A DNA stretch of 64,000 nucleotides from Burkholderiales bacterium LSUCC0115 (GTDB lineage: Bacteria; Pseudomonadota; Gammaproteobacteria; Burkholderiales; Burkholderiaceae_A), in contig WJBW01000002.1 of assembly GCA_009646425.1 (NCBI GenBank), positions 186,001 to 250,000 on the forward strand, read 5' to 3'. The position numbers were made by a program, and so were the translations under genes. Below, in pieces: positions 1 through 64,000 of this stretch. The notes under the pieces were generated by a model, which was given only the letters and a program-made list of their open reading frames with translations, did no database searches and had not been told where the DNA came from. How positions within the stretch are numbered: position 1 is the first letter of the stretch; every line of letters begins with the position of its first letter.

Positions 1-715
1 TTCGATCGGGTCGAAGGCTGTTGACCTGCTCGAGCGTTCGGGCAAACGACTCCGGCGTTTGCATCGGCAGGCCATAGATCAGGTCCAGGTTAATCGAGTC
101 AAATCCGATCTCGCGAGCCCAGGCCATCAGCTCAGCCACCTGCTCATAGGGCTGGACCCGATGGACCGCCTGCTGGACCACCGGATCAAAGTCTTGCACC
201 CCAAAACTCAGACGGTTAAAGCCGATCGACATCAGGTGTTTGAGTCGATCCCGAGAGACCGTCCGCGGGTCGATCTCAATCGAATACTCCCCGCCGGGCA
301 CCAGCTCAAAGTGCCGACGGACCATCGACATCAGGTCGTCCATCTCAGCCATGGATAAAAAGGTCGGCGTACCACCGCCCAGGTGCAGCTGAGAGATCCG
401 TTGGCCTGAACCCAGGTCTTGGGTCACCAGATCCAACTCTTTGGACAGGTAGTGCAGGTACTCGGCGGCCTTGCTATGGTGCTTGGTCACCACCTTGTTA
501 CAGGCGCAGTAGTAGCAGACCGACTCACAAAAAGGGATGTGGATGTACAGAGACAGGGGACTGGCCGAGCGTTGTTCTCGGCGCTGGGCCAGCACGGCCC
601 GAAATTGGTCGGGTCCGAAGGCCTCCACAAACCGGTCTGCTGTGGGATAGGAGGTATACCTGGGACCGGGAATGTCGTAGGCCTTAAGCAGGTCCTCTGA
701 AATCACATGCTGCAA
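1..715 (-). CDS. hemN: Oxygen-independent coproporphyrinogen III oxidase HemN (partial, C-terminus outside window)
   Basis: Cytosolic radical-SAM enzyme that oxidatively decarboxylates coproporphyrinogen III to protoporphyrinogen IX, feeding haem and bacteriochlorophyll synthesis without O2. Only about 238 N-terminal residues are inside the window. I translated the reverse strand: the radical-SAM cysteines are C63, C67 and C70 in PFCESVCYYCAC, the SAM-binding HLGGGTPT lies at about 111-118, and PRYTSYPTADRF is near the N-terminus, all at the positions expected for HemN. A TTG at 715 is chosen as start because GAGGGG lies 7 nt upstream; a GTG at 706 is the alternative. It is divergent from fnr, and an FNR box lies in the shared gap, in line with anaerobic induction. 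The family call is firm; the exact start is inferred. Confidence 0.93.
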   Translation of the reverse strand, partial: MQHVISEDLLKAYDIPGPRYTSYPTADRFVEAFGPDQFRAVLAQRREQRSASPLSLYIHIPFCESVCYYCACNKVVTKHHSKAAEYLHYLSKELDLVTQDLGSGQRISQLHLGGGTPTFLSMAEMDDLMSMVRRHFELVPGGEYSIEIDPRTVSRDRLKHLMSIGFNRLSFGVQDFDPVVQQAVHRVQPYEQVAELMAWAREIGFDSINLDLIYGLPMQTPESFARTLEQVNSLRPDR

Positions 716-745
716 CGCGAAACCCCTCGTCTAAAAGTTGAGTTC

Positions 746-751
746 ATTCTC
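746..751 (-). promoter_or_regulatory. Putative hemN -10 element
   Basis: On the minus strand this reads GAGAAT (4/6 to TATAAT). A start site about 7 nt downstream (near 739) would put the FNR box centre at about -41, the class II activator position, and leave a 24-nt leader containing the GAGGGG ribosome site. Inferred from spacing only. Confidence 0.45.
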
Positions 752-772
752 CTGATGCAGGCCTGAGGGGTG

Positions 773-786
773 TTGACCAGCATCAA
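773..786. promoter_or_regulatory. FNR box between hemN and fnr
   Basis: The sequence TTGACCAGCATCAA matches the FNR consensus TTGAT-N4-ATCAA at 9 of 10 fixed positions. It lies in the 127-nt gap between divergent hemN and fnr. Relative to the proposed hemN -10 it is at about -41 (class II activation). Relative to fnr it lies upstream of a CTATAT-like -10, so it could also mediate autoregulation. The motif is seen directly; the regulatory outcome is inferred. Confidence 0.75.
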
Positions 787-842
787 GACCAGGCCACTTC
801 CAACAGACAAATCGGCTACCCTATATGTGGAGTCACGAATAG

Positions 843-1580
843 ATGGACACAAAAAGCTTAAAAGTCGCCTGCTCAAGCTGCAACCTTCGGGAGCTCTGTC
901 TGCCCGTGGGCCTCAACAACGAGGAATTGGGCAAGCTCGATAGCCTGATCGCTGGGCGCAGACGCATCAAACGAGGCACCACCCTCTACAAGACCGGTGA
1001 TCCTTTCACCGCGATCTATGCCATTCGAACCGGTTTTTTCAAGACCGAGGTCAACACCCCGGATGGCCGTGAGCAGGTCACAGGCTTTCAGATGATGGGC
1101 GAGATCATGGGTCTCGACGGCATTGTCCAGGATCACCACTCCTGTGATGCCATTGCCCTGGAGGACTCCGAGGTCTGCATCATGCCGTTTGACCGAATCG
1201 AGGAGCTTTCGCGCGAGTTCGGCACCCTGCAGCGGCATATCCACAAAATCATGAGCCGAGAAATCGTTCGCGACCAAGGGGTCATGCTGCTCCTGGGCAA
1301 TATGCGCGCCGATGAACGTTTGGCTGCGTTTCTGGTCAATCTGGTTCAACGCCTGCACGCCAGAGGATTTTCCCAGTCCGAGGTGGTGCTGCGCATGACA
1401 CGCAAAGAGATCGGAAACTACCTGGGTATGCAGCTCGAAACCGTCAGCCGAACCTTCTCCAAATTCGTCGAGGACGGCATCATCGACGTCAATCAACGGC
1501 ATATCACCATCAAGGACCTCGAGGCGCTGAGGGGCCTTCTCAATACCCCACCCTCCAGTCACTGCAACAGCCCCTCCTAA
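843..1580 (+). CDS. fnr: FNR-type oxygen-sensing transcriptional regulator
   Basis: CRP/FNR-family cytosolic regulator that binds DNA as a dimer when it holds an O2-labile [4Fe-4S] cluster. All four cluster cysteines of E. coli FNR have counterparts: C10, C13, C19 and C112 (in EVCIMPF). A cyclic-nucleotide-like beta-roll occupies roughly residues 25-140. The C-terminal helix-turn-helix has ETVSR at 199-203, where E199, S202 and R203 are the residues that read TTGAT half-sites. The 245-residue length is normal. ATG at 843 has GGAG upstream. The divergent neighbour hemN and the FNR box in the gap fit a role in switching haem/bacteriochlorophyll supply to the anaerobic route. DUF2062 starts 3 nt after the stop and may be cotranscribed. 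Confidence 0.96.
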   Translation: MDTKSLKVACSSCNLRELCLPVGLNNEELGKLDSLIAGRRRIKRGTTLYKTGDPFTAIYAIRTGFFKTEVNTPDGREQVTGFQMMGEIMGLDGIVQDHHSCDAIALEDSEVCIMPFDRIEELSREFGTLQRHIHKIMSREIVRDQGVMLLLGNMRADERLAAFLVNLVQRLHARGFSQSEVVLRMTRKEIGNYLGMQLETVSRTFSKFVEDGIIDVNQRHITIKDLEALRGLLNTPPSSHCNSPS

Positions 1581-1582
1581 CC

Positions 1583-2167
1583 ATGCGCCGATCTTTCCAG
1601 CGCTGGTTGCCGACCGAGGACAAGCTCAAGTCCAGCCGAAGCCTTCGCTGGCTGGGTCCTTTGTTGCACCGACCCTGGCTTTGGCACTTCAACCGTCGGA
1701 CCGTCGCGGCCGGTGTGGGCATCGGGATTTTCTTTGGCTTTCTGATCCCCGTTCTCCAGATTGCCTTTTCGGCCATCGTGGCCATCTTGCTGCGGGCCAA
1801 TTTGCCGGTGGCGGCCATCAGCACCTTGGTCTCCAACCCCTTTACCTACGCACCGATTTTTTACCTGGCCTACCGCACGGGACACTTTGTTCTAGGCCAT
1901 CCGCTGAGTCCCTCGGAGATCAGCGCGCTAGAGTCTGGGGCCACTCAGCTGGCCGAAGCGGCTGGCGCTGGCGTGGCCACCAGTTTCGCCTGGGCTGACC
2001 TGCTGGCCATGGGCAAGCCTTTGTTCCTGGGTTTGGCGATCTTTGCTGTGGTCGGTGGCGTGCTGGGTTACTTCGGAACTCTGCTGACTTGGCGAGGGAT
2101 TACTGCCTTAAAGGCCAAGAGACGCCGCAGTCGCCGGCTCAGCAGTCGACTCACTCAACCCTCTTAG
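1583..2167 (+). CDS. DUF2062 membrane protein
   Basis: A 194-residue protein with a basic N-terminus (residues 1-40), then hydrophobic stretches at about 45-75, 80-105 and 145-172. The conserved stretch STLVSNPFTYAPIFYLAY around residues 78-95 is the signature I associate with the DUF2062 family of inner-membrane proteins of unknown function. It starts 3 nt after the fnr stop, so it is probably transcribed with fnr. The C-terminus is strongly basic (KAKRRRSRR). No function can be assigned from sequence. A DUF2721 gene follows after 13 nt. Confidence 0.8.
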   Translation: MRRSFQRWLPTEDKLKSSRSLRWLGPLLHRPWLWHFNRRTVAAGVGIGIFFGFLIPVLQIAFSAIVAILLRANLPVAAISTLVSNPFTYAPIFYLAYRTGHFVLGHPLSPSEISALESGATQLAEAAGAGVATSFAWADLLAMGKPLFLGLAIFAVVGGVLGYFGTLLTWRGITALKAKRRRSRRLSSRLTQPS

Positions 2168-2180
2168 AAGGCAGCACCCC

Positions 2181-2636
2181 ATGCTCACCGCTGACAGCAT
2201 CAACCCACTCACCGAGGCTATTCAACTGGCCGTAGCACCAGTTTTTTTGCTCACCGGCGTGGCAGGCATGCTCAACGCCTTGGGTACCCGTTTGGCCCGC
2301 GTCATCGACCGAGCCAGGCAACTGCAGAATCGACTAGAGGACGACCAGCTGGCTTTGGCGCCTGCCAAACAGGCCGCTATTTCGGCTGAGTTAAAGACCC
2401 TGCGTCAACGCAGTAAGATCATCAATCTGGCCACTGCCCTGATGGTGATCTGTGCGGCCTTGATCGGACTGACGGTGATGGAGTTGTTTTACTCAGCAGG
2501 ACTGGGGGGACGTCTGCAGATCACCCACTGGGTGACGACCACCTTTTTGGGTGGCTTCGGCTGTTTTATCACCGCCTGCATGCTCTACTTGGCCGAAATC
2601 CTAGTGGCCTCGCAGAGCGTGCGGATCGGCAAGTGA
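2181..2636 (+). CDS. DUF2721 membrane protein
   Basis: A 151-residue protein. The N-terminal segment SINPLTEAIQLAVAPVFLLTG and the following GMLNALGTRLARVIDRAR are typical of DUF2721 proteins. It has three predicted membrane segments (about 12-35, 88-108 and 118-142), with a charged, possibly coiled-coil stretch at 45-80 between the first two. Third gene of the probable fnr-DUF2062-DUF2721 run. Function unknown. It ends 7 nt from the convergent 65-residue membrane peptide gene, with no obvious terminator hairpin between. Confidence 0.8.
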   Translation: MLTADSINPLTEAIQLAVAPVFLLTGVAGMLNALGTRLARVIDRARQLQNRLEDDQLALAPAKQAAISAELKTLRQRSKIINLATALMVICAALIGLTVMELFYSAGLGGRLQITHWVTTTFLGGFGCFITACMLYLAEILVASQSVRIGK

Positions 2637-2643
2637 TCGGGCT

Positions 2644-2841
2644 TTATTTCTTCTCAGGCGAGATGAAGTCCCAGATGGCCAGGGCCATGCCACCAAGCAG
2701 AATCAGGGTGATGTCCAGCTGGGGCAGTTTCATCACGTAAGGCGTGAAAAAAGCCAACAACAGGATCAGACCAATCAGCCCACCGAGCTTGGTTTTTTTG
2801 GTCTCGACAGTCTTGTGGGACTGAGTTTTGGGGGTGCTCAT
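2644..2841 (-). CDS. Small hypothetical membrane protein (65 aa)
   Basis: Not recognised as a named family. A Lys/Thr-rich N-terminus (about residues 1-20) is followed by two hydrophobic segments (about 22-37 and 44-60), suggesting a two-helix inner-membrane peptide. Its ATG overlaps the TGA of the upstream amidase (ATGA, 4-nt overlap), which implies translational coupling and membership of the TRAP-amidase operon. Codon use resembles its neighbours. It could be an accessory subunit of the transport module or simply an operon passenger. Confidence 0.65.
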   Translation of the reverse strand: MSTPKTQSHKTVETKKTKLGGLIGLILLLAFFTPYVMKLPQLDITLILLGGMALAIWDFISPEKK

Positions 2842-4193
2842 TCTGACTGACTCCTTGTTTCAAATTCACTCACCAGCCACTTCAGACTGCGAAGCAGACG
2901 GCCATCTTGACGATATGCTCCGACAGCCTGAACGCCCAGGGGAAGCCCAGACTCACCTGTCAGAAACGGCAGGTTGACTGACGGCAAACCACCAAAAGTC
3001 CAGACCGTCTGCATGATGGGATTACCAGTACTCTCAAGCCCTTTGGGCGCCTCTCCTAGAGCTGCGGGACAGAGGATCGCGTCGTACTTCTCAAAAAACT
3101 CTGCAAAAGCATCTGATACATGAGGAATACGAGACTTGGCCAGGAGGTAGTCGTAGGCGCTGATCTGATGAGCCGCCTGCAGACGTTTCTGCATGGGTTC
3201 GCTCAAAACCTGCCGATGGTGCAGCCACTCCCGGCTCAGCCCTGCGGCCAGTTCAGACTCGTTGACTGTCGAGTGCCATTCCACAGCCTTGTTCACGACA
3301 TCGGGTAGAACCAGTTCCTCAATCTGCCCCTCAAAGAGGTCCAAGAAGGCTTGGTAAGCCTCCTGAGCATCCGGGCTGACCTGATTCCACCAAGGTGTCT
3401 TGACGAAGCAAAACCGTGGCGTCATGGCCGGGGGCTGGTTCATGACATCGACAAAGCGGTGAGCCGCCAAACCGCGGCTAGCCGGATCGACGCCATCATC
3501 CCCGGCGGTCAGCTGAGCAACCAAGGCGAGGTCATCTAGGTTCTTGGCGAAAAAGCCCACCTGGTCCAGGCTCTGGGACTGATCAAAGATGCCGGTCCGG
3601 GGAATCAGGCCATAGCTGGGCTTAAAGCCATAAACACCACAAAAGCTAGCGGGCCGGATCACCGAACCATTGGTCTGGGTGCCAAGCGCCACTGGCACAA
3701 AACCAGCCGCAACGGCGGCAGCAGAACCACTCGAGGACCCACCAGGGGTGTGGTCCAGGTTGTGTGGGTTTCTGGTCGCGGCAGGATAAAAAGTGGCGAA
3801 CTCGGTTGTCGCGGTCTTGCCCAGAATCACACCGCCAGCCTGACGGATGCGCCTCACCACAGTGGCGTCGGCAATGGCGTAGCGGCCGGCATGGATGGGG
3901 CTGCCGTGCTGAGTGGGCAGGTCCTCGGTGTCGATGATGTCCTTGATGCCGACCGGCACGCCAAAGAGCGGGCCTGGGAGGTCTCCCCTGTTTCGGCCGT
4001 CGACCAGATCAAGGGCCGCAGAGGTCACGGCATTGGCGTCGGTGGCTACAAAGGCCCGAACCGATTCATCAGCCGACTGCACGAAAGAGAGATGCCCCTC
4101 CAGTGTCCTTTCAATGTCCGCCGCACCGGAGGACATCATCTGATGCCACTCCTGCGCAGTGAGATCGGCGGTGGTGCGGTTCTGATCGGTCAT
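2838..4193 (-). CDS. Amidase-signature family hydrolase
   Basis: Cytosolic amidase-signature enzyme of 451 residues. The Ser-cisSer-Lys triad can be placed: K84 in VGIKDI, cis-serine S153 in PGGSSSGSAA, and nucleophile S177 in GTQTNGSVIRP. Family members hydrolyse amides (aliphatic or aromatic amides, aminoacyl amides, carbamoyl compounds); the substrate cannot be read from sequence. Its ATG overlaps the dctM stop by one base (TAATG) and its TGA overlaps the next small gene. It is therefore part of the TRAP operon, which suggests the transporter brings in an amide or amide-derived acid that this enzyme cleaves. It lacks the GatA context of gatB and gatC. Confidence 0.9.
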   Translation of the reverse strand: MTDQNRTTADLTAQEWHQMMSSGAADIERTLEGHLSFVQSADESVRAFVATDANAVTSAALDLVDGRNRGDLPGPLFGVPVGIKDIIDTEDLPTQHGSPIHAGRYAIADATVVRRIRQAGGVILGKTATTEFATFYPAATRNPHNLDHTPGGSSSGSAAAVAAGFVPVALGTQTNGSVIRPASFCGVYGFKPSYGLIPRTGIFDQSQSLDQVGFFAKNLDDLALVAQLTAGDDGVDPASRGLAAHRFVDVMNQPPAMTPRFCFVKTPWWNQVSPDAQEAYQAFLDLFEGQIEELVLPDVVNKAVEWHSTVNESELAAGLSREWLHHRQVLSEPMQKRLQAAHQISAYDYLLAKSRIPHVSDAFAEFFEKYDAILCPAALGEAPKGLESTGNPIMQTVWTFGGLPSVNLPFLTGESGLPLGVQAVGAYRQDGRLLRSLKWLVSEFETRSQSE

Positions 4194-5602
4194 TAGAGAC
4201 TCTTGAAGATACTGGGGTCTACGACGCTCTCATCCTTCGGGTCGTAAGGGATCTCATCAGGCTGGCTGAAGAACTGATCTGGCAGGTAGGTCACCATGGA
4301 CGGATAGATATAGGTGAGGGCCAGCGTCAGAATCACCATGCCAACAAACGGGAAACATCCCTTGAAGATGGTCCACAACTGCACATCCTTCGGTGCCACT
4401 CCCTTGAGGTAATAAGCCGACATGGCCATGGGTGGCGTTAAGAAAGACGTCTGCAGATTAATCGCAATGAGGATGCCGAACAGGATGGGGTCGACATTAA
4501 ACAGGGGCAGCAGGGGCAAGAAAATTGGAACAAAGATCACGATGATCTCTGACCACTCCAGCGGCCAGCCCAAGATAAAAATGATCAGTTGTGCCAGCAG
4601 CAGGAATTGCACAGGGGTCAGATCGAGCGCCATGATGGCGTCTTTGACGATGTGCTCACCACCCAGGTAAGAGAAGATGGACGAGAAGGTGGCTGCACCG
4701 ACAAACAGGAAGCAGACCATAGCCGATGTTCTAGCCGTCAGATAGACCGACTCCCGCAGCCGCTGCCAAGTAAAGGCCTTGTAGATGACTGCCAGAATGA
4801 TGCCGCCAAGAGAGCCCATCGCTGCAGCCTCACTGGGCGTGGCCAGACCGAACAAGATGCTGCCCAGCACCGCCATGATCAGCGCAAACAGGGGCACAAA
4901 AGCCTTCACCACCAGCAGGATGCTGTCGAAGGCGGAGTACTCGTGAAGGTCCTTTGGTTTAGGACAGAGGGCCGGATTGATCGTGGCGCGAATCACCACA
5001 TAGACCACATAGAGTCCCGCAAGCAAAAAGCCAGGAATCAGGGCTGCGGCATAGAGCTTGACGACCGACACACTGGCCGTGGCGGCATAAACGATGAGCA
5101 GAATCGAGGGCGGAATCAGGATGCCCAGGGTGCCACCTGCGGTGATCACACCACATGACAGCTTCTGGTCATAGCCAGCCTTCAACATAGAGGGCAAGGC
5201 AATCAGGCCCATCAAGGTGACCACCGCTCCCACGATCCCGGTGGCGGTGGCAAACAGCGCACAAGTCACCAAGGCGGCGACCGCCATAGAGCCCGGTAGA
5301 AATCGCAGTCCGACTTGAAGGCTCAGGAACAGGCGATCCAGAATGTTGGCCCGCTCAATGATGTAGCCCATGAACAGGAATAACGGTATAGAAATGAGTA
5401 CGTCGTTGTTCATCACACTGAAGGTGTTTTGAACAAAGAGATAGAAGATTCGATTCTCTAGAACCGCAGTAGCGGGGTCCCAATAGGCATAGAGGCCAAA
5501 ACCGATACCCATGGCCATCAGGGTGAAGGCTATCGGGAAGCCCAGGAAAATAACGACAATAAACAGGCCCAGCATCAACAGGGCGACCATCGGATCTGAC
5601 AT
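4193..5602 (-). CDS. dctM: TRAP transporter large membrane subunit (DctM type)
   Basis: A 469-residue inner-membrane protein with about a dozen hydrophobic segments, the length and pattern of the DctM/IT-superfamily subunit that forms the Na+-driven translocation path of TRAP transporters. Conserved landmarks include GAVVTLMGLIALPSM (near 125), GTLGILIPPSILLIVY (near 155-170) and NLQTSFLTPPMAMSAYYL (near 375-392). The long loops resemble the mannitol/chloroaromatic branch of the family. It lies 2 nt downstream of dctQ and is followed by the overlapping amidase gene. The substrate is unknown. Confidence 0.93.
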   Translation of the reverse strand: MSDPMVALLMLGLFIVVIFLGFPIAFTLMAMGIGFGLYAYWDPATAVLENRIFYLFVQNTFSVMNNDVLISIPLFLFMGYIIERANILDRLFLSLQVGLRFLPGSMAVAALVTCALFATATGIVGAVVTLMGLIALPSMLKAGYDQKLSCGVITAGGTLGILIPPSILLIVYAATASVSVVKLYAAALIPGFLLAGLYVVYVVIRATINPALCPKPKDLHEYSAFDSILLVVKAFVPLFALIMAVLGSILFGLATPSEAAAMGSLGGIILAVIYKAFTWQRLRESVYLTARTSAMVCFLFVGAATFSSIFSYLGGEHIVKDAIMALDLTPVQFLLLAQLIIFILGWPLEWSEIIVIFVPIFLPLLPLFNVDPILFGILIAINLQTSFLTPPMAMSAYYLKGVAPKDVQLWTIFKGCFPFVGMVILTLALTYIYPSMVTYLPDQFFSQPDEIPYDPKDESVVDPSIFKSL

Positions 5603-5604
5603 GA

Positions 5605-6174
5605 CTACTCCTTGTTTCCGTGTTGCTGTTGAAGCAGGACTTCGAGCTCCTCGACGTCGCCCTCACGAGCAGGCCACTTACCCTCTTTGATACAAATCAG
5701 GCATCGCATGACCTCGGCGATGCCACCCAAAGCCAAGGTAATGCCGGCGATAAAAATCACAAGCTTGAGCGGCCAAACTGGCACGCCAGCTGGACTGTTC
5801 ACGCTGGCCTCCAGAATGCTGGCGGACTGAAAGGAGTATTCAGCGCCGGTGTAGACCATGGCAAAAATGCCCGGAAAGAAGAAGAAGATATAGAGCAGCA
5901 GATCCACTTTGGCCTGGGTCGTCGGCTGCCACTTTCGGTAGATGAAATCCCCACGAACATGAGAGTTGCGCGACAGTGCATAGGCTCCCGACATCATGAA
6001 GAGTGCGCCGTAGAGCATGTAGCTCATGTCAAAGGCCCAGGCTGTCGGGGCGCTCAGTACGTAGCGCATGAAGACTTCAAAACAGGTACTCGCCGTCAAG
6101 ACCAGGACACACCAGGCAAAGCTGTGACCGATCGACTTGTTGAGTGAATCAATCGCGCGAATCCAATTGATCAT
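5605..6174 (-). CDS. dctQ: TRAP transporter small membrane subunit (DctQ type)
   Basis: A 189-residue protein with four hydrophobic segments (about 15-35, 45-65, 90-110 and 135-155), the expected topology of DctQ, the subunit that docks onto DctM. Motifs SHVRGDFIY (near 70) and the W/F-rich segments fit the family. It is separated from dctP upstream by an 87-nt gap containing a strong hairpin, and runs almost directly into dctM. It functions with DctP and DctM in high-affinity uptake across the inner membrane. Confidence 0.9.
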   Translation of the reverse strand: MINWIRAIDSLNKSIGHSFAWCVLVLTASTCFEVFMRYVLSAPTAWAFDMSYMLYGALFMMSGAYALSRNSHVRGDFIYRKWQPTTQAKVDLLLYIFFFFPGIFAMVYTGAEYSFQSASILEASVNSPAGVPVWPLKLVIFIAGITLALGGIAEVMRCLICIKEGKWPAREGDVEELEVLLQQQHGNKE

Positions 6175-6209
6175 GAGGAATATTCCTAAAAATTATGAAT
6201 GCTTCTAAT

Positions 6210-6247
6210 AAAAAGAGCTGCCGGGTTTTACCTCAGCAGCTCTTTTT
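6210..6247 (-). terminator. Hairpin between dctP and dctQ (attenuator / partial terminator)
   Basis: Perfect 12-bp inverted repeat AAAAAGAGCTGC ... GCAGCTCTTTTT around a 14-nt loop, with T-runs on both sides. It lies between the dctP stop and the dctQ start. In the direction of transcription it resembles a Rho-independent terminator. Since the downstream genes seem to depend on the same promoter, it probably lets through only part of the transcripts, giving more binding protein than membrane subunits, as known in other binding-protein-dependent systems. Confidence 0.75.
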
Positions 6248-6261
6248 CTACAGCCAGGAGT

Positions 6262-7425
6262 TTAACGTGGCAGCTTGATCTTCTGCACGTGCTCGTAGGC
6301 CAGCTTGTAATCCGCTTCGTTGGTGAAGTGGTAGAAGCCAACCCGACGCGACCAGGCTTTCACCGAGTCGTTGATCTCCTTGAACATGTCGACGTCTTTC
6401 TCCAGCTTGGCAGTCACCACATCCCAGGCCTTCAGCTGACCCTTATAGATGTCGGTGGTGGTGCGGGAGACCTGGACCTTGTGCTTGGTGATCAGCTCCT
6501 GCAGGTCCTTGGAGTACTGGTCGTGGGCCAGGGCGGTGGACGCCAGAGAAGCGGCCTCGGCGGCGTACTTCAGGATGGCCTTCAGGTCTGCCGGCAGAGC
6601 GTTGTACTTGTTCTTGTTGAAGACGATCTCGAAGAACTCTTGGGCCTGGTGATAAGAACCCATGGAGTAGTACTTGGCCACGTCCTGTGCGCCAAAGCGC
6701 ATGTCAGCGGTGGGGTTGTTGAACTCGAAGGCGTCGATGACACCGCGCTGCATGGCGGGCACGATCTCACCACCGGGCAGCTGAGCCACGGCCATGCCCA
6801 TTTCCTGGAGCATATCGGCAGCAAGGCCAACGGTACGGTACTTAAAGCCCTTCAGATCGGTAGCCTTCTTGGGAGGCGCCTTTTTGAACCAGCCTAGGGG
6901 CTGCGAGGGCATTGGGAAGGTAAAGAAGCCAACCACATTCAGGCCGAGCTTGGATGTCAGTTTGTCCCACAGCTGCTGACCGCCGCCCTTATAGATCCAG
7001 GTCAGGCCGATCTCGGGAGTTGCACCGCTGACAGGGCTGGTACCGAACAGAGCAGCACTCTTGTTCTTGCCGTACCAGTAGGCCGACACGTGGTGGCCGG
7101 CGTCCAGAACACCCTTGCTCACAGCGTCGATGATTTCGAAAGGCTTCACAACAGCACCTGCGGGCAGGTACTCGATGCGCAGACGACCACCGGCCATCTC
7201 ATTGACGCGCTCGACATACTGCTTGGCCATGTCGGTGAAGATCTCGTTGGCACCCCAAGAACCCTGCATCTTCAGAACGATGGGGGACTGGGCCACAGAA
7301 ATCATGGGGAAGCCGGCTACAGGAGCAGCAACTGCTGCAGTGGCGGCCTTGCTGAAGAACTTACGACGACCAGCGGTTTTGGCGGTTGCCTCGACTGCGG
7401 CGACTTCTTTTTTGGAATGCTCCAT
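6262..7425 (-). CDS. dctP: TRAP transporter periplasmic solute-binding protein (DctP type)
   Basis: A 387-residue periplasmic receptor. The N-terminus carries a twin-arginine export signal (GRRKFFSKAA at about 19-28, followed by a hydrophobic stretch ending near SVAQ at 46), so it probably folds before export via Tat. The mature part has DctP-fold features: IVLKMQGSWG at the start, GLDNG-like YRTVGLAADMLQEMG in the middle, and VIDAFEFNNPT, the usual conserved ligand-lining stretch. AGGAGA lies 6 nt before the ATG. It is the first gene of the dctP-dctQ-dctM-amidase-small peptide operon and is divergent from lrgA. The ligand is unknown. Confidence 0.93.
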   Translation of the reverse strand: MEHSKKEVAAVEATAKTAGRRKFFSKAATAAVAAPVAGFPMISVAQSPIVLKMQGSWGANEIFTDMAKQYVERVNEMAGGRLRIEYLPAGAVVKPFEIIDAVSKGVLDAGHHVSAYWYGKNKSAALFGTSPVSGATPEIGLTWIYKGGGQQLWDKLTSKLGLNVVGFFTFPMPSQPLGWFKKAPPKKATDLKGFKYRTVGLAADMLQEMGMAVAQLPGGEIVPAMQRGVIDAFEFNNPTADMRFGAQDVAKYYSMGSYHQAQEFFEIVFNKNKYNALPADLKAILKYAAEAASLASTALAHDQYSKDLQELITKHKVQVSRTTTDIYKGQLKAWDVVTAKLEKDVDMFKEINDSVKAWSRRVGFYHFTNEADYKLAYEHVQKIKLPR

Positions 7426-7524
7426 TCATTGTCTCCTGACAGGTATGCGAACGAATTGATGACATCGGGGATAACACCCGATTACCACGTGACATGAGTG
7501 TAAGCCGTTGACCCAACTTGCGAC

Positions 7525-7902
7525 ATGGCCCAAACCTCGGTAGTTTCCCCCATGATGATCAAAGGATTAGTGATTTTGCTGCTCTACCAAGGCGCAGGCG
7601 AAATACTGGCCAAGGGACTCTCCTCGCCCGTGCCCGGGCCCGTGATCGGGCTGGTCTTGCTGCTGGCCACCCTTCTCTGGCGAAAGCGAACCGACCCAGA
7701 CCTTCAGACGGTTGCCAACGGTTTAACCGCTCACCTTGGACTGCTCTTTGTCCCGGCTGCGGTTGGGGTGGTCAGCTTTCTGCCCATGCTGTCAGGCCAC
7801 ATGCTGTCTATTCTCGCAGTCTTGGTGGTCAGCGTGGTCCTGGCCATGGCGACCACCGCGTTGATGCTCAAGCGTCGTTCCGCTCCACGGTCACCGGACT
7901 AG
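7525..7902 (+). CDS. lrgA: CidA/LrgA family holin-like membrane protein
   Basis: A 125-residue protein with four hydrophobic segments. Landmarks are IKGLVILLLYQGAGEILAK near the N-terminus and PGPVIGLVLLL around residues 35-45, the CidA/LrgA hallmark, then LGLLFVPAAVGV. Members are small holin-like inner-membrane proteins paired with LrgB, implicated in murein hydrolase control and, in some species, in pyruvate or other metabolite transport. The partner lrgB begins 3 nt downstream. The 99-nt gap to the divergent dctP must contain both promoters; I see no confident element there. Confidence 0.9.
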   Translation: MAQTSVVSPMMIKGLVILLLYQGAGEILAKGLSSPVPGPVIGLVLLLATLLWRKRTDPDLQTVANGLTAHLGLLFVPAAVGVVSFLPMLSGHMLSILAVLVVSVVLAMATTALMLKRRSAPRSPD

Positions 7903-7905
7903 ACG

Positions 7906-8631
7906 ATGGATCTGAGAGAAATATGGGTCTACCTCAGTGGCAGCCCGCTTTTTAGCCTGATCCTGACCCTGGTGGCCTACCAGCTTGGCGTCATGGCCCA
8001 TCAGAGGGCAGGCCGCTCTCCACTGGTCAACCCAGTGGCCATTGCAGTCGCCATCACGGCCGGTGCGCTGCTGATCATTGACATGCCCTACGCCCAATAC
8101 TTTGAAGGGGCCCAGTTCATTCACTTTCTGCTCGGTACGGCCACGGTGGCCCTGGCCGTGCCCATCGCTCAGGGTTGGCATCTGCTCAAAGGGCGTTTTG
8201 CCGAACTCGGCTTGGCGCTGCTGATGGGCGGTCTGGTTTCGGTGGTCTCCAGCGTCGGATTGGCCGGGTTGCTAGACGTCCCCACCGATCTGGTCACCCC
8301 CATGCTGGCCAAGTCGGTCACCGCCCCCATTGCCATGGGCATTTCAGAGTCGATGGGGATATCCCCCACGCTGACGGCGGTCTATGCGGTGCTCACCGGC
8401 GTCATTGGCGCCATTGCGGCAACCCATCTGCTCAACGCCCTGGGCATGAAAGACTGGACTGCCCGTGGTTTTGCGGTTGGCGTAGCCGCCCACGGGATTG
8501 GCACCTCGCGGGCCTTTGCAGTGCACCCAGATGCCGGTGCGTTTTCGAGCGTCGGCATGGGCCTACACGGCGTGGCCGGTGCCCTCTTCCTGCCCCTGGT
8601 CGGACCTTGGCTGCTGAGGTGGCTAGCCTAG
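7906..8631 (+). CDS. lrgB: LrgB family membrane protein
   Basis: A 241-residue inner-membrane protein with several hydrophobic segments. Typical LrgB motifs are LLGTATVALAVPI (near 78-90), LAKSVTAPIAMGISE (near 128-142) and AHGIGTSRAF (near 195-204). It follows lrgA by 3 nt and probably forms the two-component LrgAB system. Its 3' end overlaps the convergent RND pump gene by 9 nt, so no separate terminator is present between them. Confidence 0.92.
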   Translation: MDLREIWVYLSGSPLFSLILTLVAYQLGVMAHQRAGRSPLVNPVAIAVAITAGALLIIDMPYAQYFEGAQFIHFLLGTATVALAVPIAQGWHLLKGRFAELGLALLMGGLVSVVSSVGLAGLLDVPTDLVTPMLAKSVTAPIAMGISESMGISPTLTAVYAVLTGVIGAIAATHLLNALGMKDWTARGFAVGVAAHGIGTSRAFAVHPDAGAFSSVGMGLHGVAGALFLPLVGPWLLRWLA

Positions 8632-11600
8632 CGCGCTGACCCGACTGCGTTTGAGGTAGACCGCCGCGTACAGCGCCGGGAGCGAGAACAGGGTGAGCGC
8701 CGTCGCGACGATCAAGCCACCCATGATGGCCACAGCCATTGGCCCCCAGAAGACACTGGCCTGCAGTGGCACCATGGCAAACACGGCCGCAGCAGCGGTC
8801 AACAGAATCGGCCGAAAACGTGAGACCGTTGCCTCGACAATCGCAGCCCGCAGATCCCTGCTCTGACGTTCGCGTTCAATCTGGTCAATCAGGATCACCG
8901 AGTTGCGCATGATCATGCCCATCAGGGCGATCACGCCCAGCATGGCGACAAAGCCGAAGGGGCGGTTGAGCAGCAGCAGCGCGGCTGCAGCCCCTGACAA
9001 ACCCAAAGGCGCAGTGGCCAGAACCATGAAGCTGCGTGAAGAACTCTGCAGCTGCAACACCAACAGGGTCAGGGTGATGAAGAGCATGATCGGCATGCCA
9101 GCAAAAATCGATTGCTGACCCCGACCGCTCTCTTCCACCTCACCGCCCACCTCTAGCCGCAGTCCCGTGGGGAAAGACGCCATGGTCGGTGCCAGCTGCT
9201 TCATCAGTTCGGCCGTCACCGTTGGGCCCTGGCGACCGGGTCCCACCGACGCTTGCAGGGTCAGAGCAAACTCACGATTCTGCCGCCACACAATGCCCGG
9301 CTCCCAGACCATCTGAAGACTGGCCAATCGGGACAGGGCGATCTGCTGGCCAGACTGTGAAGGCACCAACAGCCCCTTCAGATCCTCCAGGCCGTCACGC
9401 TCCTGAGCGGGCAGCCGCAGCACGATCGGAATCAAACGGGTGCTCTCTCGATACTCCCCAACCGTCACCCCGCTAAACCGAGCCGCCAAGACCTCGGCGA
9501 TCGACTGCGGTGAGACACCCAGATCCCGGGCCCGACCGAGGTCTAGTTGAATCTGGACCACCGGCCGCAGCTCATTCCAGTTGTTGTTCAGGCCGCGAAT
9601 GTCGGGGTGAGACCGCATAACTTCGCTGACCTTGGGCAACCAGGCCTGAACCAGCCCGGGTTGCTCTGACACCAGACGCAGCTGTACGGGATAGGCCACG
9701 GGTGGTCCATTGGGCAAGAGCTTGATGCGCAGCCTGGCCTGCGGAGCCACCTCGGGCAGAGCCTGTTGCAGACGGTACAGCATGGCCTGACGGTCCTCGC
9801 CAGGCTTGGGCACCACAATCAACTGGGCCACGTTGGGCTGCGGGAAGATGATGTCCAGGGGTAGAAAGAATCTCGGTGCACCGCTGCCCACCCAGCTGGT
9901 CACACTGCCATGTCCCGGGTCCTTCAGAATGACCTGCTCCAGCGCCTGAACCGTTTTTTGGGTCGCCTCGATACTGGCACCCTCTTGCAGGAAGACATCC
10001 ACCAGCATCTCGGGTCTCGACGAGTCCGGAAAAAACTGTTGCTGAACTTTTGACATGCCGACCAACCCCAAGCCAAACGAGAACACCGTTGCAGCCAAGA
10101 TCTGCCAGGGATGGTCGACACACCAGGTCACCATAGAACGGAACCGCTGATAAAAGCCAGACTGGAAGGCCTCCGCATGGACTTCTCCTGCCCCCATCGG
10201 CCTGGTCTTTAGAAGCCAAAAGCCCAAGACCGGGACAAAGAAGACCGACACCAGCCATGAGACCAACAAAGCCGCTGCCGTTACGCCAAAGATGGCAAAG
10301 GTGTACTCACCCACCGTGGACTTGGCAATGCCAATCGGCAGAAAGCCCACAGCCGTGATCAGGGTGCCGGTCAGCATGGGCATGGCCGTGAGAGAGAAGG
10401 CTGCGGTGGCTGCTGAGAGTCGGTCGGCGCCCTCTTCTAATTTACGCACCATCATCTCCACCACGATGATGGCGTCATCGACGAGCAGGCCCAAGGCGAT
10501 GATCAGAGAACCCAGTGAAATTTTGTGAAGGCCAATGCCCCAGGCCTTCATGATCAAAAAGGTGACCGCCATGACCAGCGGGATGCTGATGGCCACAATC
10601 AACCCGGGGCGGGGATCAATGCGCAGCGGACGCTGATGCAGGCCGAGGGCCAAGAGACTCACGCCCAACACAATGGCCAAGGCCTCTGCCAAGACCTTGA
10701 GAAACTCTCCGATGGAGCTGGCCACCACAGCTGGCTGGTCTTGCACCTGCACCAGCCGAATGCCCAGTGGCAGGTCTTGTCGAATCTCCTCCACCAGTTG
10801 ATTCATGGCTCGACCCAGGGCAATGACGTCTCCGCCCTTTTTCATTGAGACACCGAGCCCAAAGACCGACTGGCCATTGACCAGCATGAGCTGGCCACTG
10901 GGGTCTGGTGGGCCGCGACGCAGTTCACCCAAATCCGAAAGCCGCAAGACCTGAGTTCCGGCCCGAATCGGTGTCTGAGCGATCTGATCCTCGGACTCAA
11001 ACTGCCCGGTTACGCGCAGAGGAATCTCGAAGGGCTCTGCCCGCAGCGCACCGGCCTGCACCACCCGATTCTGGGCGTTGATCTGCTCCGAGATCTGGGC
11101 CGTGGTCAGCCCATAACGTGCCAGCTTGGCGCGTGAAAGCTCCAGATAAATGCGCTCGGGCTCCAGTCCAAAGACTTCTACCTTGCCAACGTTGGTTACA
11201 CGCAGCATCCGAGAGCGCAGGTCACGAGCCAGTTCGGATTGACGGGCCAGACTGAGCCCAGGGGCCTCGACGGCATAGATGATGCCGAAGGTGTCCCCAA
11301 AGTCATCGTTGAAGAACGGGCCTTGCACCCCAAGCGGAAGGCTGCCTGCCATGTCCATCATCTTTTTACGGATGGTGTAGAAACGCTGAGGGACCTCCTT
11401 GGGATCAAAGTCGTCCCCGATCTCGACAATCACCGTGGTGTGACCCGGCTTGGAAAAGCTCACCGTCTTGCGAACATTCGGCACCTCTTGAACAATTCGC
11501 TCCAGTCGATCCGCCACCTGAGCCGCCATTTGCATGGCCGTCGCGCCAGGCCAATTGGCCTGGACCACCATCACACGAAAATTAAACGGCGGGTCTTCGT

Positions 11601-11712
11601 CTTGGCCCAACTGAAAGTAACTGGCGACGCCCAGCAGCATGAGCGCGACCATCAGATAGCGAACCAAGGCTGGGTGCTCGATCGCCCAGCGAGACAGGTT
11701 GATCTGGTTCAT
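8623..11712 (-). CDS. RND family efflux permease (HAE1-like)
   Basis: A 1029-residue proton-driven inner-membrane pump of the AcrB/MexB fold. It has one N-terminal membrane helix, a large periplasmic porter domain, a helix bundle starting near residue 340 and ending near 530, a second porter domain, and a final helix bundle near 860-1015. The transmembrane relay region GLLVDDAIIVVEMM near residue 410 carries the adjacent Asp pair used for proton coupling. The protein lacks the Met-rich metal pathway I would expect of a heavy-metal exporter, so a drug or lipophile role is more likely. Its ATG overlaps the TGA of the upstream adaptor gene. No outer-membrane factor or regulator gene is adjacent. 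Confidence 0.92.
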   Translation of the reverse strand: MNQINLSRWAIEHPALVRYLMVALMLLGVASYFQLGQDEDPPFNFRVMVVQANWPGATAMQMAAQVADRLERIVQEVPNVRKTVSFSKPGHTTVIVEIGDDFDPKEVPQRFYTIRKKMMDMAGSLPLGVQGPFFNDDFGDTFGIIYAVEAPGLSLARQSELARDLRSRMLRVTNVGKVEVFGLEPERIYLELSRAKLARYGLTTAQISEQINAQNRVVQAGALRAEPFEIPLRVTGQFESEDQIAQTPIRAGTQVLRLSDLGELRRGPPDPSGQLMLVNGQSVFGLGVSMKKGGDVIALGRAMNQLVEEIRQDLPLGIRLVQVQDQPAVVASSIGEFLKVLAEALAIVLGVSLLALGLHQRPLRIDPRPGLIVAISIPLVMAVTFLIMKAWGIGLHKISLGSLIIALGLLVDDAIIVVEMMVRKLEEGADRLSAATAAFSLTAMPMLTGTLITAVGFLPIGIAKSTVGEYTFAIFGVTAAALLVSWLVSVFFVPVLGFWLLKTRPMGAGEVHAEAFQSGFYQRFRSMVTWCVDHPWQILAATVFSFGLGLVGMSKVQQQFFPDSSRPEMLVDVFLQEGASIEATQKTVQALEQVILKDPGHGSVTSWVGSGAPRFFLPLDIIFPQPNVAQLIVVPKPGEDRQAMLYRLQQALPEVAPQARLRIKLLPNGPPVAYPVQLRLVSEQPGLVQAWLPKVSEVMRSHPDIRGLNNNWNELRPVVQIQLDLGRARDLGVSPQSIAEVLAARFSGVTVGEYRESTRLIPIVLRLPAQERDGLEDLKGLLVPSQSGQQIALSRLASLQMVWEPGIVWRQNREFALTLQASVGPGRQGPTVTAELMKQLAPTMASFPTGLRLEVGGEVEESGRGQQSIFAGMPIMLFITLTLLVLQLQSSSRSFMVLATAPLGLSGAAAALLLLNRPFGFVAMLGVIALMGMIMRNSVILIDQIERERQSRDLRAAIVEATVSRFRPILLTAAAAVFAMVPLQASVFWGPMAVAIMGGLIVATALTLFSLPALYAAVYLKRSRVSALG

Positions 11713-12587
11713 TGAGCAGCCGGTGCAGCAGGCACAGCCGCAGGCAACCTCACGCGTTGGCCATCGGTCAGCAGATGCGCGCCAATGGCCACCACGCGAT
11801 CACCCACCCGAAGGCCCTGGGCCAACTGCGCCCAGCGCTCGTCACTGGTCGTCACCACCACCGCCTGCTGGCGAACGCGATGACCACCCTCTGCCGCTTC
11901 GACCAGCATCACGGCCTGTCCACCATTGATCAGAGCAGACAAAGGCACCCTGATGGACTGGCGAAGGGACTGACCGACGGCCATGGCTGCCTGGGAGGCA
12001 GCCGGTGAGGCCCCTGCGATGACCATCAGCACCGCCCCCGCCTGAACACGTTGGCCTCTGGCCACGCCCACTCGCTGGACCACGCCAGGGCTCAGGGCAC
12101 GACTGGTGAGCAGTCCCAATCCATCGAGCCTGGCCTCGTGCTCAGCCCGGGCAGCCAACACGGCCGCCTGTCGGCGCTCGAATTCGGCCTGGGAAATAAA
12201 GTTCTGTTGGCGGAGTCGCTCATACCGAGCGAAATCGGCCTCCGCACTGGCCAACTGAGCGGCTGCAGCGGCAATCTGGACCCGAGCACTGGAATCGGCC
12301 AATCGCGCATCCACCGGATCCAGACGAACCAGGGCCTGACCAGCCACCACCCTCTCGCCGGACTTGACCAAGACGGCTTCCACCAGCCCACTGGACTGAG
12401 CCAGAACCGCAGACTCCGCTGACTGAGCCAGACCATAGGACTGCCCGCCAGAGCGCGGCGCCGATGCATCGGACTCGACCTGATAGACCTCCACCAGAGG
12501 GTCTGGCAAAGCCTTGGGTGCCTCTTTTGAACAGCTGGCCAGCAGCAGCACGCCAAGGGCTGCAGTCGCCATGGGCAGCCACTTCAT
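11709..12587 (-). CDS. RND efflux membrane-fusion lipoprotein
   Basis: Periplasmic adaptor of 292 residues that would link the adjacent RND pump to an outer-membrane channel. It begins with a lipoprotein signal (hydrophobic stretch, then LLASC with lipidated Cys near 19). It contains a biotinyl-lipoyl-like half (SGLVEAVLVKSGERVVAGQ), a short alpha-helical hairpin (about 105-150) and a beta-barrel domain. ATG at 12587 is chosen since it overlaps the DUF423 stop (ATGA) and gives the signal peptide; a longer in-frame extension upstream has no such features. At 292 residues it is on the short side for the family. Operon order: DUF423, adaptor, pump. Confidence 0.88.
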   Translation of the reverse strand: MKWLPMATAALGVLLLASCSKEAPKALPDPLVEVYQVESDASAPRSGGQSYGLAQSAESAVLAQSSGLVEAVLVKSGERVVAGQALVRLDPVDARLADSSARVQIAAAAAQLASAEADFARYERLRQQNFISQAEFERRQAAVLAARAEHEARLDGLGLLTSRALSPGVVQRVGVARGQRVQAGAVLMVIAGASPAASQAAMAVGQSLRQSIRVPLSALINGGQAVMLVEAAEGGHRVRQQAVVVTTSDERWAQLAQGLRVGDRVVAIGAHLLTDGQRVRLPAAVPAAPAAQ

Positions 12588-12988
12588 AGCGCCGCCTCTC
12601 GTTGATGCCGAAGTCCCGCCCACAGCAAACTGAGCCAGCCCACGATAAACGCAAAACCGCCGAACGGCGTCACAGCAGCAAAGGCTCGGTGTCCTGTGTA
12701 GACCATGGCGTACAGGCTTCCGCTGAAAAACAGAATGCCGATGACAAAACAGACCCCTGCGAGCGTGACACCCACTCGAAATCGAGAGAAGTTCACCATG
12801 GCTGCGCAGCCAAAGAGGGCAACCGCGTGGATCATTTGGTAGGAACTGGCCGTCTTGACCCAATCAAGCTGATCCACTTCGAGCACGCCCGCGAGCATGT
12901 GGGCCGCTGCCGCAGAGACGGCCACAGCGGTCGCACCAAACAATCCTGCAAAGGCCAGAAAGACCCTCGTCCAAAACACCATCAGCAT
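12584..12988 (-). CDS. DUF423 family membrane protein (YgdD-like)
   Basis: A 134-residue protein with four hydrophobic helices and the DUF423 signatures: GAFGAHML-like VSAAAAHML near 24-32, YQMIHAVALFG near 50-60, and FSGSLYAM near 90. AGGAGG lies a few bases before the ATG. It overlaps the efflux adaptor gene by 4 nt and starts 8 nt after the yejF stop, so it bridges the Yej and RND blocks. Function unknown across the family. Confidence 0.85.
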   Translation of the reverse strand: MLMVFWTRVFLAFAGLFGATAVAVSAAAAHMLAGVLEVDQLDWVKTASSYQMIHAVALFGCAAMVNFSRFRVGVTLAGVCFVIGILFFSGSLYAMVYTGHRAFAAVTPFGGFAFIVGWLSLLWAGLRHQREAAL

Positions 12989-12996
12989 GCTGCCTC

Positions 12997-14625
12997 CTAG
13001 GCCGACAAGTGGCCAAGTCTCTCGGTTGGAAAGGCGGCGTCCAGCAGGCTCTGGGTATAAGGCTGTCTTGGCCTCTGCAGCACATGCTCGGTCGCGCCAA
13101 ACTCCACTATGTTGCCATGCCGCATGACCAAGACGCGATGGGCCACGGCCCTCATCACCGCCAAATCATGCGAGATCAAGACATAGGTCAAACCTTTGGC
13201 CTGCTGAAGACCCACCAACAACTCCAGAATTTGCTTCTGAATGGACAGATCCAAAGCGCTGGTCGGTTCATCCAGCAACAAGAGTTTGGGCTCAACAATC
13301 AAGGCGCGGGCAATCGCGATGCGCTGACGCTGCCCCCCCGAGAAGGCATGTGGGTAGCGACCCAGCGCCTCGACGGGCATGCCCACCTCAAGCAAAGCCT
13401 GCTCGCAACGCGCCTGCCTGGCGGCTGCATCGAGCTGGGGACAGTGAAGCCGCAGGCCCTCCTCCAGAATTTGAGCGATCGTCCGACGAGGCGAGAGCGC
13501 ACTGAACGGATCCTGAAAGACGACCTGAAAATCGCGGCGCAATTCGCGGAGGGATTTCGGAGCCAAGCCAATGATGTCGTGACCATCCAGACGGATCTGA
13601 CCCTTTGCGATGGCAGTGGAGAGTCGCAGAAGCGTCAAGCCCAGCGTGGTCTTACCGGAACCCGACTCACCCACAATCCCCAGGGTCTCGCCTTTGGTCG
13701 CCACAAAACTCACACCATTAACCACGGACTTGTAACGTGGCCTAAACCAGCTGCCCCCAATCGCATAGGAGCATTGCAGCTGGCGAACCTCCACCATGAT
13801 GGGGCCCTTCTGGGCCGGCCCGACCAAGACCGTCGGCTCTGCCGCGATCAGCTGCTTGGTGTAGGACTGCTTGGGGTGGGCAAACAAGTCAGCGGTCTCG
13901 TTGACCTCGATCAGACGACCCGACTGCATCACCGCCACCCGCTGGGCAAAGCGACGAACCATCGGCAGGTCGTGGGTAATCATCAAAATCGCCATGCCCG
14001 TCTCACGCTGCAAATCCAACAGCAGATCCAGCACCTGTTGCTTCAGGGTGACATCCAAGGCGGTGGTCGGCTCATCTGCAATCAGCAATTTCGGGCGGCA
14101 GGCCAAGGCCATGGCAATCAGCACCCGCTGACGCTGCCCACCTGACAATTGATGGGGGTAGGCCATGACCGCGTGCTCGGCCGAGTCAATGCCAACGCGC
14201 TCCATCAGATCCCCAGCCCGATGCATGGCCTGGGCCAGGGGCAAGCCCTCGTGGGTCTGCAACACCTCTGCGATCTGCTGGCCAACGGTCAGCAGGGGAT
14301 TGAGGGCGGTCATGGGCTCTTGGAAGACCATGGCAATCTCGGACCCCCGGATGGCCTGTAATCGGCTGGCTGGCACCCTGAGCAAATCCTCGCCCTGCCA
14401 GTGCACCTGGCCTGTGATCTGCGCATCGGGGACCAGACCCAGAACAGCCAAGGCCGTCATGGTCTTGCCTGAACCAGACTCACCAACCAGGGCCAGCCGC
14501 TCACCGGCAGCCATCGTCAAGGATAGAGATTCAACCGCTGCCGGTTTCTCACCAGTGCGATCGAACCGAACCGTCAGGTCCGAGATTTGCAAAAGACCTT
14601 GGCTATCGGCGGGTGTCGAGTGCAT
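12997..14625 (-). CDS. yejF: Peptide ABC transporter, fused double ATPase (YejF type)
   Basis: Cytosolic energising subunit of 542 residues with two complete ABC domains. Domain 1 (about 10-265) has Walker A GESGSGKT, signature LSGGQRQR and Walker B LLIADEPTTALD. Domain 2 (about 270-530) has a second GESGSGKT, FSGGQRQR and LLLLDEPTSALD. The fusion of both ATPases in one chain is characteristic of YejF. The ATG at 14625 overlaps the end of yejE by 23 nt; a start at 14643 would add six residues. Last gene of yejABEF, which imports oligopeptides (in enterobacteria also microcin C-type peptide-nucleotides). Confidence 0.93.
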   Translation of the reverse strand: MHSTPADSQGLLQISDLTVRFDRTGEKPAAVESLSLTMAAGERLALVGESGSGKTMTALAVLGLVPDAQITGQVHWQGEDLLRVPASRLQAIRGSEIAMVFQEPMTALNPLLTVGQQIAEVLQTHEGLPLAQAMHRAGDLMERVGIDSAEHAVMAYPHQLSGGQRQRVLIAMALACRPKLLIADEPTTALDVTLKQQVLDLLLDLQRETGMAILMITHDLPMVRRFAQRVAVMQSGRLIEVNETADLFAHPKQSYTKQLIAAEPTVLVGPAQKGPIMVEVRQLQCSYAIGGSWFRPRYKSVVNGVSFVATKGETLGIVGESGSGKTTLGLTLLRLSTAIAKGQIRLDGHDIIGLAPKSLRELRRDFQVVFQDPFSALSPRRTIAQILEEGLRLHCPQLDAAARQARCEQALLEVGMPVEALGRYPHAFSGGQRQRIAIARALIVEPKLLLLDEPTSALDLSIQKQILELLVGLQQAKGLTYVLISHDLAVMRAVAHRVLVMRHGNIVEFGATEHVLQRPRQPYTQSLLDAAFPTERLGHLSA

Positions 14626-15619
14626 CGCGCAGCGCCTCCCCAATGAAGATCAACAACAACAACAAGGCCACCAAGACGCCAAAGGTCGACACCGTAATCC
14701 ACCAAGCATCCAGATTGTCCTTACCCTGCGCTAACAACTCGCCCAGGCTGGCAGTGGAGGTCGGCACACCCAGACCCAGAAAATCCAGGCTGGTCAGGGC
14801 CAAGACGGCCGCCGACATCCTGAACGGCAGAAAAGCGATCACGGGCGTCAGGCTGTTGGGCAGAATGTGGCGGGTCATGATGGTCCAGTTCGACAGGCCC
14901 ATGGCCCGGGCGGCCGTGACATATTCCAGACCCCGGTTGCGCAGAAACTCCGCTCGAACGTAATCGGACAAGCCCATCCAGCCAAAGACCGACAAAATCA
15001 CCAGCAGGACCAATAAGCCAGGCTCAAACATGGAGGCCAGGATGATCAGCAGATAGAGCTCGGGCAATGAACTCCAGACCTCGATCAAGCGTTGGAAAAA
15101 CAAATCAATCCGGCCGGCAAAGTAACCCTGTATCGCACCAAAAAAAATGCCCAGGACCAGGCCAATGGCAGTCAGACCCAAGCCAAACAAGACAGACACC
15201 CGAAACCCGTAGATCAGCCGAGCCAAGATATCCCGACCACGATCATCGGTTCCAAGCCAGTTCTCGGCCGACGGCGCTGCCGGATTGGGAGACGGCGCAA
15301 AGTAGTTGATGGTCTGAAAGCTGTAGCGATTCAGAGGGTAGATGGCCCAGTTGCCATCGGCCTGTAGCTTCTGCTGGATGTATGGGTCCAGATAATCGGC
15401 CGGTGAGTCGAACTCTCCACCAAAGGTCTTCTCGGAGTAATCCTTGACCAAAGGCCAGTACAGATCACCCTGATAAGACACCACCAGCGGACGATCATTG
15501 GAAATGAGTTCAGCCGACAAGCTCAGAGCGAACAACACCAGGAAAATACGCAAACTCCAAAGACCCCGGCGATGGGCGCAGAAACGCCTCCAGGCCAGCC
15601 GAGCGGGCGAATCGATCAT
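14603..15619 (-). CDS. yejE: Peptide ABC transporter permease (YejE type)
   Basis: A 338-residue inner-membrane permease of the DppC/OppC superfamily. An N-terminal membrane segment near 20-40 is followed by a periplasmic loop containing LYWPLVKDYSEKTFGGEFDSPADY-type sequence, which is diagnostic of YejE, and then five more helices. The ATPase-coupling EAA-like region is around EYVTAARAMGLSNWTIM (near 233-249). The ATG overlaps the yejB stop. Partner of YejB in the heterodimeric channel. Confidence 0.93.
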   Translation of the reverse strand: MIDSPARLAWRRFCAHRRGLWSLRIFLVLFALSLSAELISNDRPLVVSYQGDLYWPLVKDYSEKTFGGEFDSPADYLDPYIQQKLQADGNWAIYPLNRYSFQTINYFAPSPNPAAPSAENWLGTDDRGRDILARLIYGFRVSVLFGLGLTAIGLVLGIFFGAIQGYFAGRIDLFFQRLIEVWSSLPELYLLIILASMFEPGLLVLLVILSVFGWMGLSDYVRAEFLRNRGLEYVTAARAMGLSNWTIMTRHILPNSLTPVIAFLPFRMSAAVLALTSLDFLGLGVPTSTASLGELLAQGKDNLDAWWITVSTFGVLVALLLLLIFIGEALRDALDTRR

Positions 15620-16734
15620 GTCTTCTGCGCTCCAAACTGGACGCGAGGGTCCACCACCACATAGAGCAGGTCGTTGACCAGCTTGGCCAGCAGGCCAATG
15701 AGGGAGAAAAAGAACAGCGTTCCCATGACCACCGGGTAGTCACGCTTCATCACGGATTCATAAGACAGCAGCCCCAGGCCATCGAGCGAGAACAGGGTCT
15801 CAATCAACAACGACCCAGTGAAGAAGGCGCCCACAAAGGCAGCCGGAAATCCCGTCACAATGGGAATCAAAGCATTGCGCAGCACATGACGCCAGAGGAC
15901 CACATCCTCGGAGAGGCCTTTGGCCCGGGCGGTCAGAACGTACTGGCGGCGGATCTCTTCGAGCATGGTGTTTTTGGTCAGCATGGTCACCACCGCAAAG
16001 CTGCCCAGCACAAGACAAGTCAGGGGCAAGGCCAGGTGCCAGAAGTAATCCAAGACTTTGCCAATGACGGAGAGCGAGGCGAAGTCGTCCGAGGTGAGGC
16101 CCCGCAGAGGAAAGAGCTGCAGAAAACTGCCACCGCCAAAAAAGACCAGCAAGACCACACCCAATACAAAACCCGGAATCGCGTAACCAACCAAGATGGC
16201 CAGGCTGGTCATCAGATCGAAACGGCTGCCATGGCGAACCGCCTTGGCAATGCCCAGCGGAATCGAGACAGCGTAGGTGATGAGGAAACTCCAGAGGCCA
16301 AGACTGATGGAGACGGGGAGTTTGTCGACAATCAACTCCCAGACGCTGCGGTTGTGAAAGAAGCTGGTGCCCAGATCCAACCGCAGGAAGCCCACGACCA
16401 TGTCAACAAACCGCTCGGTCACCGGTTTGTCGAAACCATAAAGGGCCTTGATCTCTTGAAGTCGCTGAGGGTCAACACCCACGCGACCCCGGTAGAGTCC
16501 GCTGGAAGCCTGACCCACATCGCCCGCGGCAGACCCTCCGGGCACGGCCAGCCCAGCAGCCCCGCCCCCAGCATGATCCCCTTTGAGCATCTGAACCATC
16601 TGCTCGACTGGACCGCCTGGGACAAACTGAATCAAAGTAAAGGTCACCAGCAAAATGCCAATCAGCGTGGGCACCATCAACAAAAGACGCTTGACCACGT
16701 AGATCCAAATGGCTGAAGAGCGCAGTGTCCTCAT
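15616..16734 (-). CDS. yejB: Peptide ABC transporter permease (YejB type)
   Basis: A 372-residue DppB/OppB-type permease. An N-terminal helix (VVKRLLLMVPTLIGILLVTF near 13-32) is followed by a Gly/Ala-rich loop with LQEIKALYGFDKP, then five helices. The coupling loop contains RRQYVLTARAKGLSEDVVLWRHVLRNA near 250-275. The ATG at 16734 overlaps the yejA stop as ATGA, which settles the start. The loop GDHAGGGAAGLAVPGGSAAGD around residue 50 looks like a lineage-specific insertion. Confidence 0.93.
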   Translation of the reverse strand: MRTLRSSAIWIYVVKRLLLMVPTLIGILLVTFTLIQFVPGGPVEQMVQMLKGDHAGGGAAGLAVPGGSAAGDVGQASSGLYRGRVGVDPQRLQEIKALYGFDKPVTERFVDMVVGFLRLDLGTSFFHNRSVWELIVDKLPVSISLGLWSFLITYAVSIPLGIAKAVRHGSRFDLMTSLAILVGYAIPGFVLGVVLLVFFGGGSFLQLFPLRGLTSDDFASLSVIGKVLDYFWHLALPLTCLVLGSFAVVTMLTKNTMLEEIRRQYVLTARAKGLSEDVVLWRHVLRNALIPIVTGFPAAFVGAFFTGSLLIETLFSLDGLGLLSYESVMKRDYPVVMGTLFFFSLIGLLAKLVNDLLYVVVDPRVQFGAQKT

Positions 16735-18593
16735 GGTTGAGGTCCTTTCTGAGACCACCACCAGGTGGCCATCACCCAATCCTCGGAGTGGTAATACAGC
16801 GGGGGCTTTTTGGGGCCCTGAAGACCTTGTCGATAGGCGACGCGGTGGACATTGTTGTGCCAGTGGGCAATCGCATAGTGCCCATGTCGAAGCAGACGAT
16901 CGAGCACCTTGGCGGCCACCACCATGTCTGAACGATCTCGAGCGGAGACCACAGCAGAAACGGCCGCATCCACCAAGGGGTCTGTGACGCCAATGTAGTT
17001 GTCCGCGCCGGGTTGCTTGGCCGACTGACTGGTAAACCGAAACAACAATTCGTTGCCTGGGTTTTGGCTCGAGAGATACCAGTGAACCACCATGTCGTAG
17101 TCGTAATCGTCGATTCGTTTTTTATAAAGCGAGGTGTCGGTGACGCGACTGCGAGCTTGAATGCCAAGTTTGGCCAGGTTGCGTGCAAAAGGCGCAATCA
17201 CTCGCTCCCAGCTTTTCTGACTGATCAAAATCTCAAATTCAAGGGGTTGACCCTTGTCGTTGACCAGTCGGCCATCGACCAGCCGATAGCCCGCCTCGGT
17301 CAGCAAGGCCTTGGCCTGGCGCAGGTTGTCTCTGAGAGACGATGGCGGCACTGTGCTGGATGGACTGGGAACGGGGCCAACGACTTCAGGGGGCAGTGGT
17401 CGACCTGTCTTGGCAGCGAGGGCCTTGAGCAGGCCCAACTCGGCTGGGCTCGGGGCGCCCACTGCAGCCATCTCGGTGTTGGTGAAATAGGAATCCGAGC
17501 GCCGGTACTGGTTGTAAAAGAGCTGCCGGTTCATCCACTCGAAATCCATGGCCAACTCAATGGCCCTGCGAACACGGACATCTTGAAACACTGGTCGACG
17601 CAGGTTGAAATAAAACGCCTGCAGTCCTGCCGCATTGGAGGTGGGCATTTCGGTCTTGACCAGACTGCCATTGTTAAAGGGCCGACCTTTATAGGAGCGA
17701 GCCCAGTTCTTGGCCGTGTTCTCGTGGATGAAATCAAACTCCCCAGCCTTGAGGGCCTCCAGGCGGGCAAAGACGTCTTTGTAATACTGAAAGCTGATGC
17801 GTTGGAAATTGAACTGCCCTGCTCGGCTCGGCTTTTGGGCAGCCCAATAATCGGGCTGGCGCAAGTAGGTGATGCGTTTTCCCAGGTCGAACTTCTCCAC
17901 GGTGTAAGGGCCCGAACCAATCGGCAGTTCCTGAATCACCTGATCAAACGTCTTGCCATCAGGAATCCAGTCCCGCGAAAAAACGGGCAGGCTCGCAACG
18001 ATCATGTGCAACTCTCGATTGCGTCGGGCGAACTCAAACCGAACGGTCCGATCATCGACCACAACAACCGACTTCACGTCGGCCCAGTAGTTTTTCCAGA
18101 TGGGACTGGCCATGGGCCCGCGCAAGGTGTCAAAAGAAAACTTCACATCCTGGGCAGTGACCGGCTTGCCGTTGGAGAAACGGGCCTTGCTGTCCAGCCG
18201 AAACTCAATGGCCATGGCATTGGTGGCCAGGCGCATCTCACTGGCCAGCAGGCCATACATGGACATCGGCTCGTCCAGGCTGCCGATGGCCAGCGGCTCA
18301 AAGACCAGCTCCATCAGGCCCCTGGCCGACAGGCCCTTGAGCGTGAAGGGATTGAGCTTGTCAAAGCCGCCCATGGCGGCCATCCGAAGCTCGCCTCCCA
18401 CCCGCGGCTGGCCGGAGACGTAATCGAAATGTTTAAACCCAGCGGTGTACTTGGGCTCGCCTCCCAGGGCCATGGAGCGACTCCAAGGCCCCCAGCTGTC
18501 TTGCGCGACAGCGGCCGACAGACCCATGGCCCACAAGGCCATGCCAACTCCGAACCGACGCAGGCTGCAGAGCAGAAAAGGAGTGACTGTCAT
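16731..18593 (-). CDS. yejA: Periplasmic peptide-binding protein (YejA type, SBP family 5)
   Basis: Extracellular solute-binding protein family 5, about 620 residues, with a cleavable signal peptide (hydrophobic core ending at LSAAVAQ near 31). It contains the family stretch FNKLNPF-like FDKLNPFTLKG, then IEFRLDSKARFSNGKPVTAQDVKFSFDTL-type sequence around 125-155 and FNLRRPVFQDVRVRRAIELAMDFEWMNRQLF-type sequence near 330. ATG at 18593 gives a normal signal peptide; the seven-residue longer start at 18614 is possible. First gene of yejABEF and divergent from fabI, with a 135-nt gap. Confidence 0.92.
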   Translation of the reverse strand: MTVTPFLLCSLRRFGVGMALWAMGLSAAVAQDSWGPWSRSMALGGEPKYTAGFKHFDYVSGQPRVGGELRMAAMGGFDKLNPFTLKGLSARGLMELVFEPLAIGSLDEPMSMYGLLASEMRLATNAMAIEFRLDSKARFSNGKPVTAQDVKFSFDTLRGPMASPIWKNYWADVKSVVVVDDRTVRFEFARRNRELHMIVASLPVFSRDWIPDGKTFDQVIQELPIGSGPYTVEKFDLGKRITYLRQPDYWAAQKPSRAGQFNFQRISFQYYKDVFARLEALKAGEFDFIHENTAKNWARSYKGRPFNNGSLVKTEMPTSNAAGLQAFYFNLRRPVFQDVRVRRAIELAMDFEWMNRQLFYNQYRRSDSYFTNTEMAAVGAPSPAELGLLKALAAKTGRPLPPEVVGPVPSPSSTVPPSSLRDNLRQAKALLTEAGYRLVDGRLVNDKGQPLEFEILISQKSWERVIAPFARNLAKLGIQARSRVTDTSLYKKRIDDYDYDMVVHWYLSSQNPGNELLFRFTSQSAKQPGADNYIGVTDPLVDAAVSAVVSARDRSDMVVAAKVLDRLLRHGHYAIAHWHNNVHRVAYRQGLQGPKKPPLYYHSEDWVMATWWWSQKGPQP

Positions 18594-18728
18594 GGCGAGC
18601 AGTTTAGCCATCAATTTGGGACTTGGCGCGGCGCGCCATTGGACGAATGGAGGCGATCAGGGATATTCCCGGTCTAGCCATTAAAATCACGGGATCATTC
18701 GCCAACCAGACCAAGAAAAGAGGCATCC

Positions 18729-19514
18729 ATGGCATTCCTGTCCGGCAAAAACATTCTGATCACCGGCCTGCTGTCCAACCGCTCCATCGCCTATGGCATT
18801 GCCAAGGCCTGTCACGCCCAGGGTGCCAACCTGGCCTTCACGTACCAGAACGAGCGATTCGAAGACCGGGTCAAGGACATGGCCGCAGAATTCGGCAGTC
18901 AGATCTGCATCCCCCTGGATGTGGCGGAAGACAGCCAGATCGAGGCAGCCATGACTCAACTGGGTCAGACCTGGATACACCTGGACGGCCTGGTCCACGC
19001 GATTGCCTTTGCCCCCCGAGAGGCCATTGCGGGCGACTTTCTGGAGGGGATGAGTCGCGAGGCCTTTACCACTGCCCACGAGATCTCGGCCTACAGTTTT
19101 CCTGCCCTGGCCAAAGCCGCCCTGCCCCTGATGACCGGTCGACAGGCTGCGTTGGTGACTCTGAGCTACCTGGGCTCTGTTCGCATGGTCCCGGCCTACA
19201 ACACCATGGGACTGGCCAAGGCTAGCCTGGAGGCAGCCGTTCGTTACATGGCCTCCAGCCTCGGACCCAAAGGCATTCGCGTCAATGGCGTATCCGCAGG
19301 CCCGATCAAGACCCTGGCTGCCAGCGGCATCAAGGGCTTTGGCAATATCCTGTCGGTGGTGGAGCAGAACGCGCCCCTGCGACGCAACGTCACCATCGAC
19401 GACGTTGGCAACGTCTGTGCCTTCTTGCTGTCGGACTTGGCCGGCGGCGTCACAGGTGAGATCACCTACGTAGACGCTGGCTTCTCCACGGTCGCCTCTG
19501 GTCTTGCCGAATAA
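18729..19514 (+). CDS. fabI: Enoyl-[acyl-carrier-protein] reductase [NADH] FabI
   Basis: Cytosolic short-chain dehydrogenase that reduces the enoyl-ACP double bond in the last step of each fatty-acid elongation cycle. The 261-residue length is normal. The N-terminal cofactor segment ITGLLSNRSIAYGIAKA is the FabI variant of the Rossmann glycine motif. The catalytic YX6YX6K pattern falls in SYLGSVRMVPAYNTMGLAKASL, with Tyr, Tyr and Lys spaced as in E. coli Y146/Y156/K163. AGAGG precedes the ATG. Its stop overlaps the start of the SenB-like gene by 11 nt. Confidence 0.97.
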   Translation: MAFLSGKNILITGLLSNRSIAYGIAKACHAQGANLAFTYQNERFEDRVKDMAAEFGSQICIPLDVAEDSQIEAAMTQLGQTWIHLDGLVHAIAFAPREAIAGDFLEGMSREAFTTAHEISAYSFPALAKAALPLMTGRQAALVTLSYLGSVRMVPAYNTMGLAKASLEAAVRYMASSLGPKGIRVNGVSAGPIKTLAASGIKGFGNILSVVEQNAPLRRNVTIDDVGNVCAFLLSDLAGGVTGEITYVDAGFSTVASGLAE

Positions 19515-20547
19515 GCTCACCGTCCTCATCGCCAGCCCGTTTGGACAGAAAACCCAAACGGGGAATTGGCAAACCGCCCAACGGTATGCCGATCACCTGA
19601 AGGACCTCGGCCATGAGGTCGTCGTTCTCTCTGAATACGACGGCCGGCAACCCCTGCCGGCCTGTGATGTGGCGATTGTCCTGCACGCCAGGCGCTCCCG
19701 TGAGGTCGCCGCCGGCTTAGCCCAGGCCTCAAAGCCATTTGCGGTGGTGCTAACCGGCACCGATCTCTATGCTGACCTCCAGCAGCCTGACACGCCAGCC
19801 TTTGAGACCTGCAGGCAGACCATTGACGAGGCCCATCTGGTCGTCAGCCTGCAGTCTCGTGCCGCTGAGGAACTGGTTCGCATTCTTCCGCAGACTGCCC
19901 AAAAACGACGCGTGATCGCACAGGCGGTGCCGCTGGCAGACCCAACCGACTGGGCGCCGGTCTATCTGCCCGCCAGTGGCACCGCCCTGACCTGGCTCAT
20001 CAGTGGCCATGTCCGATCCGAGAAAGATCCACTGACGGGATTGGCGGGCTTTGCCCTGGCCTTCCCGTCCGCGTGTCTCACCGACGGCAGCCCCACGCAC
20101 CTCTCCCACGTGGGAGGTGCGCGGGATCCGTCGGCAGTCGAAGCACTCGTCGCCACCGCCAACCAGATGCCAAGTGGTTCGGTCAGCCTGTTGGGCGCTC
20201 GGCTCCATGCGGAGGCCGTGGGCCTGATGCGCAGGCACCACTGCCTCATCCAGCCATCGCGGATGGAGGGAGGCGCGTTGGTGATATCGGAGGCCGCGGC
20301 CCATCGTCTGCCAGTCTTGGCCAGTCGCATCGATGGCCACCTGGGGCTACTGGGGGAGGACTATCCTGGCTACTTCCAGGTGGGTGACGCCACCGACCTG
20401 GCCCGCCTGATGCGTCAGTTTGCAGAGTCGGCAGCCTTCCGAGATGAGCTTCGCGGCGCCCTGATCGAAAACACCCAAGCCCTCACCAGTCCCGCGCTGG
20501 AGAAATCCCAGTTAAAGTCCCTGATCGAACGACTGCGGCAACCATGA
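19504..20547 (+). CDS. senB: SenB-like selenosugar synthase / glycosyltransferase (TIGR04348 family)
   Basis: A 347-residue GT-B-fold protein of the family first catalogued as TIGR04348 and later shown in selenoneine pathways to be SenB, which joins selenophosphate to a UDP-sugar. Recognised from [13 protein letters not shown] near the start, VLHARRS near 57, VVLTGTDLY near 79, then [11 protein letters not shown] and [17 protein letters not shown], which carries the EGG sugar-nucleotide contact region. A TTG at 19504 is the only reasonable start, overlapping fabI by 11 nt; thyA starts at the stop codon. No senA, senC or selD is found in the window, so the substrate is uncertain. Confidence 0.82.
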
Positions 20548-21350
20548 AGACCTACCTCGACCTGATGCGCCATGTTCTGGAACATGGCACCCCTAAAACC
20601 GACCGAACGGGTACCGGCACCCGGTCCGTCTTCGGCTGGCAGATGAGATTTGCGTTGGCCGATGGGTTTCCCATGGTCACCACCAAAAAGCTTCATACCA
20701 AGAGCATCATTCACGAGCTGCTCTGGTTCCTGGGGGGCGAGACCAACGTCAAAAGCCTGCAAGAGGCCGGCGTCTCCATCTGGGATGAATGGGCAGATGC
20801 ACAGGGTGAGTTAGGCCCCGTCTACGGCAAGCAATGGCGAGCCTGGCCGGCACCGACGGCCGAGCAGCCGAATCGGGTCATCGATCAGATGCAGGGGTTG
20901 GTCGACGACATCCGTCGAACCCCGGATTCTCGTCGGTTGATTGTCAGCGCCTGGAATGTGGGGCAAATCCCCGAGATGGCCCTGGCACCGTGTCACGCGT
21001 TCTTCCAGTTCTATGTGGCCGACGGCAAGCTGTCCTGCCAGCTTTACCAGCGCAGTGCCGACATCTTTCTAGGAGTGCCCTTCAACATCGCCAGCTATGC
21101 GCTGCTGACCCACATGGTGGCCCAGCAGACTGATCTAGAGGTAGGCGACTTCATCTGGACCGGCGGCGACTGTCACCTGTACAACAACCATTTCGATCAG
21201 GCCAGAGAGCAGCTGAGCCGTGAGCCCTTCCCCCTGCCCAGGCTGCAGATCAAACGCAGGCCTGCCAGTCTGTTTGACTATCAATTCGATGACTTTGAGA
21301 TCGTCGGCTATCAGTCTCACCCTGCGATCAAGGCGCCTGTAGCCGTATGA
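20544..21350 (+). CDS. thyA: Thymidylate synthase
   Basis: Cytosolic enzyme that methylates dUMP to dTMP using methylene-tetrahydrofolate, releasing dihydrofolate. It has 268 residues, close to the usual 264. The catalytic cysteine is in [12 protein letters not shown], with [23 protein letters not shown] and the dUMP-binding [14 protein letters not shown] following. The C-terminus ends in IKAPVAV as in E. coli-type enzymes. The ATG overlaps the upstream stop (ATGA) and the stop overlaps folA, which recycles the dihydrofolate produced. Confidence 0.97.
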
Positions 21351-21868
21351 GGACGGAGTTGGTGCTGGTGGTCGCCGCGGCCAGCAATGGGTGCATCGGA
21401 CAGAACAACCAACTGCCGTGGCACATCCCCGAGGATCTCAAACACTTCAAGGCTATCACCACAGGACACCCGGTCCTCATGGGCCGAAAGACCTACCAGA
21501 GCATCCTGGATCAGTTGGGCAAGCCTCTACCCAACCGTCACCACTATGTCCTGACCCGGCAGGCCGACTGGCAAGCCCTGCCCGAGCACAGGGGTCAGGT
21601 AGACCCGGTCACTAGCATCGAGCAGGCTCTGTGGCAGGCCGAGATGCGAAATGAGTCGAGCCTGATGGTGGTGGGCGGAGCCGATGTCTACGCCCAGACG
21701 CTGGCGCTGGCCGATCGCATTGAACTGACTGAAGTCTTGGCCGAGGTGAAGGGAGACGCCTTTTTTCCCAGTCTGACGGCGTCAGACTGGCAGCGAACGG
21801 TTCTGGGAGAGGGCCAGACGCCAAACGGTCTGGCTTATCGCTTCTGCCGACTCACCCGAAAGCCCTGA
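21347..21868 (+). CDS. folA: Dihydrofolate reductase
   Basis: A 173-residue cytosolic NADPH-dependent enzyme regenerating tetrahydrofolate. The family fingerprint is complete: [28 protein letters not shown] holds the Met20-loop equivalent and the catalytic acid (E in IPEDL), followed by [11 protein letters not shown] and [12 protein letters not shown]. Translationally coupled to thyA by a 4-nt overlap. It ends 9 nt from the convergent dcd gene. Confidence 0.96.
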
Positions 21869-21877
21869 CCAGCGAGA

Positions 21878-22444
21878 TCAGGTTTTGGGCAGCGTGACGC
21901 CCGTCTGACCCTGGTATTTGCCGCCCCGATCTGCGTAGGAAGTGGCACAGACCTCATCACTCTCAAAAAACAACATCTGCGCGCAGCCCTCGCCGGCGTA
22001 GATTTTGGCTGGCAGCGGCGTGGTGTTGGAGAACTCCAGGGTCACGTGACCCTCCCACTCGGGCTCCAAGGGCGTCACGTTGACGATGATGCCGCAGCGA
22101 GCGTAGGTGGACTTGCCCAGGCAGACCACCAGGGTGCTGCGTGGAATTCGAAAGTACTCGACCGTACGCGCCAAGGCAAAAGAGTTCGGCGGGATGATGC
22201 AGACTGGGCCCTTGAAGTCGACAAAAGAGCCCGAATCAAAATTCTTGGGGTCAACAATGGTGCTGTTGATGTTGGTAAAAATCTTGAATTCGTCGGCGCA
22301 GCGAACGTCGTAGCCGTAGCTAGAGGTGCCGTAGGAGACGATTTTCTGGCCATTGGCCTGACGCACCTGACCGGCCTCGAAGGGCTCGATCATGCGGTTT
22401 TGCTCAGCCATTCGCCGGATCCAGTGGTCACTTTTGATGCTCAT
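21878..22444 (-). CDS. dcd: dCTP deaminase
   Basis: Cytosolic trimeric enzyme that converts dCTP to dUTP, supplying dUMP for ThyA encoded just upstream on the other strand. From ATG 22444 it has 188 residues, the usual length, starting MSIKSDHWI. Catalytic and binding features are visible: [31 protein letters not shown] with the central Arg, and [22 protein letters not shown], which includes the catalytic Glu. A start at 22453 would add three residues. It is divergent from metG with only 35 nt between start codons. Confidence 0.95.
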
Positions 22445-22479
22445 GCGCGCCATTATGACCCAAGCTAAAATGGTCGGCT

Positions 22480-24195
22480 ATGTCCACACCCCGCCGCAGC
22501 CTGTTCATCACCTCCGCCCTGCCCTATGCCAACGGCGCCATTCACCTTGGCCACCTGGTGGAATACATTCAGACCGATGTCTTTGCCCGGTTCCAGCGAC
22601 TCATGGGTCACGAGGTCGTCTACATCTGCGCGGATGACACCCACGGCACGCCGATTATGCTCAGGGCCCAGACCGAGGGCATCACCCCAGAGGCCCTGAT
22701 CGACAAGACCTGGCAGGCCCACACCCGCGACTTCGCGGGCTTCGGCGTGGCCTTTGACCTTTACTACACCACGCACAGCCCCGAGAACCGAGAACTGGCC
22801 GAAGGCATCTACCTGGCCCTGAAAGACAAGGGACTCATCGAGATCAAGACCATCGAGCAGATGTACGACCCTGTTCAGGCCATGTTCCTGCCAGATCGGT
22901 TTATCAAGGGCACCTGCCCCAAGTGCGGGGCCAAAGACCAATATGGTGACTCCTGTGAGGCCTGTGGTGCCACCTATGCCCCAACCGATCTGATCGATCC
23001 GGTGTCGGCCGTGTCAGGTGCCAAGCCGGAGACCCGCGAGAGCGAGCACCATTTCTTCAAACTCTCCGATCCTCGATGCGAGGCGTTTCTGCAGGACTGG
23101 GCACTGGACTCTGGCCGACTACAACCCGAGGCCGCCAACAAACTGCGTGAATGGCTGGGTCGCGACGACAACGGCAAAAGCCGACTCGGTGATTGGGACA
23201 TCTCACGCGATGCACCCTACTTTGGATTTGAAATCCCCGGGGCTCCCGGCAAATACTTCTACGTCTGGCTGGATGCCCCGATCGGCTATTACGCCGGCCT
23301 CAAGAAATGGTGTTCCGACCACGGCAAAGACTTTTCCGACTACACCAAGCCAGACTCGAGCATCGAGCAGATTCACTTCATCGGCAAAGACATCCTGTAT
23401 TTCCACACGCTGTTCTGGCCGGCCATGCTTCACTTCGGTGGATTCAGAAGCCCCAGCCGAGTCTATGCCCACGGCTTTCTCACCGTCGATGGGGCGAAGA
23501 TGAGCAAGTCCCGCGGCACCTTCATCACCGCACAGAGCTATCTGGACCAGGGGCTCAACCCAGAGTGGCTTCGCTACTACTTTGCCGGCAAGCTCAACGG
23601 CAGCATGGAAGACTTGGACCTGAACTTGAACGACTTCATCGCCAGGGTCAACAGCGACCTGGTGGGCAAATTCGTCAACATCGCCAGCCGTTGTGCTGGG
23701 TTTGTCCGCAAGCGTTACGACAGCCAGCTACTCGGTGATGCACGTGACCAGGGCGAATCGCAGCATGCCCAGCTCGAGGCTCAATTGAGCCAGGCTGCGC
23801 CAGCTATTGCGCAGGCCTACGAGGCCAGGGATACCGCCCGGGTGGTCCGGGAAATCGGCCTGCTCATGGATGCCGTCAACGGCTATGTCGACCAGCACAA
23901 GCCCTGGGAGCTCGCCAAGCAGCCCGGTACCGAGCAGGCACTCCACCGGATCCTCAGCACCACGCTGCGTTGTTTCGCCCGCCTGAGCATTTATCTCAAG
24001 CCCATCCTGCCGACCACGGTGGCCAGGGTCGAATCCGAGGTCTTTGGTCTTCACCAGCCCTTTGACTGGTCGCAGCTGGATCGGCCACCGGTTCAATCAG
24101 TGGGCGAGTTTGGACACCTGCTCACCCGGGTCGACCGTGACGCCATTGACGCCCTCATCGAAGCCAATCGCAGTTCTCTGCAGACCAGCCAATAG
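22480..24195 (+). CDS. metG: Methionyl-tRNA synthetase (short form without C-terminal tRNA-binding domain)
   Basis: Class I synthetase charging tRNA-Met. The HIGH-type motif is HLGHLVEY near 22-29 and the KMSKS loop is GAKMSKSRG near 340. The zinc knuckle in the connective peptide has four cysteines ([18 protein letters not shown], near 146-163). The anticodon-binding helical domain with [11 protein letters not shown] is near 470. The protein ends at residue 571, soon after the helical domain. The E. coli-type enzyme has about 677 residues because of a C-terminal EMAP-like dimerisation/tRNA-binding domain, which is absent here with a clean stop followed by the next gene. Confidence 0.95.
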
Positions 24196-24205
24196 GAGAT
24201 CAGAC

Positions 24206-24415
24206 ATGGCTATTCTTGGACTCTCAGCACCTCACTACGACTCAGAGGTCACGCAGTTTTTACAGTCCCTCAAGGCAGCCAATCCAACGCTCGAGTCTGA
24301 CCAGCAGGCCGGCCGCGCCCTGCTCTGGGACAAGCCACCCCGCAGCCTAGAGGAGCAGGCCCGCCAATCCCAGGCCCGCGTGGCGCAAAAGCCCTATGTC
24401 TATCAATCCAACTGA
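24206..24415 (+). CDS. DUF3460 family small protein
   Basis: A 69-residue protein starting at ATG 24206, preceded by AGGAG. A longer in-frame version reading back into metG is unlikely. The sequence has YDSEVTQFLQSLKAANP and GRALLWDKPPRS, matching the small uncharacterised DUF3460 family that in Burkholderiales usually sits directly upstream of scpA. That order is kept here, and its end overlaps the scpA start by 20 nt. Function unknown. Confidence 0.85.
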   Translation: MAILGLSAPHYDSEVTQFLQSLKAANPTLESDQQAGRALLWDKPPRSLEEQARQSQARVAQKPYVYQSN

Positions 24416-25271
24416 GCCACCGTTGCCCGAGCAACAGGCGTCCGACCCCGCCCAGGCGGTGGCCGACGAGAGTCAGGCCGCGGCCATTGCCCGGCTGTAC
24501 GGCGAGCCACTGCTCAACCTGCCTCGCGACCTCTACATTCCACCGGACGCACTGGAAGTCATTCTCGAGGCCTTTGAAGGGCCACTGGATCTGCTGCTCT
24601 ACCTCATCCGTCGCCAGAACTTCAACATCCTTGACATCCCGATGGCCGATGTCACCCAGCAATACCTGAAGTACATCGACGAAGTCCGAAACCACAACCT
24701 GGAGTTAGCAGCCGAGTATCTGCTGATGGCGGCCATGCTCATAGAGATCAAATCCCGCATGCTCCTGCCCATCCGACCCAAAGAGGGCGAGGCCGAGCCC
24801 GAAGATCCACGGGCCGAATTGGTTCGCAGGCTGCTGGAATACGAGAAGATGAAACTCGCAGCCCAACAGATCGATGCCATTCCCCAATTGGGTCGAGATG
24901 TGGCTGCGGCGCAGGTATACATTGAGCAGAGCCTGGTGCCCCGACTCCCTCAGGTCAACCCAGACGACCTTCAGGCGGCTTGGCGTGATCTGATCAAGCG
25001 AGCCAAATTGGTGGCCCATCACCATGTGAGCCGTGAGGCTCTGTCTGTGCGCGAGCACATGTCCAAGATTCTGCGTCAGCTGCAACACGCGCAATTTGTT
25101 GAGTTTGCCGATCTGTTCACGGAGGCCCTGGCCACCGGCGGCGGCGTTCCCGTGATCGTGGTGCACTTCTTGGCCCTGCTCGAGCTGGCCAAAGAAGGAC
25201 TGATCGACATCACCCAGGCGGCCCCTTTCGCACCCATCTACGTTCGCCTTGGATATACCCCAAGCCACTGA
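24396..25271 (+). CDS. scpA: Segregation and condensation protein A
   Basis: A 291-residue kleisin-type subunit that bridges SMC heads in the condensin complex and helps chromosome segregation. The conserved start of the domain, FEGPLDLLLYLIRRQNFNILDIPMADVTQQYL-type sequence near 50-80, is followed by EYLLMAAMLIEIKSRMLLP, both hallmarks of ScpA. The first about 45 residues are Ala/Pro/Gln-rich and lineage specific. It overlaps DUF3460 upstream and murB downstream (23 nt). scpB is not next to it. Confidence 0.93.
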   Translation: MSINPTEPPLPEQQASDPAQAVADESQAAAIARLYGEPLLNLPRDLYIPPDALEVILEAFEGPLDLLLYLIRRQNFNILDIPMADVTQQYLKYIDEVRNHNLELAAEYLLMAAMLIEIKSRMLLPIRPKEGEAEPEDPRAELVRRLLEYEKMKLAAQQIDAIPQLGRDVAAAQVYIEQSLVPRLPQVNPDDLQAAWRDLIKRAKLVAHHHVSREALSVREHMSKILRQLQHAQFVEFADLFTEALATGGGVPVIVVHFLALLELAKEGLIDITQAAPFAPIYVRLGYTPSH

Positions 25272-26349
25272 GCCCTACTCACTCAAGGCTCACAACAGCC
25301 TGGGGCTAGAGGCCTTCGCGAACCGCTGTATCCGGCTCAACAACTCGGCCAGCCTCTATGGCCTGTCGCAACAACTCACCGAGAGCCCGCGTTGCATCCT
25401 GGGCCACGGCACCAATCTGGTCATACAAGGCACGGCAGCCAACCCACTCAAGGCGACCGTGATTCTCAACGAACTCAAGGGCATTGTTCGACTCCCAGAG
25501 CAGGCCGATGGCCGCCCCAGAATCCGATGTGCAGCCGGCGAGAGCTGGCATGCCTTCGTCATGTGGACACTCGCACAGGGCTACGGTGGACTGGAGAACC
25601 TGGCTCTGATTCCCGGTACGGTCGGTGCTGCACCTGTTCAAAACATTGGGGCCTACGGGGTAGAGGTCGCTGACCAGATTGACGCTGTTCATGCCTGGGA
25701 CTTCCACCAGCGTGACCATGTCGTCTTTGAAAACGCGGACTGTGCTTTTGGTTATCGTCACAGTCTGTTCAAAGACAGCAATGTCCAGGGACCTTGGAAC
25801 GCGCCTCGCTACCTGATCACTGCCGTCGACTTTCGGCTCTGGAGCGGCAGCAAGGCACCTCTGCGGCTCGCGTATGCGGGGATCGAAGCCCGACTCACAG
25901 CGCTCGGTATCGACCACGCACCCAACCCCTACCAAGTCGCCCATGCCGTGATGTCTCTGCGACGCGAGAAGCTACCGGACCCAGAGCAAGAGCCTAACGT
26001 GGGCAGCTTTTTCAAAAACCCCGTCGTACCCAAACCCTTTGCACAGAGCCTGACCACCAAATATCCAAATCTGCCTTGTTACGAGGCCGGGGATCAGTCC
26101 AAGCTATCTGCCGCTTGGCTCATCGAGGCAGCTGGCCTCAAGGGCTGGGGACTGGATCAGGCTGGTATGAGCGGCCGCCACGCCCTGGTGCTGATCAACC
26201 GTGGACAGGCCAAGGCAGCAGATGTCTTGGCTGTCTGTCAGGGTGTCCAGAAAAAGGTGATGGGGCAGTTCGGTGTGTGGTTGGAGCCAGAGCCCTTGTT
26301 CTGGCCTGGTTCGCAGGCCCCTGCGAACGACTCGGAACCTCAGTCCTGA
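25249..26349 (+). CDS. murB: UDP-N-acetylenolpyruvoylglucosamine reductase
   Basis: Cytosolic FAD enzyme that makes UDP-N-acetylmuramate for peptidoglycan. It has 366 residues and is type I (E. coli-like). Visible features: ILGHGTNLVI at the FAD-binding start, LIPGTVGAAPVQNIGAYGVEV, CAFGYRHSLFK (substrate Tyr/Arg region), PNVGSFFKNPVV with the catalytic Ser, and KLSAAWLIEAAGLKG. A TTG at 25249 is the probable start and lies inside the end of scpA. Convergent with yaaA, overlapping its end by 10 nt. Confidence 0.93.
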   Translation: MDIPQATEPYSLKAHNSLGLEAFANRCIRLNNSASLYGLSQQLTESPRCILGHGTNLVIQGTAANPLKATVILNELKGIVRLPEQADGRPRIRCAAGESWHAFVMWTLAQGYGGLENLALIPGTVGAAPVQNIGAYGVEVADQIDAVHAWDFHQRDHVVFENADCAFGYRHSLFKDSNVQGPWNAPRYLITAVDFRLWSGSKAPLRLAYAGIEARLTALGIDHAPNPYQVAHAVMSLRREKLPDPEQEPNVGSFFKNPVVPKPFAQSLTTKYPNLPCYEAGDQSKLSAAWLIEAAGLKGWGLDQAGMSGRHALVLINRGQAKAADVLAVCQGVQKKVMGQFGVWLEPEPLFWPGSQAPANDSEPQS

Positions 26350-27164
26350 CGGCGTTGGAAGACTGGCCTGTCGATGGTCGAGACGGCTGGGTCAAAGCGG
26401 TAGCCCTCTAAATCAAAACCCCGAAGGTCTTCTGCCTTGGTCAGACGGTTCTGAACAATGTAGCGGGCCATGAGTCCTCTGGCCCGTTTGGCATAGAAGC
26501 TCACAATCTTGAAGTCGCCGGAGCCCTTGGCATCTTGAAAAACTGGCGAGACCAGCTGCCCCTGAAGCCCCTCACTCGTGACATCCTGGTCGTTGACCGG
26601 CCGGTCATTCAGACACACGACTTTGAAGTATTCCTCTGAGGCCAAGTTAATGGTCACCGCAGGCTCTCCCCTGCCCTTCAAGGCTGACAAGTCTTGGTTC
26701 AATGACTGGGTCACCCGGTGTCCCCAGTAGTGGTAGAGGTCCTGTCCGCGGGGGTTGCTTAACCGTGTACCCATCTCGAGTCGATAGGGCTGCAAAGCAT
26801 CCAAGGGCCGCAGAACCCCATAGAGGCCTGAGAGCATTCGCAGCCGATCCTGAGCCCAAGCGATGTCCTGCGCATTCAGACTGGTCGCCGCAAGACCCTC
26901 ATAGACATCCCCATTAAAAGCAAGAATGGCGGGACGAGCCACCGGGTAACCAGCACCCGGCTGCCAGGCCTTGAAGCGTTCTGCGTTGAGCTGTGCCAGT
27001 TTGTCGCTGATACCCATCAATGACGACAGGCTGCTGGCTGATATCTCTCTGGCTCGCTTGATCAGCGGCAGGGCCTGGTCCTCGAGGGCTGGCTTGGAGA
27101 GGTCGATGGGCGGCAGGGACGTCTCGAAATCGAGCGTTTTGGCTGGCGACAGTAGGATCAACAT
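26340..27164 (-). CDS. yaaA: Peroxide stress protein YaaA (DUF328)
   Basis: A 274-residue cytosolic protein starting MLILLSPAKTLDF, the invariant start of the YaaA family; the four-residue longer start at 27176 is less likely. Other landmarks are FNGDVYEGL, YGVLRPLDALQPYRLEMGT and NLASEEYFK. In E. coli YaaA lowers intracellular free iron and protects from peroxide; the fold binds DNA. It is divergent from the LEA-type lipoprotein gene with only 26 nt between start codons, so both promoters must lie partly inside coding sequence. Confidence 0.92.
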   Translation of the reverse strand: MLILLSPAKTLDFETSLPPIDLSKPALEDQALPLIKRAREISASSLSSLMGISDKLAQLNAERFKAWQPGAGYPVARPAILAFNGDVYEGLAATSLNAQDIAWAQDRLRMLSGLYGVLRPLDALQPYRLEMGTRLSNPRGQDLYHYWGHRVTQSLNQDLSALKGRGEPAVTINLASEEYFKVVCLNDRPVNDQDVTSEGLQGQLVSPVFQDAKGSGDFKIVSFYAKRARGLMARYIVQNRLTKAEDLRGFDLEGYRFDPAVSTIDRPVFQRRQD

Positions 27165-27190
27165 GGGCTTGATCATGCCATACTGACCCC

Positions 27191-27658
27191 ATGAAAAGAC
27201 TGCTCACCCTCCTCCTGACTGGGGCCTTTTTGACCATCACTGGCTGTGCTGGACCAGGTGGTGCCAGCCTGACACCCACGGTAGAGCTACAAGACGTTCG
27301 CGTGGCCGGATTCGATCGCGAGTGGGTCGACCTGACCATCACCCTTCGGGTGGTCAACCCCAACTCCGTCGAGATTCCACTAGAAGATCTGACAGCAGAC
27401 ATCCGGCTCTCGGGCCAGCTGGTGGCCACCGCCAAGTCAGTCCAGGCCAAATACCGGCTCACCCCCCAACAGGCCATTAGTCTGCCGCTCACCGCCCGCA
27501 TCGAGTTCAAAACCCTGCCCGATGTCCTGCGACAGTCAGCCCTGGCGATCGTCTCCGGTGGGCTGCGCTACGCCGTCACTGGCAGTGCCACAACCGGCAA
27601 CGGACTCATCCCCTTGCGCTTTAGCAAAGAGGGCGTCCTGAGGTCGCCGGCCCGTTAA
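27191..27658 (+). CDS. LEA type 2 / WHy-domain lipoprotein
   Basis: A 155-residue predicted lipoprotein: basic start, hydrophobic stretch, then ITGCAG with the lipidated Cys near 19. The mature part is one beta-sandwich LEA14/WHy domain, with VDLTITLRVVNPNSVEIPLEDLTADIRLSGQ-like sequence at 46-80 (the characteristic NPN) and GLRYAVTGSA near the end. Such proteins are linked to desiccation or stress protection, but bacterial roles are largely unproven. The last 123 nt are antisense to the end of the cation/proton antiporter gene. Confidence 0.85.
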   Translation: MKRLLTLLLTGAFLTITGCAGPGGASLTPTVELQDVRVAGFDREWVDLTITLRVVNPNSVEIPLEDLTADIRLSGQLVATAKSVQAKYRLTPQQAISLPLTARIEFKTLPDVLRQSALAIVSGGLRYAVTGSATTGNGLIPLRFSKEGVLRSPAR

Positions 27659-28816
27659 CAGCACCATCGCACTCGACACCAGCACCACCCACATCACCGC
27701 CCCGGTGGGGAAGGCCTTGGCCGACAGGTCAGTCTGATCAAACGCAATCAGAATCAAGAGCACCGTAATCAAACCGCGGGGTGAGACCCAGACCAGCCCC
27801 TGGCGAAGCGGTGCACGGACCAGCCAGAGAATGGGCCACCGAATCAGGTAGATGCATATCAGGATGACCGCTGCCAGTCCCATCGACTCGATGGCCAGCA
27901 GACTGGCCAGGTCCGTCCAGAGCCCCAGCAGGATGAAAAAGATCGACCGCACCGCAAAGGTGAACTCCGTCACCTGCGCCTTGAACTCCTTGGTCGTCTG
28001 GGGGAAGTCCTCACTGCCCCAACGGCGCAACAAACGGCTGCGTCGCTGTAAAGACGGCAGGTTGGACAAAAAGAGACCAAAGGCCAACACCAGCAGCAGC
28101 GGCGACAAATTGAGCGCCTTGCCCGTTGAGTAGAGAAGGAGCAGGCCAGCCATCATCGGAACAAATCGCACATGGCCCGTCAGGCGGTTCATCAGTAGAT
28201 ACAAACCGAGGACAAAGACCACCGAGATCGCAATGGTCGCCAGACCACCCCCCAATAGGCTCACCGCGAAACCCGTAGCCACGCCACCAGATCCGAGCCA
28301 GCTGTAAAAAAGCAGCACGCCGATGATGTCCGCAAAAGCACTCTCGTACGTGATGAACTCTCGGGCCTCATCGCCAAGCCGCTGAGCAGCCGGAATGGCC
28401 ACGGCGCTGCTCACCACTGCCAGAGGAATGGCCAACAAGCCAGCCTGGTACTGGTTCATGCCCAGAAACCAGACCATGCCCATCCCCAGGACGAATGACA
28501 GACCGACCGTCGCGACGATGGCCGCCAGCAGGGCCTGGGCCAGACGCGAGAGATTGCCCCAATGCACATCCAGATCCAAGGAGGCCTCTAACACAATGAG
28601 GATCAGACCCAGGGTGCCCAGGACAGGTAGGGCGGTGTCAATCGTCTGGCGAACCTGCTGATCCGACAAAAAGACATTCCCCAACAGACCCGCGGCCAGC
28701 AAGACCAAGATAGCCGGAAAATGCCAATGACGGGCCGCAATGTCGACCACATAGGCGGCCAGCAAGACCGCTGATCCCACCAGAATAAAGTCGACTGTCA
28801 TGCGGGGGTCAGCCAA
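27536..28816 (-). CDS. Cation:proton antiporter (CPA family)
   Basis: A 426-residue inner-membrane antiporter with about 12 hydrophobic segments and a core like NhaP/KefB-type exchangers. The ion-binding half holds ITYESAFADIIGVLLFYSW near 153-171 (Glu/Asp in helix 5 equivalents). A second conserved segment is RSIFFILLGLWTDL near 280. There is no TrkA-N/C regulatory domain. The last about 35 residues form a hydrophilic tail encoded antisense to the LEA lipoprotein gene. It overlaps the end of the upstream dehalogenase gene by 19 nt and is probably cotranscribed with it. Confidence 0.88.
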   Translation of the reverse strand: MADPRMTVDFILVGSAVLLAAYVVDIAARHWHFPAILVLLAAGLLGNVFLSDQQVRQTIDTALPVLGTLGLILIVLEASLDLDVHWGNLSRLAQALLAAIVATVGLSFVLGMGMVWFLGMNQYQAGLLAIPLAVVSSAVAIPAAQRLGDEAREFITYESAFADIIGVLLFYSWLGSGGVATGFAVSLLGGGLATIAISVVFVLGLYLLMNRLTGHVRFVPMMAGLLLLYSTGKALNLSPLLLVLAFGLFLSNLPSLQRRSRLLRRWGSEDFPQTTKEFKAQVTEFTFAVRSIFFILLGLWTDLASLLAIESMGLAAVILICIYLIRWPILWLVRAPLRQGLVWVSPRGLITVLLILIAFDQTDLSAKAFPTGAVMWVVLVSSAMVLLTGRRPQDALFAKAQGDESVAGCGTASDGVAQPTGDDRQG

Positions 28817-29520
28817 TCCAAAAAGTCTTGCAGATCGCGTCCCTCACCAGAGGGGGAGACCCCCAAAACCTCCATCGGCACCTGCTGACGGTTGACCCAG
28901 AAGGCCTGCAAGCCTGCCCAACGGGCACCACAGACGTCCCAGGCGTTAGAAGACACCAAGCAGACCTGATGGGGCTGAACCTGAAACGCCTCCACCACCA
29001 AGCCGTAGGCCTGCGGAGCGACTTTGAAGGTCTTGAGCTCATGTACCGACAGAACAGCCTGAAAGGCATCCCCCAGTTGGGCCGCTGAGATGGCCTTGTG
29101 CAGCATCTGCGGATCGCCATTCGAGAGAATGCACATACGCCGGCCGCTGTCGCGCAGGGCCGACAAGACCTGTGCCACCTCTGGATAGGGTGTGAGGTGG
29201 GCATAGGCGCCCAACAGCGTCTCTCGTTGCGCATGGGTCATCGACAGTCCAAGCCGGCGGTCGACGAAGTCCAACGCGTCCATGGTGATCTGCCAGAAAG
29301 AGACATAGTGATCAGGACCCGCCAAGGCACGAAGCCTGCTGTATTCCAACTGCTTGTCCCGCCAAAGCTGAGCAATCGATTCGCCCTGACCCGGGAAACA
29401 GGCCTGCGCGGCCTGAGAGACCGCATAGACGTTGAACAGGGTGCCGTAGGCATCAAAGGCCACAACCCGAAGATCGCTGGCTACGCCGTGCGTGAGAACG
29501 CTGTTTGGGCTGGAGGTCAT
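28798..29520 (-). CDS. Haloacid dehalogenase, type II (L-2-haloacid dehalogenase family)
   Basis: A 240-residue HAD-superfamily hydrolase. Motif I is FDAYGTLFN (nucleophile Asp in VAFDAYG, near 26), motif II is ILSNGD near 130, the Lys of motif III is in FKVAPQAYGLV near 165-175, and SSNAWDVCGA near 190-200 supplies the acidic end. The arrangement matches L-2-haloacid dehalogenases, which hydrolyse 2-haloalkanoic acids to D-2-hydroxyacids through an aspartyl ester, though many family members act on other substrates. The usual second Asp of DVYGTLFDV-type motif I is Asn here. Confidence 0.88.
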   Translation of the reverse strand: MTSSPNSVLTHGVASDLRVVAFDAYGTLFNVYAVSQAAQACFPGQGESIAQLWRDKQLEYSRLRALAGPDHYVSFWQITMDALDFVDRRLGLSMTHAQRETLLGAYAHLTPYPEVAQVLSALRDSGRRMCILSNGDPQMLHKAISAAQLGDAFQAVLSVHELKTFKVAPQAYGLVVEAFQVQPHQVCLVSSNAWDVCGARWAGLQAFWVNRQQVPMEVLGVSPSGEGRDLQDFLDWLTPA

Positions 29521-29542
29521 GCCCCCAGTTTAAACGAGCCGA

Positions 29543-30322
29543 CTACTGATCCACCGTTCGGATGTGCCTCTCAAAAACAGGCTTGGAGCGTTCCTTTTCC
29601 ATGGTGGACCAGTCGGGTGCTGGCAGGTCGTGAAAGGCCTGCCGAATGCGCTCGCCCCAGGAGGCCCTCAGCATATTGAAGTAAGGGTCCTCCTCGGTGA
29701 CCGAGACAAAATGACTCACCTGCAGACTATCGGCCTGATAAACCAGCAGATCCAGTGGCATGCCCACAGAGATATTGGATTTCAGAGTGGAATCCATGGA
29801 GATCAGGACACACTTCACCGCCTCGTCCAGCGGGATCTCGGGGCGAATGACCCGGTCCAGGATCGGCTTGCCGTACTTGGATTCCCCGATCTGAAAACAA
29901 GGGTTCTCGGAATGCGCCTCAATGAAATTGCCAGCTGCATAGATCTGAAAGAGCCGGCAAGACTCGCCGCGGATCTGCCCACCCAAGATAAAGCTGCAAT
30001 TGAAGTCGATGCCCATCTCGGCCAACGCCTGATGGTCGCGCTCGTAGACCTGTCGAATGGCTGCGCCCACCACCGTGGCGGCCTCGAACATATTGGCGGC
30101 CGACCAAATGGACTCTGACTCGACCGATTCCTTTAGGATCTCTCGCACACTCTGGGTAATCGCCAGATTGCCGGCCGACATCAGTACGATCATCCGGTCA
30201 TCAGGACGCTCAAAGACGCTCATCTTCCGGAAGGTCGACACCTGGTCCATGCCGGCGTTGGTTCGGGAGTCGGACAGGAAGACCAGTCCCTCTTGGAGTC
30301 TTGCAGCAACACAGTAGGTCAT
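29543..30322 (-). CDS. Anbu: ancestral proteasome beta-subunit-like protease
   Basis: A 259-residue N-terminal-nucleophile hydrolase of the proteasome/HslV fold. It begins MTYCVA; removal of Met would expose Thr as nucleophile. Family landmarks are GLVFLSDSRTNAG near 12-24, RKMSVFE near 32 (the Lys33 equivalent) and LMSAGNLAITQ near 47-57. Unlike HslV there is no ATPase partner nearby. It lies next to transglutaminase, alpha-E and ATP-grasp genes, the conserved Anbu neighbourhood. Role unresolved: processing of a peptide made or crosslinked by these partners is an inference. Confidence 0.9.
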   Translation of the reverse strand: MTYCVAARLQEGLVFLSDSRTNAGMDQVSTFRKMSVFERPDDRMIVLMSAGNLAITQSVREILKESVESESIWSAANMFEAATVVGAAIRQVYERDHQALAEMGIDFNCSFILGGQIRGESCRLFQIYAAGNFIEAHSENPCFQIGESKYGKPILDRVIRPEIPLDEAVKCVLISMDSTLKSNISVGMPLDLLVYQADSLQVSHFVSVTEEDPYFNMLRASWGERIRQAFHDLPAPDWSTMEKERSKPVFERHIRTVDQ

Positions 30323-30346
30323 GGCGTGGGAGTGTAACGCTTAGAG

Positions 30347-31150
30347 TCAATGACAGACCGAGACCGCCACTCGCATGGTCTCCGCACCGCCGCCCTGGCG
30401 AACCCCGCGGACAGGCGAAACGGCCTCGTAATCCTGCCCGACGGCCAGCCGTATCCAACGGTCGGCCGTGAGGCACCGGTGGGTAATATCGACCGATCGC
30501 CAGTAGCCAGCAAGCCAGACATCCACCCAAGCATGGGTCGCCTCACTGGCCCTGGCCTCACCAGAGAGATAGCCACTGACATACCGAGCAGGCAGGCCCG
30601 CCGATCTGCACAAGGCCAGCATGACGTGTGCATGGTCTTGGCAGACACCGGCTCCTCGCATCCAAGCATCGATCGCAGTGGTGCCCACATGCGTGACCCC
30701 CGGGGTATAGGTCAGTCGATCCTCGATATCGGCGGCCAGCGCCAGCAACTCACTCTCTGGACTGGCCGGTGAGATGCGACTGCACGCAAAGTCCACCATC
30801 TCGGCGTTGGCCTGTGTCAGGCCGGTGGGACGGAGAAAGACTTCCACTGGCGGTTCGTGTGGAACCCTCTCGAACTGATGGCGCTTGGCCTGATCAAACG
30901 GCGTGGCCAAAGACTCCACCTCACCAACCACCGAAATGCTGATGGATTTGCTGGGCTTAGTGGTGACCAGGGTGGTGACGATGTTGCCAAAGGCATCTCG
31001 CTGCTGACGCATCTCGCCATCCCCCTTGAGTTCCCATCGCAGGACCCGGTGTCCCGGCTCATCCCTGGGGGTCAGGTAGAGGCGCTGAATGGCATAACGC
31101 GTGAAATCCTCGTAGTCGTAATGCGTCTGGTGGTTGATCTGAATTCGCAT
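30347..31150 (-). CDS. Transglutaminase-like cysteine protease/transferase
   Basis: A 267-residue protein, starting MRIQINHQTHYDYE. The N-terminal beta domain of the bacterial transglutaminase family (THYDY ... LTPRDEPGHRVLRWEL) occupies about 1-110. The papain-like core follows, with the catalytic Cys in GAGVCQDHAHVML, His in ATHAWVDVWL and Asp in WRSVDITHRC. The ATG at 31150 is chosen since it begins the conserved domain; an upstream extension of 51 residues overlaps the alpha-E gene and is unlike the family. Second gene in the minus-strand direction before Anbu. Confidence 0.9.
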   Translation of the reverse strand: MRIQINHQTHYDYEDFTRYAIQRLYLTPRDEPGHRVLRWELKGDGEMRQQRDAFGNIVTTLVTTKPSKSISISVVGEVESLATPFDQAKRHQFERVPHEPPVEVFLRPTGLTQANAEMVDFACSRISPASPESELLALAADIEDRLTYTPGVTHVGTTAIDAWMRGAGVCQDHAHVMLALCRSAGLPARYVSGYLSGEARASEATHAWVDVWLAGYWRSVDITHRCLTADRWIRLAVGQDYEAVSPVRGVRQGGGAETMRVAVSVCH

Positions 31151-31190
31151 AAGACGATTCCCTTTGTCTGAATCAATGTCGCTGTCGTGA

Positions 31191-32138
31191 CTAATGCACC
31201 AAGGGCACAAGAAATTCCTCGCTGATGCGCGAGGCCAAGTCGTTGATGTCCTTGAGAAAGCCCCCCAGGAAGCGATGGATGTCGGGCTCAAAAGATTCGT
31301 CAACTCGCAGGTACTGGATATGCGCCCGTAGACGACCGGCCTGTCGAAGAGCCTCCGAAGTCTTCGGGTCAGCCACCTGCTCCAGATTGGTCATCAACTC
31401 GGTCATACAAGCCAGCAAGGAGCGCGGCATGTCGCTGCGCTGAATCAGCAACTCCGCAATCCGAGTGGGCGTGATGATGTCACGGTAGACTTTTCGATAG
31501 ATCTCGAAGGCCGAGACCGACCGAAGCACAGAGGCCCAGAAATAGTAATCCGCACTACCAGCGGCATCGGTCAACGCCCTTTCCCGAGCCACGTACTTGA
31601 CGTCCAGAATACGGGCGGTGTTATCGGCCCGCTCGATAAAAGTGCCCATTCGACTGAAGAAATAGGCTTCGTCTTTGAGCATGGTGCCGATCATGACGCC
31701 CCGAAACAAATGAGAGTGGTACTTCACCCATTCAAAGACCTTGCCGGGATCGCGACGCCAACTGGGCGTCCGAATAAGCGCTCGCATCTCAATCCAGGTG
31801 GTGTTGACCGACTCCCACAACTCGGGCGCCAGCACGACCCGTACAGCCTTGGCATTGTCCCGTGCGGCCTGCAGGCAGCTGAAAATGCTCGACGGATTGT
31901 CGGCATCGCTCACCATGAAATCCAGAATGCGCTCGGCGGTCAGGTCCGCGTGACGAGCCTGGTAACGATCCACCAACTCACTTCGACGCAACAAGGCCTC
32001 CCACTGGGACAGCGCCTGCTCTGTTCCTCCCGGCAGCATGCTGGCCTGATGCTGAGCATCGAGCATCCGGGCCGTGTTCTCAGCTCGCTCGATGTACCGA
32101 GACATCCAATACAGGTTGTCGGCCAGGCGGCTAAGCAT
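31191..32138 (-). CDS. Alpha-E domain protein (DUF403)
   Basis: A 315-residue all-helical protein. It starts MLSRLADNLYWMSRYIERAE, the nearly invariant opening of the alpha-E family, and has further conserved stretches SRMGTFIERADNTARILDVKY and FEIYRKVYRD. Rich in Arg/Glu and probably cytosolic. In sequenced genomes it regularly accompanies circularly permuted ATP-grasp and transglutaminase genes, suggesting a shared role in making a small peptide. The ATG at 32138 overlaps the end of the ATP-grasp gene; the 10-residue longer start is less likely. Confidence 0.92.
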   Translation of the reverse strand: MLSRLADNLYWMSRYIERAENTARMLDAQHQASMLPGGTEQALSQWEALLRRSELVDRYQARHADLTAERILDFMVSDADNPSSIFSCLQAARDNAKAVRVVLAPELWESVNTTWIEMRALIRTPSWRRDPGKVFEWVKYHSHLFRGVMIGTMLKDEAYFFSRMGTFIERADNTARILDVKYVARERALTDAAGSADYYFWASVLRSVSAFEIYRKVYRDIITPTRIAELLIQRSDMPRSLLACMTELMTNLEQVADPKTSEALRQAGRLRAHIQYLRVDESFEPDIHRFLGGFLKDINDLASRISEEFLVPLVH

Positions 32139-33561
32139 GCAGCACCCAGGTGTCTTTGGTGCCACCACCCTGTGAGGAGTTCACCACCAGCGACCCCTTC
32201 TTCAGGGCCACTCGCGTCAGGCCACCGGGCACCATCGAGATCCGTTGGCCTGACAGCACAAAGGGCCTCAGGTCCACGTGTCGAGGCGCAATGCCCTCCT
32301 CCACATAAGTGGGGCAGGTGCTCAAAGCCAGGGTTGGCTGGGCGATATAGGTCTGGGGAGACGCCAGGATGCGATCTCGGAAACTCTCGATCTCTGCCTT
32401 GGTCGCCCTGGGCCCGATCAACATGCCGTAGCCACCAGCACCGTGGGTCTCCTTGACCACCAGCTCCGGTAGGTGGTCAAGGACATACCGAAGGTCTTGC
32501 TCGCGCCGACAGAGATAGGTCGGGACATTGTTCAGGATCGGCTCCTCCGAGAGGTAAAACCGAATCATGTCGGGCACATAGGGATAGACAGCCTTGTCAT
32601 CCGCAATACCGGTGCCAATCGCATTGCAGACTGTCACTCGGCCCGCCCGGACCGCACCGACCAAGCCTGCCACGCCCAGGGTGGAGTCAGCTCGAAAGGT
32701 CAGAGGATCGAGGAAATCATCGTCCACTCGACGATAGATCACATCGATGCGCTGAGGGCCCCGCGTGGTCTTGGCAAACACACGTTCATCGTTGACGAAG
32801 AGATCGCTACCCTCCACCAGCTCAACGCCCATCTGCTGCGCCAGGTAAGCGTGTTCAAAGTAGGCACTGTTATAGACGCCTGGCGTCAGAACGACCACGG
32901 TGGGATTGTCTACCCCCACTGGTGCGACCGAGCGCAGATGTTCCAGCAAGAGATCCGGATAGTGCTCGACAGGGGCCACCGCATTGCGAGAGAACAACTC
33001 TGGGAAGAGGCGCATCATGACCTTGCGATCCTCGATCATGTAGGAGACCCCCGACGGCACACGCAGGTTGTCCTCCAACACATAGAACTCCCCCTGGCCT
33101 GCTCTCACGATATCAACGCCACTGATGTGGGCCCACACGTTGTGGGGCATGTGCACACCGGTCAGCTCTGGCCGGTACTGAGAATTTTGATAGATGAGGT
33201 CCGCTGGAATCACACCGGCCTCGATGATTCGGCGGTCGTGATAGACATCCTGGAGAAAAGCATTGAGAGCGGCCACCCTCTGACGCAGTCCGGCCTCCAG
33301 GAGTTGCCACTCCGATGCGGGTAGGATCCGCGGGATTAAATCGAAGGGAATGAGCCGCTCGGCACCAGCCTCATCGCCATAAACATTGAACGTAATACCG
33401 ACCCGTCGAAACAAGAGATCGGCATCTTGACGGGCACGAGCCATCGCCTCTGGGTTTTGCTGTTCCAGCCAAGACCAGAAGCCCGCCGCATGCCCGTGTG
33501 GTTCGGCAGGCGAGCCATACGCCTTGAGGCATTCGTCGACGAAGGTCATCTCAACCGCCAT
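32131..33561 (-). CDS. Circularly permuted ATP-grasp peptide-ligase-like protein
   Basis: About 476 residues from ATG 33561 (ATG 33549 is possible). It contains the circularly permuted ATP-grasp (DUF404/DUF407) landmarks: FNVYGD near 60, RILPASEW, YLVLEDN-like FYVLEDNLRVPSGVSYMIE with the metal-binding acidic pair, VVKETHGAGGYGMLIGP, and the C-terminal ALKKGSLVVNSSQGGGTKDTW. These enzymes resemble glutathionylspermidine-synthase-type ligases, so an ATP-dependent amide bond is the expected reaction; the substrate is unknown. First gene of the four-gene Anbu module, with all starts close or overlapping. Confidence 0.9.
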   Translation of the reverse strand: MAVEMTFVDECLKAYGSPAEPHGHAAGFWSWLEQQNPEAMARARQDADLLFRRVGITFNVYGDEAGAERLIPFDLIPRILPASEWQLLEAGLRQRVAALNAFLQDVYHDRRIIEAGVIPADLIYQNSQYRPELTGVHMPHNVWAHISGVDIVRAGQGEFYVLEDNLRVPSGVSYMIEDRKVMMRLFPELFSRNAVAPVEHYPDLLLEHLRSVAPVGVDNPTVVVLTPGVYNSAYFEHAYLAQQMGVELVEGSDLFVNDERVFAKTTRGPQRIDVIYRRVDDDFLDPLTFRADSTLGVAGLVGAVRAGRVTVCNAIGTGIADDKAVYPYVPDMIRFYLSEEPILNNVPTYLCRREQDLRYVLDHLPELVVKETHGAGGYGMLIGPRATKAEIESFRDRILASPQTYIAQPTLALSTCPTYVEEGIAPRHVDLRPFVLSGQRISMVPGGLTRVALKKGSLVVNSSQGGGTKDTWVLHA

Positions 33562-33676
33562 GCCACGGTCTTCGGCTTTGCTTTGGTCATAGCCTCTACA
33601 CAGCAAATGGCATGCCATGGCATCGAATCGGGGATGACCGGCTCGCCTAGGGCCCTGAGCAAGCCTCGCAACAAGC

Positions 33677-33701
33677 GCATCGCACCAACAGGGTGCGATG
33701 C
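33677..33701. repeat. Perfect 10-bp inverted repeat upstream of the Anbu module and rlmJ
   Basis: GCATCGCACC, five-nt spacer AACAG, then GGTGCGATGC. It lies in the 235-nt divergent gap between the ATP-grasp gene (start 33561) and rlmJ (start 33797). There is no following T-run, so it is not a standard terminator. It could be an operator or a structured leader of the minus-strand transcript. The same gap also has the overlapping short palindromes around ATGGCATGCCATGGCAT near 33607-33623. Nothing else recognisable is in this gap. Confidence 0.5.
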
Positions 33702-33796
33702 TGCTGGGTTCACGCCATCCGTGCACCGACATCGATCAATCAGGCCCGTTCGTGTGCAAAGCCCGGTGCAAAGCAAAAAGCCGATAGAGTAGATGG

Positions 33797-34756
33797 ATGC
33801 TCGCCTATCGACACGCCTTTCATGCCGGCAACCACGCCGATGTTCTCAAACACGCCATCGCCCTCTACTGCCTGGACTACCTTCAGCAGAAGCCCGTCGG
33901 CCTGACAGTGGTCGACACCCATGCCGGTGCAGGCCGATATTCGGTAGACGCCAAACTGGTGCGGGACAAGGCGGAATACCAGACGGGCGTGGGTCGTCTA
34001 TGGCCCATGAAGGATGCCAACATGCCTGGACTGATCCGTGACTACATGGCCCAAATCCGTCTGGTAAACGACGAGCAACTGCAGTACTTACCTGGCTCCG
34101 CCTTGATGCTGGCCCAGCAGTTGCGCCCGATCGACAGCCTTCGGGCCTGCGAGATCCATCCGACGGACCACCCCATTTTGCAAGAGACCCTGGCGCCCTT
34201 CGGACGCAAGGTTAAGGCCCTGAAGTCCGACGGCTTCGTCCAGCTAAAGGCCGCTCTGCCCCCAATCTCCCGCAGAGCGCTGGTTCTGATGGACCCGTCG
34301 TTTGAGATCAAGACCGACTACGACAAAGCCATCACAGCCCTGCGGGATGCCGTGGCTCGCTTTGCCTCGGGTTGCTATGTCATCTGGCTGCCCATGCTCC
34401 AACGATTTGAAGTCGATCGATTCGTTCGTCAGGTCATGAACATGCCAGTGGCCAACAAGCTGCATGTCGCCTTTCGCGTCAGGGATCCCCTCAAAGATGG
34501 CCTTGGCCTGATGGGCAGCCACGTGATTGTTCTCAACCCGCCATATGGTCTGGAGCAGGCCTGTCGTGAGGCCATGCCGTGGCTGGTCAAACAATTGGGA
34601 CAGGATCCATCAGCAAGCTTCGAACTTCTCAAGGAGGCCAAGCCGTTCGTGCCAGCTGCATCAGCCAAAGGCACCTCTGGCCGGAGCGGCCCCACCCGTA
34701 GAACACGCAGCCCAGCCGGCACCTCTTCAACGCCCCGTAGCCGACCGCCCCAATAG
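33797..34756 (+). CDS. rlmJ: 23S rRNA (adenine(2030)-N6)-methyltransferase RlmJ
   Basis: SAM-dependent methyltransferase of 319 residues that modifies A2030 in 23S rRNA. The N-terminus MLAYRHAFHAGNHADVLKH is the RlmJ signature, followed by VVDTHAGAGRYS (SAM site) and the catalytic ALVLMDPSFEIKTDY, where the DPPY-type motif reads DPSF. The family is normally about 280 residues. Here about 35 extra C-terminal residues are Ser/Thr/Pro/Arg-rich and basic, plausibly disordered and RNA-contacting. Followed directly by a strong terminator hairpin. Confidence 0.93.
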   Translation: MLAYRHAFHAGNHADVLKHAIALYCLDYLQQKPVGLTVVDTHAGAGRYSVDAKLVRDKAEYQTGVGRLWPMKDANMPGLIRDYMAQIRLVNDEQLQYLPGSALMLAQQLRPIDSLRACEIHPTDHPILQETLAPFGRKVKALKSDGFVQLKAALPPISRRALVLMDPSFEIKTDYDKAITALRDAVARFASGCYVIWLPMLQRFEVDRFVRQVMNMPVANKLHVAFRVRDPLKDGLGLMGSHVIVLNPPYGLEQACREAMPWLVKQLGQDPSASFELLKEAKPFVPAASAKGTSGRSGPTRRTRSPAGTSSTPRSRPPQ

Positions 34757-34786
34757 AAAAAGGGAGGTGTCGTGCACCTCCCTTTT
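34757..34786. terminator. Bidirectional Rho-independent terminator, rlmJ/aceA
   Basis: Perfect 12-bp stem AAAAGGGAGGTG / CACCTCCCTTTT with loop TCGTG, starting directly after the rlmJ stop. It has a T-run on the + side and an A-run giving a U-run on the minus side. It is convergently placed, so it can end both rlmJ and aceA transcripts. Confidence 0.88.
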
Positions 34787-34794
34787 GTGTGTCG

Positions 34795-34815
34795 GACGGA
34801 TGGATCACATCCGTC
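34795..34815. repeat. Second hairpin between rlmJ and aceA
   Basis: GACGGATG, five-nt loop GATCA, CATCCGTC: a perfect 8-bp stem. It lies between the main terminator and aceA; it may add to termination of either transcript or stabilise the 3' end of aceA mRNA. No T-run follows. Confidence 0.5.
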
Positions 34816-34830
34816 ACCTCCCCTTGTTAT

Positions 34831-34862
34831 CCCCAACCCATCCTGGGTATCGTGCGTTGGGG
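34831..34862 (-). repeat. Third inverted repeat, 3' of aceA
   Basis: CCCCAAC and GTTGGGG arms flank an 18-nt middle that itself contains CCCATCCTGGG. It is the first structure met by polymerase after the aceA stop at 34886. It could be a 3' stabilising or weak termination hairpin. Confidence 0.4.
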
Positions 34863-34885
34863 GTCTCCTCCTCAGAAGCTGGTGT

Positions 34886-36208
34886 TTAGGCGACTTTCTT
34901 GGCGCCGGCCTTGTCGTCGAAGAACTGCTCATCTTCAGTTGAACCATGCAGCGCCGCTGTAGACGCATCACGCTCGATGGTGGTGGTCACGGCATCGAAA
35001 TAACCGGTGCCGACTTCGCGCTGGTGCTTGACGGCGGTAAAGCCTTTTTCAGCGGCAGCAAACTCGGCCTGCTGCAGCTCGACGAAGGCCGTCATGTTGT
35101 TACGGGCATAGCCATGAGCCAGGTTGAACATGGAGTAGTTCAGGCTGTGGAAACCGGCCAGGGTGATGAACTGGAACTTGTACCCCATGGCACCGAGTTC
35201 GCGCTGGAACTTGGCAATGGTGGCATCGTCCAGGTTCTTCTTCCAGTTGAACGAGGGCGAGCAGTTATAGGCCAACAGCTTGCCTGGGAACTGCTTGTGG
35301 ATGGCTTCGGCAAAAGCGCGGGCATAGGCCAGATCGGGCGTACCGGTCTCGCACCAGATCATGTCTGCGTAAGGGGCGTAGGCGAGGCCACGAGAGATGG
35401 CCTGCTCGAGGCCGTTCTTGGTGCGATAGAAACCCTCGACGGTGCGCTCACCAGTCAGGAACGGCATGTCGTTGTCGTCAACATCGGACGTCACCAGATC
35501 AGCGGCCTCTGCATCGGTACGGGCCAGCAGCACAGTCGGCACGCCCATGACGTCAGCGGCCAGACGAGCAGCGACCAGCTTGGCAACTGCCTCGCGGGTG
35601 GGCACCAGGACTTTGCCGCCCATGTGGCCACACTTTTTGACAGAAGCCAGTTGGTCTTCAAAGTGAACGCCAGAAGCACCGGCATCGATCATGGACTTCA
35701 TGAGTTCGAAGGCGTTGAGAACGCCACCGAAGCCCGCCTCGGCGTCGGCCACGATGGGCAGGAAGTAGTCGATGTAATCGGCGTCGGAAGGGTTCTTACC
35801 TTCCATCCACTGAATCTGGTCGCAACGGGTCAGCGTGCTGTTGATGCGACGGACCACCTGGGGCACCGAGTTGGCGGGATAGAGGGACTGGTCGGGGTAC
35901 ATCTCGCCAGCCAGGTTGGCATCACCAGCGACCTGCCAGCCAGACAGATAGACCGCCTTGAGGCCGGCCTTGGCCTGCTGCATGGCCTGGTTGCCGGTTA
36001 GGGCTCCGAGACTGTTGATAAAGGGTTCGTTGTTGACCAGGTTCCAGAGTTTCTCTGCGCCACGCTTGGCCAGCGTGTGCTCGGGCTGCAAGGAACCACG
36101 CAGACGGACCACATCGTCGGCTGTGTAGCCGCGCTTGATGCCACGCCAGCGAGGATTTTCTGACCAGTCTTTTTGAAGTTTTTGTGCTTCTTGTTCACGC
36201 GTTGCCAT
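34886..36208 (-). CDS. aceA: Isocitrate lyase
   Basis: Cytosolic glyoxylate-shunt enzyme that splits isocitrate into glyoxylate and succinate, needed for growth on acetate or fatty acids. It has 440 residues. The catalytic cysteine is C193 in the KKCGH loop (191-195), preceded by ADAEAGFGG with Mg2+-binding acidic residues and [30 protein letters not shown] and NCSPSFNW also match the family. GGGAG lies 8 nt upstream of the ATG. It is a single-gene unit with a long AT-rich upstream region and three hairpins downstream. No malate synthase gene is in the window. Confidence 0.96.
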
Positions 36209-36271
36209 GGTAGGACTCCCTGAAGGATAAATTTGGTGTCTTCATCCTAGGGGGTTTGCTGCCTTGCATCG

Positions 36272-36351
36272 CTAATTTTTTGAAAAAATTTATATTTTTT
36301 AATTCTTTAAAAACATATAGTTATATCTATTTTTCAAATTGCGAAACGCAA
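36272..36351 (-). promoter_or_regulatory. AT-rich aceA upstream region with palindromes
   Basis: An unusually AT-rich block (about 36272-36340) in GC-rich surroundings, upstream of aceA. It contains the perfect palindrome AATTTTTTGAAAAAATT (36274-36290), TATAAC and TATAAA -10-like hexamers on the minus strand, and at 36339-36351 the palindrome TTGCGAAACGCAA. The A/T tracts predict bent DNA. Probably the aceA promoter and a regulator site; no single -35/-10 pair is convincing. Confidence 0.55.
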
Positions 36352-36395
36352 GTTTGCACAATGAGAAACGAATCGGCCGTCCTGCAGCATCAATA

Positions 36396-36431
36396 TTCCA
36401 CACTATGAAATAAGGCTTTTGCAGTGTGGAA
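36396..36431. repeat. 9-bp inverted repeat TTCCACACT...AGTGTGGAA
   Basis: TTCCACACT (36396-36404) and AGTGTGGAA (36423-36431) are separated by 18 nt, between the end of the YbbP-type permease gene and aceA. They could be a paired operator for aceA (the TTCC/GGAA arms recall IclR-type sites) or a termination hairpin for the ABC operon ending at 36443. The repeat is seen directly; both functions are inferred. Confidence 0.45.
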
Positions 36432-36442
36432 AACCCATCGGG

Positions 36443-38980
36443 TTAACCCGAGACCTGCCTCAAGATCTGAACAGGGGGAACCCGGGTCACCTCCCGAAGT
36501 ACCAGCCAACCCCCAAACCAAGCGAGACCAACCCCAGCCGCCAACAACTGGATCATGGTGATCCAGTTCATCGAGACAGCCAGCTCGAAGGCAAACCGGG
36601 CCACCGCCCAGCCCATGGCCTGCGACCAGATGGCAGCAGCCAAGCCAGACAATGCACCCAATGCCACCAGCTCAAGTCTTTGGGCCTGCTGGAGTTGACG
36701 ACGGCTGGCGCCAAAGGCTCGTAGAACCCCAGCCTCCCGAATTCGCTCGGCCTTGGTCACCGACAAAGACGTCACCAAAATCAAGACCCCAGCAGCCAGA
36801 CTAAAGACAAATAGCGCCTGGACCGCAAATCCCGTCTGATCGAGCACCTGGCGAAGCTGACGCAAGATGCTGTCCAAACTCACCACCGTCAGCGAGGGAA
36901 ACTCCGCAGACAGTCGGTCCACCTGCGCTGCGATCGTTGACGGGGCATGAAACGAGGTGATGAACGTCTGAGCCTGATCCTGAATCAGACTGGGACTCAG
37001 GACCATGAAAAAGTTGACCGCCATGGAATCCCACCGCAGCGACCGAATGCTGCTGACGGTGGCCGAGATCGACTCTCCGGCAATGTCAAAGGTGAGGCGA
37101 TCGCCCAACTGCAGCCCGAGAGAATTGGCAAGGGTCTGTTCTACCGAGACCTCGGGTTGACTGGGCTGTAATGGTCCACCCCGGACAATCTGGTTGTGGG
37201 CGGGCAACTCGCTGGCATAGGACAGATTGAGCTCTCGATCAAGCTGACGCTTGGCACGATCGTCCTCGAAGTCATCTGGGCCGACCGTCCGATCGTTGAC
37301 GCCGACCAGTCGGCCACGCACCATGGGGTAGAGCATCAGGTCTTTCACACCCAAAGACTGCAGCCGACTGGCCACTGCCTCGCGTTCCTCGGGCAGGATG
37401 TTGAGAACAAAACGATTTGGCGCCTGCTCCGGCAGGCTGCGTCCCCAGGCCTCGACCAGATCGGCTCGCAGAAAGATGAGCAAGCCCAAGGCCCCCAATG
37501 CGAGCGTGAGACCCAAGCCCTGCAAGACCAGGCTGGCCCGGCGTCGCCGAAGGGACTGCGCCAACGCATAGGTGGACCAGGACGATGCAGACCGGGCCGC
37601 CAGTAAGCGAGAGAGCCCCGTCACAAGTCCGATCAAGACCAACGAGGACAACGCCGCCAGGGCTAGAAAACCGAGACCCACCGCGAGCCCGAGCTTGAGG
37701 TCGCCACTGCCAAACCAGAGCAAGGCCAGCACCCCAACCGTCAGCAGAAGGCCACGACTCACCAGGCTCAGGCGCCTGGCCGCACCGGACTGTCTAGCAT
37801 GAACGGGGATGAGCTGCGAGTCCTGCAAAGACCGAAGGCTGGCCAGCGGACTGACCCGGAGGACTTGCCGAACCGCAGGCCAGGCAAACAAGGTGAGTAA
37901 GCCAAAGCACAAGACCAACGCCTGTAGGGCTGGTCCCACCCACAGACGCCCATCGGCCGCGCCAGCCGATAGGCTGCGCCCCAACAATTCGGACAGGAGC
38001 GAGGCCAATCCGGCACTCACACCAAAGCCCAACAACAAGCCAGCAATCAAACCAGCCGCACCAGTCATCGACAGCTTGAGCCACCAGTACACAACAAGGC
38101 ACTGCCTGCTGGCACCGGTTGCCTTCAGGACGGCCAGCGTAGGCAAAGCCCGATGCGCCATCTGCCGGGCCGCCAAGACCAACGCCACGCAGGACATGAG
38201 CAAGACCACCATGCCCGAGAGACTGAGAAACCGCTCGGCCCGAACCAGGGTCTCTTTGAGTGCAGGGCGCGCGTTGTCCAGCGTCTCGTACCGCTGCCCT
38301 GCCCCGATGCGCGGTTGGATCAGCTGATCAAATCGAGTCAAGGCTTGGGCTGAACCGGCCACCCAGAGTCGATAGCTGATCCGACTGCCCGCTGTTTGAA
38401 GCCCCGTCTTGGCCAAGGCCTCTTGGCGCATCATCACCCTGGGCGAGAAATTAACAAAGCCAATCCCGCGGTCCGGCTCTTGAACAATCCAGCCCGAGAC
38501 CCGAAACCGACTGGCCCCCAGGTCGATCTGATCCCCCAAGCCAACGCCCAGACGAGCAGCAAGGGATGGATCCAGGTAGACATCCTCCTCGCCCAGTTCA
38601 CGATCCCCATCGACCTGAAGACGACCCTTAAGCGGATAGGCGGGCTGAACGGCCTTGATGGCGACGAGCGCAGAGCCCGTCGGCCCAAGGGCCATGGACG
38701 GGAACTGCGCGCCCTGCGTGAATTGCAGGCCCGTCTTACGCGCAGCCTCGATCCAGTCTTTTGGAATGGGGCGGTCCGAGACCAGCAGTCGATCCCCCCC
38801 GAGGCTGGCCTGGGCGTCGGCAAATAACGCCTGCTGGACACGACCGGCCAGAAACCCGACCGCAGAGGTGGCCGCCACCGTCACCATCAAGACCAGGGCC
38901 ATGAGCCGCAGATGGCTGGCTCGACGGTCTCGCCACGCCAGCCAGACCCCGAATCGCCAGTTGCGATGACTAGGCTGCAC
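36443..38980 (-). CDS. Large ABC-type permease, FtsX-like (YbbP type)
   Basis: An 845-residue inner-membrane protein with two FtsX/MacB-like units. One N-terminal helix (about 24-45), a periplasmic domain and a helix triplet near 260-380 make the first unit; helices around 420-510, a second periplasmic domain and a final triplet near 715-830 make the second. The conserved motifs RRASLVLQGLGL and EAGVLRAFGASRRQLQQAQRLEL fit the YbbP family, which works with a LolD/YbbA-like ATPase. Its ATG overlaps the preceding permease gene by 11 nt. Last gene of the six-gene operon, its stop lying in the palindrome CGGGTTAACCCG. Confidence 0.85.
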   Translation of the reverse strand: MQPSHRNWRFGVWLAWRDRRASHLRLMALVLMVTVAATSAVGFLAGRVQQALFADAQASLGGDRLLVSDRPIPKDWIEAARKTGLQFTQGAQFPSMALGPTGSALVAIKAVQPAYPLKGRLQVDGDRELGEEDVYLDPSLAARLGVGLGDQIDLGASRFRVSGWIVQEPDRGIGFVNFSPRVMMRQEALAKTGLQTAGSRISYRLWVAGSAQALTRFDQLIQPRIGAGQRYETLDNARPALKETLVRAERFLSLSGMVVLLMSCVALVLAARQMAHRALPTLAVLKATGASRQCLVVYWWLKLSMTGAAGLIAGLLLGFGVSAGLASLLSELLGRSLSAGAADGRLWVGPALQALVLCFGLLTLFAWPAVRQVLRVSPLASLRSLQDSQLIPVHARQSGAARRLSLVSRGLLLTVGVLALLWFGSGDLKLGLAVGLGFLALAALSSLVLIGLVTGLSRLLAARSASSWSTYALAQSLRRRRASLVLQGLGLTLALGALGLLIFLRADLVEAWGRSLPEQAPNRFVLNILPEEREAVASRLQSLGVKDLMLYPMVRGRLVGVNDRTVGPDDFEDDRAKRQLDRELNLSYASELPAHNQIVRGGPLQPSQPEVSVEQTLANSLGLQLGDRLTFDIAGESISATVSSIRSLRWDSMAVNFFMVLSPSLIQDQAQTFITSFHAPSTIAAQVDRLSAEFPSLTVVSLDSILRQLRQVLDQTGFAVQALFVFSLAAGVLILVTSLSVTKAERIREAGVLRAFGASRRQLQQAQRLELVALGALSGLAAAIWSQAMGWAVARFAFELAVSMNWITMIQLLAAGVGLAWFGGWLVLREVTRVPPVQILRQVSG

Positions 38981-40139
38981 GGAGCGCCTCTACGATGGCG
39001 ATGCGCGACGCGCGAATCGCCGGCAGCATGCCACCAACGGTTCCCATGAGAATTGAAAACACCAGAGCCTGTATCACGATGCCAGGTGTGAGCAGAAAAC
39101 CAAACGACAGTTCCGAAAAGCTCTGAAAGTTGGTGGTTGAAAATTCGATGGCCTGCATCAGACTGGCCAATCCCAGACCGATCGCCCCACCCACCAAAGA
39201 CAAGGCAATCGCCTCAGCCAGAAAAGCCAACAAAATGGCCTGCCTGGCAAAGCCCAAGGCCCGCAACGTGCCGATCTCGGCTACGCGAGTGGCCACGGCC
39301 GACTGCATAGTGATGGTGGCACCGATCACCGCACCGATCGAAAAAATCACCGTCAAGGTCAGCCCCAAAATCTTGATGAACCGCGACAGCGTCTCGGACT
39401 GCTCCGCATAGAATTCCCGCTCCGATTTGGCCTGCAGCGGCAGCCGGGGATCCTCTCGGACGCGATCAGCGAAAGCCTGCGCCTTGGTGGGGTCTAACAA
39501 CCGGACAATCACGCTCGAGTAACTGGCCCGACGAAAAGACTGACGCAGGACATCGGCATCGGCCCAGAGTTCGCTGTCAAAACCACTGCCTCCGCCATCA
39601 AAGACGCCCACCACTGGCCAATCACGACCAGCAAAACGAACCGAACCACCGAGTTCCAGCCCGACGAATTGCCGCGAGGCCGCCAGGCCTGCCATGACCT
39701 CATCGGTGCCAGGCCGTGGCGCGCGGCCCGAGACCAGGGTCACCTGCCGACGCAACTCTCGACCGGCCTCGTTCAGACCCCGAATCACCAGATTCGAGGG
39801 ACGACCAGTCTCTCGCTTGTCCAGATTAACCAGGACCACCGTCTCGTAGGACGCCAGGGGCTCGATGCGACTGGCCACCTCGGGCAGACTCGCCACAATC
39901 GAGGCCTGCAGAGGATCGATCGAACTCTGCACCTCGGTGGCGGTGCCCTGTCTCGTGACCACCATGTTATCGGCCTCGCCGGTATTGACCAGGGTGTTGC
40001 GTAGCCCAGCCTCGAGCATGAGCACGGCCGCAAAGACGTACACCACCAGGGCCATACCAAGCGCCGTCAACAAGGTGGTGGTCTTGCGAACCCACAGGTT
40101 GCGCAGGCTGTACTGAATAGGAATAGCGGACCAGATCAT
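38970..40139 (-). CDS. ABC transporter permease, MacB/FtsX type
   Basis: A 389-residue permease. An N-terminal helix near 20-45 is followed by a MacB-type periplasmic core domain (about 45-255) and three C-terminal helices (near 265-295, 310-335 and 355-380). The motif EIGTLRALGFARQAILLAFLAEA, typical of FtsX-like permeases that couple to ATPase conformational change, lies between the helices. Paralogous in layout to the next gene upstream, with which it probably forms a heterodimer. Confidence 0.88.
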   Translation of the reverse strand: MIWSAIPIQYSLRNLWVRKTTTLLTALGMALVVYVFAAVLMLEAGLRNTLVNTGEADNMVVTRQGTATEVQSSIDPLQASIVASLPEVASRIEPLASYETVVLVNLDKRETGRPSNLVIRGLNEAGRELRRQVTLVSGRAPRPGTDEVMAGLAASRQFVGLELGGSVRFAGRDWPVVGVFDGGGSGFDSELWADADVLRQSFRRASYSSVIVRLLDPTKAQAFADRVREDPRLPLQAKSEREFYAEQSETLSRFIKILGLTLTVIFSIGAVIGATITMQSAVATRVAEIGTLRALGFARQAILLAFLAEAIALSLVGGAIGLGLASLMQAIEFSTTNFQSFSELSFGFLLTPGIVIQALVFSILMGTVGGMLPAIRASRIAIVEALRAA

Positions 40140-40149
40140 GGCAGACCGC

Positions 40150-41319
40150 TTAGATGGCCCGAAGGCCTTCGACGATGCGAATCCGATAGCTCTTGATGGC
40201 TGGCCAGAGCGCAGCGAAGACTCCCGTCACAAGGGCGGCCAGCATTTGCATCAGATTGGTGTCCAAAGACACCACAAAACTCTTGAAGAGGGTGCCAGTA
40301 GCGGAGTGAAAGGCCTCTGCCAAGGGATAGGTCAGGCCAATGCCAATGAGCCCACCGAGCACAGCCATGAGCAGTGACTCTGCGGCGATCAATCCAGCGA
40401 CAAAAAATGGCGAGAAGCCCAAGGCTTTGAGGGTTGCATATTCGCTGGTGCGCTCGCGCGCCGTCATGCTCATGGTGTTGGCCATCACGGCCATGATGAT
40501 CAGGATGACCACATACGATACGGCCCGGATCGCCACGACAATGGCCTCTGTCATGGCCACAAAGCCCAACTGAAAGGCCTGCTCGGTCTCGGTCAGCGTC
40601 TCCTTGGGGGAGTTCTGAAAGAGCCCATCAATGGCCAATCCCACCGCCGCCGCCTGATCAGCTCCCTGAACACTGGAGATAAACACCCCGACACTGTCTG
40701 CATCGCGCGAGATGTTCCGACGTTTGATTTCCTCGTTCAGGTAAGCCCAATGAAAGTACATCTTATTGGTGTCGGTCTTTTCCTCAGCACCTTCGTAAAT
40801 ACCGGCCACCAAAAACTCCCACTGCCCCGGAAACAGCTGGCCTTTCAGGCTGATCAAATCACCGACCTGAAAGCCATAGGTGTCGGCCAGCCGACGACCC
40901 ACCACCGCACTGCGACGGTCCCGAAAAAAACGGGCTCTCTCCTCGTCCGTCAGTCGATACTCGGGATAAATCTGGAAGTATGTCTCCGGGTCGACAGCAA
41001 ACTGGGGAAAGAAATTTTTATTGTCCTTGTAGACCCCACCGAACCACCGTGAGATGGTCATGGCCTGAACGCCATCGACCTGACGAATCCGATCCCCATA
41101 AGACAAAGGCAAGGGAAAGATCAGCGAGACGGCGCTTCTGGTGATGAGCCTGGCCTGACTGGCAGACTCTGCCCCCGAGTACCAAGCCCGCACTACCGTG
41201 GACAAAAGACCAAAAGCCAGCACGGCGACCACCAGTCCCAAGAGGGTGAGGACCGCGCGCCCGCGATTGCGCCAGATGTTGAGAAAAACCAGACGAAATA
41301 ACAGCATCGGCTCTGTCAA
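40150..41319 (-). CDS. ABC transporter permease, MacB/FtsX type
   Basis: A 389-residue permease with the same layout as its neighbour: N-terminal helix near 15-40, periplasmic domain about 45-265, then three helices. The periplasmic domain has NFFPQFAVDPETYFQIYPEYRLT and DRRSAVVGRRLADTYGFQVGD, seen in a widespread group of MacB-like permeases. Motif RTSEYATLKALGFSPFFVAGL precedes the last helices. Its start overlaps the ATPase stop (ATGA), so the two are translationally coupled. It ends 10 nt before the next permease. Confidence 0.88.
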   Translation of the reverse strand: MTEPMLLFRLVFLNIWRNRGRAVLTLLGLVVAVLAFGLLSTVVRAWYSGAESASQARLITRSAVSLIFPLPLSYGDRIRQVDGVQAMTISRWFGGVYKDNKNFFPQFAVDPETYFQIYPEYRLTDEERARFFRDRRSAVVGRRLADTYGFQVGDLISLKGQLFPGQWEFLVAGIYEGAEEKTDTNKMYFHWAYLNEEIKRRNISRDADSVGVFISSVQGADQAAAVGLAIDGLFQNSPKETLTETEQAFQLGFVAMTEAIVVAIRAVSYVVILIIMAVMANTMSMTARERTSEYATLKALGFSPFFVAGLIAAESLLMAVLGGLIGIGLTYPLAEAFHSATGTLFKSFVVSLDTNLMQMLAALVTGVFAALWPAIKSYRIRIVEGLRAI

Positions 41320-41993
41320 TGACTGGCCTGAGCCATCAACTGCCCCTTCTCCAGATGCACCACTCGGCCGGCTGCATCAGCAGCCTTTGGATCGTGGGTC
41401 ACCATGACGATCGTCTTGCCACGCTCACGATTGAGTTGTTGCAGCATGGCCAAGACATCTTGAGCTGACTTTCGATCCAAGTCACCGGTGGGTTCGTCTG
41501 CCACAATCAGGCTGGGATTGGTGATCAAGGCACGGGCAATCGCCACGCGCTGCTGCTGACCGCCGGAGAGTTCACTGGGAATATGGCCGGCGCGATCCGA
41601 CAGGCCAACAGCCGCCAGAGCCTTGGCCACACGATCGGCGCGCTCGGCCGCTGGGCAGTCAGTCAGGGTCAAGGGCAAGGCGACGTTCTCGGCGGCGGTG
41701 AGAACCGGAATGAGGTTGTAGAACTGGAAGATGAATCCAACATGTCTGGCGCGCCACTTGGCCAACTCCGATTCGCTCAGTTCGCCAATATCGATCCCGT
41801 CGACGATGATTCGACCGGCACTCGGTCTATCAATGCCTGCGATCAGGTTGAGCAGCGTACTCTTGCCAGACCCAGAGGGTCCCATGAGTGCCACAAACTC
41901 ACCATCGCCGACCGTCAAGTGGAGGTTGTCGAGGACCGTGATCTGCTGATCCCCTCGCTGGTAGTACTTCCCCAATCCTTGAACGTCGATCAC
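41316..41993 (-). CDS. ABC transporter ATPase (LolD/MacB type)
   Basis: A 225-residue cytosolic ATPase. Walker [10 protein letters not shown] near 39-47, Q-loop [10 protein letters not shown], signature [15 protein letters not shown], Walker [14 protein letters not shown]-loop VTHD. The sequence type ([19 protein letters not shown]) belongs to the LolD/MacB/FtsE branch, whose members drive mechanotransmission rather than solute import. It overlaps the adaptor gene upstream and the permease downstream by 4 nt each. It is the only ATPase in the operon and so must serve all three permeases or a subset. Confidence 0.93.
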
Positions 41994-43111
41994 TGCTTGC
42001 TAGACCTCACGGATTGGCCATCGCGCAGTCCCGCAGCGGGGCGAAGCACCACCCGCTGGTCGGACTTCAGACTGGGGACCAACACCAACTCACCCATGGT
42101 GGCCAGGGGCTTGGGCAGCACCATCCGTTTCAGACGGTCGGACTCGATGACAAAAATGGCAGACTCATCGCCCTGGGTCAGCACAGCCGCCTGGTTCACC
42201 CCCACCACCGGCTTGCGCTGCTCCGGCGCAAGCGGCTGGTCCAAGAACGAGACCTTGGCCGACATGTCCGGCAGGATTCGGGGGTCAATCTGATTGAACT
42301 TTAGCTTCACCAGTCGGGTGGCCTTGGCTCGGTCAATGGTCGGGACCATCCGGGCCACGACACCCGCGAAGCGCTCACCAGGCAGAGCATCGAGCCCAAT
42401 CTCAACTGGCTGACCGATGCGGATCTTGCCGAGACTGGACTCTGAGACATCGGCCTCCACCTCTAGCGTAGACATGTCAGCAATCGTCACCACAGCACCC
42501 TTGCTGTCGGCCGCGGATGAGAACGGCGTGATGTTGTCGCCCACGTTGGCATTCTTGGTGAGCACCACGCCATCGAAGGGGGCCCGAATCTCAGACTGAT
42601 CAAAGGCGGCCTGGGCGACGGCCTGGGCTGCAGCCGATGCGGTCTGCTGCGCACGTGCTTTCTCGAACCGAGCCTTGGCAGAATCGGCCGCCGCCTGGGA
42701 GATGTATTGCTTGGCCAGTAAGGACTTGGAGCGATCGTATTCACGAATGGCGTCATCTAACTCGGCTTGGGCCAGACCCACCTGGGCTCGGGCCTGCGCC
42801 AGCTGAGCCGTTAGTTCCTGACGCTCCAGCCGAGCCAGCAATTGGCCCTGCTTGACCACCGAGCCCTCTGCCACGCCAAGCCATTCCAGACGCCCCTGGG
42901 CCTTGGTGGAGATGGCAGCCTTGCGCTGGGCCACTACATAGCCACTGGCATTCAGGGTAGACAACAAAGAAGAAGGAAAGGCTGTGACCACCGGGGTCGA
43001 CTGCACCTCTATGGGCCTGGTCTGACGCCAGACCACCACCGCGAGAACCAGCAGACCAATGATCGCAAGGAGTTTTGTTTTGAAGGAGAGTTTTTTAATC
43101 GAATTCAACAT
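41990..43111 (-). CDS. Membrane fusion protein (HlyD/MacA-like adaptor)
   Basis: A 373-residue periplasmic adaptor anchored by an N-terminal helix (about 13-29). It has a barrel-sandwich half (KAQGRLEWLGVAEGSVVKQGQLLARLE near 70-96), a coiled-coil hairpin (about 98-165), the second half-motif IRAPFDGVVLTKNANVGDNI, and a beta-barrel domain near 215-290. Such adaptors couple MacB-type ABC units to an outer-membrane channel or deliver substrates. No TolC homologue is nearby. It follows the SUMF1 gene with no gap and overlaps the ATPase gene. Confidence 0.9.
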   Translation of the reverse strand: MLNSIKKLSFKTKLLAIIGLLVLAVVVWRQTRPIEVQSTPVVTAFPSSLLSTLNASGYVVAQRKAAISTKAQGRLEWLGVAEGSVVKQGQLLARLERQELTAQLAQARAQVGLAQAELDDAIREYDRSKSLLAKQYISQAAADSAKARFEKARAQQTASAAAQAVAQAAFDQSEIRAPFDGVVLTKNANVGDNITPFSSAADSKGAVVTIADMSTLEVEADVSESSLGKIRIGQPVEIGLDALPGERFAGVVARMVPTIDRAKATRLVKLKFNQIDPRILPDMSAKVSFLDQPLAPEQRKPVVGVNQAAVLTQGDESAIFVIESDRLKRMVLPKPLATMGELVLVPSLKSDQRVVLRPAAGLRDGQSVRSSKQ

Positions 43112-43945
43112 CTATTTTATGTCCTGAACACATCGAAACCCAATATACGCGACCCTGGTGTCACGAGGCTTGGTCGCCACATCATCCACCAGCTGCCGCT
43201 CAGGGCCGTACCACCACGAGGCCCCTCTGGTGATGCGCTCTGAGCCGCGACCGGTGTCAACCCACTCCCAGACATTGCCGCCCATGTCCCGAAGGCCATT
43301 CACACCGAGTGGCGTGCGATCAACGGCCACATGGCCAACGCCACGGTCTAACACGCCCTGCGGTGCGAGCCCGGGGTAACCACCACATCCCGACAGGCAG
43401 TGGCTCGCTTTGGGGGAATCGCCGTTGGGCCATCGGTATTGCCGGCCGGCCTGAAATGGGGTGGGCGGCATCGGCCGCTGCTCGGTGTAGGCTGCCGAGA
43501 CCCATTCTGCGTCTGTGGGCAGGCGTTTGCCAAAAAAACGGCAGGCTTGTTGCGCCTCGTCAAAAGTCAGGTGAACCGCCGGTTCGTTGTCAGCAGCAGG
43601 CCGGCCGAACGGCGCCTGCCAGGTCCAGCCAGACTTTTGGGTCCAACCAAACTCATAGATGTAGCCACCGCCCTCCCGCTCGGCCCGACTCACGAATCCC
43701 GTGCTTCGGGCGAATTGGCGAAACTGGCCCACACTGACCTCGTTCACGTCCCAGGCCAGGCGTCCGATGACCTGCTGGGCCGCCTGTGGCTTGGCTATCG
43801 ACACTCCAGGCGCGGCCTGCAGGCTCCCAGTGACCCCAAGACCCAGCAGTGCAACAAGCCCGGCCAGGGCTGGGATCAGCGGGTGGCGTGGGGTTTTCCC
43901 GCCCCCATTCGTCCATTTCATGCTTTGAAGTTGTGTTTTGGTCAT
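43112..43945 (-). CDS. Exported SUMF1/FGE-fold protein lacking catalytic cysteines
   Basis: A 277-residue protein. An N-terminal hydrophobic signal (about 24-44, ending SLQAAPG) is followed by a formylglycine-generating-enzyme-like domain: WDVNEVSVGQFRQFARSTGF, PAVHLTFDEAQQACRFFGKRLPTDAEW-type sequence, GLRDMGGNVWEWVD, and the final GFRC. In true FGE the C-terminal motif after GGSW carries two active-site cysteines; here the segment reads ITRGASWWYGPERQLV without them, so sulfatase activation is unlikely. As first gene of an export operon it may act as a periplasmic accessory or substrate-recognition factor (inference). Confidence 0.87.
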   Translation of the reverse strand: MTKTQLQSMKWTNGGGKTPRHPLIPALAGLVALLGLGVTGSLQAAPGVSIAKPQAAQQVIGRLAWDVNEVSVGQFRQFARSTGFVSRAEREGGGYIYEFGWTQKSGWTWQAPFGRPAADNEPAVHLTFDEAQQACRFFGKRLPTDAEWVSAAYTEQRPMPPTPFQAGRQYRWPNGDSPKASHCLSGCGGYPGLAPQGVLDRGVGHVAVDRTPLGVNGLRDMGGNVWEWVDTGRGSERITRGASWWYGPERQLVDDVATKPRDTRVAYIGFRCVQDIK

Positions 43946-43995
43946 GTCAAGATCTCGGCGAAGTGGTCAATCGAACCAGAAAGGTCCCAGACACT

Positions 43996-44697
43996 ATGAC
44001 CAGCCGATGGATTTCAGTTCCCAGCGCCGATGGGCGCCCCTTTGAGGCTTACGTGAGCGAACCGGCTACCGGACGTGGCCCTGGTCTGCTGCTGATCCAA
44101 GAGATTTTTGGCGTCAACGAGCACATTCGGGCGGTGGCCGACCAATACGCAGCTGATGGCTTTGTGGTGATTGCCCCGGACATCTTCTGGCGGGAATCCC
44201 CCAGCAGAACCGACCTCGCCTATGACGCCGTCGGATTCGAAAAGGGTCTCGGCTTGTTGTCCAGGCTCAACGTGGACCTGGCTGCCGCCGATCTGCAACG
44301 CAGCGTAGAGGCCGTCAAACACCTGGACAGCTGTACCGGTTTGGTGGGCTCGGTGGGATTTTGCATGGGTGGCATGCTGTCGTTTGTAGCCGCAGCCAGG
44401 GCAGGCGTGGACACGGCCGTCTGTTATTACGGCGGTGGGATTGACCAACACTTGGATTTGGTCGAGGACATCTCTTGCCCCCTTCTCTTTCACTTCGCCG
44501 AGAAGGACGCCTACATCCCCAACAAAGCAGTTCAGGCTGTCCGTCAGAGCCTGCATGGCCGGGACAATGTTCGCATCGTGATGCATCCGGGCGTAGACCA
44601 TGGCTTTAACTGCTGGAGGCGGCCCAGCTGGCATCAACAGACCGCTGCCCGGGCCCGCGGACAGACCCTGGTTCACCTCTCCGAAACGCTAAGCTAA
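43996..44697 (+). CDS. Dienelactone hydrolase family protein
   Basis: A 233-residue alpha/beta hydrolase, starting MTSRWISVPSADGRPFEAYV. The dienelactone-hydrolase triad is visible: nucleophile Cys in VGFCMGGML (near 119-125), Asp in FAEKDAYIP and His in GVDHGFN. LLIQEIFGVNEHIRAVADQYAADGFVVIAPDIFWR is family-typical. These enzymes hydrolyse dienelactone or related lactones and carboxylic esters; the natural substrate here is unknown. The longer upstream reading frame has no family similarity. It lies on the strand opposite to both flanking operons, followed by a 47-residue peptide gene after 14 nt. Confidence 0.9.
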   Translation: MTSRWISVPSADGRPFEAYVSEPATGRGPGLLLIQEIFGVNEHIRAVADQYAADGFVVIAPDIFWRESPSRTDLAYDAVGFEKGLGLLSRLNVDLAAADLQRSVEAVKHLDSCTGLVGSVGFCMGGMLSFVAAARAGVDTAVCYYGGGIDQHLDLVEDISCPLLFHFAEKDAYIPNKAVQAVRQSLHGRDNVRIVMHPGVDHGFNCWRRPSWHQQTAARARGQTLVHLSETLS

Positions 44698-44711
44698 AAA
44701 GGACCCTCAAC

Positions 44712-44855
44712 ATGATTGAACTGCTTCTGATCCTCGCCATCGTGGCCGCCTACGGCAGCTGGTTTTTACATCGATCCGCAGAGGATGCCATTCCGTTTTT
44801 GGCTGACCTCGAACCAAAGCTACGCGCAAGTAAAAACCTGAGCGGCTGGTTCTGA
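44712..44855 (+). CDS. Small membrane peptide (47 aa), hypothetical
   Basis: Not a recognised family. Translated by me: it begins MIELLLILAIVAAYGSWF, one clear membrane helix, then a short charged tail (HRSAEDAIPFLADLEPKLRA) ending SGWF. AAGGA lies 8 nt before the ATG, and it follows the dienelactone hydrolase gene by 14 nt, so cotranscription is likely. Its stop abuts the stop of convergent puhE with no gap. The good ribosome site, sensible composition and tight fit to the neighbours argue that it is real; function unknown. Confidence 0.55.
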   Translation: MIELLLILAIVAAYGSWFLHRSAEDAIPFLADLEPKLRASKNLSGWF

Positions 44856-45638
44856 TCACCCAATTCGTTCGCGAATGATGGAGGCGTCGGACCGAAGGGC
44901 CCAACTCCAGAGCCGCTGAGGCTGACAAGGCAGAAAGAGCAGCACATGCTCAATGACAGCCAGAATCACCAGACCCAGCACCAGTGAAAAGCCAAAGGTA
45001 ATCCCACTGGGCTGGCTCGCACCCTGGATCAGGTTCCACAGGGCATAGGCCATCCACAATCCTGCGCCCACGCTTAGGGGCAAGAGCCAGTTAAAGTCAC
45101 GACGCCTGAAGTAGCTGGCCATGTGCGACAGACGCGTGGGCAGAAACTCCTCGTAGAAATTCTTCACGCCCAGCATCAGGTGAAGCTTGGCGGACAAACG
45201 CATGATCCAGAGCACGGCAAAGGTCGCCAGACCAGTCTGATTGCTGGCCCCTATCGACGGCACCAACAGGGCTGCAAACAGCGCCAGCAAAGCCAATTCG
45301 TGGTGGGAGACCGTTAGAAAGGCTCGCCAAAAACGACGCCAGCCCACCAGGTCTGGGGTCGCACGCGCCCGGTTGGGGCCGGTAACCACGCCCACCAAAA
45401 AGGCCGCCTCCTGCCAGGCCCAGACGGCGAGCACAGCCAAAAAACACAGCAGGCTGGCCACCACCGTATCGGATCGGCTCGCCTCGGCATGAACCGAGAG
45501 GCCCACCATCAGGCCAACTGACCAGACTGCCATGGCCAGTCGCTGACGCATTGGACTGCCGCGGCTGCCCCAGAGCACCAGACCAGTCAACAGCCACCAG
45601 GACAACAGGGCAATCGCCAGAGCGGCGAGGATCATCAT
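44856..45638 (-). CDS. puhE: Photosynthetic complex assembly protein 2 (PuhE)
   Basis: A 260-residue inner-membrane protein with about seven hydrophobic segments, belonging to the PuhE/DUF3623 family found only in purple phototrophs. Typical stretches are ARATPDLVGWRRFWRAFLTVSHHELALL near 92-120 and LMLGVKNFYEEFLPTRLSHMASYF near 155-178. PuhE modulates bacteriochlorophyll synthesis and assembly of the photosynthetic apparatus. It lies 6 nt downstream of acsF and is the last gene of the bchF-to-puhE run. Confidence 0.93.
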   Translation of the reverse strand: MMILAALAIALLSWWLLTGLVLWGSRGSPMRQRLAMAVWSVGLMVGLSVHAEASRSDTVVASLLCFLAVLAVWAWQEAAFLVGVVTGPNRARATPDLVGWRRFWRAFLTVSHHELALLALFAALLVPSIGASNQTGLATFAVLWIMRLSAKLHLMLGVKNFYEEFLPTRLSHMASYFRRRDFNWLLPLSVGAGLWMAYALWNLIQGASQPSGITFGFSLVLGLVILAVIEHVLLFLPCQPQRLWSWALRSDASIIRERIG

Positions 45639-45644
45639 CGTGAT

Positions 45645-46760
45645 CTACCAGGTGGGTGTCAGACGGGCCTGTGCGGGCAGGGGTGCCCGACGAGTCGGCA
45701 TGAAATAGAGCCGCGCAAAGGTCCAGGCACCGCGTGCAGCCTGCCAGGCCAGCTGAGCCCGCCCAACCAGGCCACCACGGGCCCTTGCGGCATCAACCCC
45801 ATCTTGCACGTCACAGAGGACTCTCAGCAGGCGCAGGAAGTCAGGGTGATCGATTTGCAGCGTGACAGGGAAGACCTGCTTGCAGATTTGCGTGGTGATA
45901 TCCAAGACCTGCATGTCGTAGTCGGTGGGATCGAATCCGAGGGCCCGATGCATCACGGGCCGGGTATGGTCCCGCACAAACATGGTGGCAAAGACCGCCA
46001 GCTGGAAGAACCGGATCCAATAGAGGTTGACGCCTCTGAGCAAAGCCGGGTTGGCGCGCATCAGCAGGGCAAAGGCCTCTCCATGGCGGAACTCGTCGTT
46101 GCACCACTTCTCGAACCACTTAAAAATGGGGTGAAAGCGATGGGCCGGGTTCTTTTCGACCTGTCGATAGATGGCGATGTAGCGCGCATAACCAATCTTC
46201 TCTGAGAGATAGGTCGCGTAAAAAATGAACTTCGGACGGAAGTAGGTGTACTTCTTGATCTTGGTCAGCAGGCCCAGGTCCACACCAATTCCAAAGTCCT
46301 TGAGCCACTGGTTGATGAATCCGGCGTGCCGGGACTCGTCCCGGGCCATGTAACCAAACACGGCCTTCATGTCTGGATTGTCGACCTTCTTTTTGAGCTC
46401 AGCGTAGAGCACACAGCCCGAAAACTCCGATGTGACCGAGCTGATCAAGAAGTCACTGAATTCCTTGTAAAGCTCAGGCTCTAGATCCTGGGCGTAGTTG
46501 TGGCCAACGAGTTCGGCAGGACGCTGAAAGTGGTCATCGTTGTTGTCGGCCTCGAACTCGGCCATCAAGGCATCCCACTCTTCGCGCAGGGCGTCCACCG
46601 AGACCCGGTTGATCGCGGCTGCATCGGTTGTGTAAAAACGGGGGGTCAGCAGCGTGTCCTGCTGGGCCTTTCGGGTGGCCTCATTGATCTCACGATTTCT
46701 GGCGGCCATGCGCTCATGTGCGGCACTGGCTGCAGCAAATACCTCTGAATGCTCACTCAT
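45645..46760 (-). CDS. acsF: Aerobic Mg-protoporphyrin IX monomethyl ester cyclase AcsF
   Basis: A 371-residue diiron enzyme that forms the fifth (isocyclic) ring using O2, converting Mg-protoporphyrin monomethyl ester to protochlorophyllide. The diiron-site motifs [10 protein letters not shown] near 136-145 and [11 protein letters not shown] near 223-233 (E/DxxxH type) are intact, with LPTRLS-free, family-typical [11 protein letters not shown] at the start. GAGAGGGG precedes the ATG. It lies between puhC and puhE in the superoperon. The oxygen-independent counterpart BchE is not in this window. Acts on the cytosolic membrane face. Confidence 0.96.
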
Positions 46761-46793
46761 ACGACCCCTCTCTTTCTATCTTTCAAACAAACA

Positions 46794-47273
46794 TCACTTC
46801 AAATACAGCGCAAACACACCGGCATTGGTGGGTCCCAAGGCTGCCAAATCAATCCGCTCTCCAGTCAGAGCGTCGGAGAGCACCAGCCCCCCCTGCTCGG
46901 TCCTGGTCAAGGTAAATGGCCGATCAGGGCCATGCCCTGCCTTCAGACGCGTGCGAGCCAAGCTTCGAAGGACGCTACGTGCAAACCCGGCCTCGCCCTC
47001 GATACTGGCCAACCGTTGCCCGGTGTCCGAATCTCGGACCGAGATGCTGGAGTCCGGCTCATCTCGAAACGTCAGGTTTCGGGAGACCATGCTGCTGGTT
47101 CCCTGATAAGCGGGAACGGATCCCTGGTCGGCCAACGCCAGACGCTCTCTCTTCTCATGGGCGGACCAGCCGGCCAATAACAGGCTCGCCAACAACAGAC
47201 TGCCGATGCTGGCCAAGGGCCAGCCTTCTAGCTTGGGCCGGGAGATCAGGCGCGGACTCGAACGATCCATCAA
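46794..47273 (-). CDS. puhC: Photosynthetic complex assembly protein PuhC
   Basis: A 159-residue protein with one N-terminal membrane helix (about 19-36) and a periplasmic domain (RNLTFRDEPDSSISVRDSDTG, then GFARSVLRSLARTR), the PuhC pattern. PuhC supports assembly of the reaction centre-LH1 core and its supercomplexes. The ATG overlaps the puhB stop by 4 nt. Followed after 33 nt by acsF. Confidence 0.92.
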   Translation of the reverse strand: MMDRSSPRLISRPKLEGWPLASIGSLLLASLLLAGWSAHEKRERLALADQGSVPAYQGTSSMVSRNLTFRDEPDSSISVRDSDTGQRLASIEGEAGFARSVLRSLARTRLKAGHGPDRPFTLTRTEQGGLVLSDALTGERIDLAALGPTNAGVFALYLK

Positions 47274-47956
47274 CCGTTCACCACTTCACGATGGCCCGAA
47301 TAGTCGCGGTGCTGCTCGACGTCTCGGCTGTTTGACGCTGGCGTACTGGCCAAGGGACGACCCGCCCATTGCGCACAGGCCTGATGCAGCAGGCGCCCCA
47401 CCTGCTCAGCAGCTGGTAGGCACCGCATCATGGGCACTGGGTTGGCTACAGTCCATGGCTTGGCATGCGGCCAGAGATGTAGAAAAGCAATCTTGTCCTC
47501 GGGCACCAGGGTCAGCGCAATGTCTCCGACACCCGAGGCCCCAAGTCGCAGGTCGGCCGATGCGATCCGCTTAAACGGCAGGTTGAAGGTGACGTTGAGC
47601 ACAATGCCAATTCGCATGACCACGCGACGCGTGGTGATGGTGTAGACCGTTGTCCTGGCAATCAACCAGGCGATCAATCCAAACACCATCAACGCCAGGC
47701 CGGCCACCGGAATCATCCAGCTGGCCTCTCGCAGCGCGGCAGCCAAACCTTGCTCTGGCTGATAGGCCAGGGCTACTCTCAGCGCCATGAGTAGGCTGAA
47801 GTAGACCACCAGCCCACGGGCATGGAAGACGCGCTGAAAGAGGGCCGTCGCACTGGGGCTGCCCTGCCAGACAATTCTTTCTTGCTCTGGCAACCGCTCT
47901 GGCAGGCCGTACTCCGGCTCGAGCTCATGCTCGTGACCGTGATGATGGGCTTTCAC
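47270..47956 (-). CDS. puhB: Photosynthetic complex assembly protein PuhB
   Basis: A 228-residue protein with a His/Glu-rich start (HHHGHEHELEPEYGLPE), then PERIVWQGSPS, two or three hydrophobic segments near 45-105, and a bacterial PH-like domain with TTRRVVMRIGIVLNVTFNLPF. This is the PuhB architecture; PuhB helps reaction-centre assembly. Coupled to puhA and puhC by 4-nt overlaps. The His-rich N-terminus could bind metal, but that is not shown. Confidence 0.93.
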   Translation of the reverse strand: MKAHHHGHEHELEPEYGLPERLPEQERIVWQGSPSATALFQRVFHARGLVVYFSLLMALRVALAYQPEQGLAAALREASWMIPVAGLALMVFGLIAWLIARTTVYTITTRRVVMRIGIVLNVTFNLPFKRIASADLRLGASGVGDIALTLVPEDKIAFLHLWPHAKPWTVANPVPMMRCLPAAEQVGRLLHQACAQWAGRPLASTPASNSRDVEQHRDYSGHREVVNG

Positions 47957-48738
47957 AGCAGCGGTTCCCGACGATCAGGCGTTGCAAACAACGTGCCAGC
48001 ACCGAAGTAGCCCATGACAACCTCCTCCTCCAGACGAGAGATCTGGCTGGGGCTGGCCAATCCTGGAACACCCTCGAGCTGTCCAGCGAGGACCGCCTCG
48101 ATCGTGACCCGGTTGCCTTTGATTCGATCCCTGCGCACACGCGCAAAGTTCATGGGCACCAGCACTGAACGGCCGCCGTTGGTCTGAACCTCCAGGTAGC
48201 GAATCAGATGCTCGGAGCGATCCACCCAGACATCGGTCACACGACCACCCGTCTGACCATCCGCGCCCAGCACGGGCAGGCCCCTTGGATCCAGGTCCTG
48301 CTCTGCCAATGAAAAGCCAGCAGCCTCGCGCAGAGGGACGATGCGGGCATGACCCTCAGCAGTCATATCAGGCTTATTAGAGCGTTGGGTAAACGCCCCT
48401 GGGCCAATCCCGCTGGTCATCGGATTGCCGGTAGGCTCCAATGGCATGCTAGGCAAGCCAGACAGCGAGCGGCCTTGAACCGGCAACTCCTGGCGATCCC
48501 GACCATGCGGTGCCACGAAATCACCGTGAAACTCGGTCTTGTAGACCTTGGGCGTCGGCATGCCGGCGATTCCGTTGTCGAACCGAATGCTGCCATCTGC
48601 ACGGTCGGTTTCCAAGGGAAAGCCCTCGCGCTTGCTCTCCACGGTGAGGTAATAAATCAAACCAGCGAAGAATGCCCAGAAGAGGTACAGCACCAGTTGG
48701 GCCACATCCACATACTGCGTAATTGCTCCGGTTCCCAT
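47953..48738 (-). CDS. puhA: Photosynthetic reaction centre H subunit
   Basis: A 261-residue H subunit that caps the L/M subunits on the cytosolic side and guides proton transfer to QB. A single membrane helix (VDVAQLVLYLFWAFFAGLIYYL, about 9-30) is followed by the cytosolic PRC-barrel domain with ARIVPLREAAGFSLAEQDLDPRG and GRVTDVWVDRSEHLIRYLEV. The ribosome site AGGAGA a few bases before the ATG is the strongest in this operon, fitting a stoichiometric structural protein. Gap of 27 nt after lhaA, overlap with puhB. Confidence 0.97.
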   Translation of the reverse strand: MGTGAITQYVDVAQLVLYLFWAFFAGLIYYLTVESKREGFPLETDRADGSIRFDNGIAGMPTPKVYKTEFHGDFVAPHGRDRQELPVQGRSLSGLPSMPLEPTGNPMTSGIGPGAFTQRSNKPDMTAEGHARIVPLREAAGFSLAEQDLDPRGLPVLGADGQTGGRVTDVWVDRSEHLIRYLEVQTNGGRSVLVPMNFARVRRDRIKGNRVTIEAVLAGQLEGVPGLASPSQISRLEEEVVMGYFGAGTLFATPDRREPLL

Positions 48739-48765
48739 GTCGTTCTCCTTCTATTGAACAAAGTC

Positions 48766-50190
48766 CTAGCCGGGGAATTCGGCCAGTCCAAATGCCTCGT
48801 CTGCCGAGGACCGTTTAAACACCTTCACCAAAGGCCCAAGGGCCACCAGCGTCATGAACAGCAACAACAATTCGAGGTGATAGACCGCGCTATATCCAGC
48901 ACCGGTCGATGTCAGCACTGAGCCTAACTCGCCATGCACGGCCATGGCTGAGACGATGTCCCGGATGGCCCCGCCCAGCCCGATGGCCAGGCCCAGACTG
49001 GTGGCCTGCACAGCACCCCAGGCGCCGAGTGCGAGTCCCGTATGGCCACCTGTCTCCATAGACATAGCCGCCGATAGGGTTCCGATGGAGAAAAATCCAC
49101 CGCCGAAGCCGATGAGTGCGGTGCCGACCTGAAAGAGCAAGGGGCTGCCCACCGGCTCAGAAAAAATCACGAAAGAGAAGGCCACCGTGCCAACCAGGGC
49201 TCCTACTGCGGCCAACAGGTGTGCGGTATAGCCCTTTCGCAAGGCCACGGCCGAGAGCCAGAACGCCATCAGGGCTCCGCTGGCCAGCAAGACGGTTAGA
49301 AACGTCGTCTGAGAGACAGACATGCCAAGGACTTCGGCCCCATAGGGCTCCAGAATGATGTCTTGCATCGAGAAGGCGGCGGTACCCATGAAGACAGCCA
49401 CCAAGAAACGACGGTGGCCGGGGGTGGCCAGGAACTGACGCCAGACCAGTCTGAAGTGAGGCGCCTTCGCCGTCCTGTTCAGATCCGGCCGGCGAGGCTC
49501 CTGCTTCCACATGGCCAAGAGGTTCATCGCCAAGACCAGACTCGCTGCACCCTGAACCACCTGAATCAGGCGCAAGGGACTGAAGTCCTGAAGCAAGAGG
49601 CTAAAAAGCAACCCGCTTCCGACCATACCGACCAGCAACATGGCGTACATCATGGCGACCATCCGGGGGCGACTGGGCTTGTCGACCAAATCAGTGGCCA
49701 GCGCCAGACCCGTTGTCTGAACCGTCTGAATGCCGAGACCGACCAGCAAAAAGGCCAAGGCCGCACTCGCCGGCCCAATCGCCTTGGGCCAATGGGTATC
49801 GCCGGACAGCAGCAACAGGGCGAAGGGCATGATCGCCAAGCCGCCAAAGGTCAGCAGGCTGCCCGTCCAGAGATACGGCAGTCGACGAAGCCCCAGAAAC
49901 GAACGGTGGGTATCAGATCGATAGCCAATCATGGCGCGAAGCGGCGCCACCAAGACCGGCAAAGCCACCATGCTGGCGACCAGCCAGGCGGCAACACCCA
50001 TCTCCACGATCAAGACGCGGTTCAAGGTGCCGACCATCAAGGCCATACAGACACCCACCGACACTTGGAAAAGCGACAGTCGCAAGAGTCTCACAAGCGG
50101 CAGATCTGGACTGACCAAGTCCGCAAACGGCAGCCAGCGCGAGTTCACGCGCGACCAGCGTTTTGGCGAGAACAGGTCTAGCAGCATCAT
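48766..50190 (-). CDS. lhaA: LhaA/PucC family MFS-type light-harvesting assembly protein
   Basis: A 474-residue membrane protein with 12 hydrophobic segments of the BCD (bacteriochlorophyll delivery) branch of the major facilitator superfamily. Landmarks include LRLSLFQVSVGVCMALMVGTLNRVLIVE near 35-62, RAMIGYRSDTHRSFLGLRR, and LEPYGAEVLGMSVSQTTFLT. LhaA assists LH1 assembly around the reaction centre, perhaps passing pigment. The start ATGATG overlaps the bchM stop. It lies between bchM and puhA exactly as in other purple proteobacteria. Confidence 0.94.
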   Translation of the reverse strand: MMLLDLFSPKRWSRVNSRWLPFADLVSPDLPLVRLLRLSLFQVSVGVCMALMVGTLNRVLIVEMGVAAWLVASMVALPVLVAPLRAMIGYRSDTHRSFLGLRRLPYLWTGSLLTFGGLAIMPFALLLLSGDTHWPKAIGPASAALAFLLVGLGIQTVQTTGLALATDLVDKPSRPRMVAMMYAMLLVGMVGSGLLFSLLLQDFSPLRLIQVVQGAASLVLAMNLLAMWKQEPRRPDLNRTAKAPHFRLVWRQFLATPGHRRFLVAVFMGTAAFSMQDIILEPYGAEVLGMSVSQTTFLTVLLASGALMAFWLSAVALRKGYTAHLLAAVGALVGTVAFSFVIFSEPVGSPLLFQVGTALIGFGGGFFSIGTLSAAMSMETGGHTGLALGAWGAVQATSLGLAIGLGGAIRDIVSAMAVHGELGSVLTSTGAGYSAVYHLELLLLFMTLVALGPLVKVFKRSSADEAFGLAEFPG

Positions 50191-50929
50191 GAGCGAACCA
50201 ACTCCAAAGCAGTCGAGGTGTAAAAACCTTTGGAGACGCGTTGCACTCGACCGATGCTCCAGTCACGCAGGGCCGGGGCCTGTTCAATGGCCTCTCTGAG
50301 CCAGGTCTCGGAGATCGGCACAACGCCTGGCGACCGGTCGGACCGGGGAAAGAGTCGACCAACCGCCATCATGGTCATGAGCAGAGGCGTCTTGGGCACG
50401 AAGGTGATGATCATGGTCCGGCGAACCCTGGCAGCGAACGTCGATATCGCAGCCATGGCCTGCTCGGGGGCGTAGTGAATCAATGAATCCATGGCCATCA
50501 GCACATCGAAACGGCCGAGCCGTGCATCGAGCATGTCACCCGCATGAAAACAGACAGACCCGGGTGCCAGATCATTCGGATGTCGGCGCTCAGCGACCTC
50601 AATCAATTTCGGAGACAGGTCGGTCGCGACCACCTGGGCTCCCAGTCTGGCCAGATCCACCGCCAGCAGTCCCGTGCCGCAGCCGGCATCCAAGACCGTG
50701 ATCTTCTCGAGCGGGTGTGCTTTGGACTCCCCGTTAGGCTCCTGCCGACCCAGTCGCTCCAAAAGCCAACCGGTCATCAGCTGACGCATCTCCGCACGAC
50801 CAGCCCGAACCGTGGCCCGAACGCCACTGACCGGTGCATCCGACGTCAGGCGCTCCCAAGCCTCGGCTGCCGTCCGATCGAAATAGGATTCGATCTCGCT
50901 TCTGCGCTGAAAATAGCTGTGGTTACTCA

Positions 50930-50930
<1 letters not shown>
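50187..50930 (-). CDS. bchM: Mg-protoporphyrin O-methyltransferase BchM
   Basis: A 247-residue SAM-dependent methyltransferase that makes Mg-protoporphyrin IX monomethyl ester, the AcsF substrate. SAM-binding motif VLDAGCGTGLLAVDLARLG near 87-105, VVATDLSP, then DVLMAMDSLIHYAP. The N-terminal NHSYFQRRSEIESYFDRTA and C-terminal RVQRVSKGFYTSTALELV are BchM-typical. ATG at 50930 shares one base with the bchL stop (TGATG); an in-frame TTG lies just before it. Confidence 0.95.
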
Positions 50931-59113
<8,183 letters not shown>

Positions 59114-59152
59114 GGTCCTCGGCCTCCCCGTCCACAATTTCTGATGAATTCC

Positions 59153-59181
59153 ACTCTAGGAGTCCGATCGAAAATTGTCAA
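59153..59181 (-). promoter_or_regulatory. bchF sigma-70 promoter
   Basis: On the minus strand: -35 TTGACA (59181-59176), 17-nt spacer, -10 TAGAGT (59158-59153). The -35 is perfect and the spacing ideal. A PpsR box overlaps the -35, giving direct promoter occlusion by the repressor. The predicted leader to the bchF ATG is about 33 nt. Confidence 0.8.
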
Positions 59182-59193
59182 TAAATTCTGACA
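59176..59193. promoter_or_regulatory. PpsR/CrtJ box 1 (bchF promoter)
   Basis: TGTCAATAAATTCTGACA, a perfect TGT-N12-ACA palindrome, overlapping the -35 of bchF. PpsR/CrtJ represses bch and crt promoters through exactly this motif; ppsR is encoded 1 kb away. Confidence 0.85.
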
Positions 59194-59203
59194 TCTAGTT
59201 CAA

Positions 59204-59232
59204 TTGACAAACTGCTATGTCCTAGACAAAAT
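59204..59232 (+). promoter_or_regulatory. aerR-ppsR promoter (proposed)
   Basis: On the + strand: TTGACA (59204-59209), 17-nt spacer, CAAAAT (59227-59232, 4/6 to TATAAT). It lies back to back with the bchF promoter, between the two PpsR boxes. Confidence 0.6.
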
Positions 59233-59236
59233 AAAT

Positions 59237-59254
59237 TGTCGTCGGTCGTGGACA
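59237..59254. promoter_or_regulatory. PpsR/CrtJ box 2 (aerR start region)
   Basis: TGTCGTCGGTCGTGGACA, a second perfect TGT-N12-ACA. Its centre is 61 nt from box 1. It lies just downstream of the proposed aerR -10, so bound PpsR would block its own operon and could bind cooperatively with box 1. Confidence 0.8.
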
Positions 59255-59274
59255 TCGCCCAAAAAGAGAGGAAG

Positions 59275-60261
59275 ATGGAAGAACTGAATTCGCGTGCGAG
59301 CTCACCGATTTGGGCAGGACCCCCTGCCAAGATCCGGTCGGGCTGGGCACAAAGGGGGCGAATAATGACCAGACCAAGTGTGGGCCAGAGCCCACCGCAG
59401 CAGCAGCAGGGCAATGTGGCGCATGACCATGACATCCAAGACGTCGTGGCGCACGAGCTCATTCCAAGACTCCTCATGCTCGATCTTGGTGCTCCAGAGG
59501 CCCACCCATTCGGGCGACTGGGCAGTCACATCCCGAGCCGCGAGAGCCTCGAGCACACCAATGCCCTGGCCCACCAATTGGCTCTACTGACCCTCGAGGC
59601 CAGACTGCCGGACTGCGAGCAATACCTGCAAAAACTCAGAGACGGTGGCCTTAGGCTGGAATCGATTTTTCTAGAGGTCCTTCAGCCAGCAGCGCGGATC
59701 CTGGGATCTCGCTGGAAAGAGGACAGCTGCAGCTTCGTTGATGTCACCACGGGGCTCTGGCAGCTTCAACAACTCTTTCACCGCTTGCTGCACGACTTCC
59801 AGACCGAACCACGTCAGCCAGGCAGTCTAATGGCCACACCGGATGGCCAGCCAAGGCCGAGCGCTTTTTTCTGCACACCAGCAGGCGCCCAGCATCGATT
59901 GGGCGTCCAAATGATCAGCGCTTTTTTCTGTCGAGCTGGCTGGCAGACCGGCTTGTCATTCGGCGAAACGACTGGACACATCTGCGATGAAGCCAAACGC
60001 TACGCCCCTGACCTACTAGGGGTTTCCTTGAGTTGTGAACAGGAAATGATCGAGGCGCCAGCCTTTATACTCGCGCTCAAACAAGCTACAACCAAAACGA
60101 ATCCCATCATCATGATTGGCGGCCCAGGCCCCTCCATCTTCCCCGAACTCGCCGCAGCCTGCCAGGCAGACCTGGTCTCGGGTGACGCACCGGCGGCCCT
60201 GGCAGCAGCCCAGATCCACATTCAGCGCAGACGCGATCAGGCCGGTGCCCAAATCAAGTAA
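59275..60261 (+). CDS. aerR: AerR/PpaA cobalamin-binding regulator of photosynthesis genes
   Basis: A 328-residue B12-binding antirepressor that works with PpsR/CrtJ. A helical domain (about 55-175) is followed by a Rossmann-like cobalamin domain; the conserved GAQHRLGVQMISAFFCRAGW near 200-219 contains the His expected to ligate cobalt in the light-exposed adduct, and IIMIGGPGP is near 280. The classical DxHxxG motif is absent, as in AerR. Possible starts: ATG 59275, ATG 59365 with a better ribosome site (AAGGGGG, 6 nt spacing), and TTG 59236. Two start sites recall the long and short AerR forms described in Rhodobacter capsulatus. It overlaps ppsR by 17 nt. Confidence 0.9.
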   Translation: MEELNSRASSPIWAGPPAKIRSGWAQRGRIMTRPSVGQSPPQQQQGNVAHDHDIQDVVAHELIPRLLMLDLGAPEAHPFGRLGSHIPSRESLEHTNALAHQLALLTLEARLPDCEQYLQKLRDGGLRLESIFLEVLQPAARILGSRWKEDSCSFVDVTTGLWQLQQLFHRLLHDFQTEPRQPGSLMATPDGQPRPSAFFCTPAGAQHRLGVQMISAFFCRAGWQTGLSFGETTGHICDEAKRYAPDLLGVSLSCEQEMIEAPAFILALKQATTKTNPIIMIGGPGPSIFPELAAACQADLVSGDAPAALAAAQIHIQRRRDQAGAQIK

Positions 60262-61639
60262 CAAGGCACGTCAGGCCCAGGCGCAGCAAGCTCCCTCTGA
60301 TCTCTTCAAAGCGGCTGCAGATCTCTACCTAGACATCGATTCATCTGGCGTCATCCGCCAGGCCAGTTCTGGCCTCCAGGATCTACCCGCGATGGGACAA
60401 GACTGGATCGGACGCAACTGGCTGGACACCGTGACCAGCGAGAGTCGCGTCAAGATTCAGGAAATGCTGACCGAGGCCAAGCAGACGGGACGTCCAACAC
60501 GCTGGCGCCATATCAACCACGTTCTCAAAGACCAGACTGAGTTTCCGGTCCTCTACTCCCTGGTCCAGAGCCCAACCGACGATCGTCTAACCGCCATTGG
60601 TCGAGACCTGCGCGCCATGGCCTCCTTGCAATCCAGGCTGCTTCAAGCCCAACAGATGCTCGAGCAGGACTATCTGAGAATGCGGTCGATTGAGAACCAA
60701 TATCGGACCCTGTTCGATCTCATCCGCGATCCAATCCTGATGATCGAAGGTCGGCACGGCCGTATCCTGGAATCCAACAAAGCCAGTCAGACGTTCTTTG
60801 GCCTGTCTGGCGGGCAACTTCTGGACAAGAAACTGGAGACCTTGGTGAGCGCGCCGTCTCTGGGCGCCTTTAATCAAGTCCTGCGCGAAGTGGATGGGTC
60901 CGGACGATCTGGACAAGCCAGCCTTCGATTTGGACAGCACAAACAAAAGTCCACCGTTCATGTGGCACACCTTCGGCACGAAAACGAAACGGCGTTCCTG
61001 CTGCGCATCGACACCCATTCACAGCCCAATGGACAGGGTGTAGACCACCATCTGCTCCAAGAGACGCTTTCTCTCATGACCGACGGCTTGGTGATCACCG
61101 ACCGCAGGGGCATCATTCTGCATGCCAACCCGGCCTTTGCCCAGATCATCCACTTGCCTCACCATGGGCAGGTGCTGGGTGAGCCCATCAGCCGTTGGCT
61201 TGGGCGAGCCAACACCGACTTCCAGGTCCTGATCAACGGCCTACAGCAGGGCGGCGTGGTGAGACTCTTTTCCACTCAACTGGTGTCGGACGCGGGTGCC
61301 GCCATCCCAGCGGAGATATCGGGTATTAGCCTGCCGCAGGACAAAGAGCCTCTCTTTGCCTTCACCATCCGAGACACCGGACGACGTCTTCAACCCCAAC
61401 CAGCCCAGGCCAGTGGACTGGGACGATCTCACGAAGATCTCTCTGACCTGGTGGGTCGCATGCCCCTCAAGGAAATCGTCGGCGAGACGGTCGACCTGAT
61501 CGAAAAACTATGCATTGAGGCCGCGCTCAAGCTCACCAAGAACAACCGGGCATCTGCCGCGGACATGCTGGGCCTCTCCAGGCAGAGCCTGTACGTCAAG
61601 ATGCGTCGCTTCGGCCTGGATCGCGGCGACCTTCAGTAA
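60245..61639 (+). CDS. ppsR: PpsR/CrtJ photosynthesis repressor
   Basis: A 464-residue DNA-binding repressor of bch, crt and puc genes under oxygen. An N-terminal PAS-like domain (about 18-120), a Gln/Leu-rich helix (SLQSRLLQAQQMLEQDYLRM), PAS1 (about 155-260), PAS2 (about 275-385) and a Fis-type helix-turn-helix (NNRASAADMLGLSRQSLYVKMRRFGL) follow in order. The only cysteine is C423, just before the helix-turn-helix, equivalent to the redox-active C424/C420 of Rhodobacter proteins; the second cysteine used there for a disulfide is absent. GTG at 60245 within the end of aerR is the best start. Confidence 0.92.
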   Translation: MPKSSNKARQAQAQQAPSDLFKAAADLYLDIDSSGVIRQASSGLQDLPAMGQDWIGRNWLDTVTSESRVKIQEMLTEAKQTGRPTRWRHINHVLKDQTEFPVLYSLVQSPTDDRLTAIGRDLRAMASLQSRLLQAQQMLEQDYLRMRSIENQYRTLFDLIRDPILMIEGRHGRILESNKASQTFFGLSGGQLLDKKLETLVSAPSLGAFNQVLREVDGSGRSGQASLRFGQHKQKSTVHVAHLRHENETAFLLRIDTHSQPNGQGVDHHLLQETLSLMTDGLVITDRRGIILHANPAFAQIIHLPHHGQVLGEPISRWLGRANTDFQVLINGLQQGGVVRLFSTQLVSDAGAAIPAEISGISLPQDKEPLFAFTIRDTGRRLQPQPAQASGLGRSHEDLSDLVGRMPLKEIVGETVDLIEKLCIEAALKLTKNNRASAADMLGLSRQSLYVKMRRFGLDRGDLQ

Positions 61640-61657
61640 TTGCCCAAGGGCCAGCAG

Positions 61658-62353
61658 ATGAGTGCCACGGCCATCGCCATCCTGGTTCGCTGGCAGCCTC
61701 AACACCTGTTGTGGGGACTCATGCGCTTGCCCCTGGCGGTCATCAGGCCCCCGCATCGCATCGGGTCCGACCATGGGTTGCTGTTTCAGAAATTTCTCGG
61801 CAGCGGCGACGAGGGCGGCTTTCAGCTCAAGCCGAGTCTGGACCATCAAGCCTGGTTCGGAGTCTTCCAATCCAGATCACAAGCCGATGCGTTTATCAGC
61901 CACAGCCCCATGGTTCAGCATTATCAAGAACGCAGCCGAGACTGCCTGACGCTCACCTTACAGGCCTATCAATCGCGTGGGTCTTGGTCCGGGTTCTCCG
62001 TCGAGGCCACAGCGGACAGGCCGGACTCTGGACCGGTGGTCTCACTCACACGGGCCAGTATTCGACCTGGCAAAGCGGCGGACTTCTGGCGTCAATCACC
62101 AGCCGCTGAGACCGACTTAGAACGAGCAGAGGGTTGCGAGCTGGCCATGGGGCTTGGAGAAATGCCGGTCTTTCGACAGGCCACCCTCAGCCTGTGGCAG
62201 CAAGAGTCATCCCTTGTTCAGTATGCGCAGACCGGCGCCCATCAACGCGCCATTGCGGCCGCCTACGGCCGGCATTTCTTCTCTGAATCCATGTTCACGC
62301 GTTTTCGTTTGCTGCAAGCACGGGGTCAATGGAAGGGGCGATCCTATGACTAG
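61658..62353 (+). CDS. crtA: Spheroidene monooxygenase CrtA
   Basis: A 231-residue haem-dependent, O2-using enzyme that inserts the 2-keto group, turning spheroidene into spheroidenone (and hydroxyspheroidene likewise). Family stretches: GLLFQKFLGSGDEGGFQLKPSLDHQAWFGVFQ-like sequence near 43-75, FSVEATADRPDSGPVVSLTRASIRPGKA near 113-140, and FRQATLSLWQ. ATG at 61658 has AAGGG 7 nt upstream. It starts 18 nt after the ppsR stop and its stop overlaps the crtD start, so the regulators and carotenoid genes may share transcripts. Confidence 0.93.
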   Translation: MSATAIAILVRWQPQHLLWGLMRLPLAVIRPPHRIGSDHGLLFQKFLGSGDEGGFQLKPSLDHQAWFGVFQSRSQADAFISHSPMVQHYQERSRDCLTLTLQAYQSRGSWSGFSVEATADRPDSGPVVSLTRASIRPGKAADFWRQSPAAETDLERAEGCELAMGLGEMPVFRQATLSLWQQESSLVQYAQTGAHQRAIAAAYGRHFFSESMFTRFRLLQARGQWKGRSYD

Positions 62354-63920
62354 TCACGCACGGTCCCAAAGGGTCGCTGTGATTGGTGGCGGGATCGGCG
62401 GCCTGACGGCAGCCTATGACCTGGCCCAGGCCGGGCATCGGGTAACCCTCTTTGAGCAGCAAGCCGCACCGGGGGGCAAGATTCACCAGGAGCAGGTTCT
62501 GGGCCAGGGCATCGACAGTGGTCCGACGGTCATGACCATGCGTTGGGTCTTTGATGACCTGCTCGCACCATCTGGGCGACAGCTTGAGGACCTGGTTGAT
62601 CTGCAGCCGCTAGACGTTCTGGCCCGTCACCATTGGCCAGATGGCAGCCGACTGGATCTCTACACCGACCTCGAAAAAAGCAGGCAGGCGATCTTGGCGT
62701 TCGCCGGTCAGAGCGAGGCAGCGGCCTTCGGGCACTTCATGCAGCAGGCACAAGCGGTCTATCACCGACTGGAGCCCATCTACATGCGAGGTGAGCGGCC
62801 AAGCTTCCTGGGACTGACGCGCTCATTGGGTCCTGCAGGCCTTGCCATGCTCACGCGACTCGGGCCTCTGCAGAGCCTGGCACAACACCTGGAGCGCCGG
62901 TTCAGGGATCCGCGCCTTCAACAACTCTTTGCCCGGTATGCCACCTACTGCGGTGGATCCCCATGGCAGGCGCCTGCCACCCTCTTGCTCATTGCCTATG
63001 TCGAGCTACGCGGTGTCTGGGCGATGTCAGGCGGGATGCAGGCGCTGGCACAAGCCATGGCCAAGGCCGTTGAAGAGCTGGGTGGCAAGATCCAATATCG
63101 AATGCAGGTCCAACAGATCCTGGAATACAAGCAGCGTGCCTGCGGCCTGCTGGCGGGCCCGCCTGGTGAGACAGCCGAGCGATACGACTTTGATGCAGTG
63201 GTCTTCAATGGAGACATTGGCCTGCTGAAGACCTCCTCGCTACTCCCCCCAGATCGCCGACAGATCCCAAGCCATCAATGCACCCCCAGCTCCCTGTCGG
63301 CGATGACCTGGTCCGGTGTCTTCCGCGCCGAGGGTTTCGGGCTTCAGTACCACAACGTTTTTTTTCAAGATCACTACATGGATGAGTTCACTGCCATCTT
63401 TCGTCATCGCCGGATGCCTGAGCGACCCACAGTCTATGTCTGTGCCCAGGATCGACTGGCCGGTCGCGCCGGGCAGAGTACCGATGACCAGATGCAAGAA
63501 AAAATCTTCATGCTCATCAATGCCCCAGCCTGCGAGGCCAGCCGCAGCGCCTTCCCACCAGAGGAGATCGAGCAATGCCAAGAACGGGTTTTATCTCGCC
63601 TGGCCCAGTCGGGCTTGAAGCTATCGATGCAGGCCCCCATGACCATCAAAACACCTTCGGATTTTGGTCAGCGCTTTCCGGGCTCCAAGGGCGCCCTCTA
63701 TGGCCGAGCACCACACGGCTGGCTGTCAGTCTTTCACAGAGCCTCGAGCCGCGGCCCAATGCCGGGGCTCTACCTGGCCGGGGGGACGGTTCATCCGGGC
63801 GCGGGAGTGCCGATGGCCGCTCTGTCGGGTCGTTTGGCGGCCGCCTGCCTGATGGAAGACCTTGCTTCGACCAGATCGTCCCGTCGGGTGGTTATCTCTG
63901 GTGGTATGTCGATGGCCTAA
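62346..63920 (+). CDS. crtD: 1-hydroxycarotenoid 3,4-desaturase CrtD
   Basis: A 524-residue FAD-dependent desaturase of the CrtI superfamily. The dinucleotide motif VAVIGGGIGGLTAAYDLAQ begins at about residue 10. GIDSGPTVMTMRWVFDDLL, RYATYCGGSPWQAPATLL and the C-terminal LAGGTVHPGAGVPMAALSGRLAA favour CrtD (hydroxyneurosporene/methoxyneurosporene dehydrogenase) over the phytoene desaturase CrtI. The GGAAGGGG ribosome site precedes ATG 62346, which overlaps the end of crtA. Its 3' end overlaps the start of crtC in another frame. A longer frame starting inside crtA is not supported. Confidence 0.92.
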   Translation: MTSHARSQRVAVIGGGIGGLTAAYDLAQAGHRVTLFEQQAAPGGKIHQEQVLGQGIDSGPTVMTMRWVFDDLLAPSGRQLEDLVDLQPLDVLARHHWPDGSRLDLYTDLEKSRQAILAFAGQSEAAAFGHFMQQAQAVYHRLEPIYMRGERPSFLGLTRSLGPAGLAMLTRLGPLQSLAQHLERRFRDPRLQQLFARYATYCGGSPWQAPATLLLIAYVELRGVWAMSGGMQALAQAMAKAVEELGGKIQYRMQVQQILEYKQRACGLLAGPPGETAERYDFDAVVFNGDIGLLKTSSLLPPDRRQIPSHQCTPSSLSAMTWSGVFRAEGFGLQYHNVFFQDHYMDEFTAIFRHRRMPERPTVYVCAQDRLAGRAGQSTDDQMQEKIFMLINAPACEASRSAFPPEEIEQCQERVLSRLAQSGLKLSMQAPMTIKTPSDFGQRFPGSKGALYGRAPHGWLSVFHRASSRGPMPGLYLAGGTVHPGAGVPMAALSGRLAAACLMEDLASTRSSRRVVISGGMSMA

Positions 63921-64000
63921 GCGACTGCGGCCAACACGGCATCACGATCATTGTTTTTGTAGGCAGTGTCTTTTCGCCTTACTACCGATCGGCACACCGT
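63845..64000 (+). CDS. crtC: Acyclic carotenoid 1,2-hydratase CrtC (partial, 5' end only)
   Basis: I translated the frame that continues past the crtD stop to the window edge. From 63866 it reads FDQIVPSGGYLWWYVDGLSD, then a stretch ending GSVFSPYYRSAHR, the conserved start of CrtC, which hydrates the terminal double bond of neurosporene/lycopene-type carotenoids. The gene overlaps the end of crtD by at least 55 nt. No ATG, GTG or TTG was found in this frame for about 60 codons upstream; the listed start is a CTG at 63845 as placeholder. Either a rare start is used or an indel hides the true start. Confidence 0.75.
   Translation, partial: MPDGRPCFDQIVPSGGYLWWYVDGLSDCGQHGITIIVFVGSVFSPYYRSAHR

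Follow-up and report, generated by a model that had tools for sequence, protein, structure and literature searches.

A candidate 34-bp compact PpsR operator between the divergent bchF and aerR-ppsR promoters of a Burkholderiales bacterium

How might one short stretch of intergenic DNA serve two head-to-head promoters, one reading into pigment genes and the other into the gene for the presumed repressor? We considered this question in a stretch of 64,000 nucleotides (hereafter the window) from a genome of 1.84 Mb (16 contigs, 99.96% complete), in which bchF and the aerR-ppsR genes diverge. From what the window and its relatives contain, we consider it probable that positions 59176-59209 form a compact operator for PpsR, placed between the promoters of bchF and aerR-ppsR. 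Comparisons with published systems draw on parts of the cited papers.

Genes and predicted promoters of the locus

The minus-strand gene bchF (58604-59113) encodes a 2-vinyl bacteriochlorophyllide hydratase (TIGR02020, 179.6 bits; PF07284, 194.3 bits) and is followed on the same strand by bchN; we assumed a transcription unit bchF-bchN-bchB-bchH behind the bchF promoter. On the plus strand, aerR (59275-60261; PF02310, 41.3 bits) encodes a B12-binding co-regulator, and its end overlaps the start of ppsR (60245-61639, plus strand; 60245 vs 60261), which encodes a repressor with PAS domains and a Fis-type HTH. The genome thereby encodes a cognate PpsR, scoring 417.6 bits with TIGR02040 against a cut-off of 275.4 and matching the R. 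sphaeroides PpsR structure PDB 4hh2 with an E of 3.2e-43. Its HTH cysteine, C423, which we take to be the redox cysteine, was invariant in 18 of 18 aligned sequences. The start codons of both plus-strand genes were chosen by eye and are most likely ATG 59275 for aerR, preceded by the ribosome-binding site AGAGAGGA (59265-59272, plus strand, read from the sequence), and GTG 60245 for ppsR. Beyond ppsR, at 61640-63920, come a crtA-like gene that scores under the NCBIfam cut-off and crtD, both on the ppsR strand and possibly part of one operon.

The window AerR combines a B12-binding domain carrying an axial His with a gene position directly before ppsR, as in AerR/PpaA co-regulators. It aligned with R. 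capsulatus AerR 7te2 (E 1.8e-6), including the His of the QHxLG stretch; we read this residue as the probable equivalent of His145, the role of which in AerR is described in PMC9144470, and took a W and an F from the same alignment for the putative counterparts of the cap described there. The CrtJ Q-linker residues (PMC9144470) likewise have same-spaced equivalents in the window PpsR (Q129, L132, Q136, E140, Y143 and R147), as judged by eye from a PpsR family alignment with CrtJ itself outside it.

A promoter scan of 58800-59600 returned exactly two sigma-70-like promoters, back to back, where 0.1 were expected, both with perfect -35 and imperfect -10 hexamers. For bchF, the conserved -35 TTGACA (59181-59176, minus strand) is the left half of the upstream box described below and lies 17 nt from the -10 TAGAGT (59158-59153, minus strand). 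The preliminary description of this DNA had placed a perfect box on a perfect bchF -35, between back-to-back bchF and aerR promoters, and the scan bears it out. For aerR, the proposed -35 TTGACA (59204-59209, plus strand) is followed at spacer 17 by a candidate, weakly conserved -10 CAAAAT (59227-59232, plus strand). Across the gaps compared, the bchF -10 reads TAnnnT at spacer 17 in 62 of 77, and the aerR -10 takes this form at spacer 17 in 4/79 and at spacer 18 in 8/79, a weak peak in a set that includes three gaps (L067-L069) matched out of register with box 1. Within the aerR leader/start region, TCCTAGACAAA at 59220-59230 was kept in 6/10 genus gaps, at a variable distance from the -35.

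Presence and conservation of two perfect boxes

Two TGT-N12-ACA boxes had been claimed in this gap, and both are present without mismatch exactly where they were placed: box 1, TGTCAATAAATTCTGACA (59176-59193), the main putative PpsR operator, and box 2, TGTCGTCGGTCGTGGACA (59237-59254), a lineage-specific site with a G+C-rich centre near the predicted aerR transcription start. Their starts are 61 bp apart, so the claimed spacing is exact, while its equation with about six helical turns is loose (5.8 turns at 10.5 bp per turn). The bare pattern TGT-N12-ACA shows no enrichment in the 64-kb window (8 found vs 11.2 expected), and its counts were dropped from the evidence as uninformative. Both boxes also fit TGTC-N10-GACA, found 32 times genome-wide (1.84 Mb), against 15 occurrences of its reversal. 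A simple reading-frame heuristic places 27 of these 32 sites inside genes; the five outside are box 1, box 2, a site before bchC, one in the crtE-bchO gap and one intergenic site on contig C1. Box 2 was here set as non-coding, the heuristic having given aerR an upstream TTG start. Two properties of PpsR/CrtJ operators are found at this locus: the palindrome TGT-N12-ACA, often as TGTC-N10-GACA, and an overlap with the predicted -35 of a photosynthesis promoter that is itself conserved. An RNA hairpin formed by box 2 in the aerR leader was considered and rejected, its fold being no better than those of shuffles (z 0.15). Elsewhere, L001:1501-1518 holds a near-perfect 18-bp palindrome, TGTCTACA-TT-TGTAGACA, which is probably not a PpsR site; the nearest gene appears to resemble a phage-type integrase.

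Conservation in related gaps, which had been proposed as a check, held for box 1 and failed for box 2. From 27 relative loci fetched we obtained 24 gaps (25 with the window), with start codons picked by hand; L059 and L070 were dropped as cut or broken, and L072, which lacks bchF, as a second ppsR copy. Of the 22 intact gaps of the family, 21 carry a perfect box 1, and in the other it ends in ACG. Box 2 is perfect in place in 1/22, this genome only, and carries one core mismatch in the nearest relative; the perfect pair at 61 bp occurs once among 90 gaps, in the window itself. The second ppsR-like gene at L072 (G053:C31:24803-26089), from one genome of the order, is 27% identical to that of the window and lies about 5 kb from the first.

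The two boxes also differ in likeness to the other PpsR target promoters of the lineage. Our main weight matrix was built from all 53 perfect boxes (37 distinct) before bchC and crtE of other family genomes, and its training held no bchF-aerR site. Scored over all window positions, box 1 ranked 1 (20.6 bits), position 59192 ranked 2 (10.6 bits) and box 2 ranked 17 (5.6 bits). With four hand-chosen training sets, box 1 was at rank 1 in 4/4, 59192 at ranks 2, 2, 2 and 5, and box 2 at ranks 10, 11, 28 and 12. Over the next 19.9 kb, crtE-bchO, bchC and crtI-bchG account for the five best sites; a good PpsR-like site (18.1 bits) lies at L183:3463-3480, in the divergent crtI-bchG gap.

Some relatives do carry second boxes. 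L060 and L061 have one with a single mismatch at 57 bp from box 1 and L053 one such at 43 bp, and perfect boxes lacking the C and G stand at 37 bp in L056 and 34 bp in L069. A second site as such is not unusual in relatives, but none lies at 61 bp. Among 44 family bchC and crtE promoters, 32 hold at least two boxes, counting perfect boxes or those with one mismatch and the C and G kept. The commonest step is 24-26 bp (16 of the 32 multi-box promoters), followed by 13 bp in 10, with others of 7, 32, 43-46, 67 and 90 bp; 61 bp is absent. On recount, pairing at 24-26 bp did not prove to be the rule in the family (16/44, with 13 bp in 10, a single box in 9, none in 3 and other steps in the rest). 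No second full box 24-27 bp from box 1, as in a closely linked tandem, was found in the window; the nearest partner of box 1 is degenerate and 16 bp away, and box 2 is at 61 bp. The bchC promoter of this genome (L183:16326-16393, contig C2) has three PpsR-like boxes at steps of 24 and 26 bp, the gene-proximal one with one mismatch.

A 34-bp element with a shared centre

Box 1 makes up the left side of a longer element of 34 bp, TGTCAA-N8-GACATC-N8-TTGACA (59176-59209), with the general pattern TGTCAA-N8-GACRTC-N8-TTGACA; the left arm of this element is the bchF -35, and the right arm falls on the proposed aerR -35. The sequence reads as TGT-N12-AC(A/G) overlapping (C)GT-N12-ACA, which would make it two overlapping PpsR-like boxes with a common inner half-site. 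The right box, CATC-N10-GACA (59192-59209), starts 16 bp from box 1 and is degenerate; the two centres are 16 bp apart, about 1.5 turns, with 2 bp common to both boxes. The centre GACATC of the window leaves box 1 perfect and the right box as CAT-N12-ACA, whereas in other lineages the right box is often CGTC-N10-GACA or CGTA-N10-GACA. The matrix score at 59192 comes nearly all from the right half. The conserved second piece of the gap is thus the half-site at 59204-59209 on the aerR -35, instead of box 2.

With box 1 as the anchor of an alignment of family gaps, ACTCTA-N17-TGTCAA-N8-GACATC-N8-TTGACA was fixed in sixteen gaps from two genera, one of them showing ACTGTA. At up to 2 mismatches, this 57-bp composite occurs once each in 17 of 26 family genomes, 16 of them without mismatch (reversed control 0), and the carriers are every bchF-bearing genome of the two genera; the place of the bchF -10 reads ACTCTA (plus strand) in 17/17, one as ACTGTA. 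In a third genus 0/8 genomes match the composite, although seven have bchF; there box 1 is kept in 5/6 gaps and the bchF -10 hexamer ACTCTA also in 5/6, with the right arm wholly or mostly lost. At up to 3 mismatches the composite was found in 27 of 399 genomes of the order (control 0).

We then counted the element in 90 bchF-aerR gaps, made up of the 25 from relatives (window included) and 65 named ones. The latter derive from 80 loci, 67 of them in divergent order and 13 in another order or cut, after removal of the duplicates L073 and L075; they were bounded by tblastn borders and hence include some coding sequence. Allowing up to 3 of 18 mismatches, the element is present in 74/90 gaps (57/68 outside the family), as compared to 0.00 to 0.05 in 20 shuffles of each gap, and 16/90 gaps exceed this threshold. 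Five of the 13 left-out loci all have it at 1 to 3 mismatches. The 74 elements comprise 68 distinct sequences and 53 clusters at 29/34 identities, and by record titles their carriers are Alpha-, Beta- and Gammaproteobacteria, among them Rubrivivax (L082), Hydrogenophaga, Methylobacterium, Roseicella, Hyphomicrobium and Ectothiorhodospira lacustris; Novosphingobium has the element at 2 mismatches. Of the Limnohabitans gaps, L108 has it at 2 mismatches and L101 and L139 have the left part only (5 mismatches). Three Chromatiaceae gaps in which no aerR was found, and Thiodictyon, which has none annotated, carry it at 1 or 2 mismatches.

Other layouts exist. All eight Rhodobacterales plasmid gaps lack the 34-bp element (4 to 7 mismatches) and hold perfect boxes that stand clear of each other, two or more per gap, at distances of 95-98 or 140-144 bp, and six Limnohabitans-type gaps have two boxes 21 bp apart. 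The two-box theme exists elsewhere, in other geometry.

The geometry of the element is sharply defined. Spacers of N8/N8 account for the 74 gaps, and the next best combination for 17, with the arm-to-arm distance unchanged. Searched alone at up to 1 mismatch, the arms peak at spacer 6 (55/90, the single box) and spacer 22 (67/90, the 34-bp element), with 5/90 or fewer at the other spacers tried (4-11 and 16-29). Mock centres still passed the mismatch count (CAGRTC 55/90, GTCRAC 44/90, AGCCTR 21/90, three others 0) because the arms carry most of it. As a choice of elements based on the centre could bias both its apparent conservation and the G15/C20 result given below, both were repeated with elements chosen by their arms only. 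Outside the family, 59 elements at up to 4 mismatches gave the consensus TGTCAA, a middle of tTKACGTMa, and TTGACA, with the four central letters kept in 58, 59, 55 and 56 of them. By arms only, 31 of the 68 gaps outside the family have perfect arms, and of these 30 show an ACGT centre and 1 shows ACAT; at up to 1 mismatch, ACGT is found in 46/50. The element, its invariant geometry, its overlap with the predicted -35 hexamers and the gene identities can all be read from sequence, and they suggest that the element is old and probably a PpsR landing site.

Across 200 Burkholderiales genomes, bchF was found in 27 and the arms with ACRT, at up to 1 mismatch, in 29; crossing the two lists by eye, 23 of the 27 bchF-bearing genomes have the element 80-180 bp from the bchF match, and four (G348, G364, G458 and G480) lack it at this threshold. 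The 19 mismatch-free matches in the 200 genomes all lie 80-180 bp from a bchF match, and none of the 27 bchF-bearing genomes searched has a second copy at up to 1 mismatch. Six genomes without bchF hold a one-mismatch match, and the reversed control matches in 7 genomes. A class-wide TIGR02040 search placed 4/274 genomes over the cut-off and hence was not used for counts. The element could mark bchF promoters in unannotated phototroph genomes. In one genome of the same genus as the window (G007, 83% complete), neither a PpsR match nor bchF was found, nor was bchC above the cut-off or crtE at 1e-40; photosynthesis may have been lost there, or the assembly may be incomplete.

A proposed operator, rival readings and known systems

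We propose that PpsR bound to box 1 as a dimer, or as one half of a tetramer, would cover the bchF -35, leaving RNA polymerase unable to open the bchF-bchN-bchB-bchH genes. The same complex would sit directly upstream of the proposed aerR -35, and contact with the right arm, which coincides with that -35, would damp PpsR's own aerR-ppsR operon. One short element would in this way couple pigment synthesis to repressor supply; AerR with B12 may modulate PpsR there, and box 2 would be at most an auxiliary site, in one species or a two-species clade. If transcription starts 7 nt after the -10, box 1 spans -30 to -47 of bchF, and this position on the -35, as for the upper bchC palindrome of R. capsulatus (-30 to -47; PMC5362033), makes occlusion of the bchF -35 the firmest step. 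Closure of aerR through the right box is the weaker one, since that half-box is degenerate and its score mostly that of the right half, which is the -35 hexamer. We infer PpsR binding, the repression of each promoter and the part of AerR from this arrangement. The claim that PpsR closes both promoters is thus supported as to an operator on the bchF -35 and a divergent aerR-ppsR operon, and control of both would follow by analogy with R. sphaeroides and D. shibae (PMC4344238, PMC10890935). AerR as antirepressor, also suggested in the preliminary description, is plausible by homology, but a role of this kind is too simple because the long and short forms of R. capsulatus AerR act oppositely (PMC6199135).

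With a shared centre and a 2-bp overlap, dimers on the two boxes may exclude each other, such that PpsR would choose between closing bchF and closing aerR-ppsR, and the centre would set the choice; we put this extension forward tentatively and consider it rather doubtful. GACGTA is proposed to favour the left box and TACGTC the right, and among 57 elements outside the family these centres occur 16 and 15 times. In the 31 perfect-arm elements, the G that would favour the left box occurs in 11 and the C that would favour the right in 12; 8 elements lack both and 0 combine them. G15 and C20 are anticorrelated in the centre-based set (both 6, left only 23, right only 18, neither 12; p 0.003), with p 0.007 and 0.07 after thinning to 35 and 21 elements, and again in the 50 arms-only elements (both 5, left only 18, right only 16, neither 11; p 0.01). 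As relatedness of the elements is still present in the data, the anticorrelation is only a hint. The family centre GACATC makes the bchF box perfect. If the choice exists, the balance between repressing pigment genes and autoregulating the repressor would be hard-wired at this site.

Three other readings were weighed against the compact operator. PpsR could occupy both perfect boxes, cooperatively or by a loop over 61 bp, with box 2 at the aerR start blocking aerR directly. Both boxes are indeed perfect, relatives have second sites at other distances (57, 43, 37 and 34 bp), one crtE promoter (L270) has two perfect boxes 67 bp apart, and separate perfect boxes are the rule in the Rhodobacterales plasmids (8/8 records); furthermore, CrtJ is described as a tetramer that acts on palindromes near to or far from each other, in the second case probably through a loop (PMC9144470), and gaps of 76 and 240 bp are known at R. 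capsulatus crtI and puc (PMC4452267). The low rank of box 2, its perfect form in only one of the 22 family gaps, its core mismatch in the nearest relative, the uniqueness of the 61-bp pair and the absence of this step from bchC and crtE nevertheless make such an arrangement very unlikely here, and the loop was set aside as the main reading for want of conservation. It is somewhat less improbable, though still doubtful, that box 1 is the sole operator, the right arm being kept only as the -35 of aerR (or ppsR) and the centre being a spacer. The family itself, with box 1 perfect and the right box degenerate, fits this, as does the third genus, which keeps box 1 and ACTCTA without the right arm; yet outside the family the ACGT centre is as conserved as the arms (30/31; 46/50), unlike a spacer, the aerR -10 is weak, and the Chromatiaceae and Thiodictyon gaps retain the element without aerR in the gap.

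That near-invariance could instead mean that a second regulator binds the centre (TKACGTMA), competing or cooperating with PpsR at bchF. PrrA and MppG do act at the R. sphaeroides bchF as well (PMC4263372), and no MppG or PrrA motif was found in the parts of that paper used here. Against a second protein, ACG and CGT half-sites occur within boxes tested with Rubrivivax PpsR (PMC4452267), so that PpsR alone would suffice, and we hold this reading to be unlikely. Taken together, these comparisons favour the compact operator at 59176-59209.

That PpsR controls divergent bchF and aerR/ppaA has been described before, and such a reading of this locus is in itself ordinary. In R. sphaeroides, PpsR motifs for ppaA and bchF were reported with ChIP-seq, and both genes changed without ppsR (PMC4344238, Table 2); we read both motifs as lying under one ChIP-seq peak. 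As in that species, bchF and aerR/ppaA adjoin here with a PpsR motif each, but the R. sphaeroides ppaA/bchFNBHLM region has two separate 18-bp boxes, whereas here the half-boxes are fused within 34 bp (PMC4344238). The bchF-ppaA region of D. shibae likewise has overlapping divergent promoters and a box on the bchF -35, and mutating two boxes of its bchF promoter derepresses bchF; it differs in having four predicted sites, one of them at the bchF -10 and start (PMC10890935). CrtJ peaks occur before bchF (PMC5362033), and Rubrivivax PpsR binds the pucB (TGT-N12-ACG) and crtI (cGT-N12-ACA) promoters (PMC4452267). A 2009 study of Congregibacter counted 15 sites, 12 of them in tandem at 7-8 nt (PMC2654016).

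In the parts of these papers used here, PpsR operators are single boxes, tandems 26-27 bp apart, or pairs with gaps of at least 76 bp. No description of the fused 34-bp form was found in the open-access literature searched; in our data, three classes of Proteobacteria have it at the bchF promoter, and it offers a precise, inexpensive test of how one repressor could be serving two head-to-head promoters and its own gene. Box 1, at -30 to -47 of bchF, matches the position of the upper bchC box (PMC5362033), and the half-site is common to the bchC tandem (PMC5362033), Rubrivivax pucB and crtI (PMC4452267) and the 34-bp element. In known tandems the box centres stand 26-27 bp apart and 8-9 bp separate the boxes (PMC5362033, PMC4452267), whereas in the 34-bp element 2 bp are shared and the centres are 16 bp apart, a spacing one helical turn shorter than the 26 bp at bchC (PMC5362033).
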